Source of the DNA: Candidatus Saccharimonadota bacterium | GTDB lineage: Bacteria; Patescibacteriota; Saccharimonadia; Saccharimonadales; Saccharimonadaceae | Assembly (NCBI GenBank): GCA_030529095.1 | Contig: JAUMXN010000005.1 | Span: 1-44,336, forward strand | Direction of reading: 5' to 3' | DNA: 44,336 nucleotides | Shown here: positions 1-44,336 of the stretch, one piece after another | How positions within the stretch are numbered: the stretch's first letter is position 1 | Layout: each line of letters begins with the position of its first letter | Position numbers and translations under genes: made by a program | Notes under the pieces: model-generated | The model's database searches: none | Seen by the model: only the letters and a program-made list of their open reading frames with translations | Told to the model about the DNA's origin: nothing

Positions 1-629
1 TGGGTCAGAAGGTTAATCCCATCTCTTACCGTCTCCAAGTCAGCAAAGACTGGTCTTCTAAGTGGTTCACTTTGAAGAAATCTGACTTCCGCAAAAACTT
101 GGTCGAAGACGCTAAGATCCGCGAAACGGTTGAAAACCGCTTCAAAGCTCGCCCGACTATTGCTAAAGTCAACATCGAGCGTTCTGCCAACCTTACTACC
201 GTTATTATCTTCACCGCTAAAGCTGGTGCAGTGATCGGTAAACAAGGCGCTGGCATCAATGAGCTCAAAAAAGAGCTTGAAAAAATCGTTGATACCCCAA
301 TTCGTATCAATGTTGAAGAAATTAAAAAACCAGAACTTAACGCTAAACTCGTTGCAGAAAACATCGGTTTCCAACTTGGCAAACGTATGAATTTCCGCCG
401 CGCCGTTAAAATGGCTTTGCAATCTTCTATGAATGCAGGTGCCAAAGGTGTTCGTATCGAGGTTTCTGGCCGTCTTAACGGCGCCGAAATGTCTCGCCGC
501 GAGAAATTCATCGAAGGTTCCGTGCCTCTACACACCCTTCGTGCTGATATCGATTTCTACTGCTGCCACGCTCCAACCATTGCTGGTATTGTTGGCGTAA
601 AAGTTTGGATTTACAAGGGGGAGAAATAA
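1..629 (+). CDS. rpsC: 30S ribosomal protein S3 (uS3), start codon cut by window edge
   Basis: uS3 sits at the mRNA entry of the small subunit. The frame is open from the first base: bases 1-2 are the TG of an ATG whose A is just outside, giving an N-terminus M-GQKVNPISYRL typical of the family. The full protein would be 209 residues, a normal length. A type-II KH domain is visible with the GxxG loop VIGKQGAG at about residues 78-85, and the C-terminal domain carries the conserved FRRAVKMALQ and RLNGAEMSR segments. It ends with TAA one base before the rplP ATG, so the two are probably translationally coupled. Only the first base of the gene is missing. Confidence 0.97.
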   Translation, partial: GQKVNPISYRLQVSKDWSSKWFTLKKSDFRKNLVEDAKIRETVENRFKARPTIAKVNIERSANLTTVIIFTAKAGAVIGKQGAGINELKKELEKIVDTPIRINVEEIKKPELNAKLVAENIGFQLGKRMNFRRAVKMALQSSMNAGAKGVRIEVSGRLNGAEMSRREKFIEGSVPLHTLRADIDFYCCHAPTIAGIVGVKVWIYKGEK

Positions 630-630
630 T

Positions 631-1050
631 ATGGCTATTTTACTACCAAAGAAAACTGCACACCGCAAGGTTCGCAAAGGCAAAAACGAAGGCGTCGCCA
701 CTCGCTGCAACACCGTTGCTTTTGGTGACTACGGTTTGATGTCTCTCGACAACGAACGCATCACTAGCCGCCAAATCGAGGCCGCCCGTCAAGCTATCAC
801 TCGTTATATCAAACGTGGTGGTAAAATCTGGATTCGTATTTTCCCACACACCCCAGTTACCAAAAAACCTCTCGACGTTAAAATGGGTTCCGGTAAAGGT
901 GAACCACAATTCTTCGTCGCTAAGGTTAAAGCTGGTACTGTGATGTTTGAAATCGCCGACGTGACTGATGAGCAAGCCAAAGAAGCTCTTCGCTTAGCTT
1001 CTCACAAGCTCCCAGTCCGCTGTAAAATTATTAAGAAAGAGGAGTTCTAA
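631..1050 (+). CDS. rplP: 50S ribosomal protein L16 (uL16)
   Basis: uL16 binds 23S rRNA near the peptidyl-transferase centre and the A-site tRNA. The 139-residue length is normal, and the core segments RGGKIWIRIFP and VTKKPLDVKMGSGKG match the family. A Shine-Dalgarno run (GGGGGAG, about 616-622) overlaps the end of rpsC, and stop and start are joined as TAATATG. In most bacteria rpmC (L29) follows rplP immediately; here the next gene is rpsQ, one base after the stop, with no L29-like extension on either neighbour. Confidence 0.97.
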   Translation: MAILLPKKTAHRKVRKGKNEGVATRCNTVAFGDYGLMSLDNERITSRQIEAARQAITRYIKRGGKIWIRIFPHTPVTKKPLDVKMGSGKGEPQFFVAKVKAGTVMFEIADVTDEQAKEALRLASHKLPVRCKIIKKEEF

Positions 1051-1051
1051 T

Positions 1052-1324
1052 ATGGCACACACATTACAAGGAATCGTGACCTCCGACAAGCGTGATAAGA
1101 CCATTACCGTCTCCATCGTTAGTCGTGAAACACATCCACTCTATCGCAAGCAATTTACGAAAACTCGTAAATATACCGCTCACGATGAGAAAAACGAAGC
1201 AAAGTTGGGTGATCGCGTCGAAATCGCCGCTTGCCGCCCACTTTCCAAAACTAAGGCTTACACCCTCGTAAAAGTTCTTGAGCGCTCACACGGCACTATC
1301 GAACTGAAAGAGGAGGAGGCATAA
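1052..1324 (+). CDS. rpsQ: 30S ribosomal protein S17 (uS17)
   Basis: uS17 is a primary 16S rRNA-binding protein with an OB fold. The 90-residue product starts [16 protein letters not shown], the family's first strands, and has the conserved [14 protein letters not shown] and [17 protein letters not shown] segments. The AGAGGAG Shine-Dalgarno lies inside the end of rplP, and the start follows that stop as TAATATG. The gene directly follows rplP because rpmC is absent. The short acidic C-terminal tail (ELKEEEA) also encodes the Shine-Dalgarno of rplN. Confidence 0.96.
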
Positions 1325-1325
1325 T

Positions 1326-1694
1326 ATGATACAACAGGAAACCCGTCTTAAAGTTGCCGACAACAGCGGCGCCAAAGAACTTGGTGTTATCCGCGTTCTC
1401 GGTGGTACCCGTGCTCGTTATGCTCGTGTTGGTGATATCGTCACCTGCTCAGTTAAAGACGCAGACCCACACGGTAACACCAAGAAAAAAGCTGTCGTTA
1501 AAGCAGTTATCGTTCGTACGGTAAATCCAATTCGTCGTCCTGATGGATCAACTATTCGTTTTGATGAAAACGCTGCTGTTCTCGTCAACGATGACAAAAC
1601 TCCAAAAGGTACTCGTGTTTTCGGTCCAATCCCACGCGAGCTTCGCGACCTCGGCTTTACCAAGATTATTAGCTTAGCACCGGAGGTACTCTAA
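1326..1694 (+). CDS. rplN: 50S ribosomal protein L14 (uL14)
   Basis: uL14 lies at the subunit interface and contributes to an intersubunit bridge. The 122 residues are the standard length and align from [19 protein letters not shown] through the C-terminal [14 protein letters not shown] and [10 protein letters not shown] segments. An AGGAGGAGG Shine-Dalgarno lies in the last codons of rpsQ, and the stop/start junction is TAATATG. The order rpsQ-rplN-rplX is the conserved one. Nothing unusual is seen in the product. Confidence 0.97.
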
Positions 1695-1695
1695 T

Positions 1696-1965
1696 ATGGC
1701 ACAAAATCTAAAAACCGGTGACAAAGTTATGGTCATTGCTGGCGATAACAAAGGTAAAACCGCTAAAATCATCAAAGTTAAAGATGGCAAAGCTTACCTC
1801 GAGGGTATCGGGATTCGCGAACGCCACGTGAAAAAATCTTACCTTAATCCAAAAGGTGGCAAAAAAGACATTCACGTCGGCATCGTTCTCTCGAACCTCA
1901 AACTCGTTGAAGCTGCCAAAACCGAGAAGAAAACTAACGCTAAGGCTAAGAAAGGAGCTAAATAA
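1696..1965 (+). CDS. rplX: 50S ribosomal protein L24 (uL24)
   Basis: uL24 is an early 50S assembly protein with a KOW motif. In this 89-residue protein the KOW strand-turn-strand is GDKVMVIAGDNKGKTAKI at about residues 8-25. The C-terminus is a short basic tail (EKKTNAKAKKGAK), one of several low-complexity tails on RNA-binding proteins in this window. CGGAGG at the end of rplN is the likely ribosome-binding site. The last A of its TAA is the first base of the rplE ATG (TAATG). Confidence 0.95.
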   Translation: MAQNLKTGDKVMVIAGDNKGKTAKIIKVKDGKAYLEGIGIRERHVKKSYLNPKGGKKDIHVGIVLSNLKLVEAAKTEKKTNAKAKKGAK

Positions 1966-2537
1966 TGGCTGAAGTTAAGAATATGCCTCGCCTAAAAGAG
2001 CTCTACAATAAAGAGCTTAAAGCGAAGTTGCAAAAAGAACTTGGTCTTAAGAATATTAACCAAGTTCCAGAACTCAAGAAGGTTATTGTTTCATGTGGTG
2101 TCGGCAAGAAACGTGAAGACAAAAAATTCACCGAAACTGTCGAACTTACTCTTGCTAAGATCACTGGTCAAGCTGCGACCTCTCGTCTTGCGAAGAAATC
2201 AATCGCGACCTTCAAAATCCGCAAAGGCATGGGTGCCCCAGTTGGTTACCTCGTGACCCTTCGCAACGATAAAATGTATGAATTCGTTGATCGTCTTATC
2301 AATATCGCTCTTCCACACGTCCGTGACTTCCATGGCGTCTCAAAGACTGCTTTTGATAAGCAAGGCAACTACAACCTCGGTCTCAAAGAACAAACTGTTT
2401 TCCCAGAAATTACTTTCGAAGATGCAGCCGTTCTTCACGGTCTCGAAGTTACGTTTATTATTAAAAATGGTTCAAAGGAAGGAAGTACTAAATTGTTAGA
2501 ACTCTTCGGCATGCCGTTCATGAAAGGGGACAAGTAA
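1965..2537 (+). CDS. rplE: 50S ribosomal protein L5 (uL5)
   Basis: uL5 binds 5S rRNA in the central protuberance and contacts the P-site tRNA. The 190 residues include the conserved [16 protein letters not shown], the [15 protein letters not shown] loop and the RVRDF-like [14 protein letters not shown] segment. It overlaps rplX by one base (TAATG) with AAGGAG as Shine-Dalgarno. It is about ten residues longer than many family members, mainly at the N-terminus. The next gene follows one base after the stop. Confidence 0.96.
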
Positions 2538-2538
2538 T

Positions 2539-2808
2539 ATGGCTAAGAAATCAGCCGTCCTCCGTGACGAAAAACGTCGTAAACTATACGAAAAATATAG
2601 CGCAAAGCGCGCCGAGCTCAAAGCTGCTGGCGATCTCGAAGGTCTCCAAAAGCTTCCAAGGAACAGCTCTGTCACCCGTCTTAAAAACCGTGACATGCTC
2701 GACGGCCGCCCACGTGGCTACATGCGCCGCTTCGGCATGAGTCGTATTACCTTCCGTGAAAAAGCAAGCAAGGGCGAAATCCCTGGTGTAACAAAGAGTA
2801 GCTGGTAA
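2539..2808 (+). CDS. rpsN: 30S ribosomal protein S14 (uS14), zinc-free form
   Basis: uS14 binds the head of the 30S subunit. The 89-residue product is the longer C-minus type: the C-terminal half ([20 protein letters not shown]) contains no CxxC pairs, so no zinc is bound. The ends ([14 protein letters not shown] and [12 protein letters not shown]) are typical. AAGGGG before the TAATATG junction is the ribosome-binding site. The zinc-free paralogue fits the wider loss of zinc ligands in this window (bL32, RpoC). Confidence 0.96.
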
Positions 2809-2825
2809 GGAGAAAGGAGAAAGAT

Positions 2826-3227
2826 ATGTCATTACAATCTACAGATCAAATCGCTGACCTCATTACCCGCATTCGCAATGCTAACATGGTTGGCAAAACC
2901 GAAATTCGTGTTGCTACTTCTAAGCTCAAAGTTGCCGTTGTTGAAACTTTGGTCAAAAACGGTTATCTCGCAAGCTATGATATCGAGGACAGCAAACCGC
3001 GTGGTATTCTCCACGTCGTAATTGCTAACCCTGGTGAAGTTGCAAAAATCAACGAAATCGAAAAAATTTCCAAACCAGGCCGTCGCGTTTATACCGCAGC
3101 CGAAGACATCCCAACGGTTAAATCTGGCCGTGGCATGGTCATCATCTCTACTTCAAAAGGCTTGATGACTGGCCGTGAAGCCAAGAAGAACCGTCTCGGT
3201 GGTGAAATCCTCGTCCGCGTTTGGTAA
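2826..3227 (+). CDS. rpsH: 30S ribosomal protein S8 (uS8)
   Basis: uS8 is a 16S rRNA central-domain assembly protein and, in E. coli, the translational repressor of the spc operon. The 133 residues show the N-terminal DQIADLITRIRNAN and the C-terminal GRGMVIISTSKGLMTGREA, both family hallmarks. Unlike its upstream neighbours it is 17 bases from the previous stop, with its own AAGGAGAAAGGAG Shine-Dalgarno. The operon half ends here: an intrinsic terminator follows 30-60 bases after the stop instead of rplF. Confidence 0.96.
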   Translation: MSLQSTDQIADLITRIRNANMVGKTEIRVATSKLKVAVVETLVKNGYLASYDIEDSKPRGILHVVIANPGEVAKINEIEKISKPGRRVYTAAEDIPTVKSGRGMVIISTSKGLMTGREAKKNRLGGEILVRVW

Positions 3228-3260
3228 TTAGACCGCTTCACGAAGTGAATACTTCGAAAA

Positions 3261-3293
3261 AATAATCCCCCAGAAAAAGGGGATTATTTTTTT
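3261..3293 (+). terminator. Bidirectional intrinsic terminator between rpsH and capA-like gene
   Basis: Ten-base stem AATAATCCCC / GGGGATTATT with an 8-base loop, flanked by an A-run on the left and T7 on the right. It can end the first ribosomal half-operon on the plus strand and the convergent capA-like gene on the minus strand. Confidence 0.9.
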
Positions 3294-3301
3294 GCTCTGA
3301 C

Positions 3302-4507
3302 TTATTTCAGATTCGAGACCACGCTGTCCCAATTGAGTCTTCTGCCGACAAAAGCACGGTCTGCGTCGTCGCCCAGGCGAGTTTGAATATCGCCGGCGTC
3401 GGTGGTAGCCACGAAATCGTAATTAGTCCAGGTTAAACTGAGACGTGGTAAACCGCTTTCAATGATATCGTCGATGCAATCGCCATGCTGCTTGAGACAA
3501 ATAGAACCGAGTTTGTCCCATGCTTCAAAATCGGTGTCTGGGTCGAATACAGCCGTCGCGTCGATGGCGGCGCTATAAACCGTTTCATCAAATTGCTGGT
3601 CGAACATGAAATTGCCCAGGGAATAAGCGATCAAATGGCCATTATAGGCTTCGGCGTTTTGCACGTGGTGCGGATGATCTGCTAGCACCATGTCGGCGCC
3701 GCGATCAATCATTGCGCGGTAGAGATTTTGCCTGAGCTCATCCGCTGAATTCTCGTATTCTACGCCCATGTGTGGCATTACGATGGTTGGTAAAACGCTG
3801 GCGTAGTGCTCGATATTGTCAAAAGCTTCTGCGGTTGGAATACCAAATACGCCATGGGCGCCACAGAACCCGATCGGGATGTTATATTCATAGACTTGAC
3901 CATTACTGAGCTGAGCTTCCACCGGTACTACCACAATGCCACAGTTTTCGGTGCTATTGTCGTAACGATAGTGGCCAAAATATTGGATTCCGACTTCATC
4001 AAGATTTTCTTTGGTCTCGACAATACCCTCTTCGCCCCAGTTATCGGCGTGGTTGGTAGCCAGTGAGAAGGCCGAGAAATATTTAGCAGCCTCTTCTAGA
4101 TAATCTATGTGGCAGTTAAAGACCAAAAGCGCCTCTTCTTCGTATTCGGTATGGTCATTTTCGGTGACTGGACACTCCAAATTGGCAATCCAAGCCTGGT
4201 ATTTGTCGCGCTCCAAGGTGTTGAGCTTAGCAAAAGGATATTCTACGCCAAGTTCCGAAGCACGGGCCAGAGTATTTGTACGCCTACCCCAAAAAGTCGT
4301 GCCAGCAAACAAGATTCTCGACTCGGCCGACGTTACCGAAACAGGCTGATAATTGCCCGAAACCGGCTCGCGACTAGCCACGGTGTTGTTGCTAATTTGC
4401 CAATAAATTAAGCCAAGACAGGTCGCGCACCCGATCGCCACGGCGAAAAGAAGGCTCAAAATTACTTTATTATGCTTTTTAGAGAATTTTAAACTTGCAG
4501 CGCTCAT
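3302..4507 (-). CDS. CapA-family (PGA_cap) calcineurin-like phosphoesterase, membrane-anchored
   Basis: The 401-residue product has a membrane anchor at about residues 13-38, then a PGA_cap metallophosphoesterase-like domain facing out. CapA-type motifs are visible: ANLECPVT, LATNHADNWGEEGI, PHMGVEY, ADHPHHVQ and YSLGNFMFDQ. The first motif, normally GD followed by LGR, reads FAGTTFWGRR, so the expected metal-binding Asp is Thr; activity is therefore uncertain. Known relatives take part in poly-gamma-glutamate export or cell-surface polymer handling, and the substrate here cannot be told. I chose the ATG at 4507; the longer frame to 4669 runs through the rplF promoter and start. A TGG-TATATT element ends 9 bases before the ATG. 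The gene sits inside the ribosomal operon in reverse orientation. Confidence 0.85.
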   Translation of the reverse strand: MSAASLKFSKKHNKVILSLLFAVAIGCATCLGLIYWQISNNTVASREPVSGNYQPVSVTSAESRILFAGTTFWGRRTNTLARASELGVEYPFAKLNTLERDKYQAWIANLECPVTENDHTEYEEEALLVFNCHIDYLEEAAKYFSAFSLATNHADNWGEEGIVETKENLDEVGIQYFGHYRYDNSTENCGIVVVPVEAQLSNGQVYEYNIPIGFCGAHGVFGIPTAEAFDNIEHYASVLPTIVMPHMGVEYENSADELRQNLYRAMIDRGADMVLADHPHHVQNAEAYNGHLIAYSLGNFMFDQQFDETVYSAAIDATAVFDPDTDFEAWDKLGSICLKQHGDCIDDIIESGLPRLSLTWTNYDFVATTDAGDIQTRLGDDADRAFVGRRLNWDSVVSNLK

Positions 4508-4516
4508 AATACTTTC

Positions 4517-4525
4517 AATATACCA
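4517..4525 (-). promoter_or_regulatory. Extended -10 promoter of capA-like gene
   Basis: Reading the minus strand, TGG followed by TATATT ends 9 bases before the ATG at 4507. No good -35 is seen. The transcript would have a leader of only a few bases. Confidence 0.5.
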
Positions 4526-4547
4526 CAAATTATTATTATGTTTTCTC

Positions 4548-4576
4548 TTGTCTTTATCTATAATCTGTGGTATAAT
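4548..4576 (+). promoter_or_regulatory. Promoter of rplF-rplR-rpsE-rplO
   Basis: TTGTCT (4548-4553), a 17-base spacer and TATAAT (4571-4576) preceded by TGG, so both -35 and extended -10 are present. It gives the second half of the ribosomal operon its own transcription start near 4583, about 22 bases before the rplF ATG. It partly overlaps the upstream region of the divergent capA-like gene. Confidence 0.85.
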
Positions 4577-4604
4577 TATCAAGATATTAACAATAAGGGA
4601 AAAT

Positions 4605-5141
4605 ATGAGTCGTATCGGAAAACAACCCATCGAGATTCCGGCGGGAGTGACAATCACGGTCGGCGACAAAGAGATTACTGTCGCAGGACCAAAGGGTTCA
4701 CTCGTCGTCCCGGTTCAACCTAAGACCACCACTAAGGTCGAAGGTACTCAAATTGTCGTCACTCGCGAGAATGACGAACCAAAATCAAAAGCCTGGCACG
4801 GTTTGCAACGCGCATTACTCAATAATGCCGTTGAAGGTGTCACTAAAGGCTTTGAGAAAAAACTTGAAATCAACGGTGTCGGTTTCCGTCTTTCTGGCGG
4901 TCCAAAAGACATCGAAATGGCTTTAGGTTTTTCACACCCAGTCAAATACAGTGCCCCAGAAGGCATTACTTTGACTACCAACAAAATGGAGATCACGGTC
5001 TCTGGCATCGACAAACAACAAGTCGGCCAAGTTGCCGCTGAAATCCGTAGCCTCAAGAAACCTGAACCATACAAGGGCAAAGGTATTAAGTATGTCGACG
5101 AAGTTATCATTCGTAAGGCAGGAAAGGCAGGTAAGAAATAA
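4605..5141 (+). CDS. rplF: 50S ribosomal protein L6 (uL6)
   Basis: uL6 lies near the factor-binding site of the large subunit. The 178-residue protein begins [15 protein letters not shown] and ends with [22 protein letters not shown], the most conserved part of the family. I start at 4605 because this gives the universal [10 protein letters not shown]-terminus and lies behind the promoter; the upstream in-frame ATG at 4548 lies inside the -35 element. The Shine-Dalgarno is weak (AAGGGAAAAT). It is the first gene of the second half-operon, cut off from rpsH by the capA-like gene. Confidence 0.96.
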
Positions 5142-5470
5142 TGAAAGCTGCTGCTCGCGCTAATCGCACCCGTGCGAAGATTCACGGCACTGCTGAGCGC
5201 CCACGTTTAAGTGTTAATTTCTCAAATCTTCATATTACTGCACAAATCATCGATGATGACAAAAAAGTCACCTTGGCTTACGCTACTACCGTTGGTAAAA
5301 AACTTTCTGGTAGCAAAACCGAAAAAGCTGCTGTTGTCGGCAAAGAAATTGCCGAGAAGGCTAAAGCGGCTAAGGTCAAAAAAGTCGTCTTTGATCGCGG
5401 TTCTAAAATTTATGCTGGCCGTATGAGCGCCCTCGCTGACGCTGCCCGCAAGGAAGGATTGGAGTTTTAA
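5141..5470 (+). CDS. rplR: 50S ribosomal protein L18 (uL18)
   Basis: uL18 binds 5S rRNA together with uL5. The product is 109 residues and has the family features [19 protein letters not shown]-like start ([20 protein letters not shown]), the lysine-rich [22 protein letters not shown] helix-strand and the C-terminal [19 protein letters not shown]. It overlaps the rplF stop by one base (TAATG). The N-terminus is trimmed compared with longer homologues that carry a basic leader before this point. Confidence 0.95.
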
Positions 5471-5472
5471 TT

Positions 5473-6099
5473 ATGGCCGAAGAAAATAAAGCCCCAAAAG
5501 TTATCAATAAATCCGGCACCCTTAAGATGACGGATGAGACCGCAGCCAAGAAAGAATCTCGCGATATCTCTGGTAAAAGAATTGATCGTCGTAATCGCCG
5601 CGACCGCGTCAAAGCTGACGTCGCTCCAAAAGAATTCGACGAAATTACCATTGCTGTTGATCGCGTTTCTCGTACTGTTGCTGGTGGTCGCCGCATGCGT
5701 TTCAAAGCACTTGTTGCAATCGGAAACCATAAAAATAAAGTCGGTGTTGGTGTAGCTAAAGGTAACGATGTCACCACTGCTGTCGCCAAAGCCACTTCCA
5801 AAGCTAAGAAATCTATGATTACCTTCGCTATGGATGGTGAAACTATCTGCCACGAAGTCGAAACCAAAGTTACTGGCGCCGACATCTTGATGAAACCAGC
5901 CGCTCCTGGTACTGGTATTATCGCAGGTGGTACCGTTCGTTCAATCATGGGTCTTACTGGTGTTAAAAACCTTATTTCTAAGTCCCTTGGTTCTACCAAC
6001 AAAGTCAACATTGCTTACGCTGTAATTGAAGGCCTCAAGCAACAAGTCCCACGTGATCAGTGGAACGGTGCTAAAGCCGCCAAAAAGGAGACTAAGTAA
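5473..6099 (+). CDS. rpsE: 30S ribosomal protein S5 (uS5) with N-terminal extension
   Basis: uS5 sits near the mRNA entry and affects decoding accuracy. The 208 residues comprise a charged N-terminal extension of roughly 55 residues (KESRDISGKRIDRRNRRDR), the double-stranded-RNA-binding-like S5 N domain with the loop RTVAGGRRMRFKALVAIG, and the C-terminal domain with GTGIIAGGTVRSIMGLTGV. AAGGAAGGATTGGAG before the start supplies the Shine-Dalgarno. In most bacteria rpmD (L30) follows; here the stop overlaps the rplO start by one base, so there is no room for it. Confidence 0.96.
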   Translation: MAEENKAPKVINKSGTLKMTDETAAKKESRDISGKRIDRRNRRDRVKADVAPKEFDEITIAVDRVSRTVAGGRRMRFKALVAIGNHKNKVGVGVAKGNDVTTAVAKATSKAKKSMITFAMDGETICHEVETKVTGADILMKPAAPGTGIIAGGTVRSIMGLTGVKNLISKSLGSTNKVNIAYAVIEGLKQQVPRDQWNGAKAAKKETK

Positions 6100-6563
6100 T
6101 GAAATACAATGATTTAATCGTCGAAAAGAATACTCGCCCAAGCCGTAAAGGCCGCGGTATCTCAGCCGGCCAAGGTAAAACCGCTGGTCGTGGTACCAAG
6201 GGTCAAAAAGCCCGTACTGGTCACCGCAAAATGGCCGCTGGCTTCATGGGTGGCCAACGCGCTATCATGCAGGCTATTCCAAAGCTCAAAGGCTTCAAGA
6301 GTATCCACGCTAAAGCTGAAGTCGTCTACACTGATCGTTTGAACGATCTCAAAGGCAACGTTGATAACTTCGTTCTCGCTGATCAGAATTTGATCTCAAA
6401 CCCTTACACCAAGGTTAAGGTCATCTCTCGCGGCGAGCTCACCGCTAAAATCAATCTCGAGACCCAATTTGCTTCCAAAACCGCAGTTGACGCTCTCGTT
6501 AAAGCTGGCGGTAGCTTCAAAAAGGTCCCAGTGCCAATGCGCCCAGCCAAAAAAGCTGAATAA
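6099..6563 (+). CDS. rplO: 50S ribosomal protein L15 (uL15)
   Basis: uL15 is a late 50S assembly protein with a long basic N-terminal extension reaching into rRNA. The 154 residues have the family's glycine-rich basic start (RKGRGISAGQGKTAGRGTKGQ) in a conserved position and the C-terminal KAGGSFKKVPVP. The start overlaps rpsE by one base (TAATG). secY, adk, map and infA, which usually come next, are not here: a strong terminator follows directly. Confidence 0.95.
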   Translation: MKYNDLIVEKNTRPSRKGRGISAGQGKTAGRGTKGQKARTGHRKMAAGFMGGQRAIMQAIPKLKGFKSIHAKAEVVYTDRLNDLKGNVDNFVLADQNLISNPYTKVKVISRGELTAKINLETQFASKTAVDALVKAGGSFKKVPVPMRPAKKAE

Positions 6564-6569
6564 GACCTT

Positions 6570-6597
6570 AAAAATAACCCCTTCGGGGGTTATTTTT
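6570..6597 (+). terminator. Intrinsic terminator after rplO
   Basis: Stem AAAAATAACCCC / GGGGTTATTTTT closed by a TTCG tetraloop and followed by T residues. It ends the second ribosomal half-operon. Confidence 0.93.
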
Positions 6598-6609
6598 TTG
6601 GCCCACACG

Positions 6610-6618
6610 TGTTATTAT
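6610..6618 (+). promoter_or_regulatory. Probable extended -10 promoter for FKBP gene
   Basis: TGT followed by TATTAT directly behind the rplO terminator, 26 bases before the ATG at 6645. No convincing -35 is seen. Confidence 0.45.
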
Positions 6619-6644
6619 TAAAGGAGTTAATAAGTGGAGTTTTT

Positions 6645-7394
6645 ATGGACCAAGAATTGCTGAAAACCAGTAAAAAACAAAGACTAGTGATTGCCGTAAT
6701 TGCCATCTTAATGCTCGGCTCGTTTATTGCTTCGTACGCTGCAATTGTGCTCGCCAACGGTAGCGAAGGTGACCTAGACGATTCTGAACGTTTACTTGAT
6801 AAATATGGCGAACAGTATTACGAAAAACAAAAAGCCTTAGCCTCGATGTCCAAAGACGATTTTAATAAGTTTATCGAATTTAAAGGCCGCATCAGCGCCT
6901 ACAACGAATCCAATGCCAATGCTGATGGTCTCGAATACGAAGATCTTTTGATTGGTGACGGCCGCACGCTTAGCGAAGGCGACACTGACTATTACGCTTA
7001 TTATGTTGGCTGGTGTCCAGACGAAAGCATTTTTGATTCGACCTTTAACTCTAACGACAATCCAGCATCATTTACCGGCATTTTGGACGCCAGCATTGGC
7101 CTCATCGCTGGCTGGGAAGCCGGTGTTGAGGGCATGAATATTAACGGTGTTCGCGAGATTACCATCCCAGGCGAACTAGCCTACAAAGACGAAAAGGAAA
7201 TTTGCGGTGGCTATTATAAACCACTCAAATTTATCGTGATGGCCAAGGAAAAAACCAGCGAACTCAACGCTATGTACGACGAGCTTCAACTAGCTAAGAC
7301 TAAATATCAGTACGCCAACTGGGGAATCGACTACGACAAACAAATGGCTGGCGATCCAGACGAAGAAGAGCTAGAAGTCGAGGAGGAAGAGTAG
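6645..7394 (+). CDS. Membrane-anchored FKBP-type peptidyl-prolyl isomerase
   Basis: The 249-residue product has an N-terminal membrane segment (about residues 13-36, LVIAVIAILMLGSFIASYAA), a helical linker, and an FKBP-like domain at about residues 85-200 with GWEAGVEGMNINGVREITIP followed by GELAYKD, the family's substrate-binding core. It ends in a run of Glu. It probably assists folding of exported proteins outside the membrane. I start at 6645, preceded by GGAG; an upstream frame to 6609 would begin in the promoter. trxB-like follows after one base, so the two are cotranscribed. Isomerase activity is inferred from the fold only. Confidence 0.82.
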   Translation: MDQELLKTSKKQRLVIAVIAILMLGSFIASYAAIVLANGSEGDLDDSERLLDKYGEQYYEKQKALASMSKDDFNKFIEFKGRISAYNESNANADGLEYEDLLIGDGRTLSEGDTDYYAYYVGWCPDESIFDSTFNSNDNPASFTGILDASIGLIAGWEAGVEGMNINGVREITIPGELAYKDEKEICGGYYKPLKFIVMAKEKTSELNAMYDELQLAKTKYQYANWGIDYDKQMAGDPDEEELEVEEEE

Positions 7395-7395
7395 G

Positions 7396-8202
7396 ATGCT
7401 TGATCTCGCCATCGTTGGCTCTGGCCCAGCTGCTTTAACGGCCGCAATCTACGCCACGAGGGCGGGGCTCAAAGTTAAGGTTTTCGAAAAAGGCAATATT
7501 GGTGGCACTCTGCCAGAAATTTCCTATATCGAAAATTATCCAGGTTTTCTCGGTAATGGTGCCGAGCTGGCCGAAAAATTCAAATCTCAAGCCGAATCTC
7601 TCGGGGCCGAAATTGTCTATGGTGAATGTGAGAAAGTCGAATCCGGCGCGCTTGTCATTGACGGCGAAAAAATCGTCGCCCGTGCAATCTTAATTGCCAC
7701 CGGCTCTGCGCCAAAAAAACTTGATATTGCCGGCGTTACCGTTCCGATTTCTTACTGTGCCCTTTGCGACGGCGCTTTATATAAAGACAAACGTGTTGCC
7801 GTAGTTGGCGGCGGTAATTCCGCTATTCAAGAATCCGCCTATCTTGCCGAATTTGCTAGTGAAGTAGCAATTTTTAGCCGCTCCAAGATCAAGGCTAATA
7901 CTAGCGCTATAGAAAAACTGGGGAAAAACGTCACAGTTATGGAAAATATTGAAGTTGATGCCAACACTTTAAATCAATTCGATGCTGTCTTTGCCTTTAT
8001 TGGCAAAACCCCGGCTACTGGATTCTTGCCTTCAGAATTACTTGATGATGGCGGATTTATTAAGACAGAGAATCATCAAACCGCTATTTCTGGGATCTTT
8101 GCTGCTGGCGATGTCCGTGCTAACACTACTAAGCAAATCATAATCGCTGCCGCCGATGGCGCCAGTGCTACCATCCATATCATTGACTTCTTAAAGAAAT
8201 GA
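7396..8202 (+). CDS. trxB: Thioredoxin reductase-like FAD/NAD(P)-dependent oxidoreductase
   Basis: FAD-binding motif GSGPAALTAAIY at residues 8-19, a redox-active CALC dithiol in the position of the family's CATC, a second nucleotide-binding GGGNSAIQE, and the C-terminal FAAGDVR FAD motif. At 268 residues it is about 40 shorter than E. coli TrxB; the shortening lies in the NADPH domain after FSRSKIKAN. It probably transfers electrons from NADPH to a thioredoxin or a related disulfide carrier. It starts one base after the FKBP gene, which suggests a link to redox folding. Substrate is not certain, as related flavoproteins use other partners. Confidence 0.85.
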   Translation: MLDLAIVGSGPAALTAAIYATRAGLKVKVFEKGNIGGTLPEISYIENYPGFLGNGAELAEKFKSQAESLGAEIVYGECEKVESGALVIDGEKIVARAILIATGSAPKKLDIAGVTVPISYCALCDGALYKDKRVAVVGGGNSAIQESAYLAEFASEVAIFSRSKIKANTSAIEKLGKNVTVMENIEVDANTLNQFDAVFAFIGKTPATGFLPSELLDDGGFIKTENHQTAISGIFAAGDVRANTTKQIIIAAADGASATIHIIDFLKK

Positions 8203-8212
8203 GATAAACTGC

Positions 8213-9568
8213 ATGAATAAGCAAACTTTTTTCTTTTACGACCTGGAAACCTCGGGATTAAACCCGCGCGAAGATCGCATCATGCAATTTGCCGGCCAGC
8301 GTACCGATTTAGATTTAAATCCAATTGGCGGACCGGTTAATTTATTGGTCAAATTAAATGACGATACTTTGCCGAGCCCGTCGGCCATTGCAGTTACTAA
8401 GATCACGCCACAAAAAACTCTCACCGATGGTATTACCGAAGCGGAGTTCGCGAAGCTTGTCACTACTGAAATTTTCACACCGAACACCATCGCGGTTGGC
8501 TACAACACGGTGCGCTTTGATGATGAATTTATGCGCCACCTTTTTTGGCGTACTTTTTATGATTCATACGAATTCGAATGGAAGGATGGTCGCAGCCGCT
8601 GGGATTTGCTCGATGTTGTGCGTATGACGCGGGCGCTCCGCCCAGAAGGTATCAATTGGCCGGTCACGGAAGATGGCAAAGCCACCAATCGCCTCGAGCT
8701 CATTACTAAGCTCAATCAAATTTCACATGAGCACGCCCACGACGCCGAAGCCGACGTACAGGCCTCAATCGACGTAGCTAAATTAATTAAAGAAAAACAA
8801 CCAGAACTGTTTAATTTCTTGCTTAAAATTCGCAACAAAAACGACGTTAAAAAGATTGCCAATTTGGACGACAAAAAACCATTCGTCTATTCTTCGGGCC
8901 GCTATTCATCCAAGGTTAATAAAACGACAGTGGCTTTCCCGCTTACTAGTTCCAGAAACGGTAACATCCTGGTTTTTGATCTGCGTTACGATTTGGAAGA
9001 GTTATTAAAAGATAAAGAACGCACTTCGTTCTATCCAGTCGTTAAAGAACTTTGCTTCAACCGCTGCCCAGCTGTAGCTCCGCTCGGCGTACTCGATAAA
9101 GCGGATGGCTGGCAAAAAATCGATCTTAGCCCAGAAATTGTTGAAAAAAATCTGGAGACGCTATTAAAACACCCAGAATTCGCCGAGAAAATGCGCGAAG
9201 AAATCGAAAACAAACCAGAATTTCCACCAGCTATCGATCCGGAATCGGCGCTTTATGATGGTTTTTTGAATGACCGCGATCGTATTCGCTGCGAAGCGGT
9301 GCGCAATGCCGACGCCGACAAACTTGCCGACTTTAATCCAGACTTTCTCGACGAACGTTTGCCGGAACTGCTTCTGCATTATAAAGCTAAAAACTTCCCG
9401 CAGTCACTTTCGAGTGACGAATCTAAAAAGTGGCAAGAATATCGCCGTGCTCGCCTCGAACGTCAGGCTCCGGTTTTTCTGAAAGAACTCGAACATATCA
9501 CGGATGATTACATCAAAGAGGAACTTAGGCTATATTTTGAATCCTTAAATGACAGTGACTATTTATAA
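8213..9568 (+). CDS. sbcB: Exonuclease I (SbcB/XonA family), 3'-5' ssDNA exonuclease
   Basis: The 451-residue protein is close in length to E. coli ExoI (475). The DEDD exonuclease domain shows FYDLETSGLNP (Asp and Glu of ExoI motif), GYNTVRFDDEFMRHLFWRTF (motif II Asp) and HDAEADVQASI (His and Asp of motif III), followed by the SH3-like and helical C-terminal regions of ExoI. It degrades single-stranded DNA in recombination and mismatch repair. It lies 10 bases after trxB on the same strand and may be read from the same transcript. Its presence in such a reduced genome is notable but not unprecedented. Confidence 0.92.
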   Translation: MNKQTFFFYDLETSGLNPREDRIMQFAGQRTDLDLNPIGGPVNLLVKLNDDTLPSPSAIAVTKITPQKTLTDGITEAEFAKLVTTEIFTPNTIAVGYNTVRFDDEFMRHLFWRTFYDSYEFEWKDGRSRWDLLDVVRMTRALRPEGINWPVTEDGKATNRLELITKLNQISHEHAHDAEADVQASIDVAKLIKEKQPELFNFLLKIRNKNDVKKIANLDDKKPFVYSSGRYSSKVNKTTVAFPLTSSRNGNILVFDLRYDLEELLKDKERTSFYPVVKELCFNRCPAVAPLGVLDKADGWQKIDLSPEIVEKNLETLLKHPEFAEKMREEIENKPEFPPAIDPESALYDGFLNDRDRIRCEAVRNADADKLADFNPDFLDERLPELLLHYKAKNFPQSLSSDESKKWQEYRRARLERQAPVFLKELEHITDDYIKEELRLYFESLNDSDYL

Positions 9569-9583
9569 AACTTATGCTAAAAT
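9555..9583 (+). promoter_or_regulatory. Promoter of ldh
   Basis: GTGACT (9555-9560), 17-base spacer, TGC-TAAAAT (-10 at 9578-9583). It overlaps the last codons of sbcB and leaves about 15-20 bases of leader with an AAAGGTGG Shine-Dalgarno. Confidence 0.65.
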
Positions 9584-9604
9584 AAAATAAAGAAAGGTGG
9601 GCAG

Positions 9605-10546
9605 ATGTCTCATAAAGTAATGATTGTCGGTACTGGACATGTCGGCGCGTCGATTGCGTTTGCTATTTTGAACCAGCAAACCGCCGTGAACGAATTAATT
9701 TTGACCGACATTATTGCGCGTGATGCCGAAGGCGAAGCGATGGATCTGAGCGACGCAATTGCGGTTGCCCCAAGCTACATCAAAATCCGAAACGGCACCT
9801 ATAAAGACGCCAAAGACTGCGACATTGTGATCATCACGGCTGGCGCCGCCCAGCACGGCAAAGAAACTCGCCGCGAATTACTCAAGAAAAACGCCAACAT
9901 TATCAAAGGTATGGTAGATCAAATCATGGGTAGTGGCTTTGACGGAATTTTTATTGTTGTCACCAACCCGGTTGATGTTATTTCTTATCTAGTTTGGAAA
10001 TTCTCCGGCCTACCATCCGAAAAAGTAATCGGCACCGGTACAGTGCTTGATTCGGCTCGCCTCTGTGAACGTATTTCGAGCTATGTTGGGATTAATCCAA
10101 AATCCATCCACGCTTACCAAGTTGGCGAGCATGGCGATTCGGAATTTGCTTTATGGTCATCGGCCAACATTGGTGGCCAACCAATTACTACTATGCTTTC
10201 TAAATCCACGTTGAGCGGTATCGAGGGGTTTGTGCGCGGCAAAGCCTACGAAATCATCGACCGCAAAGGCAGTACCGAATACGGCATCGGGGTCTGCGCG
10301 GTAAGAATTTTAAACTGTATTTTGGGTGACGAGCGCCGCGTGCTTTCGGTTTCGAGTTACCACGATTACGATGATATTTATTATGGATTTCCGGCTATCA
10401 TCGGCAGAGAAGGTGTGGTTCGCCAGATCGATGTCGAATTGTCTGAAGACGAGGGAATCAAAATGGCCAAGTCGGTGAAGGTTCTAAAAGAGATGATTGA
10501 CTCGCTCAAATTAGATAAGAAACTTGACCGAGTTAAGCGTAAGTAG
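9605..10546 (+). CDS. ldh: L-lactate dehydrogenase
   Basis: NAD-dependent reduction of pyruvate to L-lactate, regenerating NAD in a fermentative cell. The 313 residues show the Rossmann motif GTGHVGASIA at 8-17, the substrate loop AGAAQHGKETRREL with Gln at the specificity position (Gln favours lactate, Arg malate), TNPVDVISY, and the catalytic His in GEHGDSEF. The usual KPGETR of the loop reads HGKETR. AGGTGG precedes the ATG. It is a single-gene unit between its own promoter and that of the next gene. Confidence 0.92.
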   Translation: MSHKVMIVGTGHVGASIAFAILNQQTAVNELILTDIIARDAEGEAMDLSDAIAVAPSYIKIRNGTYKDAKDCDIVIITAGAAQHGKETRRELLKKNANIIKGMVDQIMGSGFDGIFIVVTNPVDVISYLVWKFSGLPSEKVIGTGTVLDSARLCERISSYVGINPKSIHAYQVGEHGDSEFALWSSANIGGQPITTMLSKSTLSGIEGFVRGKAYEIIDRKGSTEYGIGVCAVRILNCILGDERRVLSVSSYHDYDDIYYGFPAIIGREGVVRQIDVELSEDEGIKMAKSVKVLKEMIDSLKLDKKLDRVKRK

Positions 10547-10552
10547 TAAAGT
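10524..10552 (+). promoter_or_regulatory. Promoter for Pro/Ala-rich membrane protein gene
   Basis: TTGACC (10524-10529), 17-base spacer, TAAAGT (10547-10552), lying in the last codons of ldh. The ATG at 10575 is 22 bases further on behind AAAAGGAAGAAG. Confidence 0.7.
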
Positions 10553-10574
10553 AAAATTAAATAAAAGGAAGAAG

Positions 10575-11747
10575 ATGGATCCACTATACAACAATAATCC
10601 AAACCCGAATTCGGCTCCAACTCCGAGGCCGACACCGGGCAACGCGATGCCAGACATCGCCGAGGCTCCTATGCATTCCGCATCCGGGCCAGCATATAAT
10701 CAAACGCCAAGCATGGGCGCAGTCCCGACTCCGGTGATGGAAGATGTCCCGACTCCGTCGATGTCTTTTGATCAGGCTTTCCAAGGCCCAACCATTCAGA
10801 ATGCTTTCACTGCCGGTATTAGCGAACCAGCTACCGCCCCAATGGCGCCAGCTGAGCCAGCCAAAGAAGAACCATTTAAGGCTGCCGCTCCAGTGCCGGG
10901 CTCTATTGGTAGCGCCGTTTCGATGCCAGCAGAAGCCCCAGCTCCAGCCCCGGCCCCAGCTCCAGATCCAGGGCCAGTAGTCGAGACTCCTAGCGCGCCG
11001 GACTTCCCGGATGATATTGAGGCTTTCTTAAACGACACCCCAGCTGCTACTCCGGCCGATATGGGTGCCTCGGTTCCAACTTCTCCAAACCACAACATTT
11101 CTTTTGGCGATCAGCCGGTTTCTCCATATTCTTCCGAAGACAGTTTCGATGTAACCAACACCAAGAAACCACTTTTCGATGACAAAAACAAACTGAAATA
11201 CATCTTGATTGCTGCCGGCTCATTCTTAGCGCTCGTTATTATTGCTGTCATAGTTTTAATCGCGTTCTCACGTGGTGGCGATTCGTCATCTAACACCAGC
11301 AATAATACTAGCAACAATTCTGATAACGGTCCGGTCATTTCTAAGACTTTGACCTGTGGTCGCGAATATGACGAAACCGACCTTGTTGGCTATGCTGATG
11401 CTGCTAGTGGTAGCGAAAGCATCACGATTGCCTTTGGTGAATCAGACAACGTCCTTAGCTGGGACCAGGATATCAAACTAAGCTACGCCGACGTGGCCAC
11501 TGCCAAGTCTGCCGAAGCCCAAATCAAGACCGACCGCGAAGCTGAGGTTGCCGCGTATGGTCTCGAAATCGATCCGTTTACTTCTTCTTACGGTTCGTCC
11601 GAATCCACGCTCTTCCTTGTTCGCAATGCCACACCAGCAGATTATAATATCGACAGCTTCTCTTATTACGGTCTCAATTTGGCTGCCAATTCCAAAACCC
11701 TCCAGGCCGAATACGAAGCCGCCGGCTTTACCTGCAAGGCAGAATAA
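10575..11747 (+). CDS. Pro/Ala-rich single-span membrane protein of unknown function
   Basis: I do not recognise the family. The 390 residues divide into a disordered, presumably cytoplasmic N-terminal half rich in Pro, Ala, Asn and Ser (including a PAPAPAP run near residue 120-135), one membrane span at about residues 207-231 (YILIAAGSFLALVIIAVIVL), a Ser/Asn linker, and an outside domain of about 130 residues with one Cys at each end (TLTCGREYD and GFTCKAE) that could form a disulfide. The start at 10575 follows a GGAAGAAG ribosome-binding site; an in-frame start at 10524 would lie in ldh. It ends at a strong terminator, so it is monocistronic. Confidence 0.85.
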   Translation: MDPLYNNNPNPNSAPTPRPTPGNAMPDIAEAPMHSASGPAYNQTPSMGAVPTPVMEDVPTPSMSFDQAFQGPTIQNAFTAGISEPATAPMAPAEPAKEEPFKAAAPVPGSIGSAVSMPAEAPAPAPAPAPDPGPVVETPSAPDFPDDIEAFLNDTPAATPADMGASVPTSPNHNISFGDQPVSPYSSEDSFDVTNTKKPLFDDKNKLKYILIAAGSFLALVIIAVIVLIAFSRGGDSSSNTSNNTSNNSDNGPVISKTLTCGREYDETDLVGYADAASGSESITIAFGESDNVLSWDQDIKLSYADVATAKSAEAQIKTDREAEVAAYGLEIDPFTSSYGSSESTLFLVRNATPADYNIDSFSYYGLNLAANSKTLQAEYEAAGFTCKAE

Positions 11748-11754
11748 GCCAAAC

Positions 11755-11786
11755 AAAATCCCGACGCCCCAGCGTGTCGGGATTTT
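11755..11786 (+). terminator. Intrinsic terminator
   Basis: Stem AAAATCCCGAC / GTCGGGATTTT with a 10-base loop, followed by TTGTTG. The -35 of metG begins in its T-rich tail. Confidence 0.92.
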
Positions 11787-11789
11787 TTG

Positions 11790-11818
11790 TTGCTAAGAAT
11801 AGCGAAATATTGTAAAAT
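11790..11818 (+). promoter_or_regulatory. Leaderless promoter of metG
   Basis: TTGCTA (11790-11795), 17-base spacer, TAAAAT (11813-11818), then 6 bases to the ATG at 11825. A normal start-site distance from the -10 puts transcription initiation on the A of the ATG. Confidence 0.75.
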
Positions 11819-11824
11819 TATAGT

Positions 11825-13243
11825 ATGTCAAAAATCTATCTTACTACAGCAATCCCATACGTCAATGGCGCCCCACATATTGGTCATGCCATGGACTATA
11901 TTATTGCTGATACTTGTTCGCGTTATCACCAGATCTGCGGCGACGAAGTGCGCTTGCAAGCCGGTACCGACGAACACGGTAACAAAATCTTCCGCAAAGC
12001 CACCGAAAGTAATATGCCAGTCGAAGATTATGTTGATGAAAACGCTGCCAAATTCCGTGATTTTATTAAAAAACTTGATGTTGAATATACCGATTACATC
12101 CGTACCACCGATGCGGACCACATGAAACGCTGTCAAGAAATTTGGCGCAAGATTAAAGACCATATTTATTCCGCAACTTATGGCGGTTGGTATTGCGTAG
12201 GCTGCGAAAGTTATGTCACCCAAAAAGAATACGACGAAAATGGCGGCATTTGCCCAGACCACCAAAAACCATATGAGCATCTCGAAGAAGAGAATTACTA
12301 CTTTAGAATTTCCGATTTTAAAGACGAGATTCGCGCCAAAATCGAAAGCGACGAGATACAAATTTTGCCAGAATTCCGCAAAAAAGAAATGCTCAAAATG
12401 CTCGAAGATGCGCCAGATGTTTCGATTTCGCGTCCAACTTCGCAGCTGACTTGGGGTGTTCCAGTACCAGACGATCCGAATCAAACCATGTATGTTTGGA
12501 TTGACGCGCTCTCAAACTACATTACGGTGCTTGGCTATCCAGAAAAACCAATCGACGAATGGTGGCCAGCCACCGCGCAATTTGTGGGTAAAGATATTTT
12601 GAGATTCCATGCAATTATTTGGCCAGCCATGCTGCTTGCTCTCGGCCTACCTTTGCCAAAGGTGCTTTGTTCGCACGGCTTTATTTTGGCCGATGGTCAG
12701 AAAATGTCCAAATCAATCGGCAACGTAATCGACCCAATCGAGGTGCTTGAAAAGCACGGTGCCGATGCTTTCCGCTATTATTTCTTGCGTCATGTTGATA
12801 CATTTACAGACGGCGACTTCACTTGGGAAAAATACGAAAGCGCCTACAATACCGAACTTGCCAATGACTACGGTAACCTCGTCCAGCGCCTCGCCACGAT
12901 GTTAATGAAAAACAATATTGCGACCGCCGCGCTCAAGCCAAAAGAGCTTGACGAAACCTACCGCAATTTCATGAATAATTTTGAATTTGCCAAGGCTTTT
13001 GACTATGCCTGGGAAAAGGTCCAGGGCATCAATAAGCGCATTGACGATGAAAAACCGTGGATGCTAGCTAAAGCCGGCGAAACCGAAAAACTGGGACAAG
13101 TCTTGTCTTCGCTCACGCAAGAGCTAAAAGACGTCAACTTGATGCTCTCGCCGTTCTTGCCGTCTGCAGCCAAGAAGGTTGCCGACATTTTCGACGCCGA
13201 AACGGTTACTCCGCCAGCCGAACCGCTATTTAAGAAAGACTAA
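11825..13243 (+). CDS. metG: Methionyl-tRNA synthetase
   Basis: Charges tRNA-Met. The class-I signatures are AIPYVNGAPHIGHAMDYII (HIGH) at residues 8-26 and DGQKMSKSIGNVIDP (KMSKS) at about 293-307. The connective peptide keeps a zinc-type CVGC and a downstream CPDH. The 472-residue length means the C-terminal dimerisation/tRNA-binding domain found in E. coli is absent. No Shine-Dalgarno is present; the start is expected to be leaderless. It ends at a terminator shared with the convergent aquaporin gene. Confidence 0.96.
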   Translation: MSKIYLTTAIPYVNGAPHIGHAMDYIIADTCSRYHQICGDEVRLQAGTDEHGNKIFRKATESNMPVEDYVDENAAKFRDFIKKLDVEYTDYIRTTDADHMKRCQEIWRKIKDHIYSATYGGWYCVGCESYVTQKEYDENGGICPDHQKPYEHLEEENYYFRISDFKDEIRAKIESDEIQILPEFRKKEMLKMLEDAPDVSISRPTSQLTWGVPVPDDPNQTMYVWIDALSNYITVLGYPEKPIDEWWPATAQFVGKDILRFHAIIWPAMLLALGLPLPKVLCSHGFILADGQKMSKSIGNVIDPIEVLEKHGADAFRYYFLRHVDTFTDGDFTWEKYESAYNTELANDYGNLVQRLATMLMKNNIATAALKPKELDETYRNFMNNFEFAKAFDYAWEKVQGINKRIDDEKPWMLAKAGETEKLGQVLSSLTQELKDVNLMLSPFLPSAAKKVADIFDAETVTPPAEPLFKKD

Positions 13244-13275
13244 AAAATACGCCCTTTAAACGGGGCGTATTTTTT
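13243..13275 (+). terminator. Bidirectional terminator between metG and aquaporin gene
   Basis: Stem with AAATACGCCC / GGGCGTATTT core, A-run on the left and T-run on the right, serving metG and the convergent minus-strand gene. Confidence 0.9.
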
Positions 13276-13287
13276 AATAGGCTTTAG

Positions 13288-14232
13288 CTATTTCTCTTCG
13301 CCGGAAAGGGCACCAGCAAAGTCGGCAACATAGAAGCCGATAATGCCACCGACGGCCGGGAAGATTGCATAGGCTGCGAGAGCCGAGCAAATGCCGCCAA
13401 AGATTTCACCGAAATCAGCACCAGCGGTTGGGAAGATTTGATGCGCAAAAGCGATGGCTGGATTGAACACGAAGTTGTTGCTAAGGCCTAGGAAGGCGTA
13501 AGAAACAAAGAACCCAATCAAAGTTGCAGCAATCAAACCGCCAGCGACTACTGCGGCGAACGTAAAGACGCTGCGCTTGTAAGCGAGTGCGCGGGCAAAG
13601 AAGAAGCCGATTAAGATTGCACCGACTAGCTCAACGATTGAAACTAGACCAAATGAGTCTTCGGTGATTTTGGTTAAAGTTGGTACGGCCATTGAAGCAA
13701 ATTCACCACCTTGGTTGTAGAAGGCATTGAATAATGCGAGACCGAGCATTGCGCCGATCACTTGTACGAGGATGTACAAAGTACCACGGATCACTGAAAT
13801 GCGGCGGGTAGCCATCATACCAGCGGTGATAAGTGGGTTGAGATGTGCGCCAGAAAAGGCAAACACGGCAACCGTGATAGCGATAAACGCAAATGCGTAA
13901 ATTGCGGTGTTGTAGATGCCAAATAGTGAAAGCGAGAACATCACCAAAGTCAAAAGCAAAGTACCAATTAGCTCACCAATAAGTGCGCCATATAGGCTTG
14001 GCTTTTTGAAAATGTTGAGGATGCTTTCGTCTGCATCGTATTTTTTAGCAAAGAATCCATCAAAGATTCCTTTTTTCTCCACCTTTTTTGTCTTGGCTGG
14101 GGCTGCGACTGACTTGACGGTAGCGGCTGGCTTCTTGGAAGCAACAACTTTGGTCTTAGCGACAGGTTTTTTCGCGGCAGCAGCTTTAGGTTTTGCAGCG
14201 GTCTTTTTTGCTGCAGTCTTTGGCTTAGCCAT
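13288..14232 (-). CDS. Aquaporin/glycerol facilitator (MIP) family channel with basic N-terminal tail
   Basis: The last about 225 residues form six membrane spans with the two half-helix loops of MIP channels: the first reads SGAHLNPLITAG (NPL instead of NPA), the second FVFNPAIAFAHQ (standard NPA). It should pass water or small neutral solutes. Ahead of it is a tail of about 55 residues made almost only of Lys, Ala, Pro, Thr and Val (AAKKTAAKPKAAAAKKP), resembling histone H1 tails, which is not usual for the family. I start at 14232 behind AAAGGAGG; an upstream in-frame start at 14262 falls in the -10. The minus-strand unit is monocistronic between a divergent promoter and a shared terminator. 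Confidence 0.88.
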   Translation of the reverse strand: MAKPKTAAKKTAAKPKAAAAKKPVAKTKVVASKKPAATVKSVAAPAKTKKVEKKGIFDGFFAKKYDADESILNIFKKPSLYGALIGELIGTLLLTLVMFSLSLFGIYNTAIYAFAFIAITVAVFAFSGAHLNPLITAGMMATRRISVIRGTLYILVQVIGAMLGLALFNAFYNQGGEFASMAVPTLTKITEDSFGLVSIVELVGAILIGFFFARALAYKRSVFTFAAVVAGGLIAATLIGFFVSYAFLGLSNNFVFNPAIAFAHQIFPTAGADFGEIFGGICSALAAYAIFPAVGGIIGFYVADFAGALSGEEK

Positions 14233-14260
14233 TACGACCTCCTTTAATAATAATGCTTTC

Positions 14261-14269
14261 ATTATATCA
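14261..14269 (-). promoter_or_regulatory. Extended -10 promoter of aquaporin gene
   Basis: On the minus strand TGA-TATAAT (-10 at 14266-14261), about 28 bases before the ATG at 14232. A TTGATT at 14290-14285 could be a -35 at 18 bases. It is interleaved with the divergent promoter at 14279-14287. Confidence 0.7.
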
Positions 14270-14278
14270 TAGATTCTA

Positions 14279-14287
14279 TGCTATAAT
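14279..14287 (+). promoter_or_regulatory. Leaderless promoter of 75-aa membrane protein
   Basis: TGC-TATAAT (-10 at 14282-14287) followed by 6 bases and the ATG at 14294. It is divergent from, and overlaps, the aquaporin promoter. Confidence 0.7.
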
Positions 14288-14293
14288 CAAAAT

Positions 14294-14521
14294 ATGAGTA
14301 TTGTTACAAACAAAGACGAAGACAAAAGTCGCTTGTCGCAGCGCATTAATGCGGATTTACGCGAGAAAATGGCTGAAACTTCAAAAATTTCCGACGACCC
14401 AGACATGATCGAAGACTCCGAATATGTCAAAGACATGAAAAAAACCGGCAGATTCGGCTGGATTTGGATCGTTCTTATTGTGCTAGCTTTAATGTCCATT
14501 ATTAGTATCGTCTTAATCTAA
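14294..14521 (+). CDS. Small tail-anchored membrane protein, unknown function
   Basis: A 75-residue protein with a charged soluble part (residues 1-53) and a single C-terminal membrane segment (WIWIVLIVLALMSIISIVLI, residues 56-75) that ends the protein, i.e. a tail anchor. I do not recognise a family. That it is a real gene is supported by its own -10 element, leaderless spacing of 6 bases, and a strong terminator right after the stop. It lies between the aquaporin and the 979-residue membrane protein genes. Confidence 0.7.
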   Translation: MSIVTNKDEDKSRLSQRINADLREKMAETSKISDDPDMIEDSEYVKDMKKTGRFGWIWIVLIVLALMSIISIVLI

Positions 14522-14528
14522 AAATACT

Positions 14529-14561
14529 TGCGCGCGGGCCTTTAAAACCGCGCGCATTTTT
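14529..14561 (+). terminator. Intrinsic terminator
   Basis: GC-rich nine-base stem TGCGCGCGG / CCGCGCGCA with a 10-base loop, followed by T5. Confidence 0.93.
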
Positions 14562-14562
14562 G

Positions 14563-14591
14563 TGGCAAAAAGCATAACCATGATATATAAT
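14563..14591 (+). promoter_or_regulatory. Near-leaderless promoter of the 979-aa protein gene
   Basis: TGGCAA (14563-14568), 17-base spacer, TATAAT (14586-14591), then 7 bases to the ATG at 14599. Confidence 0.65.
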
Positions 14592-14598
14592 ATATATT

Positions 14599-17538
14599 AT
14601 GGATGATTCTGATTTTGATGGCAGTCCAGAGTTAGGTGCCAGCGCGCCAAACAATCCAGTCCGACAATCCGAAAGCGACAGTATGACGCCATCATTTTTG
14701 CATACTCCAAGCAAGGCTGAAAACGACGCTTCGCGTCCGGCTCACCTTGGCCCGGCCGCCGATCTCAAAAAATCAGAAGATGCCGCCGCTAAAAACGGTG
14801 CTGGCGAAAAAGCTACCGGCAAAGAAGGTGCCGCTAGTATAGCTAAAGGTGCCGCAGGCGATAAAGCTCAGGGCGCTACCGGCTCTGCCAAACTTGCCGA
14901 AAAAATGGGTGCCGCCACCCCAATGAAGTTCCTCAATAAAGTCACTGGTAAAAAAGGCAAAACCAATCAAAAAGGTTTCATGAAAAAAACCACCGCGACT
15001 ATTTTTACATTCATAGCTCTAACTGGCGGGCTCGCCGGTTTTTCGCTCTTTGGGCAAACCATGCAGGGCTTTTCCTATGTCAACAACTTGATTAAAAACT
15101 TCGATCGCAGTAGTTTCTCGATGCACAACCGCGTTGTTACTACACTGCGTTCTGTTTTGAAGGAAAATAAAAAAGCTACTCCAGAACTTCAGACCAACCT
15201 CAAGCAAGTAGGTGTTGAAGTTGATACGGACGAGGCGGGGAATGTCAAAGGCTACGAATATGATGGTGGTGACGGCACTGTCAAAAAAATCACTGACGTG
15301 GCCGAGCTGGACGCCGCGATGGACACCGATACGAAATTTTCTAGTAAAGTCGCCAAATCTAGCGAAATTATAAATACCCAAACCACATACGGCGAAGTTA
15401 AAACTACGGCCGCTCAGCGTATTGGTTGGGACAAAAACCGTTTCTCCGAATACGATTCGGACGATGCCGATACTAGAACCAGTACTAATGGTGAATTCGA
15501 AGAAATTGCCGCCGGCGAAAAACATGCATACGTGGGTGAAGGTAAGAGCAAATACCACGATAAGGATGGCAATGAAATATCTGAAGACGAATACTATAAA
15601 TTGGATGAAGAATCGCGTGGCAAAATAGAAACAGAAATTAAAGAAGATGATGTAGGGGAAGTCAAATCCAAGGCAGATTACGAAGCCGAAGTCAAAAATA
15701 TTGCTGATTACGATGAAGACACTGGGGAGCTAAAAGTTGGTAAAAAAGTGGAGGCTGAAATCGAAAAACAGAGTTCGACGGGCATATTGGGCACAATGGC
15801 TAAAACTGTTTCTACGGGCGCCTGTCTATTTGCCAAAGTCGGAACGGCGGTTGCGGCGATTACTATTGGTAAACAAATAATGAACGCAATCAACCTTGCC
15901 AGTGGGTATCTAGAAGCTACGCAAAAGTGTCAAGCTGGTGATGGTACTTGTCGCTCGATGCACGACTATCAAAATAGAACCAATAGCGGCGCTTTTTGGA
16001 GTTCAGTATCCATTCAAAGTGTTTTCGGTTCTTCGACGGCAAAAACGCAAAGTGCCGGTATAGGAAATTTGGAAAATATATTTACGAACGGCGATATTGT
16101 TGGAGCTTTAACCGCGGCGCAAGTCTCGATGACGGCATGGAAAGCTTGTACATATTCTCAGCTCATTGCGCAAGGACTTGATGCTATTGAGGATGTTGGT
16201 AGTACTATATTGGCTTTCGTGACCGGCGGTTTTAGTCTTCTTGTTAAATCGGTTGCGAAAGCAGTAATTTTTAGCATGGCAGTCGAGGCCGCCGTTAAAT
16301 ACGCAGTCGGTAAAGTCGTCGACTATGCGATTGAGGCTCTCGGTATCGATGAAATTACCGATATGGCCAAAGCTATCGGCGGCGATTATACTACAATGGG
16401 TTCCAAGAAGATACTTTCGACAATGGGGCAGAGTGTTGGGCACTCTACTGCTACCGCAGAAAAAGTAGCAGAGTTTAGTCGATACGCCAACGAAGTCGTC
16501 GCGCTAAGAGCGGAGTACGATCGGGACAATCTAAGTCCGTTTGATGCCTCGTCGCCATATACGTTTATAGGAACAATCATAGATTCGTTATCAAAATTCT
16601 CGGTGCTAAATTCTGCTAACAGTTCACCAATAATGAGGATTATGAACTCTGCCAGTTCCGTGGTGTCGAGTTCAATAGTCAGCCTGCTCCCGCAAGCTGC
16701 AGCTTCGCCATATTATGATAGCGCAAGTACACCGGGCAACTGCCCGATCACTAATAATATTGGCGCCGCCGCAGATGCTAACAACTGCTTCCCGTATTAC
16801 ATCGCCGATGTGGATTCATTCGGAATTAGCTATGAAAGCGCGGTTGATAATTTGTGTGGACGGGAGGTACTTAAGTGTGAAGACGGCAACACTAAAGTAG
16901 CTATTATTGGGGCTGAGGAGCCAAACATTAAAGAGTTCGTAGTATATTCGACTCAACGCGACGTTCATCCTGGCCTTGAAGACGCTAATATTGCCGCTGA
17001 GGATCACATACTTCAATCTGGAAACGACAAAATCGATAGCTTCGTTAGCAAAATTCCAGGCATCGGATCGGCGATCGATTCAATTAATGCTGGTATAGAT
17101 GCTAGAAATGTAGGTAAGATTTTTGGGTCAGACTATGTCATTGGCGGCGAAAATTGGGAAAAAGAAGAAAATAAAAAATTGTACACTGCTGCCGAGGCAT
17201 ACATGGAACTTGATACCGTCTACACGCAGCTTGGTTTAATAGAAAACTCCGCCGTCGCTGAGCTTCTGAATGATTACTATGATAAAAACCCAATTGATAA
17301 TAGCTATGAGGGGACTCTGGCCCGCTTTTCCGGCTTAACTAAAGAAGAGGTTACTAGCACTTTAGCCTATATGGATTACATTGAAGCTGTTAACGAATAT
17401 CAACCAGCAGTGAGCTACGTATTTGGTGCTCCGGCTGAAAAGCCTATCGTCGTGGACGGTGGAGATAGCCATCAGGACGGCATACTAAAAACGGAGATCA
17501 CCTACTATGATCTCCGCAGCTTAAATTTTGTAGCTTAG
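14599..17538 (+). CDS. Large membrane/surface protein of unknown function (979 aa)
   Basis: I do not recognise the family. Residues 1-128 are disordered and cytoplasmic in character, with an Ala/Lys/Gly-rich stretch at about 55-105. A membrane span is at about 131-152 (TATIFTFIALTGGLAGFSLF). Residues 160-390 are acidic and Lys-rich. Further hydrophobic stretches lie near 394-432, 517-580 and 674-700, the second containing several Ala/Val-rich helices. A Cys-containing region follows near 710-770 and the rest looks globular. The layout resembles polytopic secretion or surface components, but no motif assigns it. Codon choice is looser than in the ribosomal genes (more AGA, ATA and CTA). The stop is one base from that of the convergent lipoprotein gene. 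Confidence 0.85.
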   Translation: MDDSDFDGSPELGASAPNNPVRQSESDSMTPSFLHTPSKAENDASRPAHLGPAADLKKSEDAAAKNGAGEKATGKEGAASIAKGAAGDKAQGATGSAKLAEKMGAATPMKFLNKVTGKKGKTNQKGFMKKTTATIFTFIALTGGLAGFSLFGQTMQGFSYVNNLIKNFDRSSFSMHNRVVTTLRSVLKENKKATPELQTNLKQVGVEVDTDEAGNVKGYEYDGGDGTVKKITDVAELDAAMDTDTKFSSKVAKSSEIINTQTTYGEVKTTAAQRIGWDKNRFSEYDSDDADTRTSTNGEFEEIAAGEKHAYVGEGKSKYHDKDGNEISEDEYYKLDEESRGKIETEIKEDDVGEVKSKADYEAEVKNIADYDEDTGELKVGKKVEAEIEKQSSTGILGTMAKTVSTGACLFAKVGTAVAAITIGKQIMNAINLASGYLEATQKCQAGDGTCRSMHDYQNRTNSGAFWSSVSIQSVFGSSTAKTQSAGIGNLENIFTNGDIVGALTAAQVSMTAWKACTYSQLIAQGLDAIEDVGSTILAFVTGGFSLLVKSVAKAVIFSMAVEAAVKYAVGKVVDYAIEALGIDEITDMAKAIGGDYTTMGSKKILSTMGQSVGHSTATAEKVAEFSRYANEVVALRAEYDRDNLSPFDASSPYTFIGTIIDSLSKFSVLNSANSSPIMRIMNSASSVVSSSIVSLLPQAAASPYYDSASTPGNCPITNNIGAAADANNCFPYYIADVDSFGISYESAVDNLCGREVLKCEDGNTKVAIIGAEEPNIKEFVVYSTQRDVHPGLEDANIAAEDHILQSGNDKIDSFVSKIPGIGSAIDSINAGIDARNVGKIFGSDYVIGGENWEKEENKKLYTAAEAYMELDTVYTQLGLIENSAVAELLNDYYDKNPIDNSYEGTLARFSGLTKEEVTSTLAYMDYIEAVNEYQPAVSYVFGAPAEKPIVVDGGDSHQDGILKTEITYYDLRSLNFVA
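17487..17516 (-). terminator. Minus-strand terminator of lipoprotein gene, inside the 979-aa coding sequence
   Basis: Nine-base perfect stem CGGAGATCA / TGATCTCCG (17492-17500 with 17508-17516) and 7-base loop; on the minus strand it is followed by T5. It lies in the last codons of the convergent gene, so it terminates the lipoprotein transcript about 25 bases past its stop. Confidence 0.7.
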
Positions 17539-17539
17539 A

Positions 17540-18364
17540 TTATGCCGCCAATGCTAACGGGTCGCCGGTTTTTTGGTCGGCCTTAGCGCGCAGCATTATT
17601 TCGGTGACGCCCAAAGCGGTAGGGCTATAGTGGATATCTGCACAATATTCATACTTACCACTTTCTGGATCCTGCCTGTAGAAAGACATGCCATCATTGG
17701 CAATGCCAGAACTCTCACCGGAACTATAAAAACAAATTAATTCGTCATTTACCCAGTATCGCACATTGTAGCCCATGGTGAATTCTACCGCGATCTCATT
17801 TTTTTTGCCAACCAACGTTGATCCGCCACCGAGGATTTCAATTTCGGAGTTATCGATGCCTAATTCTTCGCAAAGTTTAGTCAAATCAAAATAGCCGTTC
17901 GGCCTTTTTGGTGCACCACCAGGCGTTTCCGACAAAATGTAATTGTCGACATTGATTGCTGGCTCCACGTCTGTATTTTCTGCTCTGTAAACAGGGCAGT
18001 TTTGACCTTGTTCCGGCTCAGCTTTGTTGATTTTTGGCAAATCACCAGTATTTTTCTGAGTTTCCGTAACGATGACGTCATCAGTTTCGATTATTGCATT
18101 GCTAGAACCGTCCGATGAAGTTTTGTCCGGTACGAATTCGGTTGCTGTTGGTTTGCCAGAGTCGTAAGAGTTCCTAGATTCCTTATTATTGGAGTCTTTA
18201 TCGCTACACCCGGCACTTATCATTGAAGCAAGAGCTACGCTGGTTGCTAAAATTTTTCTGCCGAGTCGATCAGGGCTCTTCTTTGGGGCGACGTCCTCAA
18301 AGCCGCCATTAGTAGCATTGTTGTTTGGGGTTGTTGGGGCGCCTTCGCCTGGCATAGCTGTCAT
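17540..18364 (-). CDS. Lipoprotein of unknown function with N-terminal extension
   Basis: The 274-residue product has a lipoprotein signal whose hydrophobic core (ILATSVALASMISAGC) ends in a lipobox SAGC, predicting lipidation at Cys53. It is unusual that about 35 residues rich in Pro, Asn and Gly precede the signal. The mature part has a Ser/Asn/Asp-rich linker and a C-terminal domain (about 135-274) with four Cys and segments such as YFDLTKLCEELG and VEFTMGYNVRYWVNDE; I recognise no family. Start at 18364 behind AAAGGAG; an alternative Met is at residue 4. The leader has a hairpin at 18389-18408. It converges with the 979-residue gene and has its terminator within it. Confidence 0.8.
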   Translation of the reverse strand: MTAMPGEGAPTTPNNNATNGGFEDVAPKKSPDRLGRKILATSVALASMISAGCSDKDSNNKESRNSYDSGKPTATEFVPDKTSSDGSSNAIIETDDVIVTETQKNTGDLPKINKAEPEQGQNCPVYRAENTDVEPAINVDNYILSETPGGAPKRPNGYFDLTKLCEELGIDNSEIEILGGGSTLVGKKNEIAVEFTMGYNVRYWVNDELICFYSSGESSGIANDGMSFYRQDPESGKYEYCADIHYSPTALGVTEIMLRAKADQKTGDPLALAA

Positions 18365-18388
18365 AAAATAAATCTCCTTTTTCGTATG

Positions 18389-18408
18389 GAAGGTTACTTG
18401 CGACCTTC
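18389..18408 (-). promoter_or_regulatory. Leader hairpin upstream of lipoprotein gene
   Basis: Six-base perfect stem GAAGGT / ACCTTC with an 8-base loop in the transcribed leader, just before the AAAGGAG ribosome-binding site. It may affect message stability; no known regulator motif is evident. Confidence 0.4.
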
Positions 18409-18419
18409 ACCTATTCATA

Positions 18420-18447
18420 ATTCTAATGATTATCGGCAATTTTTCAA
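18420..18447 (-). promoter_or_regulatory. Probable promoter of lipoprotein gene
   Basis: On the minus strand TTGAAA (18447-18442), 16-base spacer, TAGAAT (18425-18420), giving a leader of about 50 bases. Confidence 0.55.
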
Positions 18448-18479
18448 GACTGTTAATTATCGCTTTTATATCTTGAAAG

Positions 18480-18488
18480 TGTTATAAT
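18480..18488 (+). promoter_or_regulatory. Leaderless promoter of pheST
   Basis: TGT-TATAAT (-10 at 18483-18488) then 6 bases to the ATG at 18495. The -35 region is poor, so it probably depends on the extended -10. No Shine-Dalgarno. Confidence 0.7.
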
Positions 18489-18494
18489 ATCTTT

Positions 18495-19451
18495 ATGCAA
18501 GAACTCGAGAAATTAAAATCTGAATTAAAGGCTTTAAACGCCGAATATGCCAAAATCAAAACTATCCCAGCGGAGCAGCGTGCCGAATTTGGTCGCGAGA
18601 TGAACGCCAAGAAAACTGCGCTCATGAATGCTATCGCCGAGGCCGAGGCTGCCGCACTCGAGTCGGAAGTCGAGCCTCTTGATATTACTGCACCAACTGC
18701 CCCAAACCAAAAAATGCCACAGTTTCTTGCTGCTGAGCAGGGTTCTAGGCATCCACTCATGACCGAGCTCGATCGCGTGATCGAAATTTACCAAATGATG
18801 GGCTTTGATGTGGTTGAGCCACGCCAGCTTGACGACGAGTTCCACATGTTTGACAGTTTGAACTTCTCGAAGGGTCATCCAGCGCGCGATGGTTATGACA
18901 CTTTCCGTACGGAAGAAGGTTTTATCCCGCCAGCCCACACTTCTACTATGCAACACCGAGTTCTTAAAGCTTACAAAAAGAATCTTGAAGAAGGCAAAAA
19001 TATCGCCGTCGTGGTGCCGGGCCGTGTCTTTAGAAACGAAGATGTCGACGCTACCCATGAGCACACTTTCTATCAATGCGAAGGTGTGTATGTCTCAAAA
19101 GATTGTACGCTTGGCAACATGCTTGGTATTTTGCGTGAATTCTTCGAAAAATATTACGAACAAAAACTCGACATTTCTACCCAACCGGGCTACTTCCCAT
19201 TCACCGAACCATCACTCGAATTTAAGATTGAAAAACCAAAAACCCTCGGCGGCAAAAAAGGCGAATTTATCGAAATGCTTGGCTGTGGCATGATCCATCC
19301 GAACGTGCTCAAAATGGCTGGTATCGACCCAACCGTCTATCATGGCTTTGCCTGGGGCGGCGGTATTGACCGCTTAGTGATGCTTCGCTATGGGCTTAAA
19401 GATGTACGCTATTTCGAATCTGGCAAACTTAATTTCTTGAAGGAGTTTTAA
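18495..19451 (+). CDS. pheS: Phenylalanyl-tRNA synthetase alpha subunit
   Basis: Catalytic class-II subunit of the alpha2beta2 enzyme that charges tRNA-Phe. The 318 residues have an N-terminal coiled-coil tRNA arm (about 1-55), motif 1 around HPLMTELDRVIEIYQMMGF, motif 2 around PGRVFRNEDVDATHEHTFYQ and motif 3 GFAWGGGIDRLVMLRYGL. It is slightly shorter than the E. coli protein. Predicted to start on a leaderless mRNA; pheT follows one base after the stop, with its own AAGGAG inside the end of pheS. Confidence 0.96.
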   Translation: MQELEKLKSELKALNAEYAKIKTIPAEQRAEFGREMNAKKTALMNAIAEAEAAALESEVEPLDITAPTAPNQKMPQFLAAEQGSRHPLMTELDRVIEIYQMMGFDVVEPRQLDDEFHMFDSLNFSKGHPARDGYDTFRTEEGFIPPAHTSTMQHRVLKAYKKNLEEGKNIAVVVPGRVFRNEDVDATHEHTFYQCEGVYVSKDCTLGNMLGILREFFEKYYEQKLDISTQPGYFPFTEPSLEFKIEKPKTLGGKKGEFIEMLGCGMIHPNVLKMAGIDPTVYHGFAWGGGIDRLVMLRYGLKDVRYFESGKLNFLKEF

Positions 19452-19452
19452 A

Positions 19453-21840
19453 ATGAAAATTTCACTAAATTGGCTCAAGAAATATGTTGATATCAACGTT
19501 GATAATGCCGAGCTCGAAAAGCTTATCGACTCACGCTTAGTTGAAATCGAAGAAATCATCGACGAATCCACCAAGTACGATAATATCTTTGTCGCAAAAG
19601 TCGTAGAGTGTGAAGCCATTCCAGAAACCCACCTTCATCTTTGCAAAATTGACGCCGGCAAACACGAACTCGCTGGCGAAGATGGGCTAGTACAGGTAGT
19701 TTGTGGCGCACCAAACGTGCACACTGGCATGCTCGCGGCTTGGATTGCTCCAGGCGCTATCGTCCCGCAAAGCGTCCACGAAGATGCTCCATTTGTAATC
19801 GGCAAACGCAAAATGCTTGGCAAATATGATTCTTACGGTATGCTAGCCGGCGCCGACGAGCTAGATTTTGGCGATGACCATAGCGGTATCGTTGAAATCG
19901 ACCCAGCGGGTGCTCAGCCGGGCGACAAACTTACTGATGTTTTCGAACTAAACGACGTCATTTTGGATATTGAAAACAAATCCCTCACTCACCGTCCAGA
20001 CTGTTTTGGTTTGATCGGCTTTGCCAGGGAAGTAGCTGGCGTGCTTGGCCAGAAGTTCGTTTCTCAGCCACTCGAAGAAACCACCGACTTCAAAAAACTC
20101 GGCGTTGCAATTGCGAGTAAAGATATTTGCCCGCGCTATTCTGCAGTAGTTTTGAAAAAGCACGGGGAATTAAAGAAAAAATATCTCACCAAAGCCGACA
20201 CAATGCTAGCCAAGTCTGGCATGCGCCCAGTCGATCCAGTCGTAGATGTAACAAATTATCTCATGCTGCTCACTGGCCAACCTTTGCATGCTTTTGACTA
20301 CGATAAGTTCCTTGCCGTTGGCGGCACTACCGAACCAAAAGTTGGCGTGCGTCTCGCTAAAGCTGGCGAAAAACTTGTGCTCCTAGACGACACCGAAATC
20401 GAACTCGTCGATACAGACATCGTGATCACCAGTAACGATGTGCCAGTCGCACTTGCCGGTGCGATGGGCGGCAAGTCTACCATGATCGACGAAAATACCA
20501 AGAATGTTATTATCGAATCCGCTACTTTTAGCCTATTTAATCTTCGCAAGACCCAGATGGCACACGGTATTTTCTCCGAAGCCATCACCCGCTTTACCAA
20601 GGGCCAGCCAGCTTATCAGACTTTACCAGTCGCACTAGAATGCGCAAAATTACTTAGCCAAGGCTTTGAAATTGCCGAAGTGATCGATTCTGGCTACGCT
20701 CCAGAGAAGAATGTTGTAAAAATTACAACAGATGAAATTAATGATTTGCTTGGCACCAACTATTCCGAAGCCGAAATTATTAAAACGTTGGAAAATGTCG
20801 AATTTGCTGTCGAGAAGAGCGCAGATGGCTTAACTGTCGCGGCTCCAGCTTGGCGTACTGATATTCACATTAAGGAGGACATCATTGAAGAAGTCGGCCG
20901 CCTCAACGGCTACGACAATATCGCACCAGTTCTTCCAGCTCACGCTACGGCCGAAAAGAACAAAATGGTGGAGACTAAATCTCAAATCCGCAACTTCTTT
21001 AGCTTAACCGGCGCCAACGAGCTTTTGACCTACACTTTCGTCCACGGTGATTTGCTCGAAAAAGTCGGCCAGGACGTCAAGAACTCCTATCGTCTCGTCA
21101 ACTCGATTTCGCCAGATCTACAATATCTCCGCCAGCAAATTGTTCCGTCTTTGCTCGTTAAGGCTTACGAAAATCTCAAGGCCAAACATTCGAGTTTTGC
21201 ATTATTCGAAATGAATCAGACGTTCTCGCGCAGCACCGGTGTCGATAAAGATGGCGTCCCAATCGCCAATAATAACCTCGCTATGGTTGTCGTCGATAAT
21301 TCCGAAGAGACCAAATATTATCTTGCTAAAAAATACATCGAAGAACTTGGCAAAAAACTCGGCATCACCCTTTCGTTCAAGAAATTTGTGCCAGTGCCAA
21401 AAGAAGCCTTCTACGAGCCAAAGCGCAGCGCCAGTATTTATATCGGCGACAAAATCGTTGGCTGCATTGGTGAAATCAAATATAGCGTCCTAAATAAACT
21501 CAAACTTCCACGCGGCGTTGCGGCATTCGAAATTAGCCTCGAGGCTTTGACCGAATTCGCCACTCTCAAAAAGACGGCTTCCGAAATCAGCGACTATCCA
21601 ACCGTTTCGCGCGATATTACTATTGTTACAGACGCTCCATACGAAACCGTTTTGGAAAAACTTCAGGCTAAACTCCAGGCTCGCGATCTCGTCTTTAAAC
21701 TCACGCCAACTTCGATCTATCAGGCCGAAGGCGCAGACAAACCAAGCCTCAGCTTCCACCTTGAATTTGCCGACAAGAACAAAACTCTAGAATCGGCCGA
21801 GATTCTTGCCATCATGGATGAGCTCGAAAAAGCCGCCTAA
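19453..21840 (+). CDS. pheT: Phenylalanyl-tRNA synthetase beta subunit
   Basis: The 795-residue subunit follows the full bacterial domain order: N-terminal MKISLNWLKKYVDI, tRNA-binding (OB) domain about 42-150, B3/B4 editing region around 200-390 with RPVDPVVDVTNYLM and MGGKSTMIDE, B5 domain (about 405-475), catalytic-like core, and the C-terminal ferredoxin-fold anticodon-binding domain (about 700-795, SDYPTVSRDITIV). Normal length (E. coli 795). AAGGAG in the end of pheS is the ribosome-binding site. No clear terminator follows. Confidence 0.96.
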   Translation: MKISLNWLKKYVDINVDNAELEKLIDSRLVEIEEIIDESTKYDNIFVAKVVECEAIPETHLHLCKIDAGKHELAGEDGLVQVVCGAPNVHTGMLAAWIAPGAIVPQSVHEDAPFVIGKRKMLGKYDSYGMLAGADELDFGDDHSGIVEIDPAGAQPGDKLTDVFELNDVILDIENKSLTHRPDCFGLIGFAREVAGVLGQKFVSQPLEETTDFKKLGVAIASKDICPRYSAVVLKKHGELKKKYLTKADTMLAKSGMRPVDPVVDVTNYLMLLTGQPLHAFDYDKFLAVGGTTEPKVGVRLAKAGEKLVLLDDTEIELVDTDIVITSNDVPVALAGAMGGKSTMIDENTKNVIIESATFSLFNLRKTQMAHGIFSEAITRFTKGQPAYQTLPVALECAKLLSQGFEIAEVIDSGYAPEKNVVKITTDEINDLLGTNYSEAEIIKTLENVEFAVEKSADGLTVAAPAWRTDIHIKEDIIEEVGRLNGYDNIAPVLPAHATAEKNKMVETKSQIRNFFSLTGANELLTYTFVHGDLLEKVGQDVKNSYRLVNSISPDLQYLRQQIVPSLLVKAYENLKAKHSSFALFEMNQTFSRSTGVDKDGVPIANNNLAMVVVDNSEETKYYLAKKYIEELGKKLGITLSFKKFVPVPKEAFYEPKRSASIYIGDKIVGCIGEIKYSVLNKLKLPRGVAAFEISLEALTEFATLKKTASEISDYPTVSRDITIVTDAPYETVLEKLQAKLQARDLVFKLTPTSIYQAEGADKPSLSFHLEFADKNKTLESAEILAIMDELEKAA

Positions 21841-21874
21841 AAAGTCCCAAAAATTTCGCTAGTCATAATACTTA

Positions 21875-21883
21875 TGTTATAAT
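21875..21883 (+). promoter_or_regulatory. Extended -10 promoter of ftsEX
   Basis: TGT-TATAAT (-10 at 21878-21883) with 10 bases to the ftsE ATG at 21894; the transcript leader would be only about 3-4 bases. No Shine-Dalgarno. Confidence 0.6.
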
Positions 21884-21893
21884 AATAAATGTT

Positions 21894-22658
21894 ATGATTT
21901 TGTTTGATCGCGTTACGAAATTGTACCCTGGTGACGAACGTCCAGCACTCGACGATGTTTCTTTGCACATCGAGCCAAACGAATTCGTCTTCCTTGTCGG
22001 TGTGTCTGGCGCGGGCAAATCAACTCTTATGAAAATGATCACCAAGGAGGAAACTCCAGATTCCGGCAAGATTATCATTGGTGGCATCGATCTTGATTTT
22101 GTTAAAAAACGCCACATTCCAGAATATCGCCGCAGGCTCGGTGTGGTTTTTCAGGATTTCAAACTTTTGCCACGCCGCACCGTTTATGAAAACGTCGCTT
22201 TCGCCCTCGAAATCGCTGGTATGAGTAGCAAAGACATTGCTAAGACTGTGCCGAAAGTGCTCGAACTTGTTGGCTTGTCTGATCAGGCCAAGAAATTCCC
22301 AGATCAAATCTCGGGTGGCCAAAGGCAGCGTGTTTCGATTGCGCGTTCTGTGGCGCGCCAGCCAAAGATTTTGATTGCTGATGAGCCTACCGGCCAGCTC
22401 GACAAACTTACCACCGAAGAAATTATCGATATTTTGAAGAAAATTAACGACTTTGGTACCACGATTTTGGTTACGACTCACAACGAAGAAATTGTGAACA
22501 ATTTGCAAAAGCGCGTGATTACATTGAAAGATGGCCGCATCGTAAATGATCAAAAGAACCACGGCATTTATAAGCTCGATGAAACTCCAGCGCCAAAACA
22601 GCCGTCCAGAGCCGTGCGCACCCCAGGGCATGCTTTAAGAATGAAAAAGGTAATTTAA
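21894..22658 (+). CDS. ftsE: Cell-division ABC transporter ATP-binding protein FtsE
   Basis: ATPase that, with FtsX, controls peptidoglycan hydrolases at the division site. The 254 residues show Walker A GVSGAGKST at about 36-44, the Q-loop VVFQDF, the signature SGGQRQR, Walker B ILIADEPT, the D-loop GQLD (usually GNLD) and the switch His in VTTHN. The C-terminus has an extra basic tail of about 30 residues past the usual end. A near-leaderless start is likely. ftsX begins immediately after the stop. Confidence 0.94.
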   Translation: MILFDRVTKLYPGDERPALDDVSLHIEPNEFVFLVGVSGAGKSTLMKMITKEETPDSGKIIIGGIDLDFVKKRHIPEYRRRLGVVFQDFKLLPRRTVYENVAFALEIAGMSSKDIAKTVPKVLELVGLSDQAKKFPDQISGGQRQRVSIARSVARQPKILIADEPTGQLDKLTTEEIIDILKKINDFGTTILVTTHNEEIVNNLQKRVITLKDGRIVNDQKNHGIYKLDETPAPKQPSRAVRTPGHALRMKKVI

Positions 22659-23711
22659 ATGACAGACGAAAACAAAGTGGTAGACCAAAAACCAAAAACC
22701 AAAAAATCGCTTAAGGGTGTAGCTAAAGCTAAGCTCAAAACCATGAAGCGCAGCAGCACCAAACATCCAGTGCGCGAAAAATCCCGCATCGTTAAATATG
22801 GTGCGATTGGTTTTACTCGTAATATCTGGCTTTCTACCGCCGCGACTGCCGTTATGACCTTGACGCTGTTTATTTTATTCCTCACTGTTGTTGCCAGCAT
22901 TATTCTCTCTAATACGGCCGACGCAATGCGCGAGAAGATTGATATTACCGTTTACTTCAAGCCTGGCACTTCCGAAACTACATTAAAAACTCTCGAAGAA
23001 AAAATGGCTGCCGATTCCAATGTGAAATCCGTCGAGACCGCTACGTCGCAAGAAGAATACGACAAATTTATTAGCGAGCACCAAGACAACAAAGAGCTTC
23101 TCGAAGTCGTCAAAGAAGACGACATGCGTGAAATTATGATTTCTCAGATGCAATCCACTATGCGTATCAAGGCGCATAACGTAGATGATCTCTCGAGCAT
23201 TAAGAATCTTGTTGAGAACGAAAAGATTTTCCAGGACAATCTCGATTCTAAAAAGGCCCCAACCTACAATGTCAACCAAATCGAAATCGCCACCATTACC
23301 ACCTGGGCGAAGATCGCTAGAACCAGCGGCATCATCTTAGGTATCGTATTTCTGGTGATTTCGGTGCTCATTATCTTCAGTACGATTCGTCTTTCAATCT
23401 TTAGCCGTCGTGAAGAAATTTATATGATGAAACTAGTTGGCGCTAGCAAAGGCTTCACTCGTGGGCCATTCATCGTTGAGGCCGAGATTTGCGGTGTGAT
23501 TGCCGCTATTTTAGCCGCCACAATTAGCTACTTCTTCTTTAATCTCTTGGCCCCAAGGCTCTCTAACTACGGCATTAATACCGATTCGATCGCCAACGTC
23601 CTGGCGTCCAACAAATTAATCCTGATTTATATTGCGTTTATCATTGCCGGCGTGGCCATCGGCAGCGTCTCGGCTCGCCTCGCTGTTAAGAAGTATTTAA
23701 ACAAAGCGTAA
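22659..23711 (+). CDS. ftsX: Cell-division membrane protein FtsX
   Basis: The 350-residue permease-like partner of FtsE. A basic cytoplasmic N-terminus (1-57) leads to a first span (about 58-83), a large outside loop (about 84-205) that in other bacteria binds the hydrolase, then three more spans near 213-237, 265-292 and 325-345. The FSRREEIYMMKLVGASKGFTRGPF cytoplasmic segment is shared with FtsX proteins. It abuts ftsE without a gap. The gene two further steps down the cluster encodes the hydrolase-like partner. Confidence 0.93.
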   Translation: MTDENKVVDQKPKTKKSLKGVAKAKLKTMKRSSTKHPVREKSRIVKYGAIGFTRNIWLSTAATAVMTLTLFILFLTVVASIILSNTADAMREKIDITVYFKPGTSETTLKTLEEKMAADSNVKSVETATSQEEYDKFISEHQDNKELLEVVKEDDMREIMISQMQSTMRIKAHNVDDLSSIKNLVENEKIFQDNLDSKKAPTYNVNQIEIATITTWAKIARTSGIILGIVFLVISVLIIFSTIRLSIFSRREEIYMMKLVGASKGFTRGPFIVEAEICGVIAAILAATISYFFFNLLAPRLSNYGINTDSIANVLASNKLILIYIAFIIAGVAIGSVSARLAVKKYLNKA

Positions 23712-23713
23712 GC

Positions 23714-23742
23714 TTTACAAAAACAAAAATTTATGCTATATA
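23714..23742 (+). promoter_or_regulatory. Leaderless promoter of CHAP hydrolase gene
   Basis: TTTACA (23714-23719), 17-base spacer, TGC-TATATA (-10 at 23737-23742), 6 bases, ATG at 23749. Confidence 0.75.
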
Positions 23743-23748
23743 TTAATT

Positions 23749-24915
23749 ATGGTAATGCTTAAAGGCGCCAAACGATTATTGCTCGTTGTCGGCCTGGTAG
23801 CACTTGCTGCCGGAGCTGGAGTTTTGTTTTACCACGAAAACACTCGTGGCCTTTCGCGCGCCTGCCGCAATAGTACCGCTTGTATGGAGGCTGTCGCGCG
23901 TGAGGAAGAGGCTAACGCCAACGCCGCAGCCGCTATCGACACCGCCAATCTCTACCAGATAAAAGTCAACGAACTTTCTGCCGCAATCGCCAGAAAGGCC
24001 GCTGAGATTGCCGAGACCGAAGCAAATATTAAAGAATTGGAAAAGAAAATTGCCGCTGCCGAAGCCGAGCTCGCCGAAAAGCAAGACGCCTTGGCTGCGC
24101 TTCTTATTGATATGCATTTTGAAGGCGACTCCGAGCCGATTACGATTTTGGCCGGTAGTAGCTCGATTTCTGATCTTGCCGAAAAGCAAGCTCGCGAAGA
24201 AGTTATCAAACAAGAAATTGCCGCCGCCGCTGAGGCGATCAAACAGACCAAGGCCGATTTAGAGGCTGATAAGGCCAAAGTTGAAGATATGTTGGCCGCT
24301 CAGCAAGTCGCAAAAGAGGAATTGATTAATACTAAGGCTGAACAACAAAATATCGTCGCCAAATATCAGAACGATGCTAGCGCCTATGCTGCCGCCGCCG
24401 AGCAAGCCAAGGAAGACCGCCGCGCCGCCGAGAAGGCCGAGCAGGAAGCCCACCCAGAGCTCTACCGTGGTAGCGCCTACTACGGTGACAACACCTACCC
24501 ATGGCAGGGTGACTGCCCGCAAAACCAAGATTACTACTCTACTTACCTTGATGGTCACGCCGTTGGTGGTTTGGTTTGTGAATGTGTTAGCTACACCGGT
24601 TGGAAAGCCTATGAATATTACGGAATTTATATCTCGTGGGGCAACGCCTACTCCTGGGACGATATGGCCAGAGGCTACGGCTACCGTGTTGATAACACCC
24701 CAGCCGAGGGAACCATCGGCCAGACTGATAGCGGTTATTGGGGTCACGTGTTCTGGGTAGAAAGCGTTAACTCGGACGGCTCGATCAACGTCACAGAATA
24801 CAACAATGCCTACGCCAGCTACCTTTATTCTGGCAATTACCGCTTCGGTGACTTCGGTGCTCGCCAAATCCCAGCTAGCGAAGTTTGGCGCTATAACTAC
24901 ATCCATTTTGACTAA
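23749..24915 (+). CDS. PcsB-like coiled-coil CHAP-domain peptidoglycan hydrolase
   Basis: The 388-residue protein has an N-terminal signal/anchor (about 7-27), a long alpha-helical coiled coil rich in Ala, Glu and Lys (about 50-235), and a C-terminal CHAP domain (about 250-388). Likely catalytic residues are the Cys in CECVSYTGW and the His in GHVFWV, with VTEYNNAY as the third motif. This is the architecture of PcsB, whose coiled coil docks on FtsX and whose CHAP domain cuts peptidoglycan crosslinks; assignment to FtsEX is an inference from position right after ftsX. It has its own leaderless promoter. A second in-frame ATG lies at 23755. No terminator is obvious after it. Confidence 0.88.
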   Translation: MVMLKGAKRLLLVVGLVALAAGAGVLFYHENTRGLSRACRNSTACMEAVAREEEANANAAAAIDTANLYQIKVNELSAAIARKAAEIAETEANIKELEKKIAAAEAELAEKQDALAALLIDMHFEGDSEPITILAGSSSISDLAEKQAREEVIKQEIAAAAEAIKQTKADLEADKAKVEDMLAAQQVAKEELINTKAEQQNIVAKYQNDASAYAAAAEQAKEDRRAAEKAEQEAHPELYRGSAYYGDNTYPWQGDCPQNQDYYSTYLDGHAVGGLVCECVSYTGWKAYEYYGIYISWGNAYSWDDMARGYGYRVDNTPAEGTIGQTDSGYWGHVFWVESVNSDGSINVTEYNNAYASYLYSGNYRFGDFGARQIPASEVWRYNYIHFD

Positions 24916-24940
24916 AAACTCACTTTTTAAAACTTGTTTG

Positions 24941-24949
24941 TGCTAAAAT
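24941..24949 (+). promoter_or_regulatory. Leaderless promoter of ctpA
   Basis: TGC-TAAAAT (-10 at 24944-24949), 6 bases, ATG at 24956. No clear -35 and no Shine-Dalgarno. Confidence 0.65.
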
Positions 24950-24955
24950 AAGTTA

Positions 24956-26161
24956 ATGGTTAGCAGCAAAAATAAATGGGAAGAAAAGAAAACTAGTCTT
25001 GGTAACGCCATTATTATTGGCGTAGTGCTCGCTATTGTTGGTTTCTTCATTGGGCTTACCGCGCCAAGCTGGGCTGGTAAATTCGCTCAATATTTTGGTG
25101 CCCGTACTCGCGTTGAATCCAACGTGGACTGGTCTAGTCTTGATACGGTCTACGAATATCTTTTGACTTATTATGACGGTGAAATTTCCGAAAAAGACGT
25201 TATCGAAGGCGCCAAAAAAGGTCTCACTGCTGCGCTTGGCGATGTTTACACGGTTTATATGGATGCCGAGGAAGCCAGAGATTTTCAGAATGATCTTCAT
25301 GGCACTATCGAGCAGGCTGGTGTTGGTATCGAAATGGGCCTGAGAGACGGCTATGTTAGAGTGCTAAGAACCTTGCCAGACAACCCAGCACGTGCTGCTG
25401 GTATCTTAGCTGGTGATATTTTGTACAAAGTGGATGGTGAAGATGTCTATGCATTGTCTGTTGATGAGATCGCAAATAAGGTTCGCGGTGACGTTGGCTC
25501 AAACGTTACCCTTACTGTGGTCCGCAACGGCGAAGAGTTATCTTTCACAATGACACGCGAATCGATCAATAATGTATCGACCTATACGGAATACGAAGGC
25601 CACACCGCTATCGTTACGGTAACTCGTTTCGATAACAAAACTGGCGAATTAGTCCAGCAGGAAGTCGCGCAACATTTTGATGAACACGGCGTAAACAAAG
25701 TAATTTTGGATTTGCGCGGTAACGGCGGTGGTTATGTAACGGCTGCCAGGGATTTGCTCAGCCTCTGGATTGATGGTGATACGGTTTTGGTACAAAAATC
25801 AAAACATTCTACGGATGATGTTACTAAAGCCCTTTCTGGGCGCGCGGTTTTGAAAGATATGAAAACTGTTGTTTTGGTTAACGGCTCTACCGCTTCGGCT
25901 TCCGAGATTGTGGCTGGCACTTTGCAGGATTATGGGAAAGCCACCGTGCTGGGCGAAAAAACCTACGGCAAAGGCGTCGTCCAAAGTCTAATAAATTTAT
26001 ATGATGGTAGCTATCTCAAAGTTACTACTGCCAGCTGGTACACTCCGCTTGGTCGCACCATCAATAAAACCGGTATCGAGCCAGATGTGGTCGTTGAGCG
26101 CTCCTATGATGACATCAACAATATGGTTGACCCACAAATGGATGCCGCAAGAAAACAATAG
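24956..26161 (+). CDS. ctpA: C-terminal processing protease (S41 family, PDZ domain), CtpA-like
   Basis: The 401-residue protein has an N-terminal membrane anchor (about 15-37, NAIIIGVVLAIVGFFIGL), an N-terminal helical part, a PDZ domain around 105-190 (GVGIEMGLRDGYVRV, PARAAGILAGDILYKVDG), and the S41 serine protease core. The catalytic Ser is in NGSTASASEIVAG and the Lys in GEKTYGKGVVQS. It would cut envelope proteins outside the membrane; in other bacteria relatives regulate peptidoglycan hydrolases, which fits its place next to the CHAP hydrolase. It ends 10 bases from the convergent glycosyltransferase gene with no terminator in the gap. Confidence 0.93.
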   Translation: MVSSKNKWEEKKTSLGNAIIIGVVLAIVGFFIGLTAPSWAGKFAQYFGARTRVESNVDWSSLDTVYEYLLTYYDGEISEKDVIEGAKKGLTAALGDVYTVYMDAEEARDFQNDLHGTIEQAGVGIEMGLRDGYVRVLRTLPDNPARAAGILAGDILYKVDGEDVYALSVDEIANKVRGDVGSNVTLTVVRNGEELSFTMTRESINNVSTYTEYEGHTAIVTVTRFDNKTGELVQQEVAQHFDEHGVNKVILDLRGNGGGYVTAARDLLSLWIDGDTVLVQKSKHSTDDVTKALSGRAVLKDMKTVVLVNGSTASASEIVAGTLQDYGKATVLGEKTYGKGVVQSLINLYDGSYLKVTTASWYTPLGRTINKTGIEPDVVVERSYDDINNMVDPQMDAARKQ

Positions 26162-26170
26162 AACAAGTCC

Positions 26171-27427
26171 CTATTCAATACTTTTCTCAAGCACTTCTTT
26201 GTAGATTTCTTCAAAGCGTTCGAGCGTGCGATTGATATCGTGGGTTTTGGCAATCTCTAGACTCTTCTTGGCGTAGGCGGCTTGGATTTCTGGCTTGCGC
26301 AAGATTTTGGTGATGCCAGCAGCGATGCCGTCAACATCTTTCGGCACGCAGAGCACGCCGTTCTTTCCGTTCTGGCAAACTTCGCGCACAGCGCCTTTGT
26401 CGACAGCCACGAGCGGTAGGCCAGTAGCGGCAGCTTCGATCAAAACGATGCCTTGTGTCTCGATTTCGGAAGCCGTAGCGAACAGATCTCCAACTTTATA
26501 TAGTTCGTATAATTCTGGTGGCATTACGCGGCCGAGGAAATAAACCGAATCTTCGAGTCCGAGTTTGCTAGTCTGCTTTACGAGGTTGGCGCGGTCTACA
26601 CCGTCACCCACCACTACGAAAATTGCTTCTGGAATCTTAGCAAGGACCTTTTTAAAGGCTTTGAGTACAATGCCGATTTGCTTTTCTGGGTCGACGCGAC
26701 CCACATAGAGAACGGTCGGGCAGCCCTTTGGAATATGATATTTCTCGTAAATCGCAGCCGGGGCTTTGCCGGGCTTAAAAGCAGACAAATCCACGCCATT
26801 CGACACGGCTTCGACTGGAACTTTGAAATTCTTTTTGCGTTTAAAAATTAAATCATCGATTGCAAGCTGGGTCGGCATTGTTACATAATCACTTTTTTTC
26901 TGGCGACCAACAAAATACGCAGCAAGCATTGCATCGACTGGCTTCTTGGCGATCTTTGGTAACTTCAAAGGATCAGTAATTACATCTGGATAATTATGTT
27001 CGGTCGTAATGAGCGGCACTTCGTGCTTGTGGGCATAGCGCACTACGGCCAGACCAATCGGATCGGAAGTCTGGCAATGGATAACATCCGGGCGGAAGCG
27101 CGACAAAGCTTTTTTAACCTCATTTCCCGGCGTCACCGAGGCGTGCAAACCATTTTTGTAAATCACACGTGGCAATTCTTTGCCGAAAAGTTTCTTTTTT
27201 GGCGGTACCGGATTAATTTGATCCGGATAAACTGGCAGCTCGATTGATTTAAGAAAAACTGTTCTTACGCCATCAATGTTGGCTGTGTGGCTTTTGCCAA
27301 TTTGACTTGGGCAGATCACCATCACTTCGTGCCCGCGGCGAGCAAGGCCGGTCGCTAGGTTATGCGAAAAGGTGGCTACACCATTAGTCATTGGGTAATA
27401 TACTGCAGTTGCAATGGCGATTTTCAT
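26171..27427 (-). CDS. GT4-family glycosyltransferase
   Basis: A retaining GT-B glycosyltransferase of 418 residues. The N-terminal acceptor domain begins MKIAIATAVYYPMTNGVATF, and the donor domain contains VLYVGRVDPEKQI and the E-x7-E type motif in SEIETQGIVLIEAAATGLP. The whole resembles diacylglycerol glucosyltransferases and mannosyltransferases, so glycolipid synthesis at the inner face of the membrane is likely, but the sugar and acceptor are not determined. It overlaps the upstream trmH-like gene by four bases (ATGA) on the minus strand, so the two form one transcript. Confidence 0.9.
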   Translation of the reverse strand: MKIAIATAVYYPMTNGVATFSHNLATGLARRGHEVMVICPSQIGKSHTANIDGVRTVFLKSIELPVYPDQINPVPPKKKLFGKELPRVIYKNGLHASVTPGNEVKKALSRFRPDVIHCQTSDPIGLAVVRYAHKHEVPLITTEHNYPDVITDPLKLPKIAKKPVDAMLAAYFVGRQKKSDYVTMPTQLAIDDLIFKRKKNFKVPVEAVSNGVDLSAFKPGKAPAAIYEKYHIPKGCPTVLYVGRVDPEKQIGIVLKAFKKVLAKIPEAIFVVVGDGVDRANLVKQTSKLGLEDSVYFLGRVMPPELYELYKVGDLFATASEIETQGIVLIEAAATGLPLVAVDKGAVREVCQNGKNGVLCVPKDVDGIAAGITKILRKPEIQAAYAKKSLEIAKTHDINRTLERFEEIYKEVLEKSIE

Positions 27428-27930
27428 AAGCTCATTATAGCATACATCGCGATGCCGGCCGCAACCGACACGTTGAAAGATTCTTTTTGCCCACGCATCG
27501 GAATCTCGAGAAAAACGTCAATCAAATCATATAATTCAGGATTGATTCCGTGTACTTCTTCGCCGAGAATTAATGCTACTCGCTCGGATAAACATGCTTT
27601 TAGATCCGGAGAGTTTACTTTTTTAAGCCTATTATCAGAGATATTATTCTCGAGACCCACAATTTGCCAGCCATCGGCTTTGAGCTCGGCTAATTTTTTA
27701 GAGACATCATCAGCGAACGAAATTTTTAACATATCCTCTGTTCCGAGGGCGGTTTTGTGAATTTCTTTGTCGAGTTTAGCACGCAAGTGCGGTAAAAGAG
27801 CATGATCGTGCACGCGCGGAGTATAACCTGAAAACACAATTTCGCTCGCACCAAAACCCTCTGCCGTGCGCAAAATCGCACCGACATTGTAAGTCGAACG
27901 AATATTATCTAGAATCAAGGTTAATTCCAT
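27424..27930 (-). CDS. TrmH/SpoU-family RNA 2'-O-methyltransferase
   Basis: A 168-residue SPOUT methyltransferase. Visible are motif 1 (ILDNIRSTYNVGAILRTAEG with its conserved Asn and Arg), motif 2 (LILGEEVHGI) and motif 3 (IPMRGQKESFNVSVAAGIA), which build the trefoil knot that binds SAM. It lacks the N-terminal substrate-binding domain of RlmB, so it is a compact single-domain type; the target rRNA or tRNA is unknown. I start at 27930, 6 bases after a TGG-TATAAT on the minus strand, in place of the longer frame to 27984 that would cross that promoter. The glycosyltransferase is cotranscribed. Confidence 0.88.
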   Translation of the reverse strand: MELTLILDNIRSTYNVGAILRTAEGFGASEIVFSGYTPRVHDHALLPHLRAKLDKEIHKTALGTEDMLKISFADDVSKKLAELKADGWQIVGLENNISDNRLKKVNSPDLKACLSERVALILGEEVHGINPELYDLIDVFLEIPMRGQKESFNVSVAAGIAMYAIMSL

Positions 27931-27936
27931 GATGAA

Positions 27937-27945
27937 ATTATACCA
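27937..27945 (-). promoter_or_regulatory. Leaderless promoter of trmH-like gene
   Basis: Minus strand TGG-TATAAT (-10 at 27942-27937), 6 bases, ATG at 27930. It is back to back with the leuS -10, only 11 bases apart. Confidence 0.75.
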
Positions 27946-27950
27946 GATTA

Positions 27951-27959
27951 TGGTATAAT
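27951..27959 (+). promoter_or_regulatory. Leaderless promoter of leuS
   Basis: TGG-TATAAT (-10 at 27954-27959). An ATG at 27960 touches the hexamer; a second in-frame ATG at 27966 is 6 bases on, the spacing seen at other genes here. Confidence 0.75.
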
Positions 27960-27965
27960 ATGGCC

Positions 27966-30350
27966 ATGGAAAGATATGACCCAATCAAAATCGAAGAAAA
28001 ATGGCAAAAGCGTTGGGAGGAAGAAAAACCTTTCACCGCAGTAGAAAAAGAGAACGTTCCAAAAATGTATCTAGCGGAAATGTTCCCGTATCCATCGGGA
28101 GCCGGCCTCCACGTTGGTCACGTTCGCAACTTTACGATTGTTGATGTCCTATCTCGTTTCTATGCGCAGCAAAAAATTAATGTGATGCGCCCATTTGGTT
28201 ATGATACCTTTGGTTTGCCAGCCGAGAACTATGCCATTAAGACCGGCACGGCCCCACAGGAAATCACTAAGATTAATATTGATAATTTTCGTAAGCAAGC
28301 CAAACGCCTCGGTTTTGCTATTGATTGGGATCGCGAAATTAATACTTCGGCTCCAGAATATTACAAATGGACCCAGTGGTGTTTCTTGCAGCTATTCAAA
28401 AAAGGCCTCGCCTATCAAAAAGAGTCATATCAATGGTGGTGCCCAGTCGACCAAACTGTGCTCGCAAATGAGCAGGTAGAGAACGGCTGCTGTTGGCGCT
28501 GTGGCCACGAAGTCGAAAAGCGCAAAATGAAGCAGTGGTTCTTCAAAATTACTGCCTATGCCGATGAACTTCTTGATGAAATCGACGCTCTTGATTGGCC
28601 AGAAAAAATTAAGACCATGCAAAAGAACTGGATCGGCCGCTCCGAAGGCGCTCTGGTGGATTTTGTCGTTGAAAATTCCGATGAAAAAATCAAAGTCTTT
28701 ACTACTCGCGTCGACACTATCTTTGGCGTCAGCTTCCTTGCGCTCGCCCCAGAACATCCGCTAGTTTCGAAACTTGTCAGCGATAAGACTAAAGAAGAGG
28801 TCGAAAATTACTGCAAGAACGCAATTAAGAAATCCGAAATCGAACGCCAAGAAAACAAAGAGAAGACAGGCGTGTTTACGGGTTCTTACGCAATCAATCC
28901 GTTGAATGGTGAAAAGGTGCCAATCTGGGTTGCCGACTATGTTTTGTCTGGCTATGGTGAAGGCGCCGTGATGGGCGTGCCGGCTCACGATGAACGCGAC
29001 TTTGAGTTTGCTGAAAAATTCGATTTGCCAATCAGAAAAGTCATCGAAAAACCAGAAAATTCTGCCGACGACGACAAATGCTATCACGGCGAGGGTGTCT
29101 TGGTGAACTCTGGCGAGTTTAACGATGTAAGAAGCGAAGATGCTCGTGAACAGATCGCTGCCTGGCTCGAAGAGCGCGGTATCGGTAAGCCGCAAGTTAC
29201 TTACAAGATGCGTGACTGGCTGATTTCTCGTCAACGCTATTGGGGTTGTCCAATTCCTATCGCCTACGATAAAGATGGTAATCCGCATGCTATTCCGGAA
29301 GACCAGCTCCCAGTGATTATTCCAGAGGTTAAAGACTATAAACCAGACAATTCTGGCCACTCTGCCCTTGCTAAATGCAAAGATTGGCTTAAGGTTACGA
29401 TTGATGGTGAAGAAATGACCCGCGAGACTGATACGCTTGATGGTTACGCCTGCTCGAGCTGGTATCTCTGGCGCTACGTTTCTACTCATGACTCCGAGCA
29501 CGCTTGGAACCCAGAAGCCATCAAATACTGGGCGCCAACCGATGTTTATGTCGGTGCAGACCACGCCGTGGCTCACTTGCTCTATGTTCGCTTCTGGTGT
29601 AAATTCTTTGCCGACGAAGGTTACTTGCCATTCCGTGAACCAATTAAGAAATTGATTTATCACGGTTACATTAACGCGCCAGATGGCAAGAAAATGTCTA
29701 AGAGCAAAGGCAACGTGATTGATCCGCTTGATGTGATTAACGACGGCTACGGCGCCGATACGCTCCGTACTTACGAAATGTTTATTGGTCCAGTCGAGCT
29801 TGATGCTGCCTGGGATCCACGCTCGGTGGGTGGCGTTTATCGCTTCCTCGGTCGCTCGTGGAGTCTAGCCTTTGGCGAGCCAGCTAAAGCTGAGAAAGAT
29901 ACTAACATCGTACTGCGCAACAAGACCATCAAGCGTGTCACCGATGATATTCGCCGCTGCAGCTTTAATACTGCTGTTGCCGCTTTGATGGAGTACGTAA
30001 ATGAACTCTATAAAGTTGGCGTCGAACCGGCCGATATCGAAACTCTGGCCAAACTCTTGAAACCATTTGCTCCGCACCTAGCCTGTGAAATTTTGGAAAA
30101 GATTGGTGCAACTGATGACGAATGGCCAGTGTGGGACAACAATTATCTTGTCGAAGACACCGTCGAGGTGGTTGTCCAAGTTAACGGCAAACTTCGTGCT
30201 AAACTTTCCGTCGCCACTGAAGATTTGGAAGATGAAGAAAAGATTAAATCTCTTGCTCTTACTGATGAAAAAGTCAAGAAATTTGTTAGTGGTGAGCCAA
30301 AGAAAGTCATCTTCGTTAAGCAAGCTAAACTTGTTAACGTTGTCGCCTAA
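27966..30350 (+). CDS. leuS: Leucyl-tRNA synthetase
   Basis: Class-I synthetase of 794 residues charging tRNA-Leu. HIGH motif in PYPSGAGLHVGHVRNF, zinc-type cysteines in WWCPVD and CCWRCGHE, CP1 editing domain with a GVFTGSYAINP and GVPAHDERDFEFA, and KMSKS in DGKKMSKSKGNVIDP. I start at 27966 (MERYDPIKIEEKWQ) and not at 27960 (MAMERYD), because the first ATG immediately follows the -10 hexamer and would not be transcribed from that promoter. No Shine-Dalgarno is present. The gene is divergent from the trmH-like gene. No terminator is seen behind it. Confidence 0.95.
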   Translation: MERYDPIKIEEKWQKRWEEEKPFTAVEKENVPKMYLAEMFPYPSGAGLHVGHVRNFTIVDVLSRFYAQQKINVMRPFGYDTFGLPAENYAIKTGTAPQEITKINIDNFRKQAKRLGFAIDWDREINTSAPEYYKWTQWCFLQLFKKGLAYQKESYQWWCPVDQTVLANEQVENGCCWRCGHEVEKRKMKQWFFKITAYADELLDEIDALDWPEKIKTMQKNWIGRSEGALVDFVVENSDEKIKVFTTRVDTIFGVSFLALAPEHPLVSKLVSDKTKEEVENYCKNAIKKSEIERQENKEKTGVFTGSYAINPLNGEKVPIWVADYVLSGYGEGAVMGVPAHDERDFEFAEKFDLPIRKVIEKPENSADDDKCYHGEGVLVNSGEFNDVRSEDAREQIAAWLEERGIGKPQVTYKMRDWLISRQRYWGCPIPIAYDKDGNPHAIPEDQLPVIIPEVKDYKPDNSGHSALAKCKDWLKVTIDGEEMTRETDTLDGYACSSWYLWRYVSTHDSEHAWNPEAIKYWAPTDVYVGADHAVAHLLYVRFWCKFFADEGYLPFREPIKKLIYHGYINAPDGKKMSKSKGNVIDPLDVINDGYGADTLRTYEMFIGPVELDAAWDPRSVGGVYRFLGRSWSLAFGEPAKAEKDTNIVLRNKTIKRVTDDIRRCSFNTAVAALMEYVNELYKVGVEPADIETLAKLLKPFAPHLACEILEKIGATDDEWPVWDNNYLVEDTVEVVVQVNGKLRAKLSVATEDLEDEEKIKSLALTDEKVKKFVSGEPKKVIFVKQAKLVNVVA

Positions 30351-30368
30351 AGGCAATTGAACAATCTC

Positions 30369-30397
30369 TTGCCATAACTTGCAAATAGTGGTAGAAT
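30369..30397 (+). promoter_or_regulatory. Promoter of rpmF-nusB-nudix-rnc
   Basis: TTGCCA (30369-30374), 17-base spacer ending TGG, TAGAAT (30392-30397). Leader of about 36 bases with an AAGGAG Shine-Dalgarno. Confidence 0.8.
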
Positions 30398-30439
30398 AAT
30401 TTAAATTATCTATTTATAACAACATTAAGGAGCATTTAA

Positions 30440-30640
30440 ATGCCTGAACCTAAAAAGCAAAGCAGCCCAAGAAAGACTGGTCTTCGCCGCTCGCACCTTC
30501 GCCTTAAATTGGCTCGTGCTGTAAACGCAAAGTCTCCAGTTAAAGCTTTTGAGACCGCTAAAAAGACCCCAAATCTTAAGGTCAAAACCGTTAAAGCTGC
30601 TAAAAAAGCAGATAAAAAAACCACTAAAAAATCTAAGTAA
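30440..30640 (+). CDS. rpmF: Probable 50S ribosomal protein L32 (bL32), zinc-free, basic tail
   Basis: The 66-residue protein begins [19 protein letters not shown], resembling the bL32 start (M-x-x-P-K-x-x-x-S, then RRSH). The CxxC pairs of zinc-binding L32 are absent; instead the second half is a Lys/Ala/Thr-rich tail ([14 protein letters not shown]). bL32 threads into 23S rRNA near the exit-tunnel side. TAAGGAG lies 10 bases before the ATG. It opens a unit with nusB 14 bases downstream, a plausible place for a ribosomal gene. The alternative is another small basic nucleic-acid-binding protein, since the match is only in the first about 25 residues. Confidence 0.68.
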
Positions 30641-30654
30641 TTTATAGGAATATT

Positions 30655-31164
30655 ATGGCTAGTAATCGACATTTAGGTAGAGTAATTGTATTACAAGGTT
30701 TATATGAATATGAGCTTAGAACTCTGGCGGGCGACCAAGAAGTCGATTTGGATACTGTCATTGCCAAGAATATTGAGCCATACGAAAAGGCTCTTGGCGA
30801 CACTGAATTTGTCTATAGATTAGCGCACGGCGTAGTCGAACACATGAATGAGCTCGACGAGGCCTTGCAACCAATGGCCCCAGAATGGCCAATTTCGTCA
30901 ATTTCAGCAATCGATCGCAACGTTCTGCGCATCGGCCTCTATGAACTTTCGGAGTGCCGCGACTCTATCCCACCAAAAGTTGCTATCAATGAAGCCGTGG
31001 AGCTTGCTAAAGCTTTCGGCTCAGACAATTCTTCCAAATTCATCAATGGCGTGCTTGGCACAGCCTTTAAAGAACTTCATTTGGATCAGGAAGAGACGTC
31101 GGAAGGAAAACATGAATCAAACAGTCAAACAGTCGACGGAACCGACAGCGAGGAGAACGCTTAA
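30655..31164 (+). CDS. nusB: Transcription antitermination/ribosome biogenesis factor NusB
   Basis: Binds boxA with S10 during rRNA transcription. The 169-residue protein has the all-helical NusB fold: N-terminal [17 protein letters not shown], central [18 protein letters not shown] and C-terminal [29 protein letters not shown], the last in shortened form the family's best signature. A hydrophilic tail of about 20 residues (from about 150) extends past the usual end and overlaps the next gene. The Shine-Dalgarno is weak (ATAGGAATATT). It lies between rpmF and the nudix gene. Confidence 0.93.
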
Positions 31165-31693
31165 AGTCCCAGAGGCCTTGCCGACTGAGACGATTAAAGA
31201 GTCCCCTCTTGAGAAACTCAAATCAGCCGTTTTTCGTAAAAAACCGGCCATCCAAGAGATTGTGCGCGAACCGACCTCGGGCGGTATTATTTTCCGTCTT
31301 TCTGAAGATCAAAAAGATATCGAGATTCTCTTGATTCAGGACTCCAAAGAGCGTTGGACTATCCCAAAAGGCCATATTGAGCCGGGTGAAACCGCCAAAA
31401 TGACCGCGCGCCGCGAAATCGAAGAGGAAACCGGACTCAAAAACGTCTCGATTCTCTCATGGCTTGGCAAAATCCATTTCAAATATCGCCGCCTAGACAA
31501 ATTGGTTCTCATGACCACGCAAGTCTATCTAGTGCAGGCGCTCGACAAAAGTGAAATGCCGATGAAAGAAAAGTGGATGAAGGGAATTAGATGGTTTAAG
31601 TTCCCAGATGCAATTGACGCTATCGAATACGAAGACATCGAAAAATTAATGCTCATCGCAAAGAAGAAGATTCGCTCTGGCGATCTTAGATAA
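31112..31693 (+). CDS. NUDIX hydrolase
   Basis: 193 residues with a hydrophilic N-terminal part (1-50) and a NUDIX domain (about 55-185). The NUDIX box reads GHIEPGET then x7-type spacing and REIEEETGL, matching Gx5Ex7REUxEExGU. It hydrolyses a nucleoside diphosphate linked to another group; the substrate is not determined (candidates include damaged dNTPs, ADP-ribose or capped RNA ends). I chose the ATG at 31112, 5 bases after GGAAGG, which gives a 53-base overlap with nusB; the frame is open further upstream inside nusB but without better signals. rnc follows 24 bases later. Confidence 0.85.
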
Positions 31694-31717
31694 AATATCA
31701 GAGAAATAGGAGGCAAA

Positions 31718-32431
31718 ATGGACACGACACCATATCAAGAATTCGCAAAAGCTAAACTCGGCTTCGCTTTTAATAATATCGAGCTTTTGGTCACCGCTTT
31801 AACGCACCGTAGCTACGTAAATGAGCACAAAGCCAGCGTACACGATCACAACGAGCGCCTAGAATTTCTCGGCGACGCTATTTTGGAGATGGTGTCTTCA
31901 GATTTTTTGTATCGCAACTACAACGAACCTGAGGGTATCATGACTTCTTGGCGCGCTGCCTTGGTGCGCACCGAATCGATTGGCGCTGCCGGCAAAGAGC
32001 TCGGCTACGAACCACTAGTGCGCCTTTCTAAAGGGGAAAAGCACGGTTCCGAACGCGCTCACGACGTGATTTTGGCGGACTGTTTTGAAGCTGTGATCGG
32101 CGCAATCTACCTAGACCAAGGCTACGAAGCTGCCAAAGACTTTATTTATAAACATATTTTGAACAAAATCGACGAGATTCTCGAAGACGAATCTTGGCGC
32201 GATCCAAAATCTTATTTCCAGGAATTGGCCCAGAAAGATGCTGGTGTTACCCCAGTTTATCGCACGCTCAAAGAAGAGGGGCCGGATCACGACAAAAACT
32301 TCACCGTTGGCGTTTATGTCGGCAATGAGCTTAAAGGTGTAGGGAACGGCCACTCCAAACAAGAGGCTCAAACCGCCGCCGCCAAGGAAGGCGTCAAGAG
32401 TTACAAGGCGGCCGAAAAGAGTGCCAAGTAA
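31718..32431 (+). CDS. rnc: Ribonuclease III
   Basis: Cuts double-stranded RNA in rRNA processing and mRNA decay. The 237-residue protein has the catalytic domain with HNERLEFLGDAILEMV (metal-binding Glu and Asp) and the second acidic pair in HDVILADCFEAVIGAIYLDQG, followed by a double-stranded-RNA-binding domain (about 160-230, DPKSYFQELAQKD to GHSKQEAQTAAAKEG). TAGGAGG lies 7 bases before the ATG. It is the last protein gene of the rpmF unit; a separately promoted RNA starts about 45 bases after its stop. Confidence 0.95.
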   Translation: MDTTPYQEFAKAKLGFAFNNIELLVTALTHRSYVNEHKASVHDHNERLEFLGDAILEMVSSDFLYRNYNEPEGIMTSWRAALVRTESIGAAGKELGYEPLVRLSKGEKHGSERAHDVILADCFEAVIGAIYLDQGYEAAKDFIYKHILNKIDEILEDESWRDPKSYFQELAQKDAGVTPVYRTLKEEGPDHDKNFTVGVYVGNELKGVGNGHSKQEAQTAAAKEGVKSYKAAEKSAK

Positions 32432-32440
32432 TCTTCGTAC

Positions 32441-32469
32441 TTGCAAAAAACCGCAAAAGATAGTATAAT
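32441..32469 (+). promoter_or_regulatory. Promoter of structured RNA between rnc and rpsP
   Basis: TTGCAA (32441-32446), 17-base spacer, TATAAT (32464-32469). Transcription should start near 32476, at the left arm of the first hairpin. No protein-coding frame follows. Confidence 0.8.
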
Positions 32470-32475
32470 GACAAC

Positions 32476-32742
32476 GACGATTGATTAATCGTATTTTTTC
32501 CAATTAATACGGGATCCCCCCTAAGTTAACGAAAAAAGACACAATCAATCGTAGTACTATATCGAATTAGTGAGTCTGCCACCCCTCTGTTATGTAAACA
32601 CATATTCCTCACTAATTTGATCAGTCCAAGAAGGGCTATCAAGATCTTCAGGCAGATTGATAGCCTACTTACCTTATCTCCCGCCCCCTCCTTGGGCGGG
32701 GGGTACTATGGTTCACGCAGGGTCTTTTAAAGACCCTTTTTT
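32476..32742 (+). ncRNA. Unassigned structured non-coding RNA, about 267 nt
   Basis: The 390-base gap between rnc and rpsP holds an RNA unit with its own promoter and terminator. Four perfect local stems follow one another: ACGATTGATT / AATCAATCGT (32477 and 32542 regions) enclosing a CGTATT / AATACG hairpin; AATTAGTGAG / CTCACTAATT (32565 and 32608 regions) enclosing TATGT / ACATA; GGCTATCAA / TTGATAGCC (32634 and 32666 regions); CCCGCCC / GGGCGGG (32680-32700 region). A 7-base terminator stem closes the unit. I found none of the conserved blocks of RNase P RNA, tmRNA or SRP RNA. 6S-like or another regulatory RNA remains possible; the name cannot be given from sequence alone. rpsP has a separate promoter downstream. 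Confidence 0.75.
32719..32742 (+). terminator. Terminator of the structured RNA
   Basis: AGGGTCT / AGACCCT with a TTTAA loop and T5-6. Confidence 0.9.
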
Positions 32743-32786
32743 AATGCTCGGCTTTGGCGGGGCTTCCCTTTTTTGAAAAAATAGTG

Positions 32787-32792
32787 TATAAT
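32787..32792 (+). promoter_or_regulatory. Probable -10 of rpsP
   Basis: TATAAT, 29 bases before the rpsP ATG, with TG directly in front; no good -35. It gives rpsP transcription independent of the upstream RNA. Confidence 0.55.
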
Positions 32793-32821
32793 AGGACAAT
32801 ATTAAATTTAAAGGAGAAATC

Positions 32822-33277
32822 ATGCTCGCGATTCGCATGCAACGTAATGGCCGTGCACATCTTCCGATGTACAGGATAGTCGTCCAAGAAGCGCAGCGTC
32901 ACCCTCTTTCAGGTCGTGTCGTTGCTGAGGTCGGCAATTACAACCCAGCAACCAAAAAAGTAGTGCTCGACACTGAAAAGGTCGAATTCTACCTTAAAAA
33001 TGGTGCAAAACCATCTTCTCGCGTCGCCTTCGTCTTCAAGAAGAATGGCGTCAAGCTCCCAGATTGGTACAAAGAAGCTCCTGCTAAGTCTGCCAAAGGT
33101 AAACACCAAGACAAACTTCGCAAGAACCAACCAAAAGAAGAACCAGTCGAAGAAGCTCCAGTTGCTGAGGAAGCCCCAGTTGAGGCTCCAGCTGAAGAGA
33201 CTCCAGCAGAAGCTCCAGCCGAAGAGGCTGCTCCTGCCGAAGAAGCTCCAGCTGAAGAAACCCCAGCCGAAGCCTAA
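32822..33277 (+). CDS. rpsP: 30S ribosomal protein S16 (bS16) with acidic repeat tail
   Basis: bS16 helps 30S assembly. The first about 85 residues are the complete normal protein (MLAIRMQRNGRAHLPMYRIV, GRVVAEVGNYNP, FYLKNGAKPSSRV). The protein then continues to 151 residues with a basic stretch and a repetitive Pro/Ala/Glu tail (about residues 104-151, PAEE and ETPAEA units). Such a strongly acidic tail on an rRNA-binding protein is unusual. AAAGGAG lies 6 bases before the ATG. A terminator follows, and khpA has its own promoter although the order rpsP-khpA is the widespread one. Confidence 0.95.
   Translation: MLAIRMQRNGRAHLPMYRIVVQEAQRHPLSGRVVAEVGNYNPATKKVVLDTEKVEFYLKNGAKPSSRVAFVFKKNGVKLPDWYKEAPAKSAKGKHQDKLRKNQPKEEPVEEAPVAEEAPVEAPAEETPAEAPAEEAAPAEEAPAEETPAEA
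33138..33274 (+). repeat. Degenerate in-frame tandem repeats in rpsP
   Basis: Repeated GCT-CCA-GC(T/C)-GAA-GA(A/G) units of 12-15 bases encode the PAEE/ETPAEA tail. They are coding repeats, not a CRISPR or intergenic array. Confidence 0.75.
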
Positions 33278-33286
33278 TTCAAGGAC

Positions 33287-33318
33287 AAAAATAACCCCCG
33301 TCATAAGGGGTTATTTTT
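33287..33318 (+). terminator. Intrinsic terminator after rpsP
   Basis: Stem AAAATAACCCC / GGGGTTATTTT with a 9-base loop and T-run. Confidence 0.9.
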
Positions 33319-33359
33319 TATCCAGTAGGCCAAATTTTACTTTTGAAATTTCGCGTTTA

Positions 33360-33368
33360 TGTTATAAT
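33360..33368 (+). promoter_or_regulatory. Extended -10 promoter of khpA
   Basis: TGT-TATAAT (-10 at 33363-33368), 35 bases before the ATG at 33404, with TTGGAGA as Shine-Dalgarno. Confidence 0.7.
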
Positions 33369-33403
33369 AAGACCATACAATTTAAAAATTTGGAGATACC
33401 TAA

Positions 33404-33835
33404 ATGGCAACCATTGACCAACAATTCGTAGAATACATCGTAAAGACCCTAGTTAATAATCCTGATAAAGTTTCCGTTGACCGCATTATCGATGAGAAAG
33501 GCGTTTTGCTTTCGCTCACTGTTGATCCAGAAGATATTGGTCGCGTGATTGGCAAACGTGGTGCTACCGCTCAGTCGCTTCGCACTCTGCTTCGTGCTCT
33601 TGGGACCAAGAATGACGCTCGCTACAACCTTAAGATCGTAAACACCGACGAAGAAGGCGGAGCCAAGCCAGCCGCTAAGGCCGAAAAGCCAGCTGAAACC
33701 CCAGTTGAAGAAACCCCAGCCGAAGAGGCAGATGATATCGTCGAAGACGACACTATCGAAGAAGCCGAAGAGTCATCCGCTCTCGCCGAGAAAACTCGTG
33801 CCGAGCTCGCTGATCTCGACGATCTCGATATCTAA
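33404..33835 (+). CDS. khpA: KH-domain RNA-binding protein KhpA with acidic tail
   Basis: The first about 78 residues form the single KH domain of KhpA (YlqC): FVEYIVKTLVNNPDKV, VDPEDIGRVIGKRGATAQSLRTLL with the GKRG loop of the GxxG motif. KhpA usually ends near residue 80; here the protein runs to 143 with a Pro/Glu/Ala-rich acidic tail (KPAETPVEETPAEEADD) like that of S16. It is expected to bind RNA broadly and, in Firmicutes, to pair with KhpB. A terminator follows; rimM and trmD, common neighbours in other bacteria, are not here. Confidence 0.93.
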   Translation: MATIDQQFVEYIVKTLVNNPDKVSVDRIIDEKGVLLSLTVDPEDIGRVIGKRGATAQSLRTLLRALGTKNDARYNLKIVNTDEEGGAKPAAKAEKPAETPVEETPAEEADDIVEDDTIEEAEESSALAEKTRAELADLDDLDI

Positions 33836-33851
33836 TCTGATTAGAGGCAAG

Positions 33852-33877
33852 AATCAGGGTCGAAAGGCCCTGATTTT
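33852..33877 (+). terminator. Intrinsic terminator after khpA
   Basis: Stem AATCAGGG / CCCTGATT with GAAA-containing loop, followed by T6. Confidence 0.92.
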
Positions 33878-33903
33878 TTGTCCAAAAAACTTTAAAAAAG
33901 TCC

Positions 33904-33932
33904 TTGACCGAGCCCCAAAATTAGGATAAAAT
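33904..33932 (+). promoter_or_regulatory. Upstream promoter P1 before rpoB
   Basis: TTGACC (33904-33909), 17-base spacer, TAAAAT (33927-33932). Its transcript, starting near 33940, meets a terminator after about 80 bases. Confidence 0.8.
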
Positions 33933-33985
33933 AAACATAAGCTAACTAACTGCGAGTTAACTTACATATTGTTGAGAGTTTATCT

Positions 33986-34009
33986 ATGTCTAAAAACCCA
34001 CCTTTTTAG
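33986..34009 (+). CDS. Candidate leader peptide MSKNPPF (low confidence)
   Basis: ATG at 33986 and TAG at 34007-34009 enclose seven codons that cover the whole left arm and loop of the terminator stem. A ribosome reading it would block the hairpin. The Shine-Dalgarno is weak (GAGAG, 8 bases upstream). Could be chance. Confidence 0.2.
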   Translation: MSKNPPF

Positions 34010-34019
34010 GTGGTTTTTT
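33992..34019 (+). terminator. Terminator/attenuator upstream of rpoB
   Basis: CCACCT / AGGTGG with a TTTT loop, extended by an A-run pairing with the T6 tail (one bulged C). It lies between promoters P1 and P2. Confidence 0.8.
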
Positions 34020-34032
34020 GGTGCAAAAACCC

Positions 34033-34061
34033 TTGTCAATCCACCCAACTTGTAGTAAACT
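34033..34061 (+). promoter_or_regulatory. Promoter P2 of rpoBC
   Basis: TTGTCA (34033-34038), 17-base spacer, TAAACT (34056-34061). Start near 34069, leaving a leader of about 150 bases before the GTG. Confidence 0.75.
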
Positions 34062-34068
34062 AATTCCA

Positions 34069-34217
34069 AGAAGTAGTGTGACATATTTTTGGTTGTCGTT
34101 CGAACTGGCAATTCGGGCGATGAAAGTATGTCAGTAATCTTCGGCGCTGAGATCTTTGTTCATCTAAGTAACAGAGGTCAAAAAAGATTATTAAACTAAA
34201 AACAAGAAGGGTATCTA
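34069..34217 (+). promoter_or_regulatory. Structured 5' leader of rpoB
   Basis: A two-part hairpin: TGACATA / TATGTCA (7 bp, 34079 and 34129 regions) around an internal loop and a nine-pair stem TCGTTCGAA / TTCGGGCGA with a CTGGCAA loop. The rest of the leader is A-rich up to AGAAGGG before the GTG. It may bind a protein or sense transcription state; it matches no riboswitch that I know. Confidence 0.5.
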
Positions 34218-37200
34218 GTGAGTACTAAACCGAAAAACGGTGAACGTGTGTTTTTCACCGAAGGTGACCAAGCACTCCCAATTCCTGATTTGATTGCACA
34301 TCAAAAGGATTCTTGGGAAGACTTTGTCAAAAACGGACTCCGCGAGATTTTTACCGAGCTTAATCCAATCGACGATTACACCGGTCAAAAACTCTCTCTC
34401 CGTTTTAAAGATTATTATTTTAAAGAGCCGAAGCAAACCGAACGTGACGCCAAATACAACCTCGCAACCTACGAGGCTCCGCTTCATGTCTTGGTTGAGC
34501 TAGAAAACAAGGTGACCGGCACCAAAAAAGAGCAAGACATCTACTTTGGTGATTATCCTTGGATGACCGATCGTGCTACCTTCATTATCAATGGTACCGA
34601 ACGTGTTATCGTTTCTCAGTTGATTCGTTCAGCTGGTGTTTTCTTTACTGCTGACCATATTGGTCTTCGCAATTACTACGGCGCTAAGGTAATTCCTGGC
34701 CGTGGTGCTTGGCTCGAGTTTGAGACCGCCGCAAACGGCTCAATCAACGTCAAAATTGACCGCCGCCGCAAGGTGCCAGTCACAACCTTCATGCGCGCTC
34801 TTGGCATGACTAAATCCGAAATCAAGAGCAAATTCGAACAGGTCGATACCGGTGAAATCAATTATATTGATTCAACCTTCGAAAAAGACACCACCTCTAC
34901 TCAGGGTGAGGCCTTGCTCGAAGTTTACCGCCGTCTTCGCCCAGGTGATCTCGCTACGGTCGAGAACGCTAAATCAATGATTGAGCGTACTTTCTTCGAT
35001 CCAAAGCGCTATGATTACAGCAATGTCGGTCGTTTCAAGATCAACAGTCGCCTTGGCTTTGATACACCAAACGAACCAAAATTCCGTACCTTGCAGATGG
35101 AAGACCTCATTGCTATCGTAGCTGAGATTATCCGTCTTAATAATACGCAAGAACCAGCCGACGATATCGACTCCTTGGCTAACCGCCGTGTCAAACTCGT
35201 TGGTGAGTTGGTCCAGCGCCAATTCCGTCTTGGTATGCTTCGTCTCCAGCGTAACATCCTCGACCGTATGTCGATGGCCAACCCAGAAGAAGTTACTCCA
35301 TCTCAACTCCTTAACTCTCGCCCAGTCGTGGCTGCCGTTAAAGAGTTCTTCGCTAGCTCACAGCTCAGCCAATTGATGGATGAAACTAACCCATTCTCCG
35401 AACTTGCACACAAGCGTCGTCTAAGTTCGATGGGTCCTGGTGGCCTTACTCGTGAACGTGCCGGCTTCGATGTCCGTGACGCCCACCCAACCCACTACGG
35501 CCGCATCTGTACCGTTGAAACCCCAGAAGGTGGTAACGTCGGTCTCGTGCTTAACCTTGCAACTTATGCTCGCATTAACGAATATGGCTTCATCGAAGCG
35601 CCATACCGCGTCGTTAAAAACGGCAAAGTTACTGATGAAGTAGTCTACGTTGATGCTGCTGCTGAAAACGATATGATTATCGCTGACGCATCTGTTAAAT
35701 TGAATAAAGATGGTAAATTCGTTGAGGAATGGGTCTCTGCTCGTGTCCACGGCGCGCCAGCCCAGGTCGAGTCAAAGAACGTTACTCATATCGATGCTGC
35801 CCACAAGGAAATTCTTGGTGTATCAGCCAGCTTGATTCCATTCGTTGAGAAAAACCGTGTTGACCGCTCTCTCATGGCCTGCGCCATGCAGAAACAGGCA
35901 GTTCCACTACTTCGCACCGATAACCCAATCGTTGGTACCGGTATCGAACGTGAAGTCGCCAAGAACACTTCACAGGTTGTCTTTGCCGAAGGCGCCGGTG
36001 TCGTGAAAAAAGCTGACGGCGAATCTGTCATCATCACCTACGATAAAGGTGGCGACAAAGAATACAAACTCGTTCACTTTGAAAAGACCAATGATGATCG
36101 CTGTTACAACCAACGCTGCTGCGTCGCTCGTGGCCAAAAGGTCAAAAAAGGCGACATCATCATTGAAGGTGCCTCAATCAACGACGGCGAACTCGCCCTC
36201 GGGCGCGACCTTCTCGTTGCCTTCATGCCATGGCGTGGTTACAACATGGATGATGCTATCGTCATCTCTAACCGTCTCGTCGAAGACGATACTTTGACTT
36301 CTATCAACATCAAAGACTTCGACGTTGAAGTCCGTGAAACCAAACTTGGTCCAGAACAAGTTACTCGTGATATTCCAAACGTTTCCGAACACTCTCTCCG
36401 CCACCTCGGCGAAGATGGTATCGTTACGGTTGGTTCCGAAGTTGCTCCTGGTGATATCCTCGTTGGTAAAATTACGCCAAAGGGTGAACAAGAACTTAGC
36501 TCAGAGGAGCGCCTCCTCCGTGCTATCTTCGGTGAAAAAGCCAAAGACGTCCGCGATACTTCAGTTCGTATGAACGGTTCATCAACTGGTAAAGTTGTCG
36601 ACGTCCGCGTTTACACCCGTGAACAAGGCCACGAACTCAAAGCTGGTGTGCTCATGCAAATCAAGATCTTCGTCGCTGAAATGCGCAAAATCGGCGTCGG
36701 TGATAAGCTTGCAGGTCGCCACGGTAACAAAGGTGTGGTCTCCCGCGTTCTCCCAGTAGAAGATATGCCATTCATGGCTGACGGTACTCCAATCGATGTA
36801 GTGCTTTCACCAATGGGTGTGCCTTCCCGTATGAACCTCGGTCAGCTCTTTGAAACTCACCTTGGTATGGCTGCTCGCGCTCTTGGTTACAAGGTCGCAA
36901 CCCCATCCTTTAACGGTGTTCCAGATGAAAAAATCAGCGATGAGCTCGAAAAAGCTGGGTTCGATCGTGATGGTCGTGTCCAACTCTTCGACGGTCTCAC
37001 CGGTGAACCATTCGAAGAACGCACATCAGTTGGTGTGATGCACATGCTCAAACTTCACCACATGGTCGAAGATAAGATCCACGCTCGTTCAACCGGTCCT
37101 TACACCATGGTTACCCAACAGCCACTCGGTGGTAAAGCCCAGAACGGTGGTCAGCGCTTCGGTGAAATGGAGGTGTGGGCTCTTGAAGCTTACGGTGCTG

Positions 37201-37592
37201 CTACCACGCTCCAGGAAATGCTCACCATCAAATCTGATGATGTTTACGGCCGTGCTAAAGCATATGAATCAATCATCAAACGTGAACCAATCGAAGGTCC
37301 AAAGCTTCCAGAAGGTTTCAACGTCTTGGTTAAGGAACTTCAAGGTCTTGGCCTTAAGGTTGACCTCCTCGACCACGGCGAAGCCGCTGATGCTGGCGAC
37401 GTAATCGAAAAGACCTCACGCGAGATTGAACGCACCAAGGATGATCAATCGATTTATGATCAACACAAGAAGGATGCCGAACCAGAAATCGTCGACCTCG
37501 ATGCCGAGGAAGAAGCTGCTCTGGAAGATGAAGGCATGGAAATAATAGAAGAAGAGGACGATGGTACAGTCGACCTCGGAGAGGAGTTCTAA
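34218..37592 (+). CDS. rpoB: RNA polymerase beta subunit
   Basis: The 1124-residue subunit forms one side of the active-site cleft. Conserved blocks are present in order: NGTERVIVSQLIRSAGVFF, the rifampicin-pocket region QLSQLMDETNPFSELAHKRRLSSMGPGGL, HPTHYGRICTVETPEGGNVGL, GYNMDDAIVISNRL, GRHGNKGVVSRVLP and the C-terminal GGKAQNGGQRFGEMEVWALEAYGA. In the pocket some positions differ from E. coli (for instance Met where E. coli has Leu before GPGG); resistance cannot be judged from this. The C-terminus has an added acidic tail of about 60 residues. Start is GTG behind AGAAGGG. rpoC follows one base after the stop. Confidence 0.97.
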   Translation: MSTKPKNGERVFFTEGDQALPIPDLIAHQKDSWEDFVKNGLREIFTELNPIDDYTGQKLSLRFKDYYFKEPKQTERDAKYNLATYEAPLHVLVELENKVTGTKKEQDIYFGDYPWMTDRATFIINGTERVIVSQLIRSAGVFFTADHIGLRNYYGAKVIPGRGAWLEFETAANGSINVKIDRRRKVPVTTFMRALGMTKSEIKSKFEQVDTGEINYIDSTFEKDTTSTQGEALLEVYRRLRPGDLATVENAKSMIERTFFDPKRYDYSNVGRFKINSRLGFDTPNEPKFRTLQMEDLIAIVAEIIRLNNTQEPADDIDSLANRRVKLVGELVQRQFRLGMLRLQRNILDRMSMANPEEVTPSQLLNSRPVVAAVKEFFASSQLSQLMDETNPFSELAHKRRLSSMGPGGLTRERAGFDVRDAHPTHYGRICTVETPEGGNVGLVLNLATYARINEYGFIEAPYRVVKNGKVTDEVVYVDAAAENDMIIADASVKLNKDGKFVEEWVSARVHGAPAQVESKNVTHIDAAHKEILGVSASLIPFVEKNRVDRSLMACAMQKQAVPLLRTDNPIVGTGIEREVAKNTSQVVFAEGAGVVKKADGESVIITYDKGGDKEYKLVHFEKTNDDRCYNQRCCVARGQKVKKGDIIIEGASINDGELALGRDLLVAFMPWRGYNMDDAIVISNRLVEDDTLTSINIKDFDVEVRETKLGPEQVTRDIPNVSEHSLRHLGEDGIVTVGSEVAPGDILVGKITPKGEQELSSEERLLRAIFGEKAKDVRDTSVRMNGSSTGKVVDVRVYTREQGHELKAGVLMQIKIFVAEMRKIGVGDKLAGRHGNKGVVSRVLPVEDMPFMADGTPIDVVLSPMGVPSRMNLGQLFETHLGMAARALGYKVATPSFNGVPDEKISDELEKAGFDRDGRVQLFDGLTGEPFEERTSVGVMHMLKLHHMVEDKIHARSTGPYTMVTQQPLGGKAQNGGQRFGEMEVWALEAYGAATTLQEMLTIKSDDVYGRAKAYESIIKREPIEGPKLPEGFNVLVKELQGLGLKVDLLDHGEAADAGDVIEKTSREIERTKDDQSIYDQHKKDAEPEIVDLDAEEEAALEDEGMEIIEEEDDGTVDLGEEF

Positions 37593-37593
37593 T

Positions 37594-40500
37594 ATGGCTT
37601 GGATGGATAATTTTATCAGTGCCTCTGACTTTGATTCAATCCGTCTAACAGTGGCCAATGCGGACGACATCTTAAACTGGAGCTATGGCGAAGTTACGAA
37701 GCCAGAAACCATTAACTACCGTACCCAAAAACCGGAACGCGATGGTCTCTTCTGCGAACGTATCTTCGGTCCAACCAAAGATATCAATCCACATGATTCA
37801 AAACTAAAAGGTGTGCGCTCTCGTGAAGCTGCCGTCGATAAGGAAGGTAACCTCGTTACTAAATCTATCGCCCGCCGCGAACGCATGGGTCACATCTCCC
37901 TCGCTGCACCAGTTGCTCACATCTGGTTCATGCGTGGTACCCCATCGGCAATTAGCCTTTTGCTCGACATCACTGTTAAAAACATTGAGAAGGTTGTTTA
38001 CTTTGCAACCTACCTCATCACCGAAGCAAAAGATGAAGAAATTGCCAAAACTCTCGAATCACTCGAGAACCAAACCATCGCCGCTCGTGAGGCTATCCGC
38101 CTTCGCTACGAAAAGGAATCTAAAGACGGTGATGTGAAAGCTCTTGCCGAAGCCGAGACCAAAGAATTGGCTGAACTTGAGAGCGATTACCAAGCTAAGA
38201 AATCGATGCTCGAATCCTTCAAGAAAGGTGGCACGATTACTGAAGTTGAATATCGTAACCTTCCAGAAGAATACGAAGATTTGATTACTGTCGAGATGGG
38301 CGCAACCGCCATCAAGAAAATGCTCGACGAAATCGATCTCGACCAACTTATCGAAAAACTTCACGAAGAAGTTAAAGAGGCTAAAGGTCAAAAAGAGAAA
38401 AAGATTCAAAAACGTCTTAAGACTCTTGAAGGTATGCAAGCCGCTGGCATCAAGCCAACCGATCTTGTCTTGACTGTTATCCCAGTCATCCCTCCAGATC
38501 TACGCCCAATGATCGCTCTTCCTGGTGGTCGCTTTGCTACTTCCGACTTAAACGACCTCTATCGTCGCGTGATCAACCGTAACAACCGTTTGCGCAAACT
38601 TCTCGATCTCAACGCTCCAGAAGTTATCTGTCGCAACGAGATGCGTATGCTTCAAGAAGCTGTAGATGCTCTTATCGACAACTCTGCTTCTCACGCTGCC
38701 AGCTCTAGCAACGGTCGTCGCAAACTTAAATCACTTTCCGACCTCCTCAAAGGTAAACAGGGTCGCTTCCGCCAAAACCTTCTTGGTAAACGCGTCGATT
38801 ACTCTGGTCGTTCAGTGATTGTCGTTGGTCCAGAACTTCGTCTTAACGAATGTGGTTTGCCGAAACAAATGGCCCTTGAACTCTTTAAGCCATTCGTCAT
38901 TTCTTGGCTCATCGCTAACGAACATGCTAATAACATCCGCTCGGCTTCTCGCTTGATCGAAGCTAAAGAAACCGTCGTCTGGGATGCTTTGGACGAGGTG
39001 ATTAAGGGTAAATATGTGCTCTTGAACCGTGCACCATCCCTTCACCGCTTGTCTGTTCAAGCCTTCCAACCACGCCTTATTGATGGTAAAGCTATCAAGC
39101 TTCATCCACTCGTAGCATCGGGCTTCAACGCCGACTACGATGGTGACCAGATGGCTGTTCACCTACCACTCTCTGACGCTGCTCAGGCTGAGGCTCGTGA
39201 ACTTATGGCTGCTGATAAGAACCTTTTGAAACCTGCTGATGGCGCACCAGTGCTTGCTATTTATCAGGACGTCGTGCTTGGTGCTTACTACCTCACTTAC
39301 GACAAGCCAGGTACCGACCAAGGCGATCCAAAAGCCTTCTCATCAGTCTACGAAGCCGAACTTGCTTATGACCAGGGAATCATCCACTTGCAAACTCCAA
39401 TTCGCGTGTTTGCTAAGCGCGAGATTCGCGATACTACTCTTGGCCGTGTTATCTTTAACGAAATCTTGCCAAAAGATTATCCATACGATAACTCAGTCCA
39501 GACTAAGAAGCACCTTTCTAAGGTCATGGCCGACATCTTTGATATGTACGGTGCTGAAGTAACGGTTAAAACCGCTGATGCCCTCAAGGATCTCGCCTTC
39601 GAATATGAGACTATCGCTTCAATCTCTACCGCCAAGGATGATTATCCAACCTACGATGAAATTGATGACTTCCTCGCTGAAGGTGATGCAAAAACCGCCC
39701 TCATTCAGGAACAATTCAACGAAGGTCTTGTTACCGAAGAAGAGCGCTACAAACTCACTATTGCCAACTGGCGTGATATCGATAAGAAAATTTCTGACTT
39801 CCTTCAGAGCAAACTTGCCGAGATGGATACCGATATCGCTGTGATGGTTAACTCTGGTGCCCGTGGTAACATTTCCAACATTAAGCTTGCTTCCGCCGAG
39901 ATTGGTATCATGGTGGATATTAACAACAACGAAATTGAGCTTCCAGTTAAATCAAGCTACAAGAAAGGTCTTAACACCCTTGAATCCTTCATCGCCACTC
40001 GTGGTGCACGTCAAGGTCAGGTGTCTACCGCTCTTCGTACCGCTGACTCTGGTTACCTCACCCGTCGTCTCGTTGACGTCTCCCAAGATGTCTTTACTAC
40101 CGACGAAGAAGCCGAAGACCCAGGTTACACTGTTAACCGTGAAGATTCTGAACAATCTGGCGTGCCATTCAAGGCATGGATCTCTGGTCGCTATGCTGCC
40201 GAAGCTGTTCCAGGCTATGTCGAAGCTGACGAATTGATTACTCCTGATCTCGCCGCTCAAATCGACGCCGATGATAACGTCAAATCAGTCAAGATTCAAT
40301 CAGTACTTTCAACCACTGCTGTTAACGGCATTCCACGCAAAGCTTACGGTGTTGATATGTCTACCCGTGAACTCGTGGCCGCCAACCAGCCAGTCGGTGT
40401 GATTGCCGCTCAATCCCTTGGTGAACCAGGTACCCAGCTTACCCTCGATACCAAACACGGTTCTGGTGTGGCAGGTTCTGGTGCTATCGCCCGTGGTCTT

Positions 40501-41415
40501 CCTCGTGTTGAAGAGCTTCTCGAAGCCCGCAGCCCGAAAGGTCAAGCTTATATCTCTACCATCGATGGTACGATTGAAGCTTGGGAAGATGGTAACCACT
40601 ACGTGGTTCAAATCACCCCACAATCTGGCGATATTGAACGCTATGAACTTAATAGTCGCAAAGCCGAAGTCAAGGATGGTCAATCAGTTAAAGCTGGTGC
40701 TACCTTGGTCAAGAAGGCTGGCAAAGATGCCGCTATTAAGGCTAAATTCGACGGCATCGTTGAACTAGTCAAAGATGGTATTGTGCTCGTTGCTGCTGCT
40801 ACTGCTCCAGTTCGCGTTGAAATCCCTGGCGATGCTGAACTTCTCGTCAAGAATGGCGACGTCGTCGCTGCTGGTGATCGTCTCACCACCGGTTCTTTGA
40901 ACCTCCAAGACCTCATGAAGTACAAAGGCATCGAAGCTGCTGAACGCTACATCATGAACGATGTTCTTAACGTTTACGCCGCTCAGGGCCACGAAATCTC
41001 ACCGAAACACCTTGAGATTCTCGTTCGCCAAATGTTCTCTCGTGTACAGATCAACGAACCTGGTGACTCTAGCTTCGTTTCAGGCGATATCGTCTCGAAA
41101 GCTGCTGCTGTTACCGAGAACCAGAGACTCGAAGCCGCCGGCAAGGCTCCAGCTACCTGGACCAACTTGCTCCTCGGTATTACCAAAGTCTCTATCTTCT
41201 CCGATTCGTTCTTGTCTGCTGCATCCTTCCAGGATACGACTCGCGTTCTTATTAATGCCGCTATTAACGGTCGCGTCGACCGCCTGAACGGCCTCAAGGA
41301 GAACGTCATTATTGGTCGCAAGATTCCTGTAGGTACTGGCGTCAAGCCAATCGAGACCGAAGAGGAATTGATCTCCGAAGGTGAACCAACCGAAGAGGAA
41401 ATTGCTGAACTCTAA
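37594..41415 (+). CDS. rpoC: RNA polymerase beta' subunit, lacking both zinc sites
   Basis: 1273 residues, colinear with bacterial beta': [15 protein letters not shown], the coiled-coil and lid region [22 protein letters not shown], the catalytic loop [10 protein letters not shown] (usually NADFDGD), the trigger loop region and [17 protein letters not shown]. Both zinc-binding sites have lost their cysteines: the ribbon after IFGPTKD keeps its usual length but has Pro, Asp, Val and Glu where four Cys are expected, and the second site reads NGIPRKAYG in place of the usual GVCxxCYG. Only three Cys remain in the whole protein. Start at 37594 (MAWMDNF), joined to rpoB as TAATATG with GGAGAGGAG in front. 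Confidence 0.97.
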   Translation: [1273 protein letters not shown]

Positions 41416-41431
41416 TTCTAGAGATTAGCAC

Positions 41432-41465
41432 AAAAAGGTCCCGGGAAATTCTCCCGGGACTTTTT
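41432..41465 (+). terminator. Bidirectional terminator after rpoC
   Basis: Nine-base stem GTCCCGGGA / TCCCGGGAC with a short loop, A5 on the left and T5 on the right, serving rpoBC and the convergent minus-strand gene. Confidence 0.93.
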
Positions 41466-41469
41466 GTTG

Positions 41470-41946
41470 TTAAAACCGGCCGTCCGAAACCGTTGGTTGT
41501 TTCGGTTCTGGAACTCGTCGCTCCGGAACCGGTTTTGGTGGGGTTAGATCTTCCGGCCTTGTGGCCGGGTCTATTGCGGGCTGTGCCTGCTCATGACCTA
41601 GCCAAGTCGGCGCCGGCGTTGTTTCCGGTACGATAACTGGAGTCGGTGTTTTTGGCACCGGTGTCGGTGTGACAGTCGGTGTCGGCGCGGTGGTCGGTGT
41701 CGGAATTGGCTCCGACGGCTTAACTGATACTACTACCTTCGTTTCCGACGAAGCCGGAAGCGACGGTTTCTCAGTTGGTTCTGAAGATTCTTCTTGCGTG
41801 GTTGTGGTCGTCATTGCTTCGGCTTTCTTTCCCGAGTTCATAACTCGAGGCAAGAGAACTATTACTATGGCAAGCAAACAGAAGCATATAGCCCCCACAA
41901 CACTCCTTACGATCAAATCTACGCGATCCTCTTCATACTTTCTCAT
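41470..41946 (-). CDS. Thr/Pro-rich single-span surface protein, unknown function
   Basis: 158 residues: a short charged cytoplasmic start (MRKYEEDRVDLIVR), one membrane span (about 13-35, VVGAICFCLLAIVIVLLP), then an outside part composed almost wholly of Thr, Pro, Ser, Val and Glu (for example TPTTAPTPTVTPTPVPKTP). The tail resembles cell-wall-spanning or glycosylated stalks; no domain is present. The ATG at 41946 has a strong AAGGAGGG 8 bases before it. A perfect-consensus promoter drives it and it ends at the rpoC terminator, so it is monocistronic and probably well expressed. Confidence 0.8.
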   Translation of the reverse strand: MRKYEEDRVDLIVRSVVGAICFCLLAIVIVLLPRVMNSGKKAEAMTTTTTQEESSEPTEKPSLPASSETKVVVSVKPSEPIPTPTTAPTPTVTPTPVPKTPTPVIVPETTPAPTWLGHEQAQPAIDPATRPEDLTPPKPVPERRVPEPKQPTVSDGRF

Positions 41947-42007
41947 ACTAATCCCTCCTTAAAGTTCCAGTCTTATTTCAAATAGCAAGACTCTATTCTA
42001 TACCTAT

Positions 42008-42036
42008 ATTATATCAAAACATAAGCGTTTTGTCAA
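42008..42036 (-). promoter_or_regulatory. Perfect-consensus promoter of the Thr/Pro-rich protein gene
   Basis: Minus strand TTGACA (42036-42031), 17-base spacer, TATAAT (42013-42008) preceded by TGA. Leader of about 55 bases. Confidence 0.92.
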
Positions 42037-42060
42037 GTGCTAACAGGGGTGGCAACCATG

Positions 42061-42085
42061 AAAAAATGGCCCCATAAGGGGGCCA
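42061..42085 (-). terminator. Terminator of pyrEF
   Basis: On the minus strand TGGCCCC / GGGGCCA with a 5-base loop followed by T6, about 25 bases past the pyrF stop. Confidence 0.9.
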
Positions 42086-42110
42086 CTTCTCCTTTCGGAA
42101 TAATCTGCAC

Positions 42111-42863
42111 TTATTCTTTGAGATTAGCCATAATCTTGGCGTAATTTCTCTTTATGCGCTCGACAATAGGGCCATCTTCGCGGCTACCAGTCAGGTCACG
42201 GCCGATTACAAGGCGATCGGAGCCGTTTTTTAGGGCGCTAAGAGGCGTGGCAATTCTTGCCTGATCGTTTGCATCGCTGGTGGGTAGGCGTACGCCAGGG
42301 GTGTTAATAAGCAGCTTATCGTAGGTCGTAATAGACCTGATCTTGCTCGCCTCTTGCGGGGAGCAAACGATATCTGTTAAACCGCATGCGCACATCTGAT
42401 CTACATACCACATAACCTGGTCTATGGGTTCAGAGCCGAATTCGAGCTGGCACGTCTCGGCCGTCTTGCTCGTCAACACGGTAACGGCGCAACTCTTGGT
42501 TTCAACCTCGGCGCAAGCGTCAGCAAAACGCTTCAGAGCATCAATCTTCTTCGGATTTTCATCTTCGAGTTTCAGGGTGCTACAGATACCAGCCATAACA
42601 TTCAACATCCACGGCTTGTAATATAGGTAAGTCTTCGTAATTCCAATGACTTTATCTGGAATCTCCGCAATCTTGGCATCCGCAAAGACCGGATATCCTC
42701 GCTCTTGGCAATACGTAATGCTATCTTTACCGTATTTCTCGAAATAGAGTCGGTCGAGCTTAATGACTGTACCTACTGGCAACGCCTCTGCTCTAACTAC
42801 GTCTCTGAGTTCTTCTGGGGTAACATCGGCACTCCAGATAATTTGTTCGGGCCTAATATCCAT
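42111..42863 (-). CDS. pyrF: Orotidine 5'-phosphate decarboxylase family protein
   Basis: Last step of UMP synthesis: OMP to UMP. The 250-residue barrel shows VIKLDRLYFEKYG, the active-site block ADAKIAEIPDK (family pattern DxKxxDIP), NTPGVRLP and VIGRDLTGS. The second Asp of DxKxxD, contributed across the dimer in known enzymes, is Glu here; this is conservative but unusual. Its place after pyrE supports the assignment over the related 3-keto-gulonate-phosphate decarboxylase. I start at 42863, 7 bases after AGGAGG; another in-frame ATG at 42869 is only one base from that site. Two bases separate it from pyrE. Confidence 0.85.
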   Translation of the reverse strand: MDIRPEQIIWSADVTPEELRDVVRAEALPVGTVIKLDRLYFEKYGKDSITYCQERGYPVFADAKIAEIPDKVIGITKTYLYYKPWMLNVMAGICSTLKLEDENPKKIDALKRFADACAEVETKSCAVTVLTSKTAETCQLEFGSEPIDQVMWYVDQMCACGLTDIVCSPQEASKIRSITTYDKLLINTPGVRLPTSDANDQARIATPLSALKNGSDRLVIGRDLTGSREDGPIVERIKRNYAKIMANLKE

Positions 42864-42865
42864 GA

Positions 42866-43549
42866 TCATTCCTCCTTCGGTCCATACTTCTGGTAATACT
42901 CGCCAAGTGCCACCAAAGTTTTGGTGTCAAGCAGCTGCTTTGAGTTCATATAATCTATGACCTCTGGCATAGAGACGATTGCTGATGCCGGAAAACCATA
43001 AAGATCGGTGATTTCCTCGAGCGCAGTTTTCTCGCCGCCGTTGCCGACTTCGTGTCTGTCCAGAGACACCATGGAACCAACAATCTCAATCTTCGCTCCC
43101 TGAGAGCGCAAAATCGGGACGGTCTCTTCCATAGATTTTCCAGATGTGGTGACGTCCTCAACGATTACGATGCGGTCGCCATCTTTCAGCTTTGCGCCAA
43201 TCAGGGCGCCACCTTCTCCATGATCCTTGACTTCTTTACGGTTTGAACAATATTGGACGTTCAGGCCATAATTAGCTTCAAGTACCATAGTGACAGCTAC
43301 GCTTAACGGAATACCTTTATAGGCTGGGCCAAAAACTACGTTAAAATCGGTACCATACCGATTAATGATCGCTTCGGCGTAGAATTCGGCCAGCTTAAAA
43401 AGCTGTTCGCCACTGTTGAATATCCCCAAATTCATAAAAAACGGGGAAATTCTGCCGGACTTTAGCTCGGATTCTTTAAAAAGCAAAGCCCCACTGTCCA
43501 GCATAAACTGGGTAAAACCCTCCTTCATCCTCTGTTCTTCTTCTTTCAC
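42866..43549 (-). CDS. pyrE: Orotate phosphoribosyltransferase
   Basis: Converts orotate and PRPP to OMP. The 227 residues have the type-I PRT fold: GALLFKESELKSGRISPFFMN near the start, GPAYKGIPLSVAV, RKEVKDHGEGG (flexible loop) and the PRPP-binding VIVEDVTTSGKSMEET. I start at GTG 43549, which lies 9 bases after AAAGGAGG; a TTG at 43558 in the same frame is too close to that site. Earlier pathway steps (pyrB, pyrC, pyrD) are not in the window, so orotate may be made elsewhere in the genome or taken up. Its promoter and a leader hairpin lie upstream. Confidence 0.93.
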   Translation of the reverse strand: MKEEEQRMKEGFTQFMLDSGALLFKESELKSGRISPFFMNLGIFNSGEQLFKLAEFYAEAIINRYGTDFNVVFGPAYKGIPLSVAVTMVLEANYGLNVQYCSNRKEVKDHGEGGALIGAKLKDGDRIVIVEDVTTSGKSMEETVPILRSQGAKIEIVGSMVSLDRHEVGNGGEKTALEEITDLYGFPASAIVSMPEVIDYMNSKQLLDTKTLVALGEYYQKYGPKEE

Positions 43550-43588
43550 AAAATTCAACCTCCTTTACGTGTGCAGATTTTTAAGATT

Positions 43589-43611
43589 CAAAAAAGCATA
43601 AAAAAATGCTT
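43589..43611 (-). promoter_or_regulatory. Leader hairpin with U-run before pyrE (possible attenuator)
   Basis: Minus strand AAGCAT-TTTTTT-ATGCTT followed by more T residues, right after the predicted transcription start. The stem is only six A/T-rich pairs, so a terminator would be weak. Confidence 0.4.
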
Positions 43612-43620
43612 CTTGACAAT

Positions 43621-43649
43621 ACTTTAACATAAAACCCGGCATTAGGCAA
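43621..43649 (-). promoter_or_regulatory. Promoter of pyrEF
   Basis: Minus strand TTGCCT (43649-43644), 17-base spacer, TAAAGT (43626-43621). Start near 43614, leader about 65 bases. Confidence 0.65.
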
Positions 43650-43680
43650 GGTAACAGATGTAATAAAAAGACCCTGTTTA

Positions 43681-43709
43681 TTGACAAATAATAACGCATG
43701 TGTCATAAT
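43681..43709 (+). promoter_or_regulatory. Promoter of the beta-helix repeat protein gene
   Basis: TTGACA (43681-43686), 17-base spacer, TGT-CATAAT (-10 at 43704-43709). The leader of about 97 bases contains a stem near GGCAC / GTGCGCC (43767-43785 region) and GAAGGGGGAG as Shine-Dalgarno. Confidence 0.8.
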
Positions 43710-43813
43710 ATAATTCCGTAGACCTCTTATGGCCTAGTTTTCCTTTTGATTGTGTCATTCTGGGCACATTGCTAGTGCGCCTAGAAAATACAATTTGAAG
43801 GGGGAGTTCTTTA

Positions 43814-44336
43814 ATGAATCCAAAATACATGTTTACTGACCAGGAGAAGGTTGTTCGCGACAACGAAGGTAATCGCTACACCGTTCACCGTATCAAGGCC
43901 CTGCGGGATATCCCGCTTCATGGTGTCAAGGAAGGCGATTTGGGTGGCTGGGTTGAAACTCAGGATAATCTTTCACAGAGCGGCGACGACTCCTGGGTGG
44001 CAGATGAAGCAGTCGTCTTCGACAAAGCGGACGTTCGTATGGAGGCACTTGTTTGCGGCCATGCTCGAGTATTTCACTTTGCGAGAGTATACTGTTCCGC
44101 CATCGTGACGGACTACGCCAAAGTATTTGGTGTGGACGGCGAGAAAATTGGCGACACTGAATTTCGTCACCTGTGGTGTCCGACTATTACCGGTTCCGCT
44201 ATCGTCTCCGGTCGAGCCAAAATCTATGGCTCGAACAGAGTTGGCGGCTTTGCCCGAGTTTTCGACTACGCAGAAGTGTCTGGCAACGCTAAAATTGAGG
44301 GCTTTACCCGAATTTTCGGCCACGCAGAAGTTAATG
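43814..44336 (+). CDS. Hexapeptide-type beta-helix repeat protein, 3' end outside window
   Basis: At least 174 residues, open at the window edge. A short head (about 1-55) contains YTVHRIKALRDIP and GDLGGWVETQDNLS; similar heads occur in repeat proteins known mainly from gut bacteria and their phages. From about residue 65 the sequence consists of six-residue rungs of the type AxVxGx (ARVFHF, AKIYGS, ARVFDY, AEVSGN, AKIEGF), predicting a stacked beta-helix. No enzymatic residues or trimeric acyltransferase context are visible, so a structural or binding role is more likely than catalysis. The gene has a near-consensus promoter and strong ribosome-binding site. The ATG at 43814 lies 7 bases after GGGGGAG. 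Confidence 0.8.
   Translation, partial: MNPKYMFTDQEKVVRDNEGNRYTVHRIKALRDIPLHGVKEGDLGGWVETQDNLSQSGDDSWVADEAVVFDKADVRMEALVCGHARVFHFARVYCSAIVTDYAKVFGVDGEKIGDTEFRHLWCPTITGSAIVSGRAKIYGSNRVGGFARVFDYAEVSGNAKIEGFTRIFGHAEVN

Follow-up and report, generated by a model that had tools for sequence, protein, structure and literature searches.

The interval between rnc and rpsP in a Candidatus Saccharimonadota genome very probably contains an RNA fold maintained by selection, as judged by comparing the sequences of three species. The fold belongs to a structured non-coding RNA gene of ∼265 nt (32476–32742, + strand; limits inferred from the −10 box on the 5′ side and the terminator on the 3′ side) within the 44,336-nt stretch of DNA that we analyzed, hereafter called the window. 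The host is an ultra-small rumen/gut bacterium, and the other two carriers (genomes G508 and G504) are species of the same genus. We regard the RNA as a real, undescribed family of a narrow lineage and of a known general kind, the bacterial non-coding RNA gene. Our preferred reading, to which we assign a probability of about 0.45, is that of an independent gene for a regulatory small RNA (sRNA) of this narrow Saccharibacteria lineage, acting via the linker and the P4 loop in its 3′ part.

The upstream neighbor of the RNA gene is rnc, encoding RNase III (31718–32431, + strand; Pfam Ribonucleas_3_3 and dsrm), and the downstream neighbor is rpsP, encoding ribosomal protein S16 (32822–33277, + strand; Pfam Ribosomal_S16), which has a TATAAT box on its own upstream side. 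In the window, S16 is extended at its C terminus by a long stretch of Ala/Pro/Glu repeats (33130–33277; EEAPVEAPAEETPAEAPAEE...), the length of which varies among relatives. Nine bases past the rnc stop codon lies a sigma-70-type promoter (TTGCAA-17-TATAAT, 32441–32469, + strand) that matches 10 of 12 consensus positions, and the RNA ends at an intrinsic terminator, AGGGUCUU-UUA-AAGACCCU followed by a U run (32719–32742, + strand; hairpin 32719–32737), with an 8-bp stem (32719–32726/32730–32737). Taken alone, both signals are near chance level, since scans of 1.1 kb returned three promoter-like sites versus 1.6 in shuffled sequences and two terminator-like sites versus 1.3. The promoter match gains its weight from conservation in the two other species, where the same promoter (TTGCAAAAA...TATAAT) is found directly 3′ of rnc (L032:2022ff in G508, L117:1272ff in G504). 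The terminator stem of G508 differs in sequence and is still paired; in G504 no clear U run directly follows hairpin P4, so that the 3′ end of the RNA is less certain there. We saw no terminator between rnc and the RNA promoter in the window, G508 or G504. The + strand ORFs within or overlapping the RNA encode just 37–39 aa, and comparison by eye of the three RNAs revealed no ORF common to them. The initial annotation had described a frame-free RNA delimited by this promoter and this terminator, both of which are indeed present.

The predicted structure is far more stable than that of shuffled sequence. The minimum free energy of 32470–32745 was −85.8 kcal/mol, compared with −57.4 ± 4.6 kcal/mol for shuffled sequences (z = −6.15; none of 200 dinucleotide shuffles as good), and the homologues gave z-scores of −4.11 (G508) and −6.44 (G504). 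All three RNAs share a layout of four consecutive domains, here called P1 to P4 and all located on the + strand. The P1 domain (32477–32552) is closed by a 10-bp stem (32477–32486/32543–32552) and holds a small nested stem with a C-rich loop, the nested part being predicted in G504 and missing in G508. P2 (32561–32621) has a 14-bp stem (32561–32574/32608–32621), which in the window also encloses a small hairpin; its loop length is variable, with 33 nt in the window, about 100 in G508 and about 77 in G504. P3 (32633–32666) is a 10-bp stem (32633–32642/32657–32666). It is followed by the linker ACUUACCU (32667–32674), a possible contact site that contains UUACC in all three species (AAUUACCAUUA in G504). 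The linker is predicted to be unpaired at >0.8 in G508 and G504; in the predicted ensemble of the window it is partly paired and not called unpaired. P4 (32675–32705) is a C-rich/G-rich hairpin of 12 bp (32675–32686/32694–32705; 10 to 12 bp across the three species) with a loop that is predicted to be unpaired and is C-rich in all three (CCUCCUU in the window; CCUCGUUC and CCCUAU in the others). The match of this loop to the anti-Shine–Dalgarno sequence CCUCC is perfect in the window only. An alternative 12-bp pairing of 32547–32558 with 32702–32713 was rejected, as it is confined to the window and not kept in the other species. Four perfect stems, two of them enclosing a small hairpin, had been noted initially; their number and the two nested hairpins (in P1 and P2) hold, and the stems are longer than the 7–10 bp given, with 10, 14, 10 and 12 bp for P1 to P4.

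Overlooked until now was a 6-bp loop–loop complementarity between UCUGCC (32575–32580, + strand), which directly continues the 5′ strand of P2, and GGCAGA (32651–32656, + strand), which lies in the hairpin loop of P3 immediately before its 3′ strand. These strands would form a conserved pseudoknot (PK) that locks P2 to P3. Both are retained in the homologues, the 5′ strand as UCUGCCA in G508 and CUGCCA in G504, the 3′ strand as GGCAG in both. In the window and G508 alike, UCUGCC adjoins P2 and GGCAGA adjoins P3, such that P2, PK and P3 would make up an almost continuous stack; in G504, CUGCCA lies three bases past P2, and UGGCAG stops one base short of the P3 3′ strand. Because the strands are invariant, covariation lends the pseudoknot no support, and the case for it is built on complementarity and position.

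Among the rnc-rpsP loci of relatives, one carried the RNA (L032:2013–2340 in G508, isolate RGIG7212 from water buffalo caecum), directly behind rnc and with the same promoter. Searching 174 genomes of the genus with R1, a covariance model built on the P3-linker-P4 module, identified a third member in G504 (L117:1501–1578; 42.4 bits, E = 4.5e-9), which again directly follows rnc behind the same promoter. A three-sequence model (R2) found no fourth member among 394 genomes of the family and 393 of the order, drawn as samples. The RNA was thus present in 3 of the 174 genus genomes, a count that applies to a genome set in which about half of known species are represented and to a search whose first filter can lose weak matches. 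Weak model matches at L113 (which sits after a large membrane-protein ORF), L114, L115 and L118 turned out to be unrelated C/G-rich hairpins or terminators. Two pattern scans of viral contigs and a BLAST search of phages gave no match to the RNA. G087, the genome that ranks next in rnc similarity (91% identity), has ORFs behind rnc, and the RNA was not found there; most of the genus has nothing comparable downstream of rnc. This narrow spread argues against a universal housekeeping RNA and for a lineage-specific one. In all three species, the RNA starts ∼10 nt past rnc, and the next gene on its 3′ side differs each time: rpsP, a 167-aa ORF without a Pfam match, or a 1422-aa DUF285 protein. With the same promoter and place and unlike downstream genes, the unit is not part of the downstream gene.

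The rnc-rpsP interval of the genus (L032–L111, L127, L128) is itself a hot spot, ranging from 32 bases to over 2 kb. It harbors different ORFs of ∼150–200 aa, many behind a TATAAT box of their own; two that we scanned against Pfam gave no match. The 1422-aa protein, of the DUF285/BspA repeat type, is encoded within this interval directly 3′ of the G504 RNA (L128:499–4767).

Substitutions among the three species point to selection on the fold. At four-fold degenerate sites of rnc, 43–44% of positions differ among the window, G508 and G504. Comparing 12 P2 pairs of the window and G508 by hand, outside the model, we counted four double compensatory changes and not a single break; in G504 the P2 sequence is unrelated, yet 12 bp are paired with one bulge. 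In P3, five of nine modelled pairs are changed on both sides in G504 relative to the other two species, with none broken, and P4 shows two double changes and the loss of three outer pairs in G504. The joint covariation score of P3 and P4 was 0.476, compared with 0.241 for shuffles (one of the 500 reached the same level) and at most 0.159 in slid registers; as these figures come from three sequences in a model-fitted alignment, each is modest individually, and the hand comparison of P2 agrees with them. Furthermore, 71 of the 84 columns of the P3–P4 block are kept between the window and G508, above the level of the four-fold sites (Fisher p = 2.6e-5). In P1 and P2 the fold is better conserved than the sequence. 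At the level of primary sequence, conservation is highest in the 3′ module, consisting of the PK strand, the UUACC linker and the C-rich P4.

No known family accounts for the RNA. Scanning the entire window with Rfam at gathering scores (cmscan) returned no family, and lowering the threshold to E ≤ 10 over the RNA region yielded only unrelated sub-threshold chance matches, so that the initially suggested check for a significant Rfam match was negative. RNase P RNA, tmRNA and signal recognition particle (SRP) RNA had been set aside initially, and our data bear this out: the window has no match to RF00010 or RF00023, the RNase P RNA and tmRNA of the same genome lie elsewhere, above cut-off (C19:1900–2229 and C19:6038–6393, respectively), and models of SRP RNA, a class with a conserved Ffh-binding hairpin, found nothing in the RNA region at E up to 10. 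The model of the small bacterial SRP RNA (RF00169) gave no match in genomes G000, G504 and G508 (89, 97 and 96% complete), although 13 of 14 control genomes produced one; this group may have a divergent SRP RNA. The proposal of a 6S-like RNA found no support. RF00013 gave no match in this genome and none over cut-off in three relatives, and in place of the rod that defines 6S RNA, paired from end to end around a central bubble, consecutive local domains are predicted in all three species. The other initial suggestion, a class not yet described in this phylum, survives as to the class, given the lack of an Rfam match, the compensated homologues and the promoter and terminator of its own, but ‘phylum’ is too wide for an RNA found, among the genomes searched, in three closely related species.

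The chief rival to a separate gene is a cis-acting element in the rnc 3′ UTR, since rnc invariably precedes the RNA and we saw no terminator separating the two. Here the long P2-PK-P3 stack (14 + 6 + 10 bp in the window), in which P2 and PK abut in the window and G508, would be bound or cut by RNase III for its own control, and the internal promoter would be secondary. There is precedent, as RNase III is known to regulate itself via cleavage of double-stranded RNA in other bacteria; this known autoregulation works through the messenger's 5′ end, however, as in E. coli, and the near-consensus promoter is kept in all three species although most of the genus has nothing similar after rnc. We hold the explanation to be unlikely. 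Equally unlikely, in our estimate, is a family with its own fold and P2-PK-P3 stack that was born beside rnc and has an undescribed action, for example RNase III-linked control in an epibiont. A leader of the downstream gene, that is, a riboswitch or attenuator, would account for a structured RNA with a terminator ahead of a gene and would call for a conserved gene downstream; the three unlike next genes, one of them for a DUF285 surface protein, largely refute it, and rpsP has its own TATAAT box, leaving it a very slim chance. Chance hairpins in an unconstrained gap would fit promoter and terminator scans that are near random when taken alone, but they are refuted by the covariation, and the fold z-scores in three species and the conservation above four-fold sites also stand against them.

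Two further explanations were weighed. The RNA could bind or sequester a protein, functionally like 6S or CsrB, with the fold rather than a seed being what matters. The preservation of P1 and P2 above their sequence and the conserved possible tertiary contact are in line with such a role, but we consider it fairly improbable, given the missing 6S match and rod, the lack of repeated GGA loops as in CsrB and the restriction to three species. Alternatively, the RNA could be lineage-specific cargo of the variable interval, belonging to a defence, antitoxin or mobile element, as the size range and varied ORFs of the interval might suggest. Its constant position at the same interval edge, the lack of a partner gene common to the three species, of tandem repeats like those of type III antitoxins and of viral or phage matches make this decidedly doubtful.

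The promoter and terminator of its own, the lack of a conserved ORF and the unlike downstream genes fit a stand-alone RNA gene, and promoter, intrinsic terminator and missing ORF are also what is expected of a trans-acting sRNA. According to our preferred reading, a free RNA of ∼265 nt would be transcribed from the conserved promoter, the locked P1-P2-P3 part would provide a stable scaffold, and contact would be made through the UUACC linker together with the C-rich P4 loop, which might regulate mRNAs by pairing with their G-rich ribosome-binding sites or else bind a protein. We offer this mode of action via the 3′ contact site as a weak suggestion. Predicted pairing of the linker with the start regions of rnc and rpsP gave nothing shared among the species; the rpsP start of G504 was the only case to stand out from most shuffles, 4 in 200 of which did equally well. 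A limited literature search found no study of small RNAs from Saccharibacteria. Their genomes are tiny and densely coded, and a selected non-coding gene of 265 bases must earn its place in them. Present in three sister species and not found in the relative nearest to them, this structured RNA is also a tractable case.

Several known RNAs invite comparison. Like 6S RNA (RF00013), the RNA would be a stand-alone, highly structured bacterial RNA of a few hundred bases with its own promoter; unlike 6S RNA, which binds the RNA polymerase holoenzyme and templates product RNAs, it is built of individual hairpins with a predicted pseudoknot rather than as a rod with a central bubble and is not general in the genus. 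With RNase P RNA and tmRNA it would share being a large pseudoknotted RNA, but these have their own loci elsewhere in the genome. Type III antitoxin RNAs (ToxI) are pseudoknotted too and consist of tandem repeats with a toxin gene downstream of them. The RNA described here, likewise predicted to be pseudoknotted and located in a variable interval, differs in that it has no tandem repeats (by eye) and no conserved toxin-like partner, the downstream genes giving no toxin-family matches. RsaE-type regulatory sRNAs of Firmicutes have C-rich loops. Compared with them, the RNA is larger, predicted to be pseudoknotted and without an Rfam match, and the sequence of its C-rich loop varies, but it has in common with them its own promoter and terminator, stable stems and C-rich loops that could meet Shine–Dalgarno sequences.
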